A DNA stretch of 64,000 nt from Cyanodermella asteris (taxonomy: Eukaryota > Ascomycota > Lecanoromycetes > Ostropales > Stictidaceae). Position 1 is the first letter of the stretch, and each line of letters begins with the position of its first letter. The stretch is from assembly GCA_900618795.1 (NCBI GenBank), contig UYJD01000005.1:528811-592810 (forward strand), given 5' to 3'. Below the pieces are notes generated by a model, which saw only the letters and a list, made by a program, of their open reading frames with translations, did not search any database and was not told the origin of the DNA. Shown in pieces: positions 1 through 64,000 of this stretch. The translations under genes were made by a program, and so were the position numbers.

Positions 1-791
1 GTGGTGGAAGTGGTCATCTCCGAGGCAGACATTGAATGAAGTCGACCGACAGGAGTAGAACAATCCGTCAGAAGATCAAAGATATATTCCTCGGGTCTGA
101 CGTGTTCGATCCGTGCAGTACTTTCTCCTTGCACAAAGAAAAACGTACTCAATTTTGAGACCCCTCTATCAAAGTGATTTGTGGCAAATGCGTGGAGAAA
201 AAAGATGTACGTGGGTGACTTAACGCGTATTCATTGACCCGAGTGCCGCTCGCCTCTCTCTAACGAATCGCATGAACCGACGTCCGAACTTTCGCCATGC
301 GGGGCAGTCTTCTCGAAACCAAGATCCAAATCGATCGATGCAAAAGCTAGATCAGCTGGGGGTTCCCTCGAAGTCCGGCGCCAAAAGTCAGAAGCTGGCG
401 GGGCTACCTCTATGCAGCTGCGTAACGACCTACATTTTCGACCTGGAATAAATTTCTTTTTTTTTAACGACGGATATTCACGAAACCATCGTCATGTTTG
501 CGTTTGGCCCGCAAAGTCATGTTGAAACCCAAGCGCGATTCCATAAACACACCGCATGAGTCGCATGAATTGGTATTAGATAGAATGATCAAGCTGGAGG
601 CCGGCCCTCTGTGGCAAGAGTTCGAAGACCTGTGGCCTAATTTCGTTACTGTATCGCGGCGGTTAGAGAGTCGAGGCGGGTAGAAAGAAGTCTCTGCCGG
701 CCTCTTTTGTGACATGTCCGAAATTTATTTTGGCAACTGCATGACATAGATATCGTGATATCGACCTGATTTCCTGCTTAAGGGCTTCGCT
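1..791. other. gene-free left edge
   Basis: No gene could be supported here. A 61-codon plus-strand reading frame at 498-683 has protein-like composition (a run reading LWQEFEDLWPNF), but it has no recognisable domain, no partner exon and no homologue I know. It may be the decayed end of a gene. Confidence 0.4.
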
Positions 792-971
792 GAGTTACTG
801 GCTGAGTTACTAGTTGAGCACTTGATTAGGTACTTGACTGAATGCTTATCGAGATGCTTAGCAAGTTACTTGGCTAATTACTTGACTCAATACTGAGCTT
901 CATATTCAGTTAGACATTTGGCAGGGTGTTGGATAGGGTATTGGGTGGGGTGTCGGGGAGGGTTCTCGGCT
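792..971 (+). repeat. degenerate 12-bp tandem array, copy 1
   Basis: Fifteen consecutive 12-nt units can be read without any indel, for example gagttactggct, gagttactagtt, aggtacttgact, agatgcttagca, agttacttggct and gggtattgggtg. The core resembles GGTACTTGNCTN. A further unit (aagggcttcgct, 780-791) may belong. Units differ at many positions but the 12-nt register is kept throughout, as in an old minisatellite. The same unit recurs at 47734-47805 and 49076-49231 in the same orientation. No continuous reading frame covers this copy. Confidence 0.85.
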
Positions 972-1338
972 GGTATGAACGGGACACCAGCAGCAATTTC
1001 CTTTCCGCCCACCTTGGTCGCCTAGGAGGCTGCGGCGCCAGAACGGGAGATCTACACTAACGAGCGAGAAAAGTTGAGAGCAAATAGTTCTCCAATCTGA
1101 CTCAGATTCGCCTTATCAAGTTATGTCACTTGCGGTCCACCAATGTTGAGCCATGATCGGGCTTGGATGTACAATCGTGCTATACCTTTACAGAAAACCC
1201 ACTCCTTGGACACTTAACATTCTTATAATCTTTCGAATGAATTCGACTTCAGAAATGCCTCGTTCTCCTACCGACGTGTGCAAACTATGCTGAAGATCCG
1301 TTGGTGGCAACAGCGGTGCTTTCAGATACAGCAGGGCT
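972..1338. other. gene-free spacer
   Basis: This stretch lies between the 12-bp array and the glycogen synthase stop codon. I see no gene or further repeat. Part is presumably the synthase 3' untranslated region. Confidence 0.4.
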
Positions 1339-3636
1339 CTATGCATCGCGCTTCGGCGACTTCAACGTCAATGGGAACACGTAGTCGTCGGGATCTTCCT
1401 CGTCTCTGTGGCACAATTAGCTGTGATGCATGACATGCAGGTGATGAACATACGGCAGTTTCCAGGCAATGTAGTCCTCGGTGCTCAGACCCTCTTGACC
1501 TTCCTGCAAAGAGGCGAAGTCGCCAGGGGTCATGATGCCGGCGCGGTCTCTCGGAGATCCAGGCACGGACAGCGGACGGGTAAGCTTCGGCTCGGCGTTG
1601 TCAAAGATGTGTGACCCGTCCTCGTCATCGGCGAATGAATCGGGGTAGGCTGTGAAGCATTAGCGTATCGTTGAAGTCGACGGATCGTTGAGACTTACCT
1701 CGGCGGAGCGCCAATTGACGTGCTTTGACATATTCCATGCCCATGCGCTTCCAGTCCAGTAGATCACTGAGTCGCTCAGTACGGTTGCGCTGGTTGATAC
1801 GTTGTCTCCTGCTCTTTTCACAGAAAGCTTCCATATATTGGGTGAGCTGGTTCACCGAGTCGTCGACACCCTTCGCTCTCCTGTCGACAATATAGATGCC
1901 ATAGTCCGAGGCGTTCTCAATAAGCTCTTCCATGTAGCAACCAAAGCCTGACAGATTTGTTGTAATGCTGGGAACACCCATGACCGTACACTCCGCAGGC
2001 GTGTATCCCCATGGCTCGTAGTATGACGCAAAGATACCCATATGCGTGCCGCGAACGAAATCATCGTAGTCGAGAGGTAGGATCGGACTGTTGCTGTTAA
2101 GGAATTCGGGATGGAAGACAACTTTGACACGGTCGGACGAGTGGTTGAAGAGCTGGACTCGTCGGAGCTGGTTCAGCACAGGATCCTCTGCGTCATTGAC
2201 CATGTTGTGAGTGACAATCGGTGGAAGACTGTTTCGCTTCATTGCGAACAGCCGACGTCTCAACATAATACGGTCAGAGGCGCTTAGAAGATCCTTATCG
2301 TCGGGAAGATCATCGCCGTCTTTCCACTGAATGGCTCGTCGGAAGATGCGGTTGCCAACTTCTCTTTCAATAGCGTTCACACTGTCGCGCAGAGACTTGA
2401 CCACCGCCTGTCCGCGCAAGGACTCGACAGAAAGCGACTGTGTCTGTGCAGGAAGAATGATGAAGGCGACGACAGTGGTTTTGGAACCGGATGCCTTGAG
2501 ACGGTGGTTGAGACGGGCAAGCGATTCAATGAACATATCGACACCTTTGTTGCGGTACTCGTACCGACCAGCCGTGAAGAAGTAGAGCGTGTTTTCCGGA
2601 TCGAAATCATTGTGTCCATAGAAATGGCCTCGCACGAATTCGTTGATCTTCTCCTTGGACTGCTGGTGAAGATTCTGGAATTCGTGCACAGCAGAGAACT
2701 TTTTGACATTCAAGCCGTTGGGCAGAACACCATCCGGTTTGCGCTTGAGCAAGTGCTCGCTTTCGTAAGCGGTGATGTGGGAGACGGTCGTGAAAACGTC
2801 ACAGGCATGAGCAGCGGCTCGCTCAATGCAATATCTGTGGTAGATGCCTCGCTTACCAGCTTCGGCGTCAACATCGAAGTATTGGAGGTTATTGTAGAAA
2901 TCGACCGAACCGGCGCAGAGATAGCGACCAAGCAGCGTTGCGTGCGTAGTGAAGATGGTCGTCACATCGATCCGTCGCTTTTTGGTCAGAGGCAACGCGA
3001 CGCCAGCAAGCCATTCGTGGAAGTGTGCAGTGATGGCCTTCTTTTTCTCCACCGCAACGTACTCGCCCAAGAACCAAGCTACTAGATACCCAAAAACTAT
3101 GGTCTCGTTCGTCTCGTCGTCATTGGGCGGTGAAGGTATACCAGCCGTGTTCCACAAGTCTGTCTTCCATTCGTTCATGTAACCGTAGGCCGTTTTTGTA
3201 TCGATCAAGAGGACTCGAGGAGCTCCTTCAATGAGCCAGCGCCCGTAGATCATGTCGACACCTCGAGCCTTCATGTTTTTGATTGCTTGTGCGAGGGCCG
3301 GGACAGTCGGTGTAAGAGGCTCGACTTCCACGGCTGCCTATCAGGGTATTAGACAATGCTTGCTTCTTGCTAGAGGGTATACTTACGGAAGCTCTGTTGA
3401 GAGGACCGATGAGGGTGTAGCGCTCGCCATACTCTGCGGTGGTGACAGGAGCCTTGGACTTGATGACCGAGTAGATACCTCCGACTGAAAAAGGGTCAGC
3501 AATCAGTGTCATGGAGAGTGAGGGCAGACTGACCTCTGTTGGCGACCTCAGTTGCGACCTCGAACAAAATGTGCCCTCTGATCTCGCGTTGTTGAGGAGC
3601 GGCGCCATCGGCCTGAGCTGTTGCTGCGGAAGCCAT
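1339..3636 (-). CDS. gsy1: glycogen synthase (GT3)
   Basis: Transfers glucose from UDP-glucose to the non-reducing ends of glycogen in the cytosol. Five exons fit in frame: 3534-3636, 3387-3484, 1699-3337, 1454-1649 and 1339-1405, with introns of 48-49 nt. They give 700 residues, close to fungal Gsy proteins (about 705). The N-terminus has the ADP/UDP-glucose-binding motif in the context [13 protein letters not shown]. Further GT3 signatures are [26 protein letters not shown] and [18 protein letters not shown]. The tail holds the phosphorylation-type sequence [11 protein letters not shown] followed by [14 protein letters not shown]. The last intron was placed because splicing it restores the acidic end [18 protein letters not shown]. 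Without it the frame ends in an uncharacteristic tail. The start ATG follows a sensible 5' context. Family call is firm. Small exon borders are inferred. Confidence 0.95.
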
Positions 3637-4607
3637 TGTGTGCGTAGGAAAGACAAAGTCGGAGCAACGGCAGGTCTAGTAGGAACGCACGGTGAGACTC
3701 GCCCCAGCAAAAAGAGATTTGAAGCAGGTTCAGGCCCAGCGACAACGCCGGCGGCTGGGTAACGGGTGGGGAGCTAGCTCTTGTGTAGTAGAATGGCCCG
3801 GCTCACGCTCATCTCTTCCGCGTTGTTGTGTGGAGAGAGTCGAGCTCTGCCGTGCTGCATGACGTCGGATCTGCGGTGCGCAACGTGCAACGGTTTGCAT
3901 TTTTCACTGGATTACTTATTGCTTCCCTTTGGACATGTTCTTGAGTTCCGTGTCTGCAGCGGTTTCAGATGATTGTCAAGATATAAATATATGAAGCTGT
4001 GGCCACTTTTATAGCCAGATATAGATACAACTCGTCTGACGAGGCGCCGGTCTAGTACGCCTTCAGGCGCTCTAGAGCCTCGATCCCAGCTGACCAGACT
4101 TGGAGCTCCACGGGGCCCTACCAGCGTGTACCCACAACTTCTCGTATGCGCAATTTCCTCGTGCCTATCTTATGACCATGTTCGGCACAAGCACGAGTTT
4201 GACACTGAAGCTTTCGATCGTCTAAGGGTGCCCCGGTAGCTATACAACCTGTAACAGGTGGATCAAGCGCTATACCGTGAAACAATCACCAAGTGTGGTG
4301 GGTCTCATGTCTTGTGACAGGTTCACGACGTGTGGAGACAAAGATGCGGGGAAGGCTAAATGCGGGTTAAAATGGTGCTTTGGGGTCCAACTGACCAAGC
4401 ACATCTTGTGCTGCACAGACTGTACAAATCACCACGCGATTCCATTCGAGGCCGTTACTCTATGAGCTTAGTGGAAAGGAGTCATCGTGGGCCAAGGTGC
4501 TTTCAAGTCGTAGAAACTCGCTCGGAATTTAGGGGATCTATCATGCATTGCCTCGTATTTTGGATCATGTCTCGTGTCTAGGGCCCATTTTCACGCCTCA
4601 AGTTCGA
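3637..4607. other. gene-free spacer between glycogen synthase and DUF3292 gene
   Basis: Holds the glycogen synthase promoter and the 3' region of the DUF3292 gene. Short overlapping frames are present but none has domain-like sequence. A stretch at 3985-4030 is AT-rich (atataaatatatgaagc). No RNA gene seen. Confidence 0.4.
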
Positions 4608-6617
4608 CTATTCGGTCTTTCTTGGTGGCTCCACGGCGCCGCCCTGCAGGAGTTGCCACTGCAGGCCGCTGAAGCCAACAATACAGTTGAAACACTCATC
4701 CCTGTCCCGCGGAAGCTGCAGTACCCGCTCTGTACCATCGAATTCTTGCAGCACTAGACGGTTTCCAGCGCTGACCGCCTTGTCCTTGGTCAGCGCTCGC
4801 AGTTTCGACTTCAGCTTCGAGCTGCTGTCGAGCTTGCGCAACTCGTCAAGTCTGTCATAAGGCACTATCCAGGCCAGTCGGTCGGGAATTGAATGCTGGA
4901 AGCGGATGTCGGATGCCGTGATGACCAAACGTCCATGCTTACCTTCGCAGTCTGCGTGGAAGGACACGAGAGATGTAGATCCGATCTCCTTGAGGGTCTC
5001 GGCCATGCCATCTGCGTCGGACCTTTTTTGACTACTGATAGCGGATTCATTGAAATCAACCTGCTCCACTCCTCTTCTGGCAACTAGATCTTCCTCGGAG
5101 GCAAGACGATTAGCAAGCAGCTCGTCCATTTGGCGTTCTTGTGTCTGCTGCATAATGACCTCGCCAGCGACAGCTTCCTGATTATAGTTGAGATCCCTAA
5201 CACTAAGCTATCCCAGCATTGCTTGCCGGCGAAGGTAGCCAAACGCCCATTGCGCATTCGTCGGGATGTTGAAGAAGAGATACTGAACCAAGGAAGTGGT
5301 GCGCCTGTACTTGGGGTGAAGACTGGATATTGGCCAGCAGACAAAGAACATGAGACCCAAGACCGAGTAGAGGCAGCGGGAGGAGAAATCCCAGCTGGTC
5401 AAAGTCATGCACAGCGTCAGAGCCAGCACCATCAAGCTCAACACAGTATTTCTCGGAGATTTCCATTCGCGGAAGTTTGCGAAAATTTCGAGCAAGTCCG
5501 CCAGATCTCCCAGATACATTTGTGCGCCAGGACCGAGATCTTTCCCAACCTGGTCTAGCCAATCATCACCGTGCTTTCCAAGGGTTTCGCCAATATGCCA
5601 TGCGGTGGATTCACTGTCGGCGGCTCTTTTCATAGACTCGCGCATTTCATCTGCTGTGGCGCGGGTGAATTTGTTTCGTAAAGTCGACCAGATGACCCAT
5701 CCGAATATGGATCCCATGACATGCCCAGAGTATACAAGCACCGAATAGATCAAGAACCATCTCGTCGTTCTCGCCGGATCTTGCCAGCGATATACTGATC
5801 GAACATCCATAACCCAGGCCTGCCACGGAGCTGAAATTATCGCAAGTCGTTCGAGATGACTTCTGAGTATATCTACTTCGAATGGGTGTCGGGCAGTGTC
5901 ATCGATATAATGGGCACCGAAGTCTTGGTAGTAGTAGAGGAGAACGTGACCCAGGTAATTCTTCCAGTCAAACTGTTGCTTCCCAGTCGGAGTTTCCACA
6001 GCCGTGTAATCTTCCCACTTGGGACGAGAATACCTGGCGCTGTTGACGACGCACAGTCGATTGACGTGGGTCATGGCAAAGCCGGCTTTCATTTGGTCTC
6101 GGTGCTCCTCCAGGTCCATCACACGGTCCAGGGCAACGTCTGTATCCGCGTCCTTTGCTTCAACCGTTCGCAGGACATTCTCCGCAGTCGTCTCTTTCTT
6201 TGCCTCATGCAACTTGTCTTCGGCATCGACCAGGTCCACCTCATCCTGATGCGTGGGGGCAGAGTTCAGTGTGTCCGCCGTTTCTCTGGCCGCTTTTGCT
6301 CTTGCGCTTCGCTGCGGATGGGTTATGCTGTCGACCGCTCGCTCAATCTTGGTTCCTGCTTTCTCAGCCTTCGTGTGCAGTGTCTCGTGGTGATCCTCGA
6401 GCGTTCTTTGCACTTTGTCTGGATTGAAAGCGGGATTGTTGTTCAGGTCAGGAAGTCCCTCGTGAATGTCTGCGTCGAGGTGGTCGACGCCGTGGTGTCC
6501 GGTGCGGTTCTTCAGCTTTTGGACCTTGTCTTTAGCTTTGATGCGCAGGTTCTTCAGGCGCTGCTTGGTCTTCCCAGATCCCATGGTCGGGTCACTGCTG
6601 TCTGAAGAATCATCCAT
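4608..6617 (-). CDS. DUF3292 membrane protein with GRAM-like C-terminus
   Basis: A fungal protein of unknown function that I place in the DUF3292 family. Two exons (5245-6617, 4608-5196) give 653 residues. Residues 1-190 are charged and helical (MDDSSDSSDP..., a repeat of K/E-rich segments). The middle has several hydrophobic segments (WFLIYSVLVYSGHVMG, VLSLMVLALTLCMTLTS, CLYSVLGLMFFVCWPI) suggesting membrane insertion. The C-terminus (VSFHADCEGKHGRLVITASDIRFQ in part) looks like a GRAM domain, a lipid-binding fold. The start at 6617 was chosen over upstream in-frame codons because they lack an ATG in good context. The exon junction is odd: the only in-frame GT-AG intron of normal size (5197-5244, 48 nt) has a weak donor (gtttgg) and no clear branch site, so a misassembly or real frame disruption cannot be excluded. 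Confidence 0.75.
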
Positions 6618-8119
6618 GTTCGACAAACGAGATGGAGAAAATGCAGGGATTGAGGACAGCTTAGGTAAGGAGTAGGGAACGTCTAGGGGAAAGCGTTGTG
6701 AGGAATGCAGCAAGCAGACAATGTGACCTGCAAACAATTGTTCAAAGCAAGGGATCAGTCAGAAGGAGACGAAGGTGGTCGATGGTAGCGATTGAAGGAC
6801 AGTTGTAGCTGACGCCCGGAACCAAAGGGACACGAAATGGACGGAAGATACAAAGATCCACAGCAATAGATGACGAGAGACTTGGTTTTGGACAGGGAAG
6901 GAGCACTACGTACTGACTCTTCCGATGGGCAGATCTCAGAGCGAGGTTGCACACTCTGCGATTGGCCGGACAAACAAAGCTCAGAACGCGTCATGAGGAT
7001 CTCAAGCAGCAGGGTCTGCAAAGAAAAGGACGCTCTAGGCATGGATCGGGGTTCCTATGGACGGACCCTCATGGCGACGCAGCATGGGAAAGTTGCCTTC
7101 TTCTCATGCGATTTGTGATGCGCATCGCCATGCAGTGTGTTCGCGTCATCGCTTGATTTATTCTTTCGCGTTAGCGCGCCCGCCGCCACCTACTACTAAG
7201 TAGTCTCCAAGGGCATCCCCGCCACATACCTAGTGAAGGCATTCCTTCCGCTTCCCACAGTTGTCACTCCGCCAGTATCCATATGTCCTGCTGAGTTCGA
7301 CGTGCTGTTGATGTAAGCTTAGGACGCTTCGCCAGCGCTTTGAGCCGCACTATGCTATGCCCGCATCTGGATCACTCTTGGCATTGTAACACATTCCTTG
7401 TCGAGTTCAGCTTTTCTTACTGCCATGGTCTTCTACGTGTTCGTGGCCATGAGGCGGATCGAGCGACACTACACCACTTTGCTAACCTAGCATACGTCAA
7501 AGGCATGCTATTGGGCAAATCTTGCTTCAGCGCTGCACTGACTGAATCTATTCCGATGCCTGCTGGCATCGTTGCGCAGCGAACATTGTATGACTCTTGG
7601 AAGGCAGCTGGTTGAAAGTCGCAAAAGAGAGGGGCTCATTTTCACGTAATACTGTCTCTCAAGCATCTCTCATTCTGACACTCGATAACAATAGATCGCC
7701 ACGCAGCCACGAATATGTTCTTATTTTAGCATGAGTCTCGCCGAGACAGTTACGACAGGATGTTTCGAAGGCAGTCGATGGTCGATGCTTGGTGGCGTTG
7801 TTCACACTGAAAACATTCACTGGCAGAACAACAAAAGGATGATGATGCTACCGAACGCTTGGACGTGACTGCGTGGTTGATGGCGCTCTTTGTTCGCTTG
7901 TGTCAGGCTCATTGAGTGGACCACGCGATATCAGCGATATAATGCATGTCTTTGTCCACGACCTACAAAGCCAATTCCTGCCTTACCTGCTGACTCTCTC
8001 AATCTTGCAGCATGTTACATACTTACCAATTCAACAACTCGCAGGTCGAACTTTATTCCAGATTTTCATACAGTGATCGCTAGCAACAGCTTCAGCAAGG
8101 TCTCAGAATTACCGCAAAC
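6618..8119. other. gene-free divergent promoter region
   Basis: Separates the start codons of the DUF3292 gene (-) and the SUR7-like gene (+). Several small frames occur, for example a plus-strand frame at 7340-7615, but none looks like a conserved protein. No RNA gene or repeat seen. Confidence 0.4.
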
Positions 8120-9265
8120 ATGCAGCTGCCACACTCTTTTCAGCCCTATGCTATTGTCCCACTCTTGGGCACCTTGGTGGCCTTCATACTCTCCTTTCTC
8201 CTGGTGTTTGCAGGTCATACACCGGGTTTCATGGACGACTATGCCGTCTTTACACTCAACACCTCGCGCATCGGCGAGAACCTCGTCCAGTCCTTCGACA
8301 ACAAGATCTCTGGGCTCAACTTCAGCGGCATGATCGATGTCAGCGACATCACTAAACGAGCCATTCCGGCGTCTGGGATGGAAGGCTTGTCAGTTCGACC
8401 CGTTCCTGGTCCGATGCCCACCACGGCTCCCTACATCGTTGAAAGAGGTCTGAGCGACCTTGGTGGCGAGATTGCAAGCGGCCTCGGTGCAGCTGGCTCT
8501 GCTGTTGGGAGCAAAGCTACAGCCGTGGCATCTGCGGTTGAGAGCAAAGCAACGGAAGTCGAAGGTGCCGTCATATCCAAAATCGACAGCGCTCTTGCCA
8601 AGGCAGAAGGCGCTATCATTGAAGCAGTCAACGATGCATATGGAGATCTCATCAAGGCGCTCGAGCTCGAGGGCTGGTATTCAATCTACATGACGACCAC
8701 CTGCGAAGGTCAGTACGTGTATCCCAATGGCACAAACCTCACCGTCGGAGCAGTCGCCAACGCACCTCCGAACACCACGCAGACGCATCAGCTAGTCGAC
8801 TCCTGCAAGAAGCAATCTGCGCTCGACCCCGTCGGCATCGTGCGGATCCTGTACGAGATCGGCATCGTCCTCACCGGCACCTCTCTGCTGCTCGGTATCC
8901 GGGGTACCGTACGCTTCAGTCGCAAGCTTGCCCTGCTGAACGCTCTGGCATCCGTGCTGGCTCTGCTGCCGATTGCGTTGGCGTCGGCAGCGGTTCACGG
9001 CGTCGCCAACGGAGCAGCCACCCTGGTCAATTTCATTGGGAGCGAGATTGGCGTCGTTGGCCATGCTGGGAATAAGTTCATCGCTCTGTCTTGGGCGACA
9101 ACGATACTTCTGCTGGTCAATACTATCGTGTGGTCGGTGCTGGCGTTTGTAGGGCAGAACCTTCGTCTTCCAACGCGGAATAGAAGGGGTGAGAAGTTGT
9201 ACTCTGTCGCAGGTCATGAGATGCAAGCCGGAGGAGAGTCGGAAGAGCCGAGGAATACGTGGTAA
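8120..9265 (+). CDS. SUR7/PalI-family four-helix membrane protein
   Basis: Single exon, 381 residues. SUR7/PalI proteins sit in the plasma membrane (eisosomes or cortical patches) or act in ambient-pH sensing. The first hydrophobic segment is residues 11-32 (VPLLGTLVAFILSFLLVFAG). A long extracytoplasmic loop follows, with an alanine-rich helical repeat around residues 115-180 (GLGAAGSAVGS, AVESKATEVEGAV) and a cysteine pair region ending DSCKKQS. Three further membrane segments follow: VRILYEIGIVLTGTSLLLG, LLNALASVLALLPIALASAA and TTILLLVNTIVWSVLAFVG. The tail is short and polar. The start ATG (aacATGC) lies directly before the first helix. Which subfamily (Sur7, Fmp45 or PalI) it belongs to cannot be told from sequence alone. 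Confidence 0.85.
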   Translation: MQLPHSFQPYAIVPLLGTLVAFILSFLLVFAGHTPGFMDDYAVFTLNTSRIGENLVQSFDNKISGLNFSGMIDVSDITKRAIPASGMEGLSVRPVPGPMPTTAPYIVERGLSDLGGEIASGLGAAGSAVGSKATAVASAVESKATEVEGAVISKIDSALAKAEGAIIEAVNDAYGDLIKALELEGWYSIYMTTTCEGQYVYPNGTNLTVGAVANAPPNTTQTHQLVDSCKKQSALDPVGIVRILYEIGIVLTGTSLLLGIRGTVRFSRKLALLNALASVLALLPIALASAAVHGVANGAATLVNFIGSEIGVVGHAGNKFIALSWATTILLLVNTIVWSVLAFVGQNLRLPTRNRRGEKLYSVAGHEMQAGGESEEPRNTW

Positions 9266-10035
9266 AGCAAGTGGCCCGACATTTTTGCGCTCTTGATTAC
9301 ATGGCCCGGTCGCATATAGTCAGCAGCAATCTTGAATGCCATGGACACGATCTTTGCAAAGACAATGGAGTGTTTGAAGCACTGATCAGCTTGGCTTCGT
9401 TTCGTGGTCTCGGGCGTAAGTACATCACGTGACATTCGAATCATGGACGACTCGTGGGAATTTATGCTTTTACACGTAGTGCCTCTATTGTCATCAACAT
9501 CTCGACAGATGACGCCAGGAGCTGTTTCGACTGTTTCGATAAGTTCGATATGCAGCACGTCACGCTAGTTTAATCCGAGGGCTTGACTGGCAGGACCAAG
9601 CCAGTAATACTACAACGGCTGATAGCTGATTTGGTCCAAGAAGGATAAGCCGAACCTGTATTCATCCGAGTCGTAATCTAATCTAATCTTGAGGCATATG
9701 GCCTATATTGAGCCATTCTAGATTGATCTCTTGCACCTTCCTGCTTCCAGTCTGACTGATTCGTGCTCGACCCTGTAACAGGGAATCTATTGATCGCAGG
9801 GTCGTTTCACCAGCCGCTGTCTCAACCAGCCACAAATTCCCACCCTTGTCTCTACCAATTCGTATCAGATCTGAGGTTGGATTTTGCTGAAAAGACTTTT
9901 CCAAGCATCGTAATATCCTGAGCGTTGTCCGTCATCGTGCGTCTTTGGAACGTGCTTCACCTCCGATTCAGGGAAATCCGCCTCTGCCAGATTAGCGACG
10001 AAGCCTGCGTCACACTGCGATATCCGGTGCACGTT
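9266..10035. other. gene-free convergent spacer
   Basis: Lies between the 3' ends of the SUR7-like gene (+) and the CRAL-TRIO gene (-). I see no gene, RNA or repeat in it beyond likely 3' untranslated regions. Confidence 0.4.
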
Positions 10036-11677
10036 CTAAGCTGCACCTGAGAGATCTTTTTGCGGCTGTTCACCGGGTGTGGGGGCGGGCAAGTCTGTGG
10101 CTGTGGCGCTCAACGGCACTTCTGGTGTGATCAACGGCTGGGGCGGCAGCGGGGCCTTCTCGTTGACAGTTTCAGGACTCAACGACAACGCAGCCAGGCT
10201 CTGAGTAGGGGTTTCTGAGGCCAAGCTAGCGGATGACGGGGAAGCCGGGTCCGAAGGTGACTTGATGTCGGCGGCAGATATTGGCTTTTCTTCGGCTGCA
10301 ATAGCGGCCAGTGCAGCAGCACCCATAGTACCAGTAGCCAAGCTCGTCTCGACAGCAGCAGCAGGGACAGGGGTAGACTTGGTCGTTTCGCCGCTAGTAC
10401 CTGGTCGGGTAGGCTGTCGGGACAGCTGCTTGCTGAGTTCATCGAAGTTCAACGAGCCGATTATCTCGCGACGCTCCTTGCCCTCGGTACTACCCACAGC
10501 CACGAGGTCCCATTCATCGTGAGATTTCTGAACCCATCGTAGCGGACCCTGTGGCCATTGGGTGATGCCTTGCTTGAACTTTAGGTGCTGGGCTTCTTCG
10601 GCGTCGAGTTTTGGCTTGTCCCCCCAGCCCCAATCAAGCTGACCGCCGTACTTTTTGGGGATATTCTGCGGCTCTATGAATGACGAAAGGGTGGTGAACG
10701 CGTTAGACTCGCTGAGAATGAAGATCTTCGATGTTGTGATTGGATCAAACCACCTTTTGATCCAGCTCCAAACGGTGGGAAAGAATGAAGGTGCGCCAAC
10801 GATCTGCACATTGGTCAGCTCTGGCTACCCATATGCACAAACAGCCCAGATTCCACTCACAAAAATACGATCCAATGTTTCCGGGTAATGCGCAGTAGCA
10901 AGCGTACTGGCGTCTTGCATGTGTGAGCGCAAATTCCAGAATTGCTTCAAGCCAACTTTTGAGATATCTACGATGTTATTCGATTGCGATATGGGCGTCT
11001 CGGGTGTGGGACGATCCGTCAGCTTGGTGCATAGCGGCATGGTGAAATTGATCAGATTCTCGTAAAGAGCAAAGAGTCGCAACAGACGAGGAGGTACATC
11101 AGTGGCGTCCTTGTTCTTGTCTTTTGAATTGCCGATCGGCACATTGACGACCTTTGTGGTCTCTGACGACTTCAGGTATGCGGTCATGGTCTTGGAATTC
11201 AAAGGAGCAACCTCGAAGCAGTATACGGGAATACCGCGCTTGTCCCGACGGCCGGTCCACTGCGGGTACAACTGTCTTGTCTCTTCATAGTTTGCAACGT
11301 CGATGTTGTCGTAAAGGTCATTGATGTGGTTCTTTTTGCGCCAGGCTTCGGTATCTTTGAACTGCTGCATCGCATCGTTGGGTACAAAACGTCTAGCTCT
11401 GAGAAAGCGGCTTAACTAGCGGTCAGCGGACAGGCTCAGACTCTGTGCTAGGATTACGGACATACAGTAGGGTGACATCGTCATGGCTAGCAAGCTTGCC
11501 GTGCTCAGCGGGCGTCCAGAGCTTGTTCCCCTGGACGAGCTCCTTGAACTGAACAAGGGCAGTTTGTTGCTCCTCGGTGAGATGGCCGAGGTGGCCCTGT
11601 GGGTAACCAAACTCGCCGGTTTTGGCGCTGATGGACTGCCCGGTGTGGACGCGCTGAGCTTCGTGGCCGTCAGCCAT
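10036..11677 (-). CDS. CRAL-TRIO (Sec14-type) lipid-binding protein
   Basis: A phosphatidylinositol/lipid-transfer type protein. Three exons (11466-11677, 10861-11410, 10036-10803) with introns of 55 and 57 nt give 509 residues. The CRAL-TRIO N-terminal helical region spans about residues 35-95 and carries DDVTLLRFLRARRF, restored only when the first intron ends at ttaag. The lipid-binding lobe covers about 100-310, including YPETLDRIFIVGAPSFF and the hallmark NIPKKYGGQLDW. The last ~120 residues are low-complexity (Pro/Ala/Ser/Thr). The start at 11677 was chosen because cacaATGGC is a strong fungal context. An open frame continues upstream but has no ATG. The exact paralogue (Sec14, Csr1 or other) is not determined. 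Confidence 0.9.
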
Positions 11678-12806
11678 TGTGAGCGGATAGTGTGGAGGAG
11701 CGGACGAGAGGTGGTGCAGAAGCGAGGCAGATGGGCTTTCGGGATTGGAAGCAGCTGGCGACGAGTGCTGGATCGAGAAGCGGGAAAATGTCGGTATGTC
11801 AGCACTCAAAGGCCGAAAGTACGAAAGCTAAGTAGGTACTACTTTAGGACCGAAACGGCGGCAGCAAATGACGCAGCGCAACGCCCGTTGCACGGGATCG
11901 ACGGCATGCATGGCGAACATCGTGCGGCGCCAAAAGGCTCCCCGAGTTCCACGGATCCACTGCAAACCGCCTTTTCCGCCGACGCCTCCCTCCCTTATCA
12001 AGCTTCACCTCCCCGGAGGTGCCAGCCAGAGATAAGCTAGATTAAACCTCGCCAGTAGATCGATTTATAGAAGTATCTCGCCGTCCGTCGTAGTCCAACG
12101 CGTAAATCTTTTCCCTCTGCACCATTTTTGAGGTCCAACACAAAGCATAATCCGGATGCATAAGTGGGAGCACGAGCTCAAAGGGGTACTGCTCCAGCCC
12201 TGGCATATCTACGCTGTTCTTCGCACGAGTATGTACACTAAGGAATATACGACTAGCACACATGGTCGCCAAGCTAGCATGGCGAACTCGACTGTTCTCT
12301 TGACGAGAGGATTGGGTGGAATGGCCGGTCCGAAGCATCAGATAAACGAATGTGCATGGGATCCACCCCTGTTCGGCTGGACGAGATGCCGCCACGACGA
12401 GCCCGACTTACTCAGGACAAGGCATCACCGCAATAACGATCTCGATCTTGCGCAACCATCGTCAACAGCTGATAGTAAGTGCATTGGCTACCCAGAATTG
12501 CTTTTCAATGCCAAAACCGGCCTCTTGAACGCGAGAACGCCAAGTATTCTTTTGTCTTATCACTCTAAATGCCAACGTATCCTCCGAATGCTTTTGTTTC
12601 GAGTCATGATCGTGGTCACGTTATCAGACATCCTAGGACCAGGCGCACATGTTGCAGGTCGTTGCCTGCCTGACTTCGCTTCTGTACCTGTCGGGATGTC
12701 GCCGCTGCCTCTAGTGACGATGAGTTTGGTCCGAGAGAGGAACGTTGGATATGCATATGTCGTCAACAGCGCTTGAAGATGCAACCAAGGTCTGGGAATG
12801 GAACGA
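11678..12806. other. gene-free spacer
   Basis: Contains the promoter of the CRAL-TRIO gene and the 3' region of the NmrA-like gene. Frames at 12042-12395 (-) and 12156-12776 (+) overlap each other and have no protein-family features. No RNA gene or repeat seen. Confidence 0.35.
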
Positions 12807-14058
12807 TCATAAAGGCCGTGCCGCAGCCAGCTCCAAGCCCTCCTCGCTCTCTTCGTCTTCACTGCCCTCGGCACTCTCATCGGAATCCATCCATGTCTTG
12901 CCATTATGACGCTCCTCCACGACGAAGGCGTCGCCGGCGTAATCCCCAATCGATCTCCAGCCAGGCCAGAGCGATCGAGACAATTCGACTGTGGATGCCT
13001 GCTCGGCCGAGCTCGGATGGCCTCCTGAAGCTGGCCGCGCTGGAATGAGGGGCTCGAAGAAGCTCGACCACCAGTAGGGTGCTGCAAGCCCCGAGACAGT
13101 GTCTCCTCCGAGGTTCTTCTCGAGAGCTGCCAACTCTTCCGCATAGCCGGAAGGAATGGGAACCTCTATTGTGATGCGACCCTCGACGTATCTGGCTGGA
13201 ATCTGGAGCGCATCCGAGAATTGTTTGCACACCTCAGGGGGCGTCAAATAGTCAAAAGCAATGGGAACCCTACGAAAAGTCAGTCACTGGCTTTGGCGAA
13301 GCTGGGGCCTGTAATGGAGCTCACCTCTTCTTTCCCCACTTTTCTGGGCCGTCTTTGAATATTTGCAGAACAGCGGGTCCAAAATCATGTTCGCAGTCCA
13401 GCCAAGGAAGCTTTTTGTCTGCAGGGAACGGAGCATGCCATTCGAGACCAAGATTGCCATCGCGTCGGCTAGGTCCATTGTTGTTGCGGCCGTTGTTGTT
13501 TTGTGGCATTTCTCCATCCTGCCATTGACCTTTAGGACCCAGTTCGACCTCGCGCATCTGGAAGAGTGGGTAAGAGAGAGTAGTGAAGTTGTTGTGGTAA
13601 ATGCCCGTGTGGACTATGGTAACACGACCACCGAGCTTCTCGAGTGCATACTGCTCAACCCTGGCCTTGCCCCTCCATTGAGGAAGACCTTTCCATCCTT
13701 TATGTTCCGAGTCGCCCGTTTCGTGATCTGGCATGGAGGAATATACAACGTGTTGGACCCCACTGGACAGGGTAAGATCGACACATTGTCGGCCTATGGC
13801 TTCTTCGTCGTCAAAAGCAGTGGTGTTGACAAAGGCATAATGAGCGCCGTTGAAAAGCTGTCTCAAGAAGGCCTGGTGGGCCAAGTTGCCGGTGAAAAGC
13901 GTGGTATTTTGCAGCTCCGCCAGCTCACCCGCGACGAGGGGCGAATGGTGGGCATCAGCGACGTGCGCCCTGACTGAAAACCCCACTGCCGAGGCTACTC
14001 GAGCGATGGATGCCGCCTGACGACCTGTGGTGTTCAGAAGGACAAGGATGCGAGCCAT
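12807..14058 (-). CDS. NmrA-like NAD(P)-binding protein
   Basis: Two exons (13325-14058, 12807-13269; 55-nt intron with a gtgactgac branch region) give 398 residues. The fold is the atypical short-chain dehydrogenase type seen in the nitrogen regulator NmrA and many fungal redox sensors. After the first strand (MARILVLL) the dinucleotide motif reads NTTGRQAAS rather than the usual GxTGxQG, so two of three glycines are replaced. Later elements are conserved: GVQHVVYSSMPDHETGD, a KARVEQYALEKLGG helix and GIYHNNF. The C-terminal part (PPEVCKQFSDALQIPARYVEG) is the substrate-lobe region, followed by an acidic tail rich in D/E/S. The start at 14058 fits the strand beginning immediately. Whether it still binds NAD(P) is open. 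Confidence 0.88.
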
Positions 14059-17000
14059 GTCAAGATGGATGGCGTCGCCCCGACGGCCATTCAAGAGCGG
14101 GGAAATACGTCGGCCAGGAACGAGAGCAGGCTTGTTTCAGTGGTTCTGTCCGCGAAGAAGCTCAGTGCGAACAAGAATGTGAGTGAAGAGCTTTTTCAAC
14201 GTTCAGAAGGCTATGGCCGGCCAAACGGCATCGATCTTCTTCTGCGGACTCTGGTTAGGTGGCTTGGCCGATTTAGGGTAAGATGGAGCTGTGGAGAGAT
14301 TTAGCTCCAGCATTGAAGAATCTCTGGGCGAAAAGCGCAAAAGTCTGCTACCGCTTCCCAACCGAGCTGGAGATGTGGTGAATGCCGTCAGAGTCTTGGG
14401 CAGGACGTGCAGAGACGGTGCAGGTGCCCAGATCTGGATAGTGAAGATGAAATGAGAGTACCGTACCTGTCAGAGCCGCAACAGGCAGGGCAGACAGCCC
14501 GATGCTCGGCGCGAAGATAGAGTTTCCGTGCTTATTGTTAAAGCTCGTGCGTGCAGCAAGATGGCCGCGCAGAGAAGGGCAATGCCGTACAGTAGGTACC
14601 AATAGCAGACTCGGCCGGCGCGGGCACGGATGCAGACACGATGACGCCCAGGCTCGATTGCCGCTGCAAGGCCCTCCTTGTTCCTCGTGCTGAGACGAGA
14701 CTCTCTCTCGAGATCAGGTCGCGTCGCAGCACCGTCTCGAAGGTTAGTCGCGGCAGAGCAGGGGTTTCGTGCTGTATTTCTTCGACCGACTCGGACGATG
14801 GGCGCTCAGACTGGTGGGCTGCGCAATGGCCGCCACGTGCATGTGGGCTGCTGGATAACGACGCCAGAAAGTTTTTGTGTTGAGCCGCCCGTCAGCACTC
14901 TACGCTGGACGCTCTGTTCTGTCCTGTTCTGGCGGAGCTCCTCTCCGTGTGCTCGTAGGGCTTGCGACTGAGAGTCGTTGAATCAGGACGTGGTTGGCAA
15001 GATGCGCAGGACAGAGAAAGGCGAGCCGACAAATGGCCCCCCGACTGCCCGCTATTATATTCTTCCCGTGTCTCGATCGAGACATTGGGTTCAGTCTCAC
15101 ACCCGGTAGCGTGCTCGTTGCATCCCATCTGATGCCTCCCATCTCGACTGAGGAGGGGCTTCAGGGACCTGCGATTATCCGATTGTTTTTCGAGCGAGGC
15201 GTCGTCGAATGGCGTCCATCTCAGCGTCACACCGATCTGATAAGACGCCAAACTGTCCCTCTGTCTACCTACGGTTCTACGCGCCAGACAGCTCACTCCA
15301 TGTCGCTTACGGCCGGCAGCCCAACCTACTTCGTATAGACGCATCGGCCCCCGCAAAATGACTCCTTCGTGCACCTGCTGACCAGCAGGAGTTGCGGCTC
15401 CGTCGTGCCAGATGTGACACAGACGCAACCAAAGCCGCTTCAACAGCCTTTTTGGAAAGCTAACAGATGCAGAAGGTAAAAAAGAGCGCGAATTTGCGCA
15501 CAGAGACGGCGCAGATCATGTGTGACGGAAACAACGAGATGGACGGTGAGAGGAGCCGACTCGGTGCGCCGACTGTTAAAGGAAGGCTTTGGCCATCCAG
15601 ATCTCGACTCTTCCCGCTTGCTCTAGCGAGTGAGTCTATGAGTTCCATAAGCAAGCCGGCTCCACCTGGTGCGACCGTGTCGGCTACGATTCTTCTTGCA
15701 AACCCACAAAAATTTCGAGTCTTCTCCTCGGAGAGCCCGGGACATCGGAAAATGGGATCACGATCGTTGCTGTATGATTAGTAGCTTCGCTGCTGCTCTG
15801 TGAGCGAAGATTCGATTTCAAGCCCGCAGAAAATTTTTTTATTCGTCATTATCTGTCAGCACCAAGCCGCTAAGGAAGCACGCGCTTCGGACTCCCATCG
15901 TGTCTGAGACGAAAGCAAGCAAGCAAGCAAGATGCATGGTCAGGACGAAAGGGTGCTCAACGTGGTCTCTGAGTGTACCGGGCAAGGATCGCAAGCGCTT
16001 TGAACAGGCACACTCACTCGACGTCTCTTCCCCGCATCTCGTGCATGCGTCCTCCAATCGTGCCCTGCTCGGCTGACTGCCCGGCCCTGACTAGCATTAG
16101 TGGCCGCCCTGCCTAAAGCCAATATCCATCACAGCGCCCACTGATCACTCATTTCTTGTCTTGATGCTTTCGCCACAGTGCTGGTAATCGTGTCTCCTGC
16201 CGGGCTTCGCCACCGAGAACGTCCGAGATTGACTGTATGGACAATTGTCGAATTGACACACGATGTTGGCGAAAAGTCATATAGAGACGAAACCGCGGCC
16301 CCATCTCGGCGGCCGTACCTATGCAAACCGACTTCGCTTGAGCCGCCGTCTCTGGCCTGCAGACTTGTTCCAGGATAGGTACTCTTCGACGTCTTTCGCG
16401 TCCTACAGACGAAAGCTCACAGATGTATAATTAAGAAGATATCATTGGAGATGCTGTCGACGTTCTTCAAAGCAATGTCAGTCTCCCTTTCTACGTGTTC
16501 TCTAACATGCTCGGCATTGGGTCGTACTCAAATTGCCAGAGACCGACCACACCAAGTTTTATCCACATGCACGTCGCTGAAAGTCTTCGCCGGTCCAAGG
16601 CAAAGCATCATCAATCGGTCATTCGACGCATCGTGAACATGCCCTGATGCGTGTTTATACTTTCAATCCCTACCTAGCAGCAAGGAGCTTGCCGGATGCG
16701 CAAGCACTGTCCTAGAACTATGGCGCAAGGCGTCAATGAAAGGTGGAGCGGCGATGAAAGACAACGGCGATTGCACGGACAAAGAACGAGCCTTTGGTCG
16801 ATCCAAACTTTGAGCCAGGCCGCAAGTTTTCTTGAAGATAGTAGATGGCCCCAATTTTGGTTTCCCATGACCGATTGCCAGACCTCCAAGAATCATCGAC
16901 TCATCCCTACCCTCTCATCCGCGCTGGGAGACATCAAGTTCACTTGCTCGGGCAATGTTATAATTGCGGTAGATCATAGCGTTTGCTCTTCGAATTCCAC

Positions 17001-17491
17001 CACGCTAAGATTCGCGAAACAGGGTGGACGATGTGCTGGGGAGTGCTACGTATAAGGCGAGGTTGGCGCTGAGGTTACGTGAGGTTTCACCGCCCTACGT
17101 TTCGGCCCTTGGCCAACCTCACCTCGTCGACTCGACGCGATTTCCCCAAATCGGTGATATCTGCGGTAAGGAACGCGATTTTCAGCTTGGAGCCACGCCC
17201 GGACATTACGGCTTATCAAGGTCTCACGTCGAATGCTATTTTTACCTGGGGAAGTCGATTCTCTTGGAAGTACAGTTTGTATCTTATTGGAAGCAGGTCG
17301 CAAGGCCGATGGCATGGTCGAACGGTGCGGCGAGAAAGCGGACAAGCAAGAATAGGATTGATCATCACAGTTCTCACACAGGGCAGACGCGGTTCGATTG
17401 TGATTATAGTTGATGCTGAATGCATGATTCTCACGGTGTCCTTTCTCTTCAGTATGCTTATGTCATGTCGACAGCGGGTGCTCTCCAAGGT
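14059..17491. other. long gene-poor stretch left of LTR element
   Basis: No gene can be supported in these 3.4 kb. The longest frame (14892-15443, minus) has arginine-rich, low-hydrophobicity composition typical of chance reading. A short (AAGC)n run lies at about 15912-15931. Base composition is not strikingly AT-rich, so there is no gross RIP signature. Confidence 0.4.
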
Positions 17492-17756
17492 TGTAACGCG
17501 GGCACGGGTTGGTTGACTGTGTAGGCGACCAATGAAGGTCGGCGTCAAGTNNNNNNNNNNNNNNNNNNNNNNNNNNNNNNNNNNNNNNNNNNNNNNNNNN
17601 NNNNNNNNNNNNNNNNNNNNNNNNNNNNNNNNNNNNNNNNNNNNNNNNNNNNNNNNNNNNNNNNNNNNNNNNNNNNNNNNNNNNNNNNNNNNNNNNNNNN
17701 NNNNNGATCAGCGTCCCTGACGTCTGATCGGTCTTTCCTTTGTCCGTGACAAAGGT
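17487..17756. mobile_element. short LTR element with 5-bp target duplication (solo-LTR size)
   Basis: The element runs from TGTAACGCGG at 17492 to GTCCGTGACA ending at 17751. It thus has the 5'-TG...CA-3' ends of LTR retrotransposons. It is flanked by direct repeats AAGGT at 17487-17491 and 17752-17756, a 5-bp target-site duplication. The middle is an assembly gap (17551-17705), so the true length (260 bp as drawn) is uncertain. At that size it would be a solo LTR. The first 59 bases match the element start at 31686 with one mismatch, so the copies are young or recently related. No internal coding region is visible. The superfamily (Copia or Gypsy) cannot be assigned. Confidence 0.8.
17551..17705. 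other. assembly gap (155 N)
   Basis: Run of N inside the LTR element. The gap probably reflects repeat collapse in short-read assembly. Its length may be only an estimate. Confidence 0.95.
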
Positions 17757-19370
17757 ATTGTCAGCGAGATGTCCTGTCAGAGTCAATAAAATTCAGGAGT
17801 CCATGGACAATCCTGTTGGTCATGCCCTTCTCTGCTGTCTGGCGCATGTTTCATTGTGACCCATTCAGGACCCGTCCACCTTCTGGTGACAAGGTGAGAC
17901 GTCGACGGCGAAGCAGGAGGTTCGAGATGTCGATGGTGGGGGCGATGAGCTGAAACGCCGGAGCGATGTGAAACAGTCTGAGGAGTCGTCAATCGTCATC
18001 CGCTGGGTAGCTTTTTCTGCAGGCCAACCGCCCGGCCGCTCCTTCCAGAGATCGCGACGCCCAGGCTGGTCGTGCTGGGACGCGCCTTCCCTGCCCGGGA
18101 GCGTGGGCTGGCTGTCGCGCGACGCCCAGCCCCACCGTATCGCAGCCAATCGGCCACTCGCAGCGATGAATTTCTCACAACTCCAGACTCCTGCGTCCTG
18201 CTTCATCCTTTGCTCCTCTATCAATTCGCCATCCCGCTTCCGGCAACATGCTCCCACCAGCAAACCATGCCCTTATGCTGTCTTCTCGACCTACCACCTC
18301 GTGACACCGTGCCCCTGCGAATTGCTCTACGTACAGGCAGCCACTCTCGTGCCCATCTCAACACGTCGGGCCTCTCCTGCGCGTCTGTCAGGTCCCTTCG
18401 TCTCTGTTCGAGCGCGATGCTGCTCGATCCGACGCTTTCGAAACCTGGAGACTATCGCCGTGTGTCATCGGCAGAAGAACTTTCTTCCGACTCAATCTGA
18501 GGGTTTCACCTCACCTTTGAGCCCCGGCCAAGACCAATAGCATGGCATGCCTCCGCTTGCTGCGCCTGATGCCTACATGTTGTACCAGCGGCTCCAATAC
18601 ATGTCGATTGATGGCCTTTGGAAACTTCATCCAGGCTCGTCGCGCCTTGACACCCCTTCTGCTCGATCAGTGGCTTGGATTGGTCAATGGCATCCCTTCA
18701 TGTCGTCTCCGGTCATCGCGGTGATGTTTCGCAGCAATTGTGGCCCCCTGATTATCGTTGCCACCCTCTCCAGCGTGTCCGTAGATACATATTGAGTCGT
18801 CTGTCCAGTTGCGATTGTTCCAGGCATATTCCCAACAATAGACGCTGGCCGGCTTTCCCTTCGAGGTACGTACATTCCTGCACTTGAATCCAGCACCAGC
18901 CTTCTCTTCGCCCAGCCTTGACTTCTTGATTACGATCCCACCTCCCATATCATTCCAGCAACATTAGTTGCGAACATATTTCTTTGTGGTCTGCGCCTCT
19001 GCACTTTGTGTTACAATCTTTGTTCTCACCTCTGACATACACTCGTGCCCTGTTACACCAAACAGTCCTCGCAACCTCTGACCCACGGCCTATCAGCATT
19101 CACGTCATCAAGTAAGAATTTGCCTTCGAAATCTGTGCGTTGCAATGTCAGAAGACAGAATTCATTCATGGTGTTTCGTGCTTGTCATCTGTTTTTATTC
19201 ATTGATCCCAGTTGCCGATCTGTCGCTGCAGCTACACTGCCAATAGCACGTTGTGTGCTGACGTTTTTGACTGTGCTTGCTTTGGTCGACAGCGCTTCGC
19301 CTTGGTGCAGGCACTGCCCGCGATACAGTACAGTTGTCGCAAATACTTTCCAATCAAGTTGTCTTGAGGC
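17757..19370. other. gene-poor stretch right of LTR element
   Basis: Several overlapping plus-strand frames occur (17968-18540, 18072-18500, 18547-18795) but none has domain features, and they contradict one another in frame. The last few hundred bases are pyrimidine-rich and probably form the upstream region of the LPMO gene. Confidence 0.4.
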
Positions 19371-19380
19371 TATATTTAAA
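19371..19380 (+). promoter_or_regulatory. TATA-like box upstream of LPMO gene
   Basis: tatatttaaa lies about 210 nt before the likely start codon, on the coding strand, followed by a CT-rich leader (ttccccaccgc, ctcatctcag-like tracts) of the kind seen at fungal transcription starts. Inferred from position only. Confidence 0.4.
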
Positions 19381-19581
19381 GTGTATCATGGCCACATCTT
19401 GCTGATTTAATTCCCCACCGCGCTTCGCACCCATCTCAGACACTGACCATTTGCAGACCTTCTCTAAAGCAAATATATCCAATCTCGTCTCTGTGAGACT
19501 CAATCTACTACAAGCGCCGTCAACCACTCTTTACAACTTATGAGCTCGTCTGAAAAGATCTCATATATTCGTATCCCCTCG

Positions 19582-20742
19582 ATGTCTCTCTACGCATTCA
19601 CGCTATCCGCCCTGGTGGCGTTGACCTCCCTTTCGGCCTCCGCCGACGCTCATATGATACTCAAGAGCCCGGTTCCATACGGCAAGAGCAGCCTTACGAC
19701 TGACCCTCTCCAAGCGTCTGGTTCTGACTTCCCCTGCAAACAACGCGCCGGTGTATACGAAGCTCAAGGTGCCTCGAACTCTTACGCTGTGGGCGCCGAT
19801 GTTCCGTTGACATTTTCCGGCTCCGCCTCCCATGGCGGTGGATCCTGCCAGATTGCCCTCACCACCGACAAGGCTCCGACTAAAAGCACCAAATGGCAAG
19901 TCATTCACTCAATCGAAGGAGGTTGCCCAGTGAAGAATTCCGATGGTAATACTGGGTCTGATTCCTACTCATTCAAGGTTCCCAGTGAGATCACACCCGG
20001 TGAATACACTTTGGCGTGGACTTGGTTCAACAAAATTGGTAACAGGGAAATGTATATGAACTGCGCGCCATTCACTGTCACTGGAGGAGTGAAACGAAGC
20101 CCGGAAAACATCGATAAAGGCCCGGAAACGGTGAAGCGGATGGTGAAGGCTCGAAATGGCAATCCATTGGCCCCAAAACGTGGTCTCGCAAAACTGATCA
20201 CAAAACAGGACAACAGCACGTCTTCCAGTTTGCCTGATCTATTCCTTGCGAACATTTGCGGCCAAACCTGTGTTACTGTGGAGACAAAGAACGTTCTATT
20301 CCCGAACCCTGGAAAGTACGTCGACAATTTTGGCGGTTCTCAACCTGCCCTGGAGGCGACGTGCTCCTGCGACCTTAACAGCATTGCCGCCACAGTTGCG
20401 CCAAACGCGGCCGGAAGCGGTGGCAGCGGCACGGCTGCTGTCTCCTCCAACGCTTCACCTACAGCTACGATGTCTTCTGGGTCGGGCGGTGGTGTTCTCA
20501 GCATTGCGGTTTCTACTGCTACAGTTGTCTCCACGGCAGCACCGAAGGCGGCCGCGACCGGAAACCCGTCGACTTCGAATGCAACCTCCGCTTCTACGGG
20601 CGGCAACCAGTCTTGCTCAGGCAGTGAAGTTGTGTGCAGCTCTGATGGCAGTATGTTTGGCCTCTGTAACGGTGGCACCGCATTGATGCAGGCTGTTGCG
20701 CCTGGTACTAAATGCATATCGGGGCAGATTCAGGCCGCATAG
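19582..20742 (+). CDS. AA11 lytic polysaccharide monooxygenase with C-terminal X278-like domain
   Basis: A secreted copper enzyme that oxidatively cleaves chitin. The single exon gives 386 residues from the ATG at 19582, chosen over the in-frame ATG at 19540 because it opens directly with a signal peptide (MSLYAFTLSALVAL...). Cleavage after ADA leaves HMILKSPVPY, so the mature chain begins with the copper-binding histidine. The second histidine of the brace lies at mature position 61 (SASHGGGSC), and the aromatic segment NREMYMNCAPF is the AA11 core end. A KR-rich stretch (residues ~170-215) follows, then a Ser/Ala/Thr-rich linker, then a four-cysteine tail (CSGSEVVCSSDGSMFGLC) resembling the X278 module often attached to AA11 enzymes. 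Family call is firm. The chitin substrate is inferred from the family. Confidence 0.93.
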   Translation: MSLYAFTLSALVALTSLSASADAHMILKSPVPYGKSSLTTDPLQASGSDFPCKQRAGVYEAQGASNSYAVGADVPLTFSGSASHGGGSCQIALTTDKAPTKSTKWQVIHSIEGGCPVKNSDGNTGSDSYSFKVPSEITPGEYTLAWTWFNKIGNREMYMNCAPFTVTGGVKRSPENIDKGPETVKRMVKARNGNPLAPKRGLAKLITKQDNSTSSSLPDLFLANICGQTCVTVETKNVLFPNPGKYVDNFGGSQPALEATCSCDLNSIAATVAPNAAGSGGSGTAAVSSNASPTATMSSGSGGGVLSIAVSTATVVSTAAPKAAATGNPSTSNATSASTGGNQSCSGSEVVCSSDGSMFGLCNGGTALMQAVAPGTKCISGQIQAA

Positions 20743-21248
20743 AGGGTCCGCCGAAATTTTCACCAAAGAATTTAAATAGATATTTGAGTCGAACCGTAAT
20801 GAATAGATTCCGTCACTTATCTTCTCCTTCTCTCATCCTTACGACTCCCGCTTAGAATTTTGTGCTGACAGATCTGCTTCTCATCCCCTCCTCCTCCTCC
20901 TCCTCCTCCTTCCCTCTATTCCCACACCCACAGGCAAAAAAAGGGGGGTTAGCAACTAATTTAAGCGGCAGTGAACAATCGCCTTGGGTGCTGACAATCC
21001 TCTCATTCTCAGAGGGCCGTTTTGTCGGAAGCTGACAACTATTTCGCGGATATCACTCTTAAGACGCCAGTGTAAAGTATGTCATGTTAATTGCTATCAG
21101 TATGGCGCTACCACGTCCAAAATTCAACAACCCTTGAACGCCGCGAACTTTCCGGATCCGGACCCGGAGGCGACCAAAAATCTTTCCGATAATTCAACTG
21201 GAAATAGCACTCAAGTTTTTTTTTTTTGTTTGAAACTCCGTTGTAGAC
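20743..21248. other. spacer with CTC microsatellite
   Basis: Convergent spacer between the LPMO gene (+) and the candidate secreted-protein gene (-). A (CTC)n run lies at about 20887-20911, followed by an A/G-rich tract. A T run (about 21218-21229) precedes the downstream gene's 3' end. No gene seen. Confidence 0.5.
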
Positions 21249-21817
21249 TCAGTAGCCTGTGCTTCTGTACCAGTTGTAGATTGGCACAGCATCATTCTGC
21301 TGTTGCGAGGAGACAAAGCAGGCAGTGCCTTGGTAGTTGTAGTGCGGCAGATCGCCCTGGCCCTGCTCCCGACCACGCACGAGATACCAGTGATCGTCAT
21401 TCTTCTGCGGGTATCGGTCCAGTGAGACCGTGTCGCCCGTTTGGCTTGGATGGTAGGACCATCCAGTCGTCTCGACATTGTAATTGGCGGCACCCTCGCA
21501 GTCGGAGGATGTTGTGAAAAAGTGGAGGTCTTGAGGGTTATTGTTGCAACTGCAACTGAAGACGGGTCCATATCAGATATTTTGCTGTGTGGACTTACAA
21601 CGGAGAAAATAGAGAGAAAGGTATAAATCCGACTGCTTTTGCGGTTTGGAGGGTCCTTTCATGGGAATGGTGTCTGGAACTTGATCCGAAAACGCATATT
21701 CAGTCACACCGCCAGAGGTATAGCTTCACTGAGATTGATGGCATAGAAATATCAACGGTTATCTGTAGCAAGGACTGCCGGCAAGGCAGCCAGGGTGAGA
21801 AGAGCGATTGAATGCAT
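21249..21817 (-). CDS. candidate small secreted protein, family unknown
   Basis: The ATG at 21817 opens a textbook signal peptide (MHSIALLTLAALPAVLAT). A downstream block (21249-21549) is open for about 100 codons in a frame rich in Tyr, Trp, Asn, Asp and His (WSYHPSQTGDTVSLDRYPQ, DDHWYLVRGREQGQG), ending RSTGY-stop. A 49-nt intron with a perfect gtaagt donor (21550-21598) precedes it. The only in-frame three-exon model I found is 21757-21817, 21599-21632 and 21249-21549, giving 131 residues with three cysteines. Its first intron would be 124 nt, longer than others here, and part of the intron is open in another frame (a run reading SYTSGGVTEYAF), so the middle may be wrong or damaged. A TATAAAT lies about 95 nt upstream. 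A competing frame over the last exon (21194-21571) looks less protein-like. Confidence 0.5.
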
Positions 21818-21912
21818 GATTGTTTTAATGAAGGCTCGGCAATGTTTGAAGCTGTACTCTAGGAGCTGGTGGTTTATTAAAATGAGATGACTGAAAGAGT
21901 GCTATGCAGTCG

Positions 21913-21919
21913 CATTTAT
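21913..21919 (-). promoter_or_regulatory. TATA box upstream of candidate secreted-protein gene
   Basis: The minus strand reads TATAAAT about 95 nt upstream of the ATG at 21817. Spacing and strand fit a core promoter for a strongly expressed small gene. Confidence 0.45.
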
Positions 21920-23084
21920 ACATCATACGCTGGCGTTGTCGTCCGTTTTAGATGACCTCTCTTTTGACAGCCATGCCAACCGACATCCCAACAGACTGAG
22001 CTTGCTTGTTACCACTGGCGGTTTGCATGCTTCTTTGTCTTTCTCGACAGGCCGCCGACTGGATTGGCTGTTGCCACGGAGGGAGGCCACGAGCGACCAT
22101 CTCAAGCCATGGATGCAGCCTGACCAACGGTGTTGGAAGGCGGTGAGAGGTATCATGTGGTACCCTTTAAATAGCTATCTCTTTTCGTGCAAGCTTACCT
22201 TGCGAATCCACCACCATTGTTGCTGATCACCGTGAGCGGTCCGCTGGACTGATGGGTGGTGTTGTTTTGTGATTTTCTACGTGCTTCGGTGAGTAACTGA
22301 ATCCTACCGAGAAGAGTTCTTTCTCTTGTGCCGAGGTATCAACGGCGAAGTTCGGGGCTCACGATTAGGTGTTTTCAAAACATCGATTTCATGTGGCCCG
22401 AATGCTCTTCAAGGCAGATCAGGAGTGTTAAGTTTCCGTTAGACAGGCTCAACGGGTCGTGTTCAAAGGTCTGGACCGCCACGGGTTCCTGTGGGAGTCC
22501 TGAGAGGCTAGCAGCCAATTAAGTGCGGCGAGAATCGCATGCCGTCCCTAATTGTCCGCTAAGGAGGGCAGCGGGGGCGGGCTCCGTCCAGTTGGTCTTG
22601 TTCCTTAATGTCCCAAGAGCAGCCGCTAAAATGCTGCCTAACAGCGGAACCTTATTCAGTTCGCCGTCAGAGATTTCTTTTCGGTTTTGTACTGCGGTTG
22701 TGGTTGATTCGTTGACTGACAGTCCAGTATGGTCATCTGTGCAACGCGATTAGCGTCGGCTTCTGCAAGATCTCTTCAGCCTAGATGCTATAGTTAATTG
22801 GTCAGAATGAAGACCAAACTTTTCCCTTTTTCACAATCTCATCGCTGTTCAAGATGATACCTGCTGTATTAAGGTCCGAGCCTCTCTCCAAGTTAACCAA
22901 GTCCATATCGAAGAAGTTGATGAGGTTTCGCCAGCCTGAGGAGGACGCCAACCCCCACGTGGTCTTCCCGATGCTACTGCAAATGATGAGTGGAGGAAAT
23001 CGAAGCGGATCTGTATCACCAGGGACGACTCGGAGTTGTAAATGCATCGTGTTGGATAATTACAGAAATGGAAACGGCTCACAT
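21920..23084. other. gene-free spacer
   Basis: Holds upstream sequence of the candidate secreted protein and, near its right end, the 3' region of glucosidase II. A plus-strand frame beginning at 22854 runs into the glucosidase gene and is an antisense shadow. No RNA gene or repeat seen. Confidence 0.4.
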
Positions 23085-26000
23085 TCAAGAGAAATCAATC
23101 TCCCAATCAGCACCAATCTTGACATCTGGCGTTCGCACTGTGGCCCAGGCCGCTTTGGCCCCGCTGGCGGGGTGGAATTGCAAGGAGCTGGACGTGCTCT
23201 TGCCACCTTGCTTGACCGTAACTTCCGTCTTGCCCTTCCAGGCGTCGGGGGCAGCAACTATCACAATCTTCTCGACCTTGACATTGTCGATCTTCTTAAG
23301 GTAAGGCGCGGTATTCTTGCCTTTTGTACCCTTGTCGGTGCTACTGAGTACACCAGAAGCGCCCTGGAAAGTGAACAAGCGCCATATGTATCCACCACTT
23401 TCGAAGTCATAAGATTCGCCATCATCGTTGTACAATTCGCCAACCGCATTCCCTGCCTTGTCTAGTACGATAACAAGCGTGAATGGATCGAAACGCATGA
23501 GTCCACTACTGCGACGAGGCCGGTCTCTTCTGGGGATCACATGACCCCCCTGCATGAGAAGAGGGATTTTCTCCAGAGGAGCGGCGACTCTGTGTGTCTT
23601 TTTCCCGCCAGCGTAGCTCGTGAAGTCCCAATAATCAAAATAGGTTTCGTCGTCCGCGAGATAAACGTCGACATGCTCGGCTCCTTCATGCTGAACAGGT
23701 TTGGCGAGAAGGCCAGTGTTACCGAGATAAAGCTGATCATCAATGGCAAACCCCTTCTCATCCGACGGATGAACGTAATAGTGAGGACGAACAATAGGAG
23801 CACCGGTCTTGCTCGCCTCGTGGAATGCCGTGTACCAAACAGGCATGAGGGCGTAGCGTAGGCGAAGAGCCTGAGTGATGATCTCAGTGTATGGTGATCC
23901 AGCAAGGTACGGCTCACGTCGGCGGGTGTCGATGTGAGCATGTGCGCGGAAAAATGGATAGAAAGCTCCGGTCTGGTACCAACGGGTAAGAAGCTCCTTG
24001 GAAGGGTTGCCGAAGAATCCACCAACGTCGGCGCCAGCGAACGGGAAACCTGCGATGCCCTGCTGCAAGACCATGGGGAAAGAAGCGCGGAGATGGTCCC
24101 AGTTGGCCTGATTGTCACCGGTCCACATGGCACCAAGACGCTGGCTGCCTGCATAGTAGGATCTTGTCAGTACGAAGGGACGCTTCGCAGGATTCTCACG
24201 TGCCAAAAGCGCCTGGAAGGTAGCATTGACGAAGGTCATTCCTGCAGAAAGTTAGAACAGCCCCTCTCAAGTGCGACCATTTCTGCACCTACCGTTGATG
24301 TTGTGAACGTCGCGGTGTTCCCAACCTCCGAAATGTATATTATCCTTGGGCATCGTGGTTTCTGGTCCGTTGAATACAGACGGTTCGTTCATATCGTTCC
24401 ATATCCATGTATTCTTCATTGTGCCCTTGAATCTATTCAAGTTAAAGAGTCCGGTCCACCATTTGATTGCTGCTGGATTGAAACAGTCAACCCAATGCGA
24501 CGAGCCTGGCCAACACCAGCCTTCGTAAATATTATTGTCCTTGTTGTGGACGGCAAGATCCTTCGATTTGAGTTCATCAACCACATCATAGTTGCCTTCA
24601 TTCTTGATATGTGGATCGATGATTGCGACCAACTTTCGCTGGTGCTCATCCAATTGTTTGCCCATATCCAGGGGATTCGGGAAGGTGTCCGGATCCCAGG
24701 TGAAGTACTTCTTGCCATCGGTGTACTCAATGTCCAGCCAGATGACGTCGTACGGAATGTTGGCTCTGTCGAACTTGCGGTCGACATCTTTGACATCCTC
24801 ATCGCTGACATAATTCCACCTACATTGGTGGTAGCTAATGGCGTGCTCCTGGGGAAGCTGTGAAGTGCCTGTCAAATCTGCGTATGCTCCAATGACATCT
24901 TGAGCGGTCGGTCCCAGGAAAACAAACACATCCAGGACGCCAGCCTCCGAGAACCAATGGGTTTGGGTGTCCTTGGTCGATTTGGTGCCCAAGGACAACG
25001 GGTTTGCACTGTGCTTTTCTTTCACAATATCCACCCACGTCTCCGCAGCATTCAACCAGAAAACACCGACAGTCGAATCCTTGCGATGCGCCTGCATGAA
25101 AGGAATTGAGCCGTACAGGGTCATGGGGCTGTCCATTTCGTACTCGAACACGTCTGAGTTGTACATGCGATAAGGTTGGTCGTGCTTGCCATCTCCGCCC
25201 CGGGTTTCCTTGAGGGATAGAGGACCAGTGTGGCCAGGAATACCAAAGACGTGGTCATACCCGGAGAAGACAATGTCCAGTCCAATGGACTCTGGACCGC
25301 GAGGCTTGCTGTCCGTGGCGCCGCCGAACGTTTCGTCCCACCAGGTGCTTTCGTCGGGACCCGAGGCTTCAGCCGCTTTAGCCTCTTCTCCTTCTTTTGC
25401 TTCTTCCTTCGGCTTCTCAACTTTCGCCCGCCAATGTTCATAGTTGAGAAGGTTTTCGGAGTTGAGCCTGACGTGTACTTCGCTATCCCGGCGGAAGTCT
25501 ATCCGGAACGGCGAGTGATATATGACTGCTTCAAGCTTGCCCTCGTGGCCATAACTGATTGTCGTCACACCGTCGCCTTCGGAAGAGACTCGAGCTTTGC
25601 CTAAGGAAGGCTCTCCAACCAAGGCCCAGTGCCCGGCCTCGTTGTAGCGCTCTTTGCGGACAGGGCTGCCGTTGCGCAGTTCAATGTCCTTCTTCTGGCG
25701 CTTTAGTTCGTCGACCTGCACGCGAGCGGCCCCATTCTTCAGAAAAGTAACGACGAGCGGCAAATCCACCGGGGATTCGCCCTGTCCCAAGCTTTTGCGG
25801 ATGGTGGCAGTCACTGCATTATCCGTGGTCTTGAGCGTCTTCGCGTCAAGAATATAGGGAGAGCTGAAAGATGCACCCTGTGCCGCGACCGAGTCGGCAT
25901 ATTCCCTGTTCCTTTTGCAGAAGCCAGACTGATCGCAGGTCTTGAAGTTCTCATGCTTGACAGCAGCTGTATACAGCGTTAGCTGGAACGGAGAGACCCG

Positions 26001-26086
26001 GCGGGAGCCCGATACTGACCAGCAGACTCAAAGACGGAGCAGAGAGAGAGCAGGAGAAGTCCTACTCCCTTCCAATTGGTCCCCAT
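23085..26086 (-). CDS. glucosidase II alpha subunit (GH31)
   Basis: ER-lumen enzyme that removes the inner two glucoses from N-glycans during quality control (ROT2/GANAB type). Exons 26020-26086, 24293-25966 and 23085-24241 with introns of 53 and 51 nt give 965 residues, usual for the family. An N-terminal signal peptide (GLLLLSLCSVFESA) precedes KHENFKTCDQSGFCKRNR, the typical mature start. The GH31 nucleophile is in WIWNDMNEPS at about residue 548. The acid/base region is RSYYAGSQRLGAMWTGDN at about residue 619. An acidic low-complexity insert (K/E/A-rich) lies near residues 190-215. There is no HDEL tail, as expected, because retention depends on the beta subunit. Its ATG lies 292 bp from that of the divergent NDK gene, so they share a promoter region. 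Confidence 0.96.
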
Positions 26087-26377
26087 GTCGGATGACAAGA
26101 TCATAATACCCAATCGCTCTTGTCAACTGGGCAGGTAACAGAGTCAAACAGGATGTCACGAAGCCGGTGCAAGCTGGCCATCTACGAGTGCCAAGGGATC
26201 GGAGCCCCTGGCCGAAACAGCTCAGCTCGAAGGGCGCCGCTGCAGGGTCTTGTTGGGTCCGGCTGCCCCTCCGCTGGCGGGAAATCGAACACATTTTGAG
26301 CTCCCCTCGCTGGCATTCTTCTCATTCCACTACCCATTGAAACCCTGACAACAATACAATCACCGCAAGCATACATC

Positions 26378-26985
26378 ATGTCTGGAGAGCGGACGTGAGT
26401 CCCTTCATTGCGATCAAAATTGGCTTCAATGCTAATTTCTGTCCAGCTTCATCGCCATCAAGCCGGATGGCGTCCAGCGGGGTCTGGTTGGCGAGATCAT
26501 TGCCCGCTTCGAGAAGCGTGGCTACAAGCTCGTTGCCTTGAAACTCGTCACCCCGAGCAAGGAGCACCTCGAGAAGCACTACGAGGATTTGTCCAGCAAG
26601 CCTTTCTTTGCCGGCCTTGTCACCTGTTCGTACCGTGTCTGGTTGTGACTCAACGCCTGCTGACTTTTGGATCAGACATGCTTTCCGGTCCCATTGCCGC
26701 CATGGTCTGGGAGGGCCGTGATGCTGTCAAGACTGGCCGCAGTGAGTTTGTCCGTGCGAAATCTAGATAGCACATGCTAACCATCCAGCTCTTCTCGGTG
26801 CCACCAACCCTCTCGCTTCTGCCCCTGGCACCATTCGTGGCGACTTCGCCATCGATGTCGGCCGCAACGTTTGCCACGGCTCCGACAGCGTCGAGAACGC
26901 TAACAAGGAGATCAGCCTGTGGTTCAAGGAGGACGAGGTCAAGTCGTACAAGTCCGCTCAGCACGACTGGATCTACGAGAAGTAG
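26378..26985 (+). CDS. ndk1: nucleoside diphosphate kinase
   Basis: Balances cytosolic NTP pools by transferring the gamma phosphate through a phosphohistidine. Four exons (26378-26394, 26447-26625, 26676-26741, 26789-26985) with introns of 52, 50 and 47 nt give 152 residues, the exact usual size. The first exon has only 17 nt (MSGER plus two bases). The sequence begins [19 protein letters not shown]. The active-site histidine is in NVCHGSDS at residue 117. The chain ends HDWIYEK. All residues around the nucleotide site ([17 protein letters not shown]) look intact. Intron density is high for so small a gene. Shares a 292-bp divergent intergenic region with glucosidase II alpha. Confidence 0.98.
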
Positions 26986-27184
26986 ACGATAGGCCAATAG
27001 GAGAATGGCACTTCCGCATACTCCACGCTGATGGTATCGTGGCACCAGAGAAAAATTTAAACACCCCGACTGATTGAAGGCTCCGAAAATCTCACAGTGA
27101 TGTTGAATGTGTCCTTTATACGGTTGCCCTTCGATCCGAGACTACCTCAATTGTGAGGGCTTGGTGAACTTGGCGATATATGGT

Positions 27185-27876
27185 TCAGGGCTTTTTGCGC
27201 GTGAACCAACCTTTGACTACCCTGGTGATTGGCACCAGCGTTTTACGGGCAAAGAACGGTGTTAACCAGACGCTGAAGATTAACCTCAGAGGTAAGAGGA
27301 CCTTAGTCAAGGCATAGGCAGCCGCCGCTCTGATATACGTTAGTAGGAGGCACTCGAAGTTCAAGCATGAACTTACGATGTCACCAGCTTGAGCCCGTTT
27401 TCTCCTCTTCCCCACCACGTCCATCTCTTGCTCGCAGCGACTTTGCGACCGTCTTCCCCGAGAGATGTGTCCTCACCCAGCCAACCCTTCTTGCGAAAAT
27501 AATTGCCAAACCTCTGAACGCCTTCGTTGGACCACTTTCCCTCCGCAAACCATGGCAACTCGTCCGCTCTGTAGAAGTATACTCCAAACCCAATCAGAGG
27601 AATGACGGCAGTCAGCTCGTGGAGAATCAAGAATGACGTGATGTGCGACACGGGAGCATTTCGGAGGCCCTCAGTATATGGACGCAAAAATTTGGGCAAG
27701 CGACTGTGCATGCGTTCGATTTGTGGATTCGTGGTCGGCTGAGCATTATGACTTGTCTTCTTGGCGGTGCTGGGGTTCTTTGGCGGTGGATTAGGCGCAG
27801 TGGTGTACGACTTGCGAGACGGCGCACTGCGAAATTGCCTGCCCAACTGCTGCGGCCTGCTCAACCTTGTCCACAT
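27185..27876 (-). CDS. mitochondrial DUF1279 protein (Nat2/FAM210-like)
   Basis: Two exons (27377-27876, 27185-27329; 47-nt intron with a ctaac branch site) give 214 residues. The first ~60 residues are rich in Arg, Ser and Pro with no acidic residues (MWTRLSRPQQLGRQFRSAPS), a mitochondrial targeting sequence. DUF1279 follows: YTEGLRNAPVSHITSFLIL, HELTAVIPLIGFGVYFY (first membrane helix), then the second exon AAAAYALTKVLLPLRLIFSV and WLTPFFARKTLVP. The family includes yeast Nat2, once called an N-acetyltransferase, and the animal FAM210 proteins. The molecular role is unclear. The splice joins a family-conserved segment, which supports the model. Confidence 0.88.
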
Positions 27877-28597
27877 GGCGGTGCTGCCAGTCCTGGAAAC
27901 GGTTTGTGTGGTGGAGTGTTTGCAAGTTGTTGTGGCAGTGTGCCGGGAGCTACTGAGGTCATGCCGCGGTCTCGGCTATCGAACTCCAGCACGGCCTGCA
28001 GCTCAACACCAAGCCTGCCTACTACATGCTAGAATTGCTCAAAACGTCCCTGGCATTGACCTGGTCGCATTGCTCGATTGACTGGATCAGCCGTTGCCCG
28101 TCGTCATGATAATGGCAAGTCCAGTCTCTCGGGAATCTATTCTCAGCCCGCTTTCGATCTTAACCGCCAGCATCGCTATAATCGGCTAGCTGCGACAAAC
28201 TGTTCCACCGGCAGGTCTGGGGCCAGCGCGCGTACAAGGACGCCAACCAATAATTGCTCAATGCAAGAGTGCTTGATGCTCATACAGCGAGTTACACGGC
28301 CACAAACACGGTCGTGTCTTTGCTGTGACCCTCACGTCCTGTTGCAGTAGGTATACATGTCGGGCCTCGATCGCGTCCACGATTTCTCTCGTGTTTTCAT
28401 TTGTTCCAGTTCGTCCGACGTCTTATTAGATCCATTCGCTTGTTTTTTTACCATTCTGAGCCTGGAGCTCGCAAGAATGAGCTTCTGTCATTCAATCTTT
28501 TCATGACTGATGTTTAGTGGCGTGAGGCTTGATACAGCTCTCGAATCACTTGAATTCTTCGACACGTCGTTAGCGGCATCTCGCTCCCGCAAGTCCG
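27877..28597. other. gene-free divergent region
   Basis: Lies between the start codons of the DUF1279 gene (-) and the DUF3433 gene (+). Only short plus-strand frames are present, without domain features. No repeat seen. Confidence 0.4.
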
Positions 28598-31500
28598 ATG
28601 ATGAAGTCGGAGTGTTTCGCTCGAAGTGGAAGCCAACAAAAGTCCCAGGGACAGCTACAACTGCGCGATCTCGATAGCCTTTGTACACCGTTGAACTCAG
28701 AACACGATACGGGCCAACGGAGTGTCCCCGGTGAACTGCCGCATGAATTCAAGCGACGGACTGGATGGAAACCAGTAACGCTGCACCCGGTCTTTCTCAT
28801 ATGCGTGGCAGTATTCACCGCGTCATTGATCGCCATCCTGTCCTATCTGGCTGACCTTGACTATCACGAAGGCGGGCTGACGTTCGCTCCGGATGACAAT
28901 GGCTTTCCTGCGCTCACGACTTTTGCATATCTCTACCTGCCGACGGTGCTTTCTGTTTCTCTCAGCATGATTTGGGCATGGATAGACCTGGACATCAAAC
29001 GCCTTGAACCCTTTTTCCAGTTGTCGAACACGAATGGAGCCACTCTCGAGAACTCTCTTCTGCTGCAGTATCCGTTCGATTTCATTGCTTGGGCACCAGT
29101 GAAAGCCTTCAAACGCCGGTCAGTTTAGTCATATTCCCCTATTCGATATGGTATAGTAATATGACGCAGACACTGGGGAGTTTTCGTGGGTGGCATGGCT
29201 TCCGTAACAATTTTCTGGGCGATCACTCCCTTGCAGGGCGCAATATTCGACACTCGCGCAGTCATTAAAACCCAAGCAATCACTCTCCCGGCGGTGTATT
29301 CCGTCGATCCCATCAAAAAAATGTTCAAGTCCGACCAATACATGAACATTGGCTTCTTGGAGAACGTGTGGAATGTGATTTGGCACGGATCTGAGCTACC
29401 CCAATACACAACCACCGACGGCATCCTCCTCCCTGTCAAGATCAATCTGGACCAAGTCTACGGCAAAGACGCCTTTCTTGTTGTCGATACTACTCTATTG
29501 ACAACAACTTTGAAGTGTAGCCAAGTGGAATTTGCCAGACTGGACCCAAACGGTGACTTCAAGATCGATCTTGGTAACAACTGTGTACCTATGGCCAATA
29601 TCAATCCAGAAGGCCCCAACCTGCTTTATTTCGGCTCCGGAGATGATGAAAGGGGATATTACTCCCTGCCTGCGGTCGGTTGCCCCCCGGGGTCGATTGG
29701 GAGCGGCTTCCTCGCTGTAGTGTCTGCACCAATTTCGTCTAAATTCAACTCCTCTCTCGATTTCCAAGCTGTCGCTGCCTTTTGTACACCACAGTACTGG
29801 AGCCAGGAGGTTGAAGCTCAATTGAGTCTACCGACAATGGCTGTAAGCCACGGCTTAAGACCGCTCGGTCCTTCGGTGCCACTGAATGCGGACGTACTCA
29901 ATACTACAATGTTTGAGCAGATGATCAGCACGGGCCTGACGCCTTCACTTCACTGGAGCGACTTACAGACGTTAAATGCGCCCGAAGCAAATCCCATAGG
30001 GCAGGGCTCGCAACTAGATCGCTTCAATTTCTCCTGGTCATACCGTGAACCACCGATGGCGGGATACATTCTTGGCACCTCGAATATTGATCCTGATCAA
30101 TTTGATTTGCTCTTGAATGAAACTTACCTGATGAATGCTCTTGAGAAGACCCACCAAATCATGTTCGCGATGGCTCTAAGTTCTATCTTTCAGAAAGCAC
30201 AAGTTCCGGAGCCATCGATGCGGCCAGTCACGGGCACACTAACTCAAACATTATCGGCCCTTGTGATTGTCCCTTCTTTTGCTTACGCCATGCAATCTTT
30301 GTTGGCGATGATCACACTATGTGCTCTACTTCTTGCCGTCTTTTATGGGCAACGATCCTCCCAACTGATGTGCGACCCAGACTGTCTGCGAAACGTTGGC
30401 AAGCTGGAGATCGATACCGATGGCGACATTGATCTGGAGGCCATGGCAGGGCGTACCTCTCGAATGTATTTCAGACTGCTCCGAACTAGCGCAGCAAAGA
30501 GTATCCAAGTTTCGCATCAGGATGATCGCGACGACGGGAAGCCTGGGCCGCAGGCGGAACATACCAAATCGCCCAGTGACGAGATCATGCGACCATTTTA
30601 TATCCGACCGGGTGTCGGATGTGCATTCATTTGTTCCTTGGTCGGTGTACTTGTGGCACTAGTGGCCTTGGATCGATCCTCGATCGCAGAACAAGGCTTG
30701 GTTCTGCCTTGGTCAAACCCGACCACTCAACAGATAGTCTTGAACTATCTTCCAACGCTTGTGGCTACATTGCTCGAGCCTTTCTGGACTCTGCTGAATC
30801 GTATGCTCTGTCTACTCCAGCCATTTGAGGAGCTTCGAACTCTGAAAGCTCGAGCCGCCGCCTCGATCGATGCCCGCTACTCCTCACTGCCACCTCAGTT
30901 GACTATTGTCAGGGCATTGAAGCAACGGCATTTCCTACTGGCACTTGTATGTTCTGTGGCAATGTCTGCGAATATCCTCGCAATCAGTATGAATGCGCTT
31001 TTCGACAAGGATCCCGTCTTGTTCCCTGCTCGAACTGCGTATTTTCATACCAAAGAAGCCCAGATCTACTCAGATACTTCATCGCTTGGTGTTGTAAACT
31101 ATGGGGCTGACGAGCGTCTCGTCCACTTTCAGGACCATTTCTTTCTGGCCAACATGAATCTTACAGATGGGGCTGGTCTACCGGCCTGGACTGCCAAAGA
31201 TCACTTCTTGATGCCCATGGCGTCGGAACCCGCAAACACCTTGGACGATGGCACGCAGTATCTCGCCCAGACCCAAGGATTGGCTGTTTCGACTGAGTGC
31301 GAGGATCTTGGTTTGCCCTCCACCGATGGCCCCTTCCAATTCGAGCCCACCGTGAGTAGTAACTATGAACCGGTTCTTGCCTTTATTAGCGCCAACATTT
31401 CTGTTCGACTGAATGATACCAACGGCAGAAGTCGCATCTGCTCGTTGGAGAATTTTGGCATGTTAGTTCCCATCAATGGGACCGCGGCATACGAGGCGAC

Positions 31501-31680
31501 GACGCAATTTGCCAACAACGGCAACAGCTCTTCATGCGGCCAAATGTTCTTTGTCATGTACGCCAGAAACATCAATTCATCAACCGCAGCCTTAGCTCCT
31601 AGCGATCCGAACGCATCTTTCCAAGCCTCATTTGAGTCGGTCATGGGTACCTCCCAAACCTTCCTTGCTTGTAAGACCGG

Positions 31681-32366
31681 CTTGATGTAACGCGGGCACG
31701 GGTTGGTTGACTATGTAGGCGACCAATGAAGGTCGGCGTCAAGTCTGAAGGTGTTGCTTGNNNNNNNNNNNNNNNNNNNNNNNNNNNNNNNNNNNNNNNN
31801 NNNNNNNNNNNNNNNNNNNNNNNNNNNNNNNNNNNNNNNNNNNNNNNNNNNNNNNNNNNNNNNNNNNNNNNNNNNNNNNNNNNNNNNNNNNNNNNNNNNN
31901 NNNNNNNNNNNNNNNNNNNNNNNNNNNNNNNNNNNNNNNNNNNNNNNNNNNNNNNNNNNNNNNNNNNNNNNNNNNNNNNNNNNNNNNNNNNNNNNNNNNN
32001 NNNNNNNNNNNNNNNNNNNNNNNNNNNNNNNNNNNNNNNNNNNNNNNNNNNNNNNNNNNNNNNNNNNNNNNNNNNNNNNNNNNNNNNNNNNNNNNNNNNN
32101 NNNNNNNNNNNNNNNNNNNNNNNNNNNNNNNNNNNNNNNNNNNNNNNNNNNNNNNNNNNNNNNNNNNNNNNNNNNNNNNNNNNNNNNNNNNNNNNNNNNN
32201 NNNNNNNNNNNNNNNNNNNNNNNNNNNNNNNNNNNNNNNNNNNNNNNNNNNNNNNNNNNNNNNNNNNNNNNNNNNNNNNNNNNNNNNNNNNNNNNNNNNN
32301 NNNNNNNNNNNNNNNNNNNNNNNNNNNNNNNNNNNNNNNNNNNNNNNNNNNNNNNNNNNNNNNNGA
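31681..32366. mobile_element. LTR element inserted in DUF3433 gene, mostly in an assembly gap
   Basis: The element starts TGTAACGCGG at 31686, with the same first 59 bases as the element at 17492 (one mismatch), and adds 16 more readable bases before the gap. The 5 bases before it are CTTGA. The sequence after the gap starts GAATTATT, so the second copy of the duplication would be 32362-32366 with its first three bases hidden in N. As drawn the element spans about 676 bp, more than the other copy, but the gap length may be nominal. It could be a solo LTR or a full element. No coding region is visible and integrity cannot be judged. Confidence 0.75.
31761..32364. other. assembly gap (604 N)
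   Basis: Run of N inside the LTR insertion. It begins 75 bases into the element and ends within the predicted target-site duplication. Confidence 0.95.
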
Positions 32367-33224
32367 ATTATTCGACACGATTCCTCAATTCTGGCCAGGT
32401 TATCGAATCGTTTCAAAGTGGGCCTGCGGCTGATCCTTCACTCTTTTTCAATTTCAACAAGACCAACTTGAACAACATGCTTGAACGAATGACCAACCTC
32501 AATACACCATGGACGGCAATGACGCTCGGAGACAACTTTGGCGGTCCGGCGGTTGGCCATCGGTCTACAACAACTCAGACTTGGATGCCTTACCTGATTA
32601 GCCGGGCAGCAAATTCGACGCGGACTTTAGACCCCAGCCTTCCCGCTCCGAGCGCTGCCGAGCTGATACCCTTGATTCAAGAAGTCAATGCGTTGCTTGG
32701 GGCATTGCTAATGTTCTTAGAGCAGGAGCGTCTGTTCAGGGAGATAGCGAGCGAAGATCAGGCTTCGCACCCGCCGGTCTGGGCCACTTACGACACCACC
32801 GAGCTGAGGCTATTTTTGAATCCCACGATGTTCCCGCTGACGATTGCACTATTGACATTCAACATATTCGTTGCAGTAATATTTTACGTTCGAGCACCTC
32901 AGAAGCTGCTACCAGAGATGCCAACTACGATCCTTTCCCAGATGAGAATGTTCGGGGGCAGCAGTGTACCGGCAGAACCGGTGGGGGAAACCAAAAATGC
33001 GCGATACGGATATGGTCGTTTTCTCGGGCTTGATGGCAAGTTGCGTGTCGGAATTGAGCAAGTGCCATACGTTCAAGCGCTGGCATGATCAAAGGCATGG
33101 CTTGAACAAGATCAAACGAGCAATGTTAGTCGGTATTTTTGCATATCCGTTTTGCTGTTATGATGACATACAATGATTTCTATTTCGCTGGGCCGACCAT
33201 CCAGGGCACGAAACCCTTGCAAAT

Positions 33225-33301
33225 AAGGCGAGCTTGCATAAGTCATGATGCACCCACTAAGCCTATTTCGGGATGCATTATGACTTATGCAAGCTCGCCT
33301 T
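33225..33301. repeat. 28-bp inverted repeat forming a strong hairpin
   Basis: Arms 33225-33252 (aaggcgagcttgcataagtc...) and 33274-33301 are reverse complements at 27 of 28 positions, with a 21-base loop. It lies 136 bp downstream of the DUF3433 stop codon. Such a structure could be a miniature inverted-repeat element, a hairpin RNA source or a 3'-end structure. I see no convincing flanking target duplication. No other copy is present in the window. Confidence 0.9.
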
Positions 33302-34172
33302 GAAAGCCTTTGAAATCCTGGACCGTGGGACGAGCATTGCTGACTCATCATTCACGCGTCGACGAACGGTTCCACCCTTGGGCTCAGCAACCACCTCCAT
33401 TCGGGATCACCGCCATCCTCGCCATGAAGACCTCCGAACTCGGTAAATCAGGCAAAAGGATGTTGCTGTACTTGCCTATTCCAGTTCCCCGGGTTTGTTC
33501 CTCACACTGTGCCAAGTGCCGAGCGGACAACGCTTATCAGCCGCGTCGAGTAAGGATTGCGGAGCATCCTTGCATTCCAGGCTCCATATCAGCCGCATCC
33601 CGCGCTATTGGGCTTTGATGCCGAGTGGGCAGGTCAATAAGGTCTCGGCGACGCTGCGGGATCCGTTATCCAGCTGTCTAGGCGACTCGGCGGTTGATGA
33701 GCGGTGCAGGAAAAGCCTGACCGGTCACGCCAAGGCGATAGTATGGGCGGGGAATGGGACACCGCTTGGGAACAACTTTTGATGCCATGTCAACGTCCTA
33801 TGTTCCGTGTGATAATGCAGAAGACCGTGGCACGATTCGCGTAGTTGGAGAAGCGGTCTGAACGGCGAATTGTTGACTTGCTAGGTACCAGAGACTGAGC
33901 AGATCTCACATACGATGCATCCTCGGTCGCTTCGGGCACGTTCTATAAGCTTCCAAAGTGCTCAAGAAGCCAATGACTGGTTGCCTGCTCCACCTACGGA
34001 TGAGGATTACTAACAATAGTCGGAAGCTTATTAGCAACACAATTCCTACATCCAATTCGAGGTTCCGTGCCGGCACTGAGTCCGGCGGTCCAGGACAAGA
34101 TCCAGCTAGTATTTATGTTTGCCAACATGCTTTGGTTCTCGCTCGGCACTGGCACCGACACCATTTGTACCA
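33302..34172. other. gene-free spacer
   Basis: Upstream region of the L-amino-acid oxidase-like gene. Short plus-strand frames at 33310-33782 have no recognisable features. Confidence 0.4.
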
Positions 34173-36336
34173 ATGGCGTCTTTCAAGTCCTGGCTCTACG
34201 TCGTTGCACTGTCGACATCAATCTGTCCAACTCTTTCTGCGCCTGGAGGTCCAACGGTCACGTTTCGAGTGCCTGTTGTTGTGGAAGCCGGGGGGGTGCA
34301 CAACGTCCACGTCGAGTATCAAAATGTACATGATGGCGAACTATCAATCGTGTACGGCGGATGTCAAACTCGGTCCATTGATGACGCCCATCATGTTCTT
34401 GGTCGAACTCATGTTGGAAACCATCACTTAGCCAAGAGACATTCTGACTGGAATGAGCAACGCCCCACCCGTTTCGTATGGCTTGCTCCCGAAGACGCGG
34501 AAAGCGGCGGATGCCTTCACGCTTTTGCTGGAGACCTCCTGCTTGGCAGATCCGAACCTGTCACTGTCACTCGGCGAAAGTTGAAGCGGTATCAAGCCGC
34601 CTCAGAAATCATGGACGCAATGGGGCCATGGTTCGATGGCGTAGCACACTTGCAGGAGAAGGATCCCAGCGAGGTCTTTGTTGCCCAAACCAAAAGTAAA
34701 TCCGTTGGCATCTTGGGTGGAGGAATGAGTGGCCTCATGACCGCCGTGAGTGGATCCACTTTTCAAAGGGCGCAAGGTTTGCTAACACAGGTAGCACATC
34801 CTTGACTCGGTTAGCTTCCATAACTGGCAAATCCTTGAAGCCTCTGGACGTATCGGCGGAAGAGTGCACACGGCGTATCTGAATGCTACAAAGCCCGACC
34901 AATATCAGTACCAAGAGATGGGACCAATGCGTTTCCCTGTCAGCCTCACCTACGAAAATGATACTATTCAAATCCAGGACCACCGCCTTGTTTTTCAGCT
35001 TGCAGATGAGCTGAACAAGCAAAACCGAAATAATTCGAAATATCAGGTCAACTTCATCAAATGGATTCAGAGCTCCGCTAACATGCCGTCTGATACTACC
35101 AGACGTCGTGCTGATGGGACTGTCCCTGGCGTGACTGAAGTGTCAGAGAATCCAGCGTTGACTGTAGACTCAAATGCGACTTACAGCAACGCAACCGCTG
35201 TCGCCGAAGCCCAACAGATGTACACTGACTGGCTCGGCATGGACCGGGCGAAAACGCGTCTCTATGCATCGAACATTTTTCAAGCCCACAAACAGGCTGT
35301 CGCTGAAGGCTTCCTCGATTTTTCCGAATCTGGCTATCTACGGTACAAGATGGGCTTGGACCTCAACATTACGGACCAGGTTGACGCTACCAATGACGCC
35401 TTCCCTACCTGGCCGTACGAGGATGTCTACTTCGAGGCCAGCGAGTGGCGAACCATCGACCAAGGACTGAGCAGACTTCCAGCAGCATTTGGTCCTCAGG
35501 TTGCCAGCAGAACCCGTTTCCAGGCCAAAGTCCAAGCAATGGCATGGAACGAAACATCCAATAAGATGTCTGTCCATTATGCAGAGGGCTCGGAGCTCGA
35601 CCCGACCCACAGCTTGGATTTTGACTATACCGTGGTTGCTGTCCCGTTTTCAAAGGTCCGACTTTGGCGTCTACCTGCGTACTCTAGTCTGTTGAGCCGC
35701 GCAATCACTAGGCTGAATTACTCACCAGCATGCAAAGTAGCTTTGCATTACAAGACGCGCTTTTGGGAGCATCTCGAAAGACCTATCATTGGCGGATGCG
35801 GCAGTGGCGGAGGGATTCCGGGTATTGGAAGCGTTTGTTACCCCTCATACAAGATCAACAGCACCGGTCCTGGTGTAATCCTGGCCTCGTACATCTCGGG
35901 TGACTGGCCGAAGAGTTTGTCCGCACTTACAGGGCAGGACCACGTAGCACTGGTCCGTCGTGCAATGTCCGAGATCCACGGACCGATCGCTGATGAACAG
36001 TTCACCGGTGCTTATGATAGGAAGTGCTGGGCCAACGACGAGTTTCAGGCCGGTGCTTGGGCAGTAAGTGTTGCGTCTGTTCCTACACTAGGTGCATTTG
36101 CTAACACTATCTAGTCGCCCGCTCCCCTGCAGCAAGACCTGTATTTGCCGGCTTATTTCCAGACTGAGAAGAACACCGTCTTCATTGGAGAGCACACTTC
36201 CTACACCCATGCATGGATCTTTAGCGCCCTGGAAAGCGCTGTTCGTGGCACAACTCAGCTACTCCTTGACATGGGCCTGGTCGACGAGGCCAAGCAGGTC
36301 ACTGAATTCTGGATGGCCCGATGGATTAGTGTGTAA
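34173..36336 (+). CDS. secreted L-amino-acid oxidase-like flavoprotein
   Basis: FAD-dependent amine oxidase family; L-amino-acid oxidases deaminate amino acids to keto acids, ammonia and peroxide. Exons 34173-34745, 34795-36063 and 36115-36336 with introns of 49 and 51 nt give 687 residues. The signal peptide is MASFKSWLYVVALSTSICP. A ~150-residue N-terminal extension precedes the dinucleotide fold GILGGGMSGLMTA (about 179-191), then the ribose-binding glutamate in QILEASGRIGGRVHT and the family segment EMGPMRFP. The C-terminus has the FAD signature FIGEHTSYTHAWIFSALESA. Many N-glycosylation sites are present (NATYSNATA). The start at 34173 opens the signal peptide and sits in caATGGC. Substrate is unknown. 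No clustered pathway genes are visible. Confidence 0.9.
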
Positions 36337-36783
36337 ACGGTATAATTGTGGTGCCGTGTTCCGACCAAACGGCTTGGGGATTCAAGGTGTTAAGCTACGA
36401 TACAGCGTCCAGCCTGTGGCGCCGCCGTCTTGACCTCAAGAAAGAGACCCAAGATTGGGGTCAGGTACAGACATGGGTCACTGTGACACGGAGCTTCGAG
36501 CCTGCTGAACTTTGAACCGAGGTCATCGCTCGACCTTTTGCGATGTGGTCACGCCGTTTGTCGGCCACTGGATCATCTTTCTCTGCTACTGGAGCACGTC
36601 GCACTAGCGAGTCAGGAACCTCTCTCCACGCACATGGATTACTGACACTAGAGCCTAGAATCCCAGAATATATAGAAGGTTGTTATAGCAACTAGCTGAC
36701 GGTTCGCTGAAAAAGCTGCAAAAGCACCGCTACTTGCGTGCTCGAAATTTGCATTCCCAAAAGTTCCGTCGCAGAGATTATCA
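36337..36783. other. convergent spacer
   Basis: Between the 3' ends of the oxidase gene (+) and the membrane-protein gene (-). No gene, RNA or repeat seen. Confidence 0.45.
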
Positions 36784-38077
36784 TCATCTCCAGTTACTGC
36801 CTTGAAGTTCAACAGGAGAGGTGATGTTATTGAAGCCTCGGGGTCTGTCTTGATGCGGAAGCTCCGACACAGCTGTAGACTGAAGCTCTGTAGCTCCGTA
36901 ACCGTACGAGGGTGGCAATTCGTTCGGGTAGGGGTTTGCGGTGGTGTACGCATTGGCTTTGGTAGGTTCGACGAACACATTTGCGTGTATGTCTGGACGG
37001 GGACTCGAGCGGCGTTTCCGTATAGCCCAAAAGACGACCATGGACGCGATCAGACTGAGAACACCTAGCCCAATGCCAACGCCGATACCTGCTTTCGTGC
37101 CAGTGGAGAGATCCGACCCGGACGACGATGTAGAAGCTTGGACGGAGGCTGGATTCGAGGTAGTCGTGGCTGCTGCCGATGTCGCAGACGTCGAGGTCGC
37201 TGTAACCGCTGTCGAGGTTGCAGATGTCATGGACGACATTGTCGTGGACGTGGCCACGTTCCAGCCTAGGATCGCGATCGCACTGACAAAAGAATCAGTG
37301 TCCAGGGTGGTGGTGTGGATGGCCCAGGATTGACTATTGCCTTCGGAGGTGGACGCAAACTTCAGTACCTGACCAGCAGATACGGCTGGCTGACAGTTCC
37401 CGTTAATTTCGCTTCCTATTCGATTGACGAGGGAGTACTTTCTGGTCCCGTTAGAAAGGGCCCTCTCGAACCTGCAACTTCACACTCACGAGGGACAGCA
37501 CATGGCAAGCGTGCTACTCGAGCCCGATGTAGAGGCAGCGACTGTCGACCAGCCTTGTGGACATGTCAACGGAAGGATACTGACGGCGGTATGGTCTGCA
37601 CCATTGCCGCCGAAGAGAGCTTGATTCCACCATGTGGTCACTGCCGAGGGTTGACAATTGACAGACGAGTCGATCTCTCTGCCATAAGCCGGATCGAAGG
37701 CGACGAGGCTAGGGCTTTCGAGACGAAAGATGCTAGAGCAGGATGAAGGAGGCGAATAGCTCCCAGTCAACGGGATCCAGGAAGTGACAATACCATCGTC
37801 CGTCTCGGCTAGGTAGGCTGTCTTCACGGCGAAACCAGGCCGAATTGATTGGGGGACTGTCTACACAGCCCAAAGGATGAGTCGGCGGACAAAGAGCCAG
37901 ACAGCAACATGCTGCCAGGAGGAGAAAGCATTGGCATAGTGCCCGGACGTCGCGAGTACGGTCTTGCGGCCTCACTTGGGATGGAGATTCAGTGCACAGT
38001 GAACGATACACGGCCGGCTTCATGAATAGTCGACGGATGGGAGTGCCAACCAGCCAGTCAGCTTCCACCGGTGCCAT
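36784..38077 (-). CDS. single-pass membrane glycoprotein with CCPS motif, function unknown
   Basis: A three-exon model (37909-38077, 37490-37856, 36784-37441; introns of 52 and 48 nt) gives 397 residues in one frame. The N-terminal hydrophobic stretch CQCFLLLAA, followed by FPQSIRPGFAVKT, resembles a signal sequence, though it sits about 50 residues from the first ATG. The in-frame ATG at 38023 is an alternative start. The ectodomain holds the motif MCCPS, shared by many fungal surface proteins, then NGNCQPAVSAGQVLKF and AIAILGWNVA. A Ser/Thr/Ala-rich stalk (about 40 residues) leads to one membrane helix (AGIGVGIGLGVLSLIASMVVF) and a basic-then-polar cytoplasmic tail with PPSYGYG. This architecture suggests a cell-surface sensor or wall-anchored protein. 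First exon and start are the weakest parts. Confidence 0.7.
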
Positions 38078-38479
38078 CTAAGCGCCCTGCGAGCCGCCGG
38101 CTCGTAACAGCCGTCGATCTAGACGGCGGCCATTATCACACTTGGATCCACTCCACTTCGCAACGACTCAGTCTTGCGCAGCAGAGGCCCCTGTCACGGC
38201 GTCTGATGCAAGCGCTTTGCCGTCTGCTGGGCCCATTGGCGTTTATCTTGGGTTCGCTATGGACCTCTATCTTCGGACGGCAGGGCCGCAGACTCGGCCA
38301 CAGCCGCGGAGTAGCGACCTGTCATTTATCTGCTCCGAGTTGATTCCCATATTTTCCATGTCTTTCATCTTCTCCTAGCATAGCCTCCGGTCGGAAGACA
38401 GGGAGCAAGTCAAGGGTCGAAAGACGCACAAGTTCGGCGGCAGAACGCCAGCACAACATTCTTCGCTACTTTGCTTGAC

Positions 38480-40355
<1,876 letters not shown>

Positions 40356-40873
40356 CCCTGAGACAATCGACTGATAGATGTGGCAAAGCCAGGCAACACG
40401 GTCTGCGTCAGCACCGGAATAGATCCGGAAGGCAGTAGATAGTCCCAAAATTTCAAATCACCTCGTTGTGATGGGGACGCCTGGATAGAACAGGCAACAA
40501 AGTTTATCTTGCACGAAAATTATCATATTCTATCAGGCTTTACAGGCTGCTTGGAGACACCCAGCTGTCAACAGCCAACGAATCCGCCCGTAGACAGCTC
40601 CAGGCGTGTTCGCTGAAAGAATCCGCTAACGCACGCCAAGAGCCCTGCAATTCACCAAGGCATTGATTCAGCTGCCAAGTCTGTGGAAGTATGATAACTG
40701 CACGTGAGGAAATCGTGTCCAACGTTGATCTCCAACATGGGCCCGGATCGTTGCCCAGCTAAAAGCCGAACAAAAACCACATTGACCTTCGTGATCTGTC
40801 TTGATTTACCTTTGTCCCTTGCCCTTTTTTCGGTTCATCTCTTACTCTTGGTTCCAGCATTGAAGGTTGCAGT
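40356..40873. other. convergent spacer
   Basis: Between the mannosidase (+) and the S53 peptidase remnant (-). No gene or repeat seen. Confidence 0.45.
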
Positions 40874-42360
40874 TTACCGCAACGCAGCGAAGATGTTCAG
40901 CAGCGATGGATACTTGGGGGTACCCAGACCAGTGACCGGGTCCCAGCCAGCAACAACCTTGAAGCCCTGCGATGTGTCAGCACTTGCCGAGTCATTCGAC
41001 GCAGGGAAAAGACTCGCTCTACTCTCACAACCAGGGTTGCTTCCGCTGGTAATATTGTTGAACGCCTGCGGATTAGCATACAGGGTCGGGATCACAAAGC
41101 CAACAGTGGCCTTGCCGGCCGCAGTCCGGTTCTCGTTGATCAGCGTAATGATGGACGCCCACAGCGGGGCTGCCAGACTGGTACCAACAGTGTAGACAGT
41201 GCGGCCCTGGTTGATCGACACGAAGTTGACCCCGTTGGCACTAACGTCAGGGAAACCTCTTCCAGCACGGTTATAGACGCCGCGATTGGCGCCAATGTTC
41301 GATTTATCGCTGTTCAGGTCGTAGCCGTTGTAGGTATAGTACGAGTAGCCCGGGTCATGGCTGGCAAAGTAGGTGTTGATGGACGCGTTCTGGTAGCTGG
41401 GACGTCGGAAGTAGTTGGCGAAACCTCCGCTGCTGCCAAAGTAGATGTCCTGACTGGGATCAGAGTCGCCCTGGACGAGCATAGCAACTTCGGGGTCGCT
41501 TACGATCTTGCCAGAGGGGATCATGGTACCACCCACACTCGGCACGTAGGGGCAGTTGTTGGGGAACGAGGGAACGAAGACTTTGCCCGCGTTGCTGTTG
41601 GGGTTCTTCGGGTCGTAGCATCCGTTGTAGCCCGAGTTGATGTCAGGCTGAGAGGCAACACCATAGTCACCTAGGAAGGGTAAGTCTGTCGTATGCGATA
41701 CAGGTATGCAGGGACACCGATTACGTACCAGAAGCAATGACAAACGTTGTGCCTTGCATGCTCAGCTGCATCATCTCATTGCAGGACCGTTACTAGGCGG
41801 CCTGGGACAGGGCCAACTCCGACTCGGTGTAGGAAATGGACTGTGAGGGTCAATAGTGATCAATTTGTACACACATATCTCTTGGATGATGCTACTCACG
41901 ACAACAGGGGTGACTTTGTAAGCACCACACTGGTAGTCATCATTCTTCTCGGTCGAGATACAGAAGCTTCCATCGACGTAGTCAAGGGAACCTGTGAGGA
42001 AGGTCTCAATGTCCTCGCCAGTGCCGGACGAGCCGTCTTGGTAGAGAAAAGAGTTTCTCTGGGTACACTAAAGAGTATGCCATTTGGAAATCAATGTCTG
42101 CCTCCAGCGAAGCTGAGTTCTGGGAGGAGGGTGCCGATGCTCCATTGATTCTGTCGATGATCGGGCCAGTACCCGAGGGTATGTTGGTGGCATACTTGGA
42201 ATAGTAAGTGTTCAGATCGGCTTGCGCATAGCTATCTCCAGCCTCCCAAATACCGAGGGCATTGGTCGAGTCGCTCTTGGTCACCACCGGAATGTTATAA
42301 AGTGCTCTGATGCACGGTGGTGTGACAGTGGAGGCACAACCGGAGAGATTGGCGACACGA
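40874..42360 (-). pseudogene. decayed S53 (sedolisin) serine peptidase
   Basis: Sedolisins are secreted acid endo- or tripeptidyl-peptidases. Recognisable coding blocks are 41900-42360, 41729-41840 and 40874-41670, separated by clean introns of 59 and 58 nt. Catalytic residues survive: the Glu/Asp pair in EADIDFQ, the oxyanion Asp in IASGDYG, the Ser in VGTSLAAPLWAS, and the calcium-site region DPVTGLGTPKYPS. Three defects are visible. Two consecutive stops (TAG TAA, about 41792-41797) sit between SELALSQAA and RSCNEMMQL, where homologues have a Tyr-x pair. The frame shifts by one base in a T-run near 42050, between SLVYPEKLF and YQDGSSGTGED. No ATG, signal peptide or ~180-residue propeptide can be found upstream of RVANLSGC. 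An assembly error could explain the shift, but not all three. Confidence 0.8.
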
Positions 42361-43074
42361 CAGAAAACGGCGGCAGCAGCCCGCAGAACCTTTAATCGCC
42401 TCCACTGATAACTCCTCCCATGGTTACTGTAGTCAAGAATTCGTATTATTTTCTCACCTTACACCATTGGTCATGCATGCAAGCATCTGCCACATGTAAG
42501 ACATCGCACTCTTATTGATCGGCCTTCAATGATCATCCTGTCGGGGAAACAGGTCATGCTTCGTCTGCTCTTCGATTGCATGGTGTGCTCGTCAGACAGG
42601 TCGGTTCCCTACTTCGACTTCTTTTCTGCCAGCTTCTTACAGTCTCGGAGCAGCTGTTGCTGATGGCTGACCCGTGCTACGTACGCTTGTGGCAGGTGAA
42701 AATCAGCAAAGAATTTGACATTTGAAATCAGTTACAAAATTCGTGAATTTGATTGTGAGAGAGGGCATTCTTCCGACTATGCTTCTCAAGGATTGCGGAT
42801 CATAGCCAGGCAATTCAAACCCGAAACTTCGCTATAAAGCTCGGTTCGTCCAGAAGAGCTTCGAGGTGTGAAAGGCAACGCCCAAAATCCTCAATCAGCT
42901 CAGCGCCGTTGTGCTTGAGACATTTGGGGTCGCTCCGTCTGAACAGTCAGTGATGCGTGATATCGCCGACCCAACTTCCGGAAAACTGCTGCAATAACAC
43001 GCAAAGAAGCCGTAAATAAGCTTTCGTCATACTCCTTCTCGTGCGTGCTTCCGAGGCCGAACGACATGGGCACG
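42361..43074. other. gene-free stretch upstream of S53 remnant
   Basis: The place where the peptidase propeptide should lie. The frame stays open a short way (to about 42440) but shows no propeptide similarity I can see. The rest holds no gene. Confidence 0.4.
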
Positions 43075-44298
43075 TCAGACTCCCTGTACATGGTGGCTAA
43101 CTTGTGTCGCTGCAACAGCCGTTGCAGGCACCTGACTGCCGACTACAGACGTCTGAGGCCTCTGTCCCCGCTCATCTACCGCTTCATGCGGGAATATCTC
43201 AGATCGTCCAATTCCATCGTCTTCACGCACACGGGCGGGCTGACCTTGCCTCCCATTGATGTAGTCCCATTCACCCGTCTTTTGAGGATCAACCCCGTTA
43301 TGAGCATTGATATTCGTCTGCGTGAGAAATTTTGACGGATCTGATCCTTGGCCATAGGCAAACGTAGGATAGGAGGCTGCGCTTTGAGGTCCCGGCGAGT
43401 AGACGTTCGATCCAGTCATGGGCGGCGGCCCGGGTGGGGATGCCGTTCCGTATTGGTAGCCACCGGGAGCCGGATTGTAGTTGTTTGTGGCATTGCGTTT
43501 CCGATGTTTGCGGAGGCAGGTCAGGATGAAGGCGATGATAGCAATGACGCCACAGATAGCAATAACGATTCCGACAATCGCGCCGACGGACAGCTGGCCC
43601 ATGATATTGTTGGTCGTACTGGAAGAGTTCGACGCATTGCTGGTATTTGAGTTGCCATTATTGTTGTTGCTCCCGTTGTTGCTATTGCTGGTGTCACCCG
43701 TGCTACCTGAGCTCCCTCCTGTTGCCGAGGGTCCAGCAGGAGCACGCGTAGATGGACTGGCACCATCCGTTATAGGTGCTGTGTTTGGAAAGACGCCGGT
43801 CGTATATCCCGTCGCTGTCACACCACCCGAAATCCACGTTGAGCTGACGTAGAAGTATGTGTCCGTTGTTCCGCAGCCCCAGCTTTCGAAGTCGAGCCCG
43901 AATTCCCACTGCTGGCAGTATGGTGCTGCCGTGTCGGTGCACACGCGAGTGTATCCGTTTGGTACTATCGATGAGGACAAGGCGCGGGTCCTGCCGACGC
44001 ACGACGTCTGAAAAGAGCAGCTTGATACGTCGCCCGAACAACAGGCAACATTGCTGTAGACGGTGTTGAAGACGCATGAGGATCCGGCACCACAAGTGAA
44101 GGGCTGATTTTGTCGGCCGCTGATCCAACCACAGGTCGCCGATTCATCACGTATGTTCAAAGCTCGTCGAAGCTCCAATGCACTCGGTGCTTGCGTTGGA
44201 GCTGGTGCAAAAGCCGGCGGGGACGTGACCTGATGCACTGGCCCTGGAAGCGCTGGCACAAGCGGCAAGGTAGATACGATGTAGAAGAAGAAGCGCAT
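43075..44298 (-). CDS. cysteine-rich single-pass membrane glycoprotein, function unknown
   Basis: Single exon, 407 residues, fungal-specific. A signal peptide (MRFFFYIVSTLPLVPALP) is followed by a Pro-rich stretch, then a cysteine-rich ectodomain (about residues 55-150) with CGWISGRQNQPFTCG, VACCSGDVSSC and CQQWEFGLDFESWGCG. An Asn/Ser/Gly-rich stalk (NNGSNNNNGNSNTSN) leads to one membrane helix (VGAIVGIVIAICGVIAIIAF), a basic stop-transfer CLRKHRKR, and a ~130-residue Pro/Tyr/Gly-rich cytoplasmic tail (GGYQYGTASPPGPPPM). The plan matches fungal wall-stress or surface-sensor proteins, but no named family is recognised. It has the same layout as, but no clear similarity to, the protein at 36784-38077. 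Confidence 0.85.
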   Translation of the reverse strand: MRFFFYIVSTLPLVPALPGPVHQVTSPPAFAPAPTQAPSALELRRALNIRDESATCGWISGRQNQPFTCGAGSSCVFNTVYSNVACCSGDVSSCSFQTSCVGRTRALSSSIVPNGYTRVCTDTAAPYCQQWEFGLDFESWGCGTTDTYFYVSSTWISGGVTATGYTTGVFPNTAPITDGASPSTRAPAGPSATGGSSGSTGDTSNSNNGSNNNNGNSNTSNASNSSSTTNNIMGQLSVGAIVGIVIAICGVIAIIAFILTCLRKHRKRNATNNYNPAPGGYQYGTASPPGPPPMTGSNVYSPGPQSAASYPTFAYGQGSDPSKFLTQTNINAHNGVDPQKTGEWDYINGRQGQPARVREDDGIGRSEIFPHEAVDERGQRPQTSVVGSQVPATAVAATQVSHHVQGV

Positions 44299-45198
44299 GA
44301 TCTCGCAACCTCAAGATCCTGCTGATAGAGGTGGCTGGCGAACGGCTGTTCGAGCCTCTCGGGATATCAAGAGCAAACCTCTGCGGTTTGAGGAAGGAGA
44401 CTCGAACAACTCGATACGATGATCAACCTTCGAGCGGAACTCTTGGGAATCGGTTGTACAAGAGACACGAGAGGTTTGAACATCAGGGGGAGGGGGGGGG
44501 GGAGGAGCGCAACCTACCTTACAAGTCTTCCCTCACCCGGCCACTTTTGCGTGTGGTATCCTCGCAAGGCTCTCACGCACCCCAACATAGTATCGGTGGA
44601 GCTAGCTGGGAGATCTCTGCGATATGGATCCATATTGGACGAACCGAGACATGAACTATGACCGGCATGTAGAAGCAAAGCGGCAGAAGAAGGAAGGAGA
44701 GACGAATTGTGTAGCGCCAACAAGATGCCGCTCCCGCTCATGGGCTGTGTCAGCCGTGATTTCACAGCGCAGCCTTGTCAGTCTTGTCAGCCGTGCAGCG
44801 CTTCTGCAGTGCGCCATTGCCCCTTCATTCTCGACCGGGTCTCGCATGCAACACACTTATCTGCAGTTGCACGTGTTCTACGCGATTTCTGGCTAGCTTG
44901 AGAGAGAACGAGGCCCGGTGCTAAATTTCATTGGTTCAGCATGAACTTGAAGTATATTTAGAAGCGCCCGGGTATGAGTTCTAGACACATTTTGCCCAAC
45001 ATTGACACCGTCTAGTAGCACCGGTAATGTGCAATTCAGAGCAATTCGAAACCCAATAATATGCGCATCGAAACCATTGACTCCAAGTATGAAACATTGT
45101 ACAGGGAAAAAATTGGCCGTTTCCGTGAAACAAGCCCCTACCCGTCGCAAGTCGTGTAACCAATGCGTCTGATCTGAGCTCAAAACATGAGCGGTCTC
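44299..45198. other. gene-free spacer with G-tract
   Basis: Holds the promoter of the membrane glycoprotein and the hapX 3' region. A run of 11 G (44492-44502) extends a G-rich tract on the plus strand. No gene or RNA seen. Confidence 0.45.
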
Positions 45199-46605
45199 TC
45201 AGCTTCGATGCCTCCAGTCACCTCTCGCGTCCTTTCCGAACTTGTTGTCGAAGTATTTCAGCGTACTCATCACGCTGGCTGCCTCGATCTCATATGGTGT
45301 TCGCCCATCCAAGCTCTCTTGTCGCATAGTGGGATCTGGCCTGGACAACGGTGGTCGCAGTTGTGGGGTCCAGTCATCGACATGAACCATTGCCTCGTCA
45401 AACTTTGGATGTAGCTGTAGCTTCCTGTATGCAGCTGCGCAGTCAAGCGTAGAGCCGCCTGCATTGCCACCAGCATTTGTCTTCAGAGCCTGCAGCTGTT
45501 CAGACAAGCTACCCGTTCGCATGTGGCTGGTCGGCTGCTGGACCTGGCAGCAATTAGCAACGCCACAGCCCGGTCCAGGTATCTTGTCCGAGCTCCTTGA
45601 GGGTGGGCTGTGAGTGCGAGCAAAGGACTTGCAAAAACGAGCGCTGCGAGGGTCGTCTTGGCACTGCTGGCATGAACCAGGGCGGCCTGCGCAGCCCGAA
45701 GGGCGACTTGATTTGGCGGACGCTGCAGGCTCGGTAAGATCAGCTTCCATTGGTTCTGAAGATTCTGCTTCCTTTCCACGGCACAAACAGACGTCGGGAT
45801 TGCTATCACAGAATCCGCAGGAGTCAATTGGAATCCCGGACGTTGCCAAAACACTCGTCGGCTCCATAGAACCAGATCGTGACGCGGGTTTCGGTCTTGT
45901 GGTGAGATCGATCTCCATTGAAAGTTGCGACTTTGGTCCGTCACCAGTGCGGGGTCGCTTATTCGTAGAACTGTTATGTGGCGATGAGGGCCGCTTCATC
46001 GACTCCAGGCCGTGGATATTGCTCGACATAGATTCTTCGAGAGCGTCGAGACAGCTGCAGCTCTGCAATGTGCACTTGTCGCATGACGGCGTAGACTTGT
46101 TGGCATAACGTTCCTGTTTCCCGCTCCTTCTTGCGAGGGGGACGACGCCTGCTTTGGCCAATTCCTCCTCTGCTCGTGCCAGTCTGGCCTCTACAGCTTG
46201 TCTTGCGCCGCGCTCCCGATCAAATTCGGCCTGTACAGCGTGAAGGGTCGCTCGATCTGATTGGAGCGTGCTTTCGAGAAGTGCGAGATGGCTCTTCAAC
46301 TGTTTCGCACTCGCGTTGAGCTCCTCAATCTCAGCTTCGTGCTCGGCTTGCAGATCCTTCATCTGGTCTTCGAGTTCGTTGACTTTGGCCGCTCTTCTCT
46401 CCCGGAAGTTACGTTGAGCAAGGCGATTCTGGGCTTTCCTCTTGCTTGGCGGCGTATCCGTGGCTGGCTTTCTTCCAGGTTTAGGGCGCGGGGGCGGGAC
46501 CCATTCTCGGCTTAGCAGACCGGTAGACTCTGTAGGGGTTGTTTCGGTTGGTGAGATGACCATGGAGGCCTGCGGCTGAAGCTGGGGGAGGAGTGTCGTA
46601 GTCAT
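45199..46605 (-). CDS. hapX: HapX iron-response bZIP factor
   Basis: HapX binds the CCAAT-binding complex and represses iron-consuming pathways when iron is scarce; it also activates vacuolar storage in iron excess. Single exon, 468 residues from the ATG at 46605 (another in-frame ATG lies 15 nt upstream). The CBC-binding Hap4-like motif is EWVPPPRPKPGRKPATD at about residues 34-50. The basic region KRKAQNRLAQRNFRERR and a coiled coil to about residue 125 follow. Four cysteine-rich regions needed for iron sensing are present in order: CDKCTLQSCSC, CGFCDSNPDVCLC, CAGRPGSCQQC and GCGVANCC. This full set is diagnostic for HapX against other bZIPs. An SreA-type GATA site lies about 495 bp upstream of the ATG. 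Confidence 0.96.
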   Translation of the reverse strand: MTTTLLPQLQPQASMVISPTETTPTESTGLLSREWVPPPRPKPGRKPATDTPPSKRKAQNRLAQRNFRERRAAKVNELEDQMKDLQAEHEAEIEELNASAKQLKSHLALLESTLQSDRATLHAVQAEFDRERGARQAVEARLARAEEELAKAGVVPLARRSGKQERYANKSTPSCDKCTLQSCSCLDALEESMSSNIHGLESMKRPSSPHNSSTNKRPRTGDGPKSQLSMEIDLTTRPKPASRSGSMEPTSVLATSGIPIDSCGFCDSNPDVCLCRGKEAESSEPMEADLTEPAASAKSSRPSGCAGRPGSCQQCQDDPRSARFCKSFARTHSPPSRSSDKIPGPGCGVANCCQVQQPTSHMRTGSLSEQLQALKTNAGGNAGGSTLDCAAAYRKLQLHPKFDEAMVHVDDWTPQLRPPLSRPDPTMRQESLDGRTPYEIEAASVMSTLKYFDNKFGKDARGDWRHRS

Positions 46606-47733
46606 ATTGTGTAGATTCATGTGGATGTAAGGTTGTTCAGTCACGGAACAGAAGCATGTGGACCCCTCGACCTCATCCCACGGCTGTAGATGAAGGTCAA
46701 AGGCTGCCAGAGTTGTCAAGCTGACCAGGAGAAGGATTGGCCGAATGAGAAACCTCAGTGCGATACCCAACAGGCGAGCGGGTAGGTAGTTATCAGATTC
46801 TCGAAAGTTGGCAAGCGGGCGAGCCTGCTGGAGAAGCAACGGCTACTAACAACAACGGCACAAGCGAGAGCGTGAACGTCCTTGATGAAGTGTCGTCGGA
46901 CAGATGCGGGGTGTCAGAGCAGGGTAGGCAGGAGACGGAAAGTCGCAGTGCGAGAACAGGCCAGCCGGAATGAACAAAGAGTCGAGCAGGCAAGCGGGTG
47001 GGGACGGCCGCACGAAGCTTGGTGACGAGCAGCCGAGCGCCAAGACCGACGAAAAGCTGATTGATTAGATTAATGGGGGACGATCCGGCCACCCTCATCT
47101 TATCTGATCTTTTAGCGCCGCCAGAGCCCTTCCGACATCGCCCTCTCTCGCCTTGACTTGCTCCTGCTGCCCGATTCGTGTGCGAACCCTGATCGTGACC
47201 TGACACGCTCGACAGTCCCACAAGCTACAGTAAAGAGATAGTCTCACACCTAAGAAACAACAGCAGAGTTCAACGAAACCGTACCACTTGGACAGATTCG
47301 GCCTTGCCCATCACTTCCCGAGCTCAAAGCCGAGCGTCGACCGCTATTTCACAGCGTTGGCGGCTTCAAAAGACACGGATGTTGGCAATACCCCCGCCTC
47401 AGAAATCTCATGTGATTATACCCTGTGTCTGGACCCTGTCCGCGCCTGAGTTGAAGACGCTACAGCCGTATTGCTCTTGCTTCCCATTTGGTTCAGGTGC
47501 TATTGAAAAGCTCCAAGACTATCCGGCGGCGGCACTTGTAGCTTCAGCTATCTTCTAGCAGCGTAGGTAGGTGCGTGACCTTCATCCCTACAGCTAGCGA
47601 TTTGACACAGTAATTACCTAGCGAGACTGCTGGCATGGCCAACGTGTCGTGATGCGGGTCAATCACAGCCTCCAGCCGCAAGACACAGCTGACCGTAATT
47701 GTGCCGGCGCTCATCATTAAAGCGGTGCCGGCA
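46606..47733. other. hapX upstream region and spacer
   Basis: Upstream of hapX. Contains a CCAAT box on the minus strand (46736-46740, 131-135 nt from the ATG) and the GATA site listed separately. An open frame continues upstream of the chosen hapX start but has no good ATG. No gene seen. Confidence 0.45.
47100..47108 (-). promoter_or_regulatory. SreA-type GATA site upstream of hapX
   Basis: The minus strand reads ATCAGATAA, an exact match to the ATCWGATAA consensus bound by the iron-regulatory GATA repressor SreA in aspergilli. It lies about 495 bp upstream of the hapX ATG and on the same strand. In aspergilli SreA represses hapX in iron-replete cells. Function here is inferred from motif and position. 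Confidence 0.65.
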
Positions 47734-47805
47734 GGGTATTTGCTAAAGTACTTACTGTAGCACTCGCTAGAGACCTTGCTGGAGTATCCAGAGACTTACT
47801 CAGAT
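47734..47805 (+). repeat. degenerate 12-bp tandem array, copy 2
   Basis: Six 12-nt units in register: gggtatttgcta, aagtacttactg, tagcactcgcta, gagaccttgctg, gagtatccagag, acttactcagat. Same unit and orientation as copies 1 and 3. The ~50 bases before it also resemble those before copy 3 (both read GTAAT...GGCGC...TGCC...AGGGTA.T.GCTAAA), so the array is part of a longer dispersed sequence. Confidence 0.75.
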
Positions 47806-48768
47806 CATGACACGGCCGCAAACTTCATGCTCATCAAATTTCTCTCTTAGTGTTCAGCAAGTCTTCCTTGAGGCGCCTATGAACGACTTGCATATTGTAT
47901 CGATCGATCACTCCATAAAGGACGATACTGTCCCAAGCCGACCGCAAAATGGTTGGCATTACCGTAATTGTTCCCGGTCATCATCCCGCGCATTGCACTC
48001 ACGAAGGTCATTGTTATTGATGCCGTTAGAGTCGATCCGTATTGGGAGCTTGGTGGTCCAGTTCCGAATGGCATCGAAAGCACGCTAAATGAAAGAGCGA
48101 GCATCGTTCGCCGATGACTTTGCTCGACTTGTGTTCGCTGGTTTGCCCTCACAAGAAAGAAATCGCAAAGTATCATGCTTGGTCGCCTAGTTTGGATGTC
48201 GACGGTTCATGATGAACGGCATTGCTTGATTTTCCGGGCCTGATTCATGGCCTTTAACATGTGGCTCAGCGTCGTCCCCAGCTGCAATGAAGGTGCAGGT
48301 GAGTCGATATAGAAGCGGTAGCTGTTTGAGGAGCAAGTCCAGGCAAAGGCCAAGTTACATATGAGCTCGTCGGCTACTGGGCTGGAGAATATGTTGTACC
48401 GAGTTGTCGAGGAACGAGAATGGAGTTTCGAGCGGCCCCTTCATGAGACTGCGACGGCTGCCGGCACTCTTCGTTTCACCCTCCGCGACATTTTAGCTAT
48501 ACGCTGCGTCCTGCCGCATGACCTGCCTTCGGTAGACGCACTTCACGCGAATGTTTCTCGTCATATCTACACCACTGTCATCATTTCTTGCTGCCGATAC
48601 AGTTAACCTTCGCATGCTTCGCAAAACCTGATGGCCTGTCGCTCCGCAGATCTACTACGCCGCCTCCGCTCCGAGCCGCGCTCCACATGCCCTAAACTTC
48701 CCTCGCCCCCCACAAAACGAGACCAACCGACCGCAAAAAGCTATCTCAGCCCTTTCATGGGCAAAAAT
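47806..48768. other. gene-free spacer
   Basis: Between the second 12-bp array and the tRNA gene. Frames at 47807-48088 (+), 47877-48176 (-) and 48361-48606 (+) have no domain features. The frame at 48631-48813 is the antisense shadow of the tRNA. Confidence 0.4.
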
Positions 48769-48877
48769 GGAGATACCGGGAATCGAACCCGGAACCTCAT
48801 CCAGTTTGGATGACACCTTGCGGTACCAATGCTAGCACGGATGCTAAGGATGCATTATACCATTAAACCATATCCTG
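48769..48877 (-). tRNA. intron-containing tRNA gene, anticodon AGC (Ala-type)
   Basis: Clover-leaf elements on the minus strand: an A-box match TGGTTTAATGG, anticodon arm CATCC / GGATG with loop TTAGCA-T, five-base variable loop, T-arm CCGGG-TTCGATT-CCCGG (B box), acceptor 3' strand TATCTCC and a T5 terminator just beyond (48763-48767). A 38-nt intron (48804-48841) sits at the canonical place, one base 3' of the anticodon. It contains TGCTA, which pairs with the anticodon-loop TAGCA, the expected anticodon-intron helix. The anticodon AGC and a G3-U70 pair suggest alanine. The acceptor stem is imperfect: positions 1-72 and 2-71 do not pair with the 5' strand CAGGATA. It may be a variant or degenerating copy. 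Confidence 0.72.
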
Positions 48878-49040
48878 GTACTTGTTAGGACGTGGCTTAG
48901 GGTCAAGATTGCTGACGAAACTCACCCCTTGACTGATGTCGTTAGCCACGACTAGATGACTGTTATATAATTCATCAAATGCAAGCTTCTCCACGGTTGT
49001 TGTTCGTGATATCGCCGGCGTACTGAGCGGGCGGCTGTAA
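48878..49040. other. short spacer
   Basis: Between the tRNA gene and the third 12-bp array region. Nothing recognised. Confidence 0.4.
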
Positions 49041-49235
49041 TCACACAGGCGCCTTCACCTTTGCTGTTGCCAGTAGGGTACTCGCTAAACCACCTACGAA
49101 GATACTCACCAAGGCACTTCCAACATACTTGCGGAGGTGCTTATTACGATGCTCATTGCGGTGCTTGCGAAGGTGCTCGTGGACGTGTATAGGCAAGTGC
49201 TCACGGAGGTACAAGCCAAGTAGACCCGCTAGCAT
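49041..49235 (-). CDS. hypothetical 64-aa tetrapeptide-repeat ORF over 12-bp array
   Basis: An open frame from an ATG covers the third 12-bp array, so each DNA unit encodes four residues. The middle reads as tetrads YLRE, HLPI, HVHE, HLRK, HRNE, HRNK, HLRK, YVGS. The outer parts are hydrophobic (MLAGLLGL at the start, SIFVGGLASTLLATA near the end). I recognise no family. The frame may be an accident of the repeat, since a 12-bp period keeps any stop-free unit open. No promoter or splice evidence. Confidence 0.2.
   Translation of the reverse strand: MLAGLLGLYLREHLPIHVHEHLRKHRNEHRNKHLRKYVGSALVSIFVGGLASTLLATAKVKAPV
49076..49231 (+). repeat. degenerate 12-bp tandem array, copy 3
   Basis: Thirteen units in register, for example gggtactcgcta, agatactcacca, ggtgcttattac, gatgctcattgc, ggtgcttgcgaa, ggtgctcgtgga, agtgctcacgga. 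Same orientation as copies 1 and 2. Flanking sequence on the left is related to that of copy 2, 1.3 kb away. Confidence 0.85.
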
Positions 49236-49909
49236 CGCCAAATAAGCCTGTCAATACCCGCTGAGGAACACTGAAAGCCACAACCAACACAACAGGGCGC
49301 CCTTGACTTCACCAGGCCTGAATCAGACGCGTCGGACGAATCGAAATGGTATTGCGTGCCTGGACAGGGCCCCCGGACGAGGTGCTTGTCGTCAAGATAT
49401 CTGATTCGGTATCGCTGGGTGCGGACTCGGAGTACGTGGGAGGCCCTTGACATGCGAGTCCTGAGATGGGTGGTTATGCGGACAGTGATGATCCGAGAGA
49501 GAGTATCAACACTCATTTTCTTGCATTGATGTCCATTTCAAGTGGGGATAGCGACTGATTGCCTGCGGCACAGTCGTCTACCTTGGTTGTGTCGACGGGG
49601 AGAGTTTGACTGGGCGTAAGTTTGCTGTGACTTTCACAGGCAGTGATCATCGGCTTTCGAAAGTGTTTTGATACATGGCCTACAAGTGATTGAGTAGGTT
49701 CCGACTCGATTGAATAGGGCAGGTAACGCCACGAGTGGTCCCCAGTCACCATGATCGCATCGAATCCTGAACGCTCAACGTTCATCGGTTCGCAAGCACC
49801 TACATGCTGGTGTGAAAACATTTCCATACTGGCTACTGCATATCTGGAAAAGCCTAAATAACAAGCGTTCAATCATCACAGCTTACCCCGGCCTCGTCTC
49901 CAATGGTCA
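49236..49909. other. spacer downstream of monooxygenase gene
   Basis: A minus-strand frame ending at 49513, with an internal ATG about 103 codons before its stop (MEMFSHQHVGACEPMN), is coherent but matches nothing I know. It is too weak to call a gene. Otherwise nothing seen. Confidence 0.3.
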
Positions 49910-53132
<3,223 letters not shown>

Positions 53133-56100
53133 TTAGAGATAAGGCATGAACAGAGCATCCATCTGCGACAACCTCATAGGACTAGTCGCTTCACTAATTT
53201 TATCAATCGCTGTTTGATGGGCTGGGAGGTCGCTGCTGCTGTCTGGTGCCTCTGCAAATGCTCGAGCCCGTTTGACGATGACATCGCTGCCAGTCTGCAC
53301 AGCTTCTCTCACTTGGCTGTCAAGGGCATCCTTCCTTTGCTGAAGGAGGTAGAAGTGTATCTCATCTCTGACGAAGACACTGAGATGTTGCTCGAGGGCG
53401 AATTCAGGCTCCGTCAAGCTGCGTGCAATGGCCATGATAGCCGGTCCCAGAATACCTTCCGAATTGATGATGCCGACCAAGGTTTGGAGATTGGGCGTGT
53501 ACCTGAACGGCACGGGCTCTGAGTTGTGAAAGATGGCTTTGTTGCTCATGGTCGGGAGTATCTCAGTGCCCCAGACGTGGCCGCTGTCGTGTGCAATACT
53601 CAGCTTCTGAGGCGTTCTATTTGTCATGAACATGATGTAACTCATGAACGTCAAAGCTGCGTAGGAGTAAGTGAACTGTCGGCGGAAAAGCCAGAAGTCG
53701 CCAAAGGACGGATAGATGCTTTGGAAATAGTTGAGGGCTATGTCCTTGGGAACAAGCTTCTGCTGAACCGCCGTGAAAGCTTCCAACCTAAGGCCTTGGA
53801 GGTTCTCCAGCATCTTCGCGTTGTTGCGGAGACTATCCGAAACGGACCGCATCTTTTCCATTGTGAAGAGGATAGGCTCGTCCTTGTCAAGACCGTGACG
53901 TCGACAGTGATCCTCATAGACGCCCTGCAAGGACACAGACTGCGCGTCCTCTTGTACCAGCCTTATCGACGGGGCCAGCGGGATCATCAACGGCAGGTAG
54001 AACTGCAAATTGCGTCGGCGAGCTTCCTTGCGCTTAGCCAATGAGCTGTTGAAGACGCGGAAAAGCTGGGTCACTCTTTCTTCTCTGCGGCAATGCCTGG
54101 CAGCCGGGTGATGCACAGCGAACGAGTGGATACTGCCGTCACTGCCACGAATTTTGACCCTCCGATGCGATAAGCCGACATTTCGAACAAGGTCGACGTT
54201 CGGCAGGAAGCGCTCAATTCTGACAAAATCCTGGTTCTTGTCCCTGTGAAGCAAATACTGGCCGGGAACTTCAACTTCGTCTAGCCTATGGTACCGGAAC
54301 TCGCTGAGCTGAGCGCTGAGGCTCTCTAGGTTCTGGTGCTGTGGTCTTCTGTCCAGTTTCTCTTCGAATTTGTCGCGCCATTTGCGAAGTTTATGGATAT
54401 ACTCGAACATTGTCGGCTTCTTGGACACAAAGTCTTGTTCAAAGGCTCCCCTTATGTGACTTGGCAAGATCGTTTCGGCGAACCGCTTGATGTTGGCTTC
54501 GGTCGCCGATGGCAGCTTGGAGTCTCTAGCATAAGCCGCGGCAACCCTACTCACATACGACAGGCCGTCATTCAACAAGGCCACGATCAATCGATAGGCA
54601 TCCTCATCGGGAGGGCACTTGAAGTTCTTGGCAATCTGGTCAACCATTGTCTCCATTGTCAAAGCAAGCAGCGGAAAAGCCGTCTTGAGAACCTGCGTGA
54701 TCTCCTCGGAATACTCCCATGGCTTCTTTGCCTGCGGTGTCTTTTCTTCTTCCTTTGGTTGACCATTAGCACCGTTGGATTGAGTTCTGGCATGTCCCTC
54801 CGCCTCCTTGGCAGGAGTATTGGTACCGTTGGATGCTGTAGTGGTGTCCATTTTGTCGGCGTTTGCAGTAGCAGGTCGTGATCCATTCTGCGAGGAAGAA
54901 GAGACTTCAGTGCCGGTCTCTGTCTTGGGAATTTTGGGAGATTGCTGCTGCTTTGCTTTCGCCTGCCTCTCTTTCTCTTCGGCTGTCTTCTTGATGCTCA
55001 GCATATCTTCCCTGTTAGTCCTCAAAAGGAAGAAGAGCGCTTGAGGATAGAGCTTCGCGATCCTGACGAGAATGCTCCGGCTGATGCGGGCTTCGCGATG
55101 ACTCAAGCTGGTGAGCAGCTGAGGTATGAACGTAACCCAGTACCACAAGGGCTGGTCACCCTTGAAGTCTTCGAACGCACGTGCGATTCGACCTTCCGCG
55201 TTGTCGATGCTGAGCAACCAAAGCACTCGGCTTAGCAGCTTGCGAGATTTGGCATTCTTCCAAAGACTGGCAGCTTCAAGATAGCAACTGACTGCTGCAG
55301 CGCCAAGCTGAAAGTCATCTGGATTGGCTTTGAAAGCCGCATCATTGTAGTGACCCCATTCGGCCCATGCTTTGGGAAGGCGAATGTCATAATACAAAGC
55401 AGTTCCATATGCCTCGTTTGCTTCGTCCATCTGGCCGAGCTTGGCGAGGAACATGCCCCGCAATGTGTAGAACTCAGCTTTTTGTGGATTGGCGAAGTAG
55501 TTCAGATTGGTATTGTTAATGACATCCAGACCGTTGTTGAGTTCATTGGGGTTCTGATAGTGGCACTTTGCCTGCTCTCTCAGCTTGAGAAAGGCTTCCT
55601 GTATTTCAATGTTAGGGAGCGTGTAAATCTTACTAAGTTGGTTGATGCACACATCTGGCATTCTGTGCTTGCGGGCCACGTGCGCGAACCGGTTAATGAT
55701 CCAAGCTGTCTCATGGAAGCCTCGATAAGCAAACGACTGGCTCTGATTAGAGCCTGTGGTCTGAGGTATGAGGGTCAGGTATGTCTTGTTGATGAGCTGG
55801 AAGATGTGCTGTCTCCAAGTGACTAGATCCTGCCATGCATTGATGTCGTCCCACACGTTTGGCAATCGATCACGCCAGCTGCCCAAGAGCATCTTTAGCT
55901 CCTGACTTTTCGTGTCCAGGTTGTCTGCCCGCGTATTGTGAAGACTTGAGCAAATGTTTTGTGCATCGTGCAGTTCGACAAGCTGTTGAAAGCCCTGCAA
56001 AATGGGAATGTGCGAGCTAGTGATGCGGCGTGGGAGCTGGTGCCACTTTCGAATTGACAATTGCATGGCCTCATCACAAGCCCGATGAAAGTCCGTAGAG

Positions 56101-59100
56101 GTCTCCTGGCGATCGTTGAATTTCAGCAGCGACATGAAGGCTGCAAAAAATGACCTGCGTGGAGTAGCTGCGTCTGAAACGCCTTTGATCACATGGTTTA
56201 TCGACTCCAGATTCTCAGTATTCTGCCAAAGTTCGATGTTGCGGAAACTGGCTTCTAGTAAGAGATCGTTGAAATTTTCATGCTTAGCAAAGTCGCTCAA
56301 GATATCCCATTGCTGCATTTTTTGGGCACAGATTACCCAGTGGTCCTCCCAAAGCATGTACTCTCCCTCGCTGAAAGGGATGGATGCAGTCCTAGCCTTG
56401 ATTTGGGCTTGTTCGTAGAGATTCATAGCTTTGTCCCACATGCCATTCTGTTCGTAGGACAGTGCTGCGTTGGTCTCCACGAATTTGCATCGCCGTCGCC
56501 ACGTGCCATAGTAGAGATCATCTTCGGAGAGAGTAGTATACATCTCCAGAAGTGCATCGAGATTGCTCTCCCTCACCATCGGCGTGTCGATGATTGGATT
56601 GATTGCAGCCTCTTCCATGTATGCCAGTGCCGGGTACCATGCATCGTAAGTTCTGCTAACGAATTTCATGACATGGGAAGGAATCTTGATTCGCGGCTGC
56701 ACACGAACAGCTCCGTCGAGCAAGGCCTGGACTGGGTTCGGCCGCTTGTCTATTTGCTTCTGATTATACTCTTTGGTCAGGAGCAAGACCAAGCCCTTTT
56801 CGAGATCGCCTCGGTCCTCGCGATTCAGGACCGCCCAAAAGATTGGAAACACGGCGGACCACAAGTCAGCGGCCACTTTTCCATCGAGATGTTGTAATTG
56901 GCACAGCGGCTCGAGGCAATCGCGTAGACGAACATCACCGAGCGAGGCATTGAAGCGACGATGGGATGCCATCAGCTGCTCGAACTTTTCATCAAGCATC
57001 ACATCGTCTCTCCGTGAGTCGCCAGGAGCATACAGCTCGGTAAGCTGCATCATCTTGACATCATCGGCGTGTAGAGATGCAGGCGAATTCATATCAACAG
57101 CACCGAACATCAACTGCATCGCTTGACTCAGCCAGAATCTATCCGCGATTGGGTCCCAATTCTGCGACGTCAAGACGTACAATAGGCGCGCACTGGCCGT
57201 CCTTGTCAGGCTTTTGTCGAAGATTGTCATGAAGCGATTCCGCACAGTGACATCCTCAGCACGCGTGCCGATCAGAAATGCATGCTCGAGTCTGACTGTG
57301 AGCTCAGTCCTGGTTATCTTTGGGTCCTCATAGATCCGAATAACCAGATCAAGGAATTTATGCAGCAATGCAGGATCAGAGCGCTGTTCGAACGTGCACA
57401 TCTTGTGTAGAACGGCCGTTTTCTCCTTTGTAGTCGGGAAGGTTTCGTTTTCCTTCGAGGTGAAGATCCAATGTTCAATCATAGAGATGATCTTTTCGCA
57501 CAGCTCCTTGTTGATGGAGCGCTCCACGATGGTAGCGAGAACGCTAAGAAAAGGCCTCCGTTGATCACCGAGTTGCGCCATGCGCAGCTCACAGACGTCA
57601 ATGCTTCGATGGATCAGCTGTACGGTCACTTCGGCAGCGACAGGGTCGTAAGTGGCGTCCGGATTAATCGTGCGCGAAAGTTGATGCTGTTGGGCCTGGA
57701 GCTGGAGCGTGGTCCAGTGAGTGTGATCTTTCTGAAGTTTATTGAGCAGGACCTTGACCAGTGCTGAGGCATGCTGATCGATCATTTCAGGTCTGGCTTT
57801 TGACAAAGTCCAGAGGATATTGACGCCGGAAACCAGATTACCAGACTCGAGTGTTTCCTTTGCGATCGCTGACAGGCGCTTGATGAAGCTAGTTCCGGCA
57901 GTCTCAACCTCCATTTCGTCTTCGCCAGCTTTTTCCTCTGGAATAGCCTCAATGACACGAAGAAGCAACGGGCGGACGTTACGGTGTCCATCCATTTCCT
58001 CATTTCGATTGTGAAGGCAGTCTTGGATCTCCATGTTCTCGGACTTCAAAGCTTTCTCGAGTATCTTCTCAATGGAAGGCATCTGTCCCTGTATCCATTG
58101 GTCAGATTTGGTGTTCAGAATATATCGGACCAGTTGCAAAGTGTTGATGACCGCAGTCACAGTCTTATCATCCCCTTTGTCAGTCTTGTCGGAGGCCAGA
58201 ATCTGCTCGGTCATTCTTGGAAACAAGTCCACGTCGAGGTCACTCCACATCCCCGGCGTCAACAGATCGTAGAACAGTCCAAAGGCCTTTTTACATGTTT
58301 CGTTGGTCGCCATAGGTACTGTTGGCGCCGCAGAGCCTGCCAAGGTAGCGTTTTTGTACTCTGCTGCCGGCACCGGATAGCGCTCAACACTCGTGCTCAT
58401 GAGCTGGGCCAGATATTTGATTGTATTTGCTCGCATTGAGGTTGGAATCTTGTATTCATCTGCGCTTGAAGCTGTCGCAGGCTTCGGGGGAGAGTTTCCT
58501 TTCGGGGAGCCGTCGAGAAGCCGTTTGCGCCCTCCCTTATTGTTCAGCTTGCGCTCCTCCCAGTTCTTGATCATCTCGATGACGTTGAGCACGAGCTTCC
58601 TGTTGTCGTTGCTCGTACTAGGAGGCTGCGCTATCTTGGGCAGTGCTGGTAAGAATTGCGAGATGTACTGGTCGCGATACTCGTAGAACATGTCTGCATG
58701 CCGAATGAAGAATTGAAGCACGCTAATCAACTGTTGTAAATTGGACGAATCTTCCACTATAGCGCGCTTTGGGAGTCTAGCCCATTGCGGGACCTTCTCA
58801 CGCTCGTTCTTTGGTAGTCGATCAGGCAGGACAGGTACCATCAGATCCAGAGCCTGTATGACTAGCGCGCGTCCCTCATTCTGATGAGCGCGAAGTAAAC
58901 CATGATAGACGATCGTCACAAGCTTGTGGTGAGATTGGAACTGAGCCACAAGGAACGCGAAGACAACAAAAGCTGCGTACTTGGTGATAGTGTCTTCCGA
59001 TTGGGTATGATGCCAGACGAACTTGCTGATGTTCGTGGTGAGCTTGTTGTTAGGCGTTGACTCGTTCAGCTCGTTGATAAGAGCTCTGCGATACTTCACC

Positions 59101-62100
59101 AGAAAAGCCGACATTTGTAGAGCCTCGAGCTTCGACTGATCGACCTGTCCCGGATTGGTTTCACCCGATGTCGCAGCGACACTAGCTTTCCATAGCTTTT
59201 CGTCAATGCTGCTGATCATTGTTGCGTCGATCAAGTGTTTGGCTTCGCCATCACCATCATCTGACATTTTGTTCTCCTGGTCCCAGTGCCGCTGGACATC
59301 GTATGCAAACATTGGATTGATCAAGTTATGGAAGAGATAGGTCTTGGTCTTTGGTTTCACGGTAGGGTCATGGTACGAGTCCAGGCAACGAAGGATAATC
59401 GTTCGTTGAAGATCAATCGAGTCATTTCGGATAATGGTTTCGTACAGGAAGTGTTTGAACGATTGGTTCATCTGTAGCTCGTCCGTCGTGATAGCTGCAA
59501 TGGTCTCAAAGAGAAAAGCGACATCGTCCTGCTTCGCTTCCAAATAAGCGATCAAAGTGTCAATGACACGTTCTCCAGCCTGACGTGCGGCTAGACGTAG
59601 GTTCGCTGCCAATGTGTGGTTCTTTTCTTTGGTGTGAAGACTGCGGCCAGCTTTGACAAAGGCGGCCCGCAAAGCGGGCTTGTCCAGTAGCCAGTCCTTC
59701 GTCTGTCGAACCAAAATGGCAACGATATTGATGCCTGCGATAGCCGTCATGTCGTTGCCGTTCTCACTGGCAAATGTTGCTTTCAGGAGACCTTCAACAT
59801 CTCCGGAAACTTGCTTCGATACAGCAACGCACAGAGGGCTGGCAATAGCCTGGCAGAAGAACCTGGCGAATCGAGGATCACCCAGCTTATTGGAGAATAA
59901 TTGCCACGTCTGCTGTGGGTATTTCGAGAAGAACTTATACAGAGGTGGTCGGAAAGGGCTATCAAGGGTTCGGCGCAGTTTGTTTTCGAAATCCATGACA
60001 CGCATAGTCAACTTTGGCAGCATACCGTCGGCGGCCTGGGGTAACAAGTGAAAGACCTCCAGGGTGGCAATGACAATTTTCATGCTCTGGTCCTGTTCAA
60101 TCAAGCCAAAGGAAGTCTTGAGTAGGGCTTCGGGATCCGCGTGTTTGCCCATGAAACTCACAAGCCTGTCACCAATCTCAGCTTTGAAGTAGTTCGTCAG
60201 CAGCTGGAGCAAGCGTTGGAGGCCTTCGAGTGCCCCGAGGGTGATCTTCTCCGGCATTTGTAGCGTCATGAGAATCGGTCGTAGTCCCTGCTGTAGCAGG
60301 TCCTTGGGTAATTTGCTATTCTGTGCAAGGACGCGCTTCAGTCCCGTATTTGCGGCATCGCTGACCTCCTTGGCTGAAGAATACAATGATTTGAAGAAGA
60401 CTGTGATAATACGATTCCACAGCGCTTGCTGTGCTGTTTCCTTCAGTTCAGGCAGTGAGAGGGCCAATGACATCAATCGCAAGGACGACACTCGACAATT
60501 CAGAATATTCTCTGCAGTGCGGAACTCGTTTGGCTTGGCGGTGAGCTTGTCATCCTCTTGATCGGTCAAAGCGAGTGTCTCTTCCAATAGCCGGTTGAAA
60601 GACTGGTTGTATTCGACCACCGAGTGCTGGAGCTCCAGGCAGTATGTGACAGCATCTATGTAGCCACATTGAACAGGGAATTGCAGAGCGCGCAAAGGCT
60701 TGTTGTAGATCGGTATCAAAAGTCTATCTTTGATGTGTTTGACGATCTCCCAAACTTGCACCCCAATAGTCTCTGCCAGGACGGCTATCGCAGCCTTGGA
60801 CGCTTCACGGACAGGCTTGACCTGGTGGCTGAGGTCATTGGCAAAAGATCCACACAACTGATGGAGTTTTGTCGAGTTCGACTCCAGGTCGCTGAGTTTC
60901 GCTTGCTTGTTGCACCTCTTCAGAACATATTTGAGCGTCTCCAACGCTTCCATTCTCGTCGATTTGGGAAGGTCCAGAGGGATATCTTTGATCAGGAACA
61001 TCAGCGCACGGACAATCTCAGTCTGTTTCTCCTGTACAAAACCATCTCCCAAATCGATTTCGGTTGCGAGATACTGAATTCCAAGGTGACCGCCAGCTTT
61101 CTGATGCCAATCCTCTTCATAGCAGCTATGACAGAAGACCCTCATCAAATGCGTGAAGAAGGGCAATTTCGCAACCTGTGCGGTGGAGCCAATGATGATC
61201 CCTGTGATATCAAAGCAACGTTGAATTACCTGCAGACCCGCTTCTCTCACTTCTGGTGTTTCATGAGCAAGGAGATCGACAATCACATCGGCAAGGATCC
61301 TACTGTCGACACATATAGGACCCTCGCCAACTTTCAAGATGAAAGGCTTTTGCAAGCGCTTATATGTCGCCATAGCTCGGCCAAGTTCGAGTAGAACGAA
61401 TCGCTGCAACAAGCTCTCCAGAAACTTTTGTGCTGCCTCCTTAACGGCGTCCAACGTTGTACTCAGCACCGCTGCCTTGAGCAATTTCTTGACAGTCTGC
61501 TCTTCTGCAAGCTTTTTTGGCACGGACATGTCACGGTCAGATCTGTCCATGATGTCTGTTGCGGCGTCGAAGTTACCTTCTACCATATCATTGGCTTGCA
61601 GTCTCACGCTTTGAGCAAGGTCGTCGGGTAGCTGATCGAAGCCGATGTGGATTTTGAGCTGCGAGCAGATCAAATGGAAGGCTTGCTGCTTGTAGAAAGT
61701 GTCGTTCTTCTTCTTGGCATCTCCTTTGGGAACTTCTTCCAACTTTTCAATTGCCAAGTCAATTCCGATGCGTAGAGGAAATGCACGAGCTTTCGTGGCA
61801 CCAATGAGCCTGACATCGAAGCTCGACTCATCGTCTGCGTATGATCTTGGTTCCAGCTTCGGTGGACCAGTGAGAAACTTTCGATTGCGACCACCCAATT
61901 TTCCTAAGATACGTAACGTCGTGTGGGAGTGGAAATGGTTGTATGGCGCTGGTTTGAGATGGTCCCAGAGAGCTTGCATCAGTTCGTCAATCACCGGTGC
62001 CATTATCGGGTCGAGGTACTCAGCCGTCAGATTGTCAACGCAAAGCTCGAGCGTGCGCAGTCCTTGGCCGACTAGATCCGAATCCGCTCTGAGAGCAACC

Positions 62101-64000
62101 ACGAGTGGTCGCATAAGATAGCTCAGATGCGGAAGCAGGTTGCTAAGTCTGGCGGGAACCGTCAAGCAAAGCTCAACGTACAGGTGCTTCTCGTTGGCTT
62201 TGCGCGCTGCAAGCAACAGGCTGTTGAGCACATCCAAGAGCATCTCCAATAGAGGGAGAATCTCCTTGTATAATGCTTCAAATCGACCTCCACCAATACT
62301 CCTGAACAATGACCGGAGCAGGTAGAAATAGTTTAGCGGTTCGTCTGCGTTGGTGGAAAGCTGTATTGATTTGATAATCAGGTTCGTAACATGTGGCTGG
62401 AGAACCTGCTCATTCTGAGAGGAGAACAGTGTCACAGCCATGAAGGAGAGCTTGAACAGTCGCAGCAATATGCTCGATTTCCGTATGTCGCTCGTTCCCA
62501 CTTCCTCAATCTTCCCGGTCAGGAATTGGAGTAGCATACCAGCAAAACTGGGACTGGTAGCTTCGCTCGCCAGAAAGAACTGGGGGATGTGCAAAAGCGT
62601 TGTATGATGAAACATGAGCTCATAGAGATGAGGAATCTCACGTGTGAAGACCTCTTGGAAAGTCGCAGGATCAATCAGATGAAAAACTGTCGCAAAGGTC
62701 TCCAGCAGCTCTTTCTCTTCTTTACTGCTTTGCATCATATACGTGTTCGCCCAATACTCGACCGGCGAGGTGTAGTTCGACTCTGCCGGCGGTGGTTCCA
62801 TCGAGTAATATCTGAAAACTCTGGATCCTTCTCTGAATAGACGCGTGATGGCTTCGACCTCCTCTGCGTTGTAGCCAAAAGAAGCTTCATTCCAGTTTGA
62901 TGGAGCAATTTCTGGGCTGACAGTCAGACCTTCGGGGTTGGTGAGCTTGAGCCGATAGAACAAATTCTTGAGTCCTGTCATCAGGTTCTTGAACAGGAAC
63001 TTGTTGTCGTCGACAGGTGTTAAAGTCGGGTCACGAGGTATTGAAGTTTTTATTGGAGTAGCAAAGAAAATGTCTGTATCGTCCCAATCCGGCGGAGTAG
63101 ACAAATCAGCAAGGTGGTCCTCCTTGACGACAGTCGTGTTAGGCTGTCCACCTTTCTTCGACAGCTTGACGGCGTTGTCGTATTCACGATTCATCATCTC
63201 GAACTTGTCTGAGATTGCTTGCAGTATCATTACAAGAAAATGGCGGCCAGAAACCTTGTCCTCTAGTTGGGCGATGGAATCGGCCATGTTGAGCAGGAGC
63301 TTCGCGCTCATGGTTTGGAAGCTTGTGCCAGGGAAGTCGTCTAACATGTGCCTTGAAAAAAGCTCTATGGTTCGCTGGACCTGCGCCGGCTTGAGCTTGT
63401 CTCTGACGTGGTGAATCAGATCTGCCAGCATACTGTATGCCAAAGGCCGCATCGTCTCGTGTACGGTAAGACCATCCCCAAGCAGAGTACGCTCGTTGAG
63501 CAAGTCATCGACCTTGCGAATGAAGATTCCTCGGAAGTTGAAATTGACAACATGCCTGATGCCGACGAGGAGCTCTTTCCGGGTTGCGGACTTGTCCTCT
63601 GGGCAGTCCTTCAGTAACCGAACGCATATATCGGGTAATGAATCGAGGAAATCCTCGAATTGCTTGGTGTAGATACGTAGCAAGTAGGCAAGAAAGCTCA
63701 TCGTCTTGACTTGGGCTGTGACAAATTCCCCAAATGCGGCTTTGTTCTTGATTTCTTTGCAAACACCCGACTGGATGTCGTCACGCTTTGCTGCCTCCTC
63801 GTGTGCATCTCGCTGGGGCCCTGCCTGTGTCAAAAGCATCTCCTTGATCAGAGGAATGAAGTCCTTGATGCAGTTGGGTGCAAGCTGTTTGTGGGCCTGA
63901 AACAACGAGACGACAATAATGGGACACTCAGCCAGGACCTTGAAAGACTGCATACCGCGTGGAAGCTGCCGGTTTTGATTGTCGGACCCCGTCTCAGCTG
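53133..64000 (-). CDS. tra1: TRA1, PIKK-family pseudokinase of SAGA and NuA4 (5' part missing)
   Basis: Scaffold that binds transcription activators and brings the SAGA and NuA4 acetyltransferase complexes to promoters. About 3,620 codons are open without an intron, and the frame continues off the right edge through AETGSDNQNRQLPRG, so the N-terminus lies outside. Typical segments: MQSFKVLAECPIIVV near the visible start, HEAT repeats over most of the length, a FAT domain up to about visible residue 2990, a low-complexity linker (about 3000-3085, K/Q/S/T-rich), and a PI3K-like domain from about 3250 with LPNVDLVRNVGLSHRRVKIRG. The kinase-like part lacks HRD and DFG residues (MSYIMFMTNRTPQKLSIAHDSG), as known for Tra1/TRRAP. 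It ends MDALFMPYL. Such a long single exon contrasts with the intron-rich neighbours. Confidence 0.98.
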   Translation of the reverse strand, partial: AETGSDNQNRQLPRGMQSFKVLAECPIIVVSLFQAHKQLAPNCIKDFIPLIKEMLLTQAGPQRDAHEEAAKRDDIQSGVCKEIKNKAAFGEFVTAQVKTMSFLAYLLRIYTKQFEDFLDSLPDICVRLLKDCPEDKSATRKELLVGIRHVVNFNFRGIFIRKVDDLLNERTLLGDGLTVHETMRPLAYSMLADLIHHVRDKLKPAQVQRTIELFSRHMLDDFPGTSFQTMSAKLLLNMADSIAQLEDKVSGRHFLVMILQAISDKFEMMNREYDNAVKLSKKGGQPNTTVVKEDHLADLSTPPDWDDTDIFFATPIKTSIPRDPTLTPVDDNKFLFKNLMTGLKNLFYRLKLTNPEGLTVSPEIAPSNWNEASFGYNAEEVEAITRLFREGSRVFRYYSMEPPPAESNYTSPVEYWANTYMMQSSKEEKELLETFATVFHLIDPATFQEVFTREIPHLYELMFHHTTLLHIPQFFLASEATSPSFAGMLLQFLTGKIEEVGTSDIRKSSILLRLFKLSFMAVTLFSSQNEQVLQPHVTNLIIKSIQLSTNADEPLNYFYLLRSLFRSIGGGRFEALYKEILPLLEMLLDVLNSLLLAARKANEKHLYVELCLTVPARLSNLLPHLSYLMRPLVVALRADSDLVGQGLRTLELCVDNLTAEYLDPIMAPVIDELMQALWDHLKPAPYNHFHSHTTLRILGKLGGRNRKFLTGPPKLEPRSYADDESSFDVRLIGATKARAFPLRIGIDLAIEKLEEVPKGDAKKKNDTFYKQQAFHLICSQLKIHIGFDQLPDDLAQSVRLQANDMVEGNFDAATDIMDRSDRDMSVPKKLAEEQTVKKLLKAAVLSTTLDAVKEAAQKFLESLLQRFVLLELGRAMATYKRLQKPFILKVGEGPICVDSRILADVIVDLLAHETPEVREAGLQVIQRCFDITGIIIGSTAQVAKLPFFTHLMRVFCHSCYEEDWHQKAGGHLGIQYLATEIDLGDGFVQEKQTEIVRALMFLIKDIPLDLPKSTRMEALETLKYVLKRCNKQAKLSDLESNSTKLHQLCGSFANDLSHQVKPVREASKAAIAVLAETIGVQVWEIVKHIKDRLLIPIYNKPLRALQFPVQCGYIDAVTYCLELQHSVVEYNQSFNRLLEETLALTDQEDDKLTAKPNEFRTAENILNCRVSSLRLMSLALSLPELKETAQQALWNRIITVFFKSLYSSAKEVSDAANTGLKRVLAQNSKLPKDLLQQGLRPILMTLQMPEKITLGALEGLQRLLQLLTNYFKAEIGDRLVSFMGKHADPEALLKTSFGLIEQDQSMKIVIATLEVFHLLPQAADGMLPKLTMRVMDFENKLRRTLDSPFRPPLYKFFSKYPQQTWQLFSNKLGDPRFARFFCQAIASPLCVAVSKQVSGDVEGLLKATFASENGNDMTAIAGINIVAILVRQTKDWLLDKPALRAAFVKAGRSLHTKEKNHTLAANLRLAARQAGERVIDTLIAYLEAKQDDVAFLFETIAAITTDELQMNQSFKHFLYETIIRNDSIDLQRTIILRCLDSYHDPTVKPKTKTYLFHNLINPMFAYDVQRHWDQENKMSDDGDGEAKHLIDATMISSIDEKLWKASVAATSGETNPGQVDQSKLEALQMSAFLVKYRRALINELNESTPNNKLTTNISKFVWHHTQSEDTITKYAAFVVFAFLVAQFQSHHKLVTIVYHGLLRAHQNEGRALVIQALDLMVPVLPDRLPKNEREKVPQWARLPKRAIVEDSSNLQQLISVLQFFIRHADMFYEYRDQYISQFLPALPKIAQPPSTSNDNRKLVLNVIEMIKNWEERKLNNKGGRKRLLDGSPKGNSPPKPATASSADEYKIPTSMRANTIKYLAQLMSTSVERYPVPAAEYKNATLAGSAAPTVPMATNETCKKAFGLFYDLLTPGMWSDLDVDLFPRMTEQILASDKTDKGDDKTVTAVINTLQLVRYILNTKSDQWIQGQMPSIEKILEKALKSENMEIQDCLHNRNEEMDGHRNVRPLLLRVIEAIPEEKAGEDEMEVETAGTSFIKRLSAIAKETLESGNLVSGVNILWTLSKARPEMIDQHASALVKVLLNKLQKDHTHWTTLQLQAQQHQLSRTINPDATYDPVAAEVTVQLIHRSIDVCELRMAQLGDQRRPFLSVLATIVERSINKELCEKIISMIEHWIFTSKENETFPTTKEKTAVLHKMCTFEQRSDPALLHKFLDLVIRIYEDPKITRTELTVRLEHAFLIGTRAEDVTVRNRFMTIFDKSLTRTASARLLYVLTSQNWDPIADRFWLSQAMQLMFGAVDMNSPASLHADDVKMMQLTELYAPGDSRRDDVMLDEKFEQLMASHRRFNASLGDVRLRDCLEPLCQLQHLDGKVAADLWSAVFPIFWAVLNREDRGDLEKGLVLLLTKEYNQKQIDKRPNPVQALLDGAVRVQPRIKIPSHVMKFVSRTYDAWYPALAYMEEAAINPIIDTPMVRESNLDALLEMYTTLSEDDLYYGTWRRRCKFVETNAALSYEQNGMWDKAMNLYEQAQIKARTASIPFSEGEYMLWEDHWVICAQKMQQWDILSDFAKHENFNDLLLEASFRNIELWQNTENLESINHVIKGVSDAATPRRSFFAAFMSLLKFNDRQETSTDFHRACDEAMQLSIRKWHQLPRRITSSHIPILQGFQQLVELHDAQNICSSLHNTRADNLDTKSQELKMLLGSWRDRLPNVWDDINAWQDLVTWRQHIFQLINKTYLTLIPQTTGSNQSQSFAYRGFHETAWIINRFAHVARKHRMPDVCINQLSKIYTLPNIEIQEAFLKLREQAKCHYQNPNELNNGLDVINNTNLNYFANPQKAEFYTLRGMFLAKLGQMDEANEAYGTALYYDIRLPKAWAEWGHYNDAAFKANPDDFQLGAAAVSCYLEAASLWKNAKSRKLLSRVLWLLSIDNAEGRIARAFEDFKGDQPLWYWVTFIPQLLTSLSHREARISRSILVRIAKLYPQALFFLLRTNREDMLSIKKTAEEKERQAKAKQQQSPKIPKTETGTEVSSSSQNGSRPATANADKMDTTTASNGTNTPAKEAEGHARTQSNGANGQPKEEEKTPQAKKPWEYSEEITQVLKTAFPLLALTMETMVDQIAKNFKCPPDEDAYRLIVALLNDGLSYVSRVAAAYARDSKLPSATEANIKRFAETILPSHIRGAFEQDFVSKKPTMFEYIHKLRKWRDKFEEKLDRRPQHQNLESLSAQLSEFRYHRLDEVEVPGQYLLHRDKNQDFVRIERFLPNVDLVRNVGLSHRRVKIRGSDGSIHSFAVHHPAARHCRREERVTQLFRVFNSSLAKRKEARRRNLQFYLPLMIPLAPSIRLVQEDAQSVSLQGVYEDHCRRHGLDKDEPILFTMEKMRSVSDSLRNNAKMLENLQGLRLEAFTAVQQKLVPKDIALNYFQSIYPSFGDFWLFRRQFTYSYAALTFMSYIMFMTNRTPQKLSIAHDSGHVWGTEILPTMSNKAIFHNSEPVPFRYTPNLQTLVGIINSEGILGPAIMAIARSLTEPEFALEQHLSVFVRDEIHFYLLQQRKDALDSQVREAVQTGSDVIVKRARAFAEAPDSSSDLPAHQTAIDKISEATSPMRLSQMDALFMPYL

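Follow-up and report, generated by a model that had tools for sequence, protein, structure and literature searches.

What interrupts the DUF3433 gene on contig C7 of the Cyanodermella asteris assembly, and what is left of that gene, are the questions raised by a locus at which a long open reading frame runs into a dispersed repeat and then into an assembly gap. The window, meaning the whole stretch of DNA analysed, is 64,000 nt of this contig (positions 528811-592810) in a genome assembled as 28.54 Mb in 25 contigs. The answer favoured here, at a probability of about 85%, is that an LTR retrotransposon inserted into the last exon of the gene and duplicated the sequence CTTGA, that its remnant is most likely a solo LTR, and that the gene is truncated.

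The gene lies on the forward strand, as do the visible parts of the insertion. Exon 1 (28598-29118) is an open frame with an ATG at 28598 and a second at 28601, and is followed by a putative intron of 51 nt (29119-29169), annotated from sequence alone, whose phase-preserving GT...AG bounds (GTCAGT...GCAG) were chosen by eye such that an RHW motif common to a paralogue is retained. Exon 2 extends from 29170 to the insertion point at 31685, on the basis of its open frame, its similarity to PF11915 and its alignment with the paralogue; its remainder, through the stop codon, occupies 32367-33088, where an open frame in the matching phase aligns with the paralogue's C-terminal part. The membership of DUF3433 claimed in the original prediction holds, as Pfam profile searches matched PF11915 within 28601-29128 in exon 1 (E = 4.7e-19) and in two stretches of exon 2 (E = 1.2e-22), both left exons exceeding the curated score of 27 bits (68.9 and 80.5 bits), while the right-hand piece gave no Pfam match at E 1. 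Equally sound is the statement that the host frame is unbroken up to the element: it is open to 31685, the last base of the left target-site duplication copy, CTTGA (31681-31685), and the sequence after this is TGTAACGCGGGCACGG... The further claims that phase is kept across the insertion, and that counting CTTGA once yields 1252 residues, are borne out by a coding length of 3759 nt including the stop (1012 plus 240 codons) and by the frame analysis. To the left of the junction the host frame is open for 1497 nt, which is all of the flank that was examined, and to the right its continuation in the same phase is open for 717 nt; this is the single frame long on both sides, each of the remaining five being open for 63 nt or less on at least one side. 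Translation of the gene pieces reveals no internal stops, and the observation that an element splits an otherwise readable gene is confirmed.

The element starts at 31686, where the sequence reads TGTAACGCGG, and 75 bp of its 5' end are visible (TGTAACGCGGG..., 31686-31760) before a gap of 604 N (31761-32364), which would cover what remains of the element and the initial CTT of the right CTTGA. The right contig begins GAATTATTCG at 32365, and its first two bases, GA (32365-32366), would represent the last two of the right duplication, both from the sequence itself and from the pattern at sister copies. The window copy therefore displays two of the five bases of its second CTTGA, and its 3' end is absent from the assembly.

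Comparison with a paralogue on contig C16 (L092) supports an ancestral exon without interruption at this point, although on the right the correspondence does not extend to single residues. When four loci were searched, this paralogue aligned with residues 2-811 of exon 2 (29% identity, E = 9e-94), and its C-terminal part with residues 18-239 of the right-hand piece (39% over 230, E = 8e-47). Just left of the split, TSQTHLMCQTYL in the paralogue corresponds to TSQTFLACKTGL in the window, with a local score of 37 that was reached by 6 of 2000 shuffles. Before alignment resumes at residue 18 of the right-hand piece, the paralogue has 21 residues in place of 17, and the first 25 residues of this piece, compared with the paralogue in isolation, show no alignment, their score being matched by 1916 of 2000 shuffles. 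An in-frame stop in the paralogue, 40 codons before a TSQT motif, may mark an intron.

Truncation of the gene follows from the first bases of the element. The last base of CTTGA and the element's TGTAA are read in the host frame as ATG TAA (31685-31690), so the translation as it stands ends ...CKTGLM* and the last 240 residues are cut off. The predicted product would consist of 1012 native residues and one methionine, lacking the final 240 residues and the two hydrophobic stretches that these contain (residues 100-118 and 155-173 of the right-hand piece), and the truncated gene is probably non-functional. Splicing of the LTR as an in-frame intron, for which T/GTAACG is a possible donor, was considered and set aside because the first AG past the gap (GGCCAG), located by eye, would shift the frame.

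The inserted sequence belongs to a family dispersed throughout the genome. Its first 15 bases occur 158 times, as against none for the reversed control, and at least three other places, among 40 scored of 129 candidates, match the visible stretch of 75 bases in full (75/75), which together indicate that the match is not due to chance; the family's 3' end, WTGTCCGTGACA, has 138 exact occurrences genome-wide, and its reversed control four. The ends are of the TG...CA type, the window copy starting with TGTAAC and sister copies ending in GTGACA, or GTGATA in L023. Copies that could be read from end to end free of N measure 322 bp (L064), 371 bp (L020), 384 bp (L023) and 386 bp (L008, the minus copy at L017, and L068); further lengths are 396 bp including 25 N (L018) and 374 bp for L047, which has N before its start. 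Midway along all seven aligned copies is a TATATA motif, which is read as a promoter motif. When L020 and L018 are compared with L008, L017, L023 and L068, and with L064, approximately the first 175 bases are common and the second half differs; the LTRs seem to fall into at least three subfamilies that share their 5' half. The window itself hosts a second copy at 17492-17751, with 155 N within it and AAGGT on both sides (17487-17756 with flanks), and at L025 (1258-1566) one family copy appears, by eye, to be nested in an older-looking copy of the same family.

LTR-type ends and a 5 bp duplication had been predicted for the window copy, where the element's start and two right-hand bases can be seen; for the remainder, this proposal stands on the sister copies. 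Of the 20 copies in which both ends were read, 16 are flanked by an exact 5 bp duplication: 11 of the 13 gapped copies whose 3' end was recognised (the misses being L015 and L041), four of six gap-free copies (L020, L023, L064 and L068, the misses being L008 and the minus copy at L017), and the second copy in the window, with AAGGT/AAGGT. Outside these 20 are copies lacking a recognised 3' end, copies whose gap leaves the fetched stretch, L047 with its preceding N, and the gap-free L011, L031, L084 and L085, in which the 3' end was not seen. With a looser script, 18 of 65 distinct copies showed GTGA[CT]A followed by an exact duplication; L039, L045 and L070, which lie outside the 20, are among these 18. 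A separate test concerned the right contig edge in the 19 gapped copies with no visible 3' end and a right contig starting outside the family. In six of these the contig opens with at least the last two bases of the expected duplication, against a shuffled mean of 1.26 and a frequency of 5 in 5000 shuffles for an equal count; with the copy in the DUF3433 gene removed, the figures are 5/18 and 19 in 5000. A wider set of 25 copies, from which the 19 were derived by dropping four that start inside the family and two with a missed 3' end, gave 7/25 (shuffled mean 1.6, P = 0.0005). Given this excess at sister copies, it is a genuine pattern for the right contig edge to fall within the duplication.

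That the pieces of the gene are truly adjacent, and that scaffolding wrongly placed an element between them, is extremely improbable: the gap is unsequenced and the family repetitive, as such an error would require, yet the junction between host DNA and LTR start falls inside one N-free stretch, and the right contig opens within the duplication predicted for it, as also happens in sister copies. How much of an element the gap conceals is a separate matter. Solo LTRs arise by recombination between an element's two LTRs; in the mechanism proposed here, a member of the LTR retrotransposon family would have entered the last exon, duplicating CTTGA, and such recombination in the full element would have left a solo LTR of around 370-390 bp at the site. 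A full-length or partly deleted retrotransposon with internal genes, hidden by the gap, is unlikely, if still worth some weight. At 604 N the gap is longer than the roughly 310 bases still to be accounted for if a solo LTR lies there, and 16 of 63 sampled copies adjoin gaps that leave the fetched stretch (15 gaps, one being common to two nested copies); larger, full elements may be hidden in such gaps. Gap length was nevertheless rejected as a measure of element size, since at L045 56 visible bases are followed by an equal 604 N and the copy then resumes at approximately LTR position 57, such that a run of this length carries little information and can hide almost nothing. Full LTR elements are also usually far larger than 604 bases. 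Among 94 exact starts on C2-C13, 23 had an exact 3' end no more than 15 kb away with which they could be paired; 22 of the paired spans are 107-988 bases including N, one is 2425, and none is 4-8 kb. Judging from the sister copies, the site in the DUF3433 gene most likely carries a solo LTR and not a full element.

Direct-orientation pairs of starts separated by 0.5-8 kb are missing altogether from the same 94 starts on C2-C13; of the sampled copies, 54 of 63 adjoin gaps. The lack of such pairs would fit a family of short non-autonomous insertions, with ends of the integrase type, that has never had a two-LTR form in this genome. The reverse transcriptase and integrase expected of LTR elements were likewise not found in the assembly, and an assembled internal region, where a primer-binding site and polypurine tract would lie, was not found either. 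Profile searches returned no match to the integrase rve (PF00665) and one to RVT_1 (PF00078), which is telomerase (Telomerase_RBD E = 1.4e-42); RVT_2 (PF07727) and RT_RNaseH (PF17917) matched nothing in the assembly, and control genomes were silent for these two as well. Such an origin is nonetheless improbable, as the TG...CA ends, the 5 bp duplication and the midway TATATA of seven aligned copies fit an LTR, and the N next to most copies, together with there being only 25 contigs, imply that the assembly probably collapsed its repeats and left out small contigs. The missing domains are therefore probably to be read as repeat collapse in the assembly and not as proof of absence, and direct-orientation pairs may have been lost through recombination. 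A bolder proposal, that at least 158 short LTR-type insertions persist with no reverse transcriptase except telomerase, the driver having been lost or working from beyond the assembled genome, and young copies such as the one in the DUF3433 gene still breaking genes, has to be considered a long shot. Close pairs of starts on C2-C13 are mostly head-out, as in six of the seven within 8 kb (C3, C6, C9, two on C11, and C13). These pairs suggested a DNA transposon with terminal inverted repeats, a candidate that was rejected: by eye, the C3 and C13 pairs, the two read of the six, show no duplication between their flanks, and on C13 the plus copy bears a duplication of its own. The DDE_1 profile had one match, elsewhere in the assembly and just above its cut-off (26.3 bits against 22).

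The solo LTR favoured here appears to be a relatively recent arrival. The identity of the 75 visible bases to other copies, the lack of internal stops in the gene pieces and the lack of RIP-like change in those 75 bases, as judged by eye, suggest that, measured by sequence decay, the insertion is young; the first two of these lend modest support to the recent insertion that had originally been proposed. Elsewhere in the family, L023 looks RIP-mutated: C>T or G>A accounts for 35 of its 52 changes relative to L068 and the reverse for 11, with 26 of the 35 in a CpA/TpG context. RIP-like changes, together with a DUF3433 gene that has a short intron, suggest a filamentous ascomycete.

The DUF3433 exon looks like a rare place for copies of this family. 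Insertions ending an open frame of at least 900 nt number two (that in the DUF3433 gene and L003) out of the 62 whose left flank was usable, compared with 25% of 4000 random window positions, and the median open run is 160.5 nt at insertions and 366 nt at the random positions; the contrast is approximate, the control being one window and the copies only part of the 158. At L003, the frame is open for 1410 nt on the left and, on the right, the one in phase with it for 135 nt, and this is possibly another interrupted gene.

Just past the gene, at 33225-33301, is a different repeat, a near-perfect inverted repeat with 31 nt arms of 94% identity and 15 nt between them. Exact matches to a 26-base pattern from the arm lie at C15:431488, C15:431638 and C20:657309, and four more places match it with three mismatches, so this sequence may be a miniature transposon.

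The DUF3433 insertion opens no long-standing question; it illustrates cleanly how an LTR insertion, seemingly a young one, truncates a gene through its own first five bases, and its presence or absence could be used as a marker to tell isolates apart. For annotation it urges caution, as a truncated DUF3433 gene or a pair of gene models at this position would be an effect of the insertion and the gap.

Fungal DUF3433 (PF11915) membrane proteins, a family that appears in a gene-family table of PMC7896725, are resembled by the window gene in the PF11915 matches of its left exons; unlike them, it is interrupted. Gene-disrupting insertions have been described in Zymoseptoria tritici, where insertions into exons are reported to be rarer than expected and mostly rare in the population (PMC8445621); this under-representation in exons agrees with the scarcity of insertions in long open frames described here for one genome. 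In common with ascomycete LTR families, this one includes one copy with RIP-like changes (L023); it differs in that its coding part was not found in the assembly. In Mycosphaerella fijiensis, solo LTRs and elements with unlike flanks have been reported (PMC3562529). The copies analysed here are similar to ascomycete solo LTRs of the Ty3/gypsy or Ty1/copia type in their TG...CA ends, their 5 bp duplication, their length of several hundred bp and their dispersal, and the insertion into the DUF3433 gene looks like an ordinary kind of mutation by a common mobile element of this fungus.
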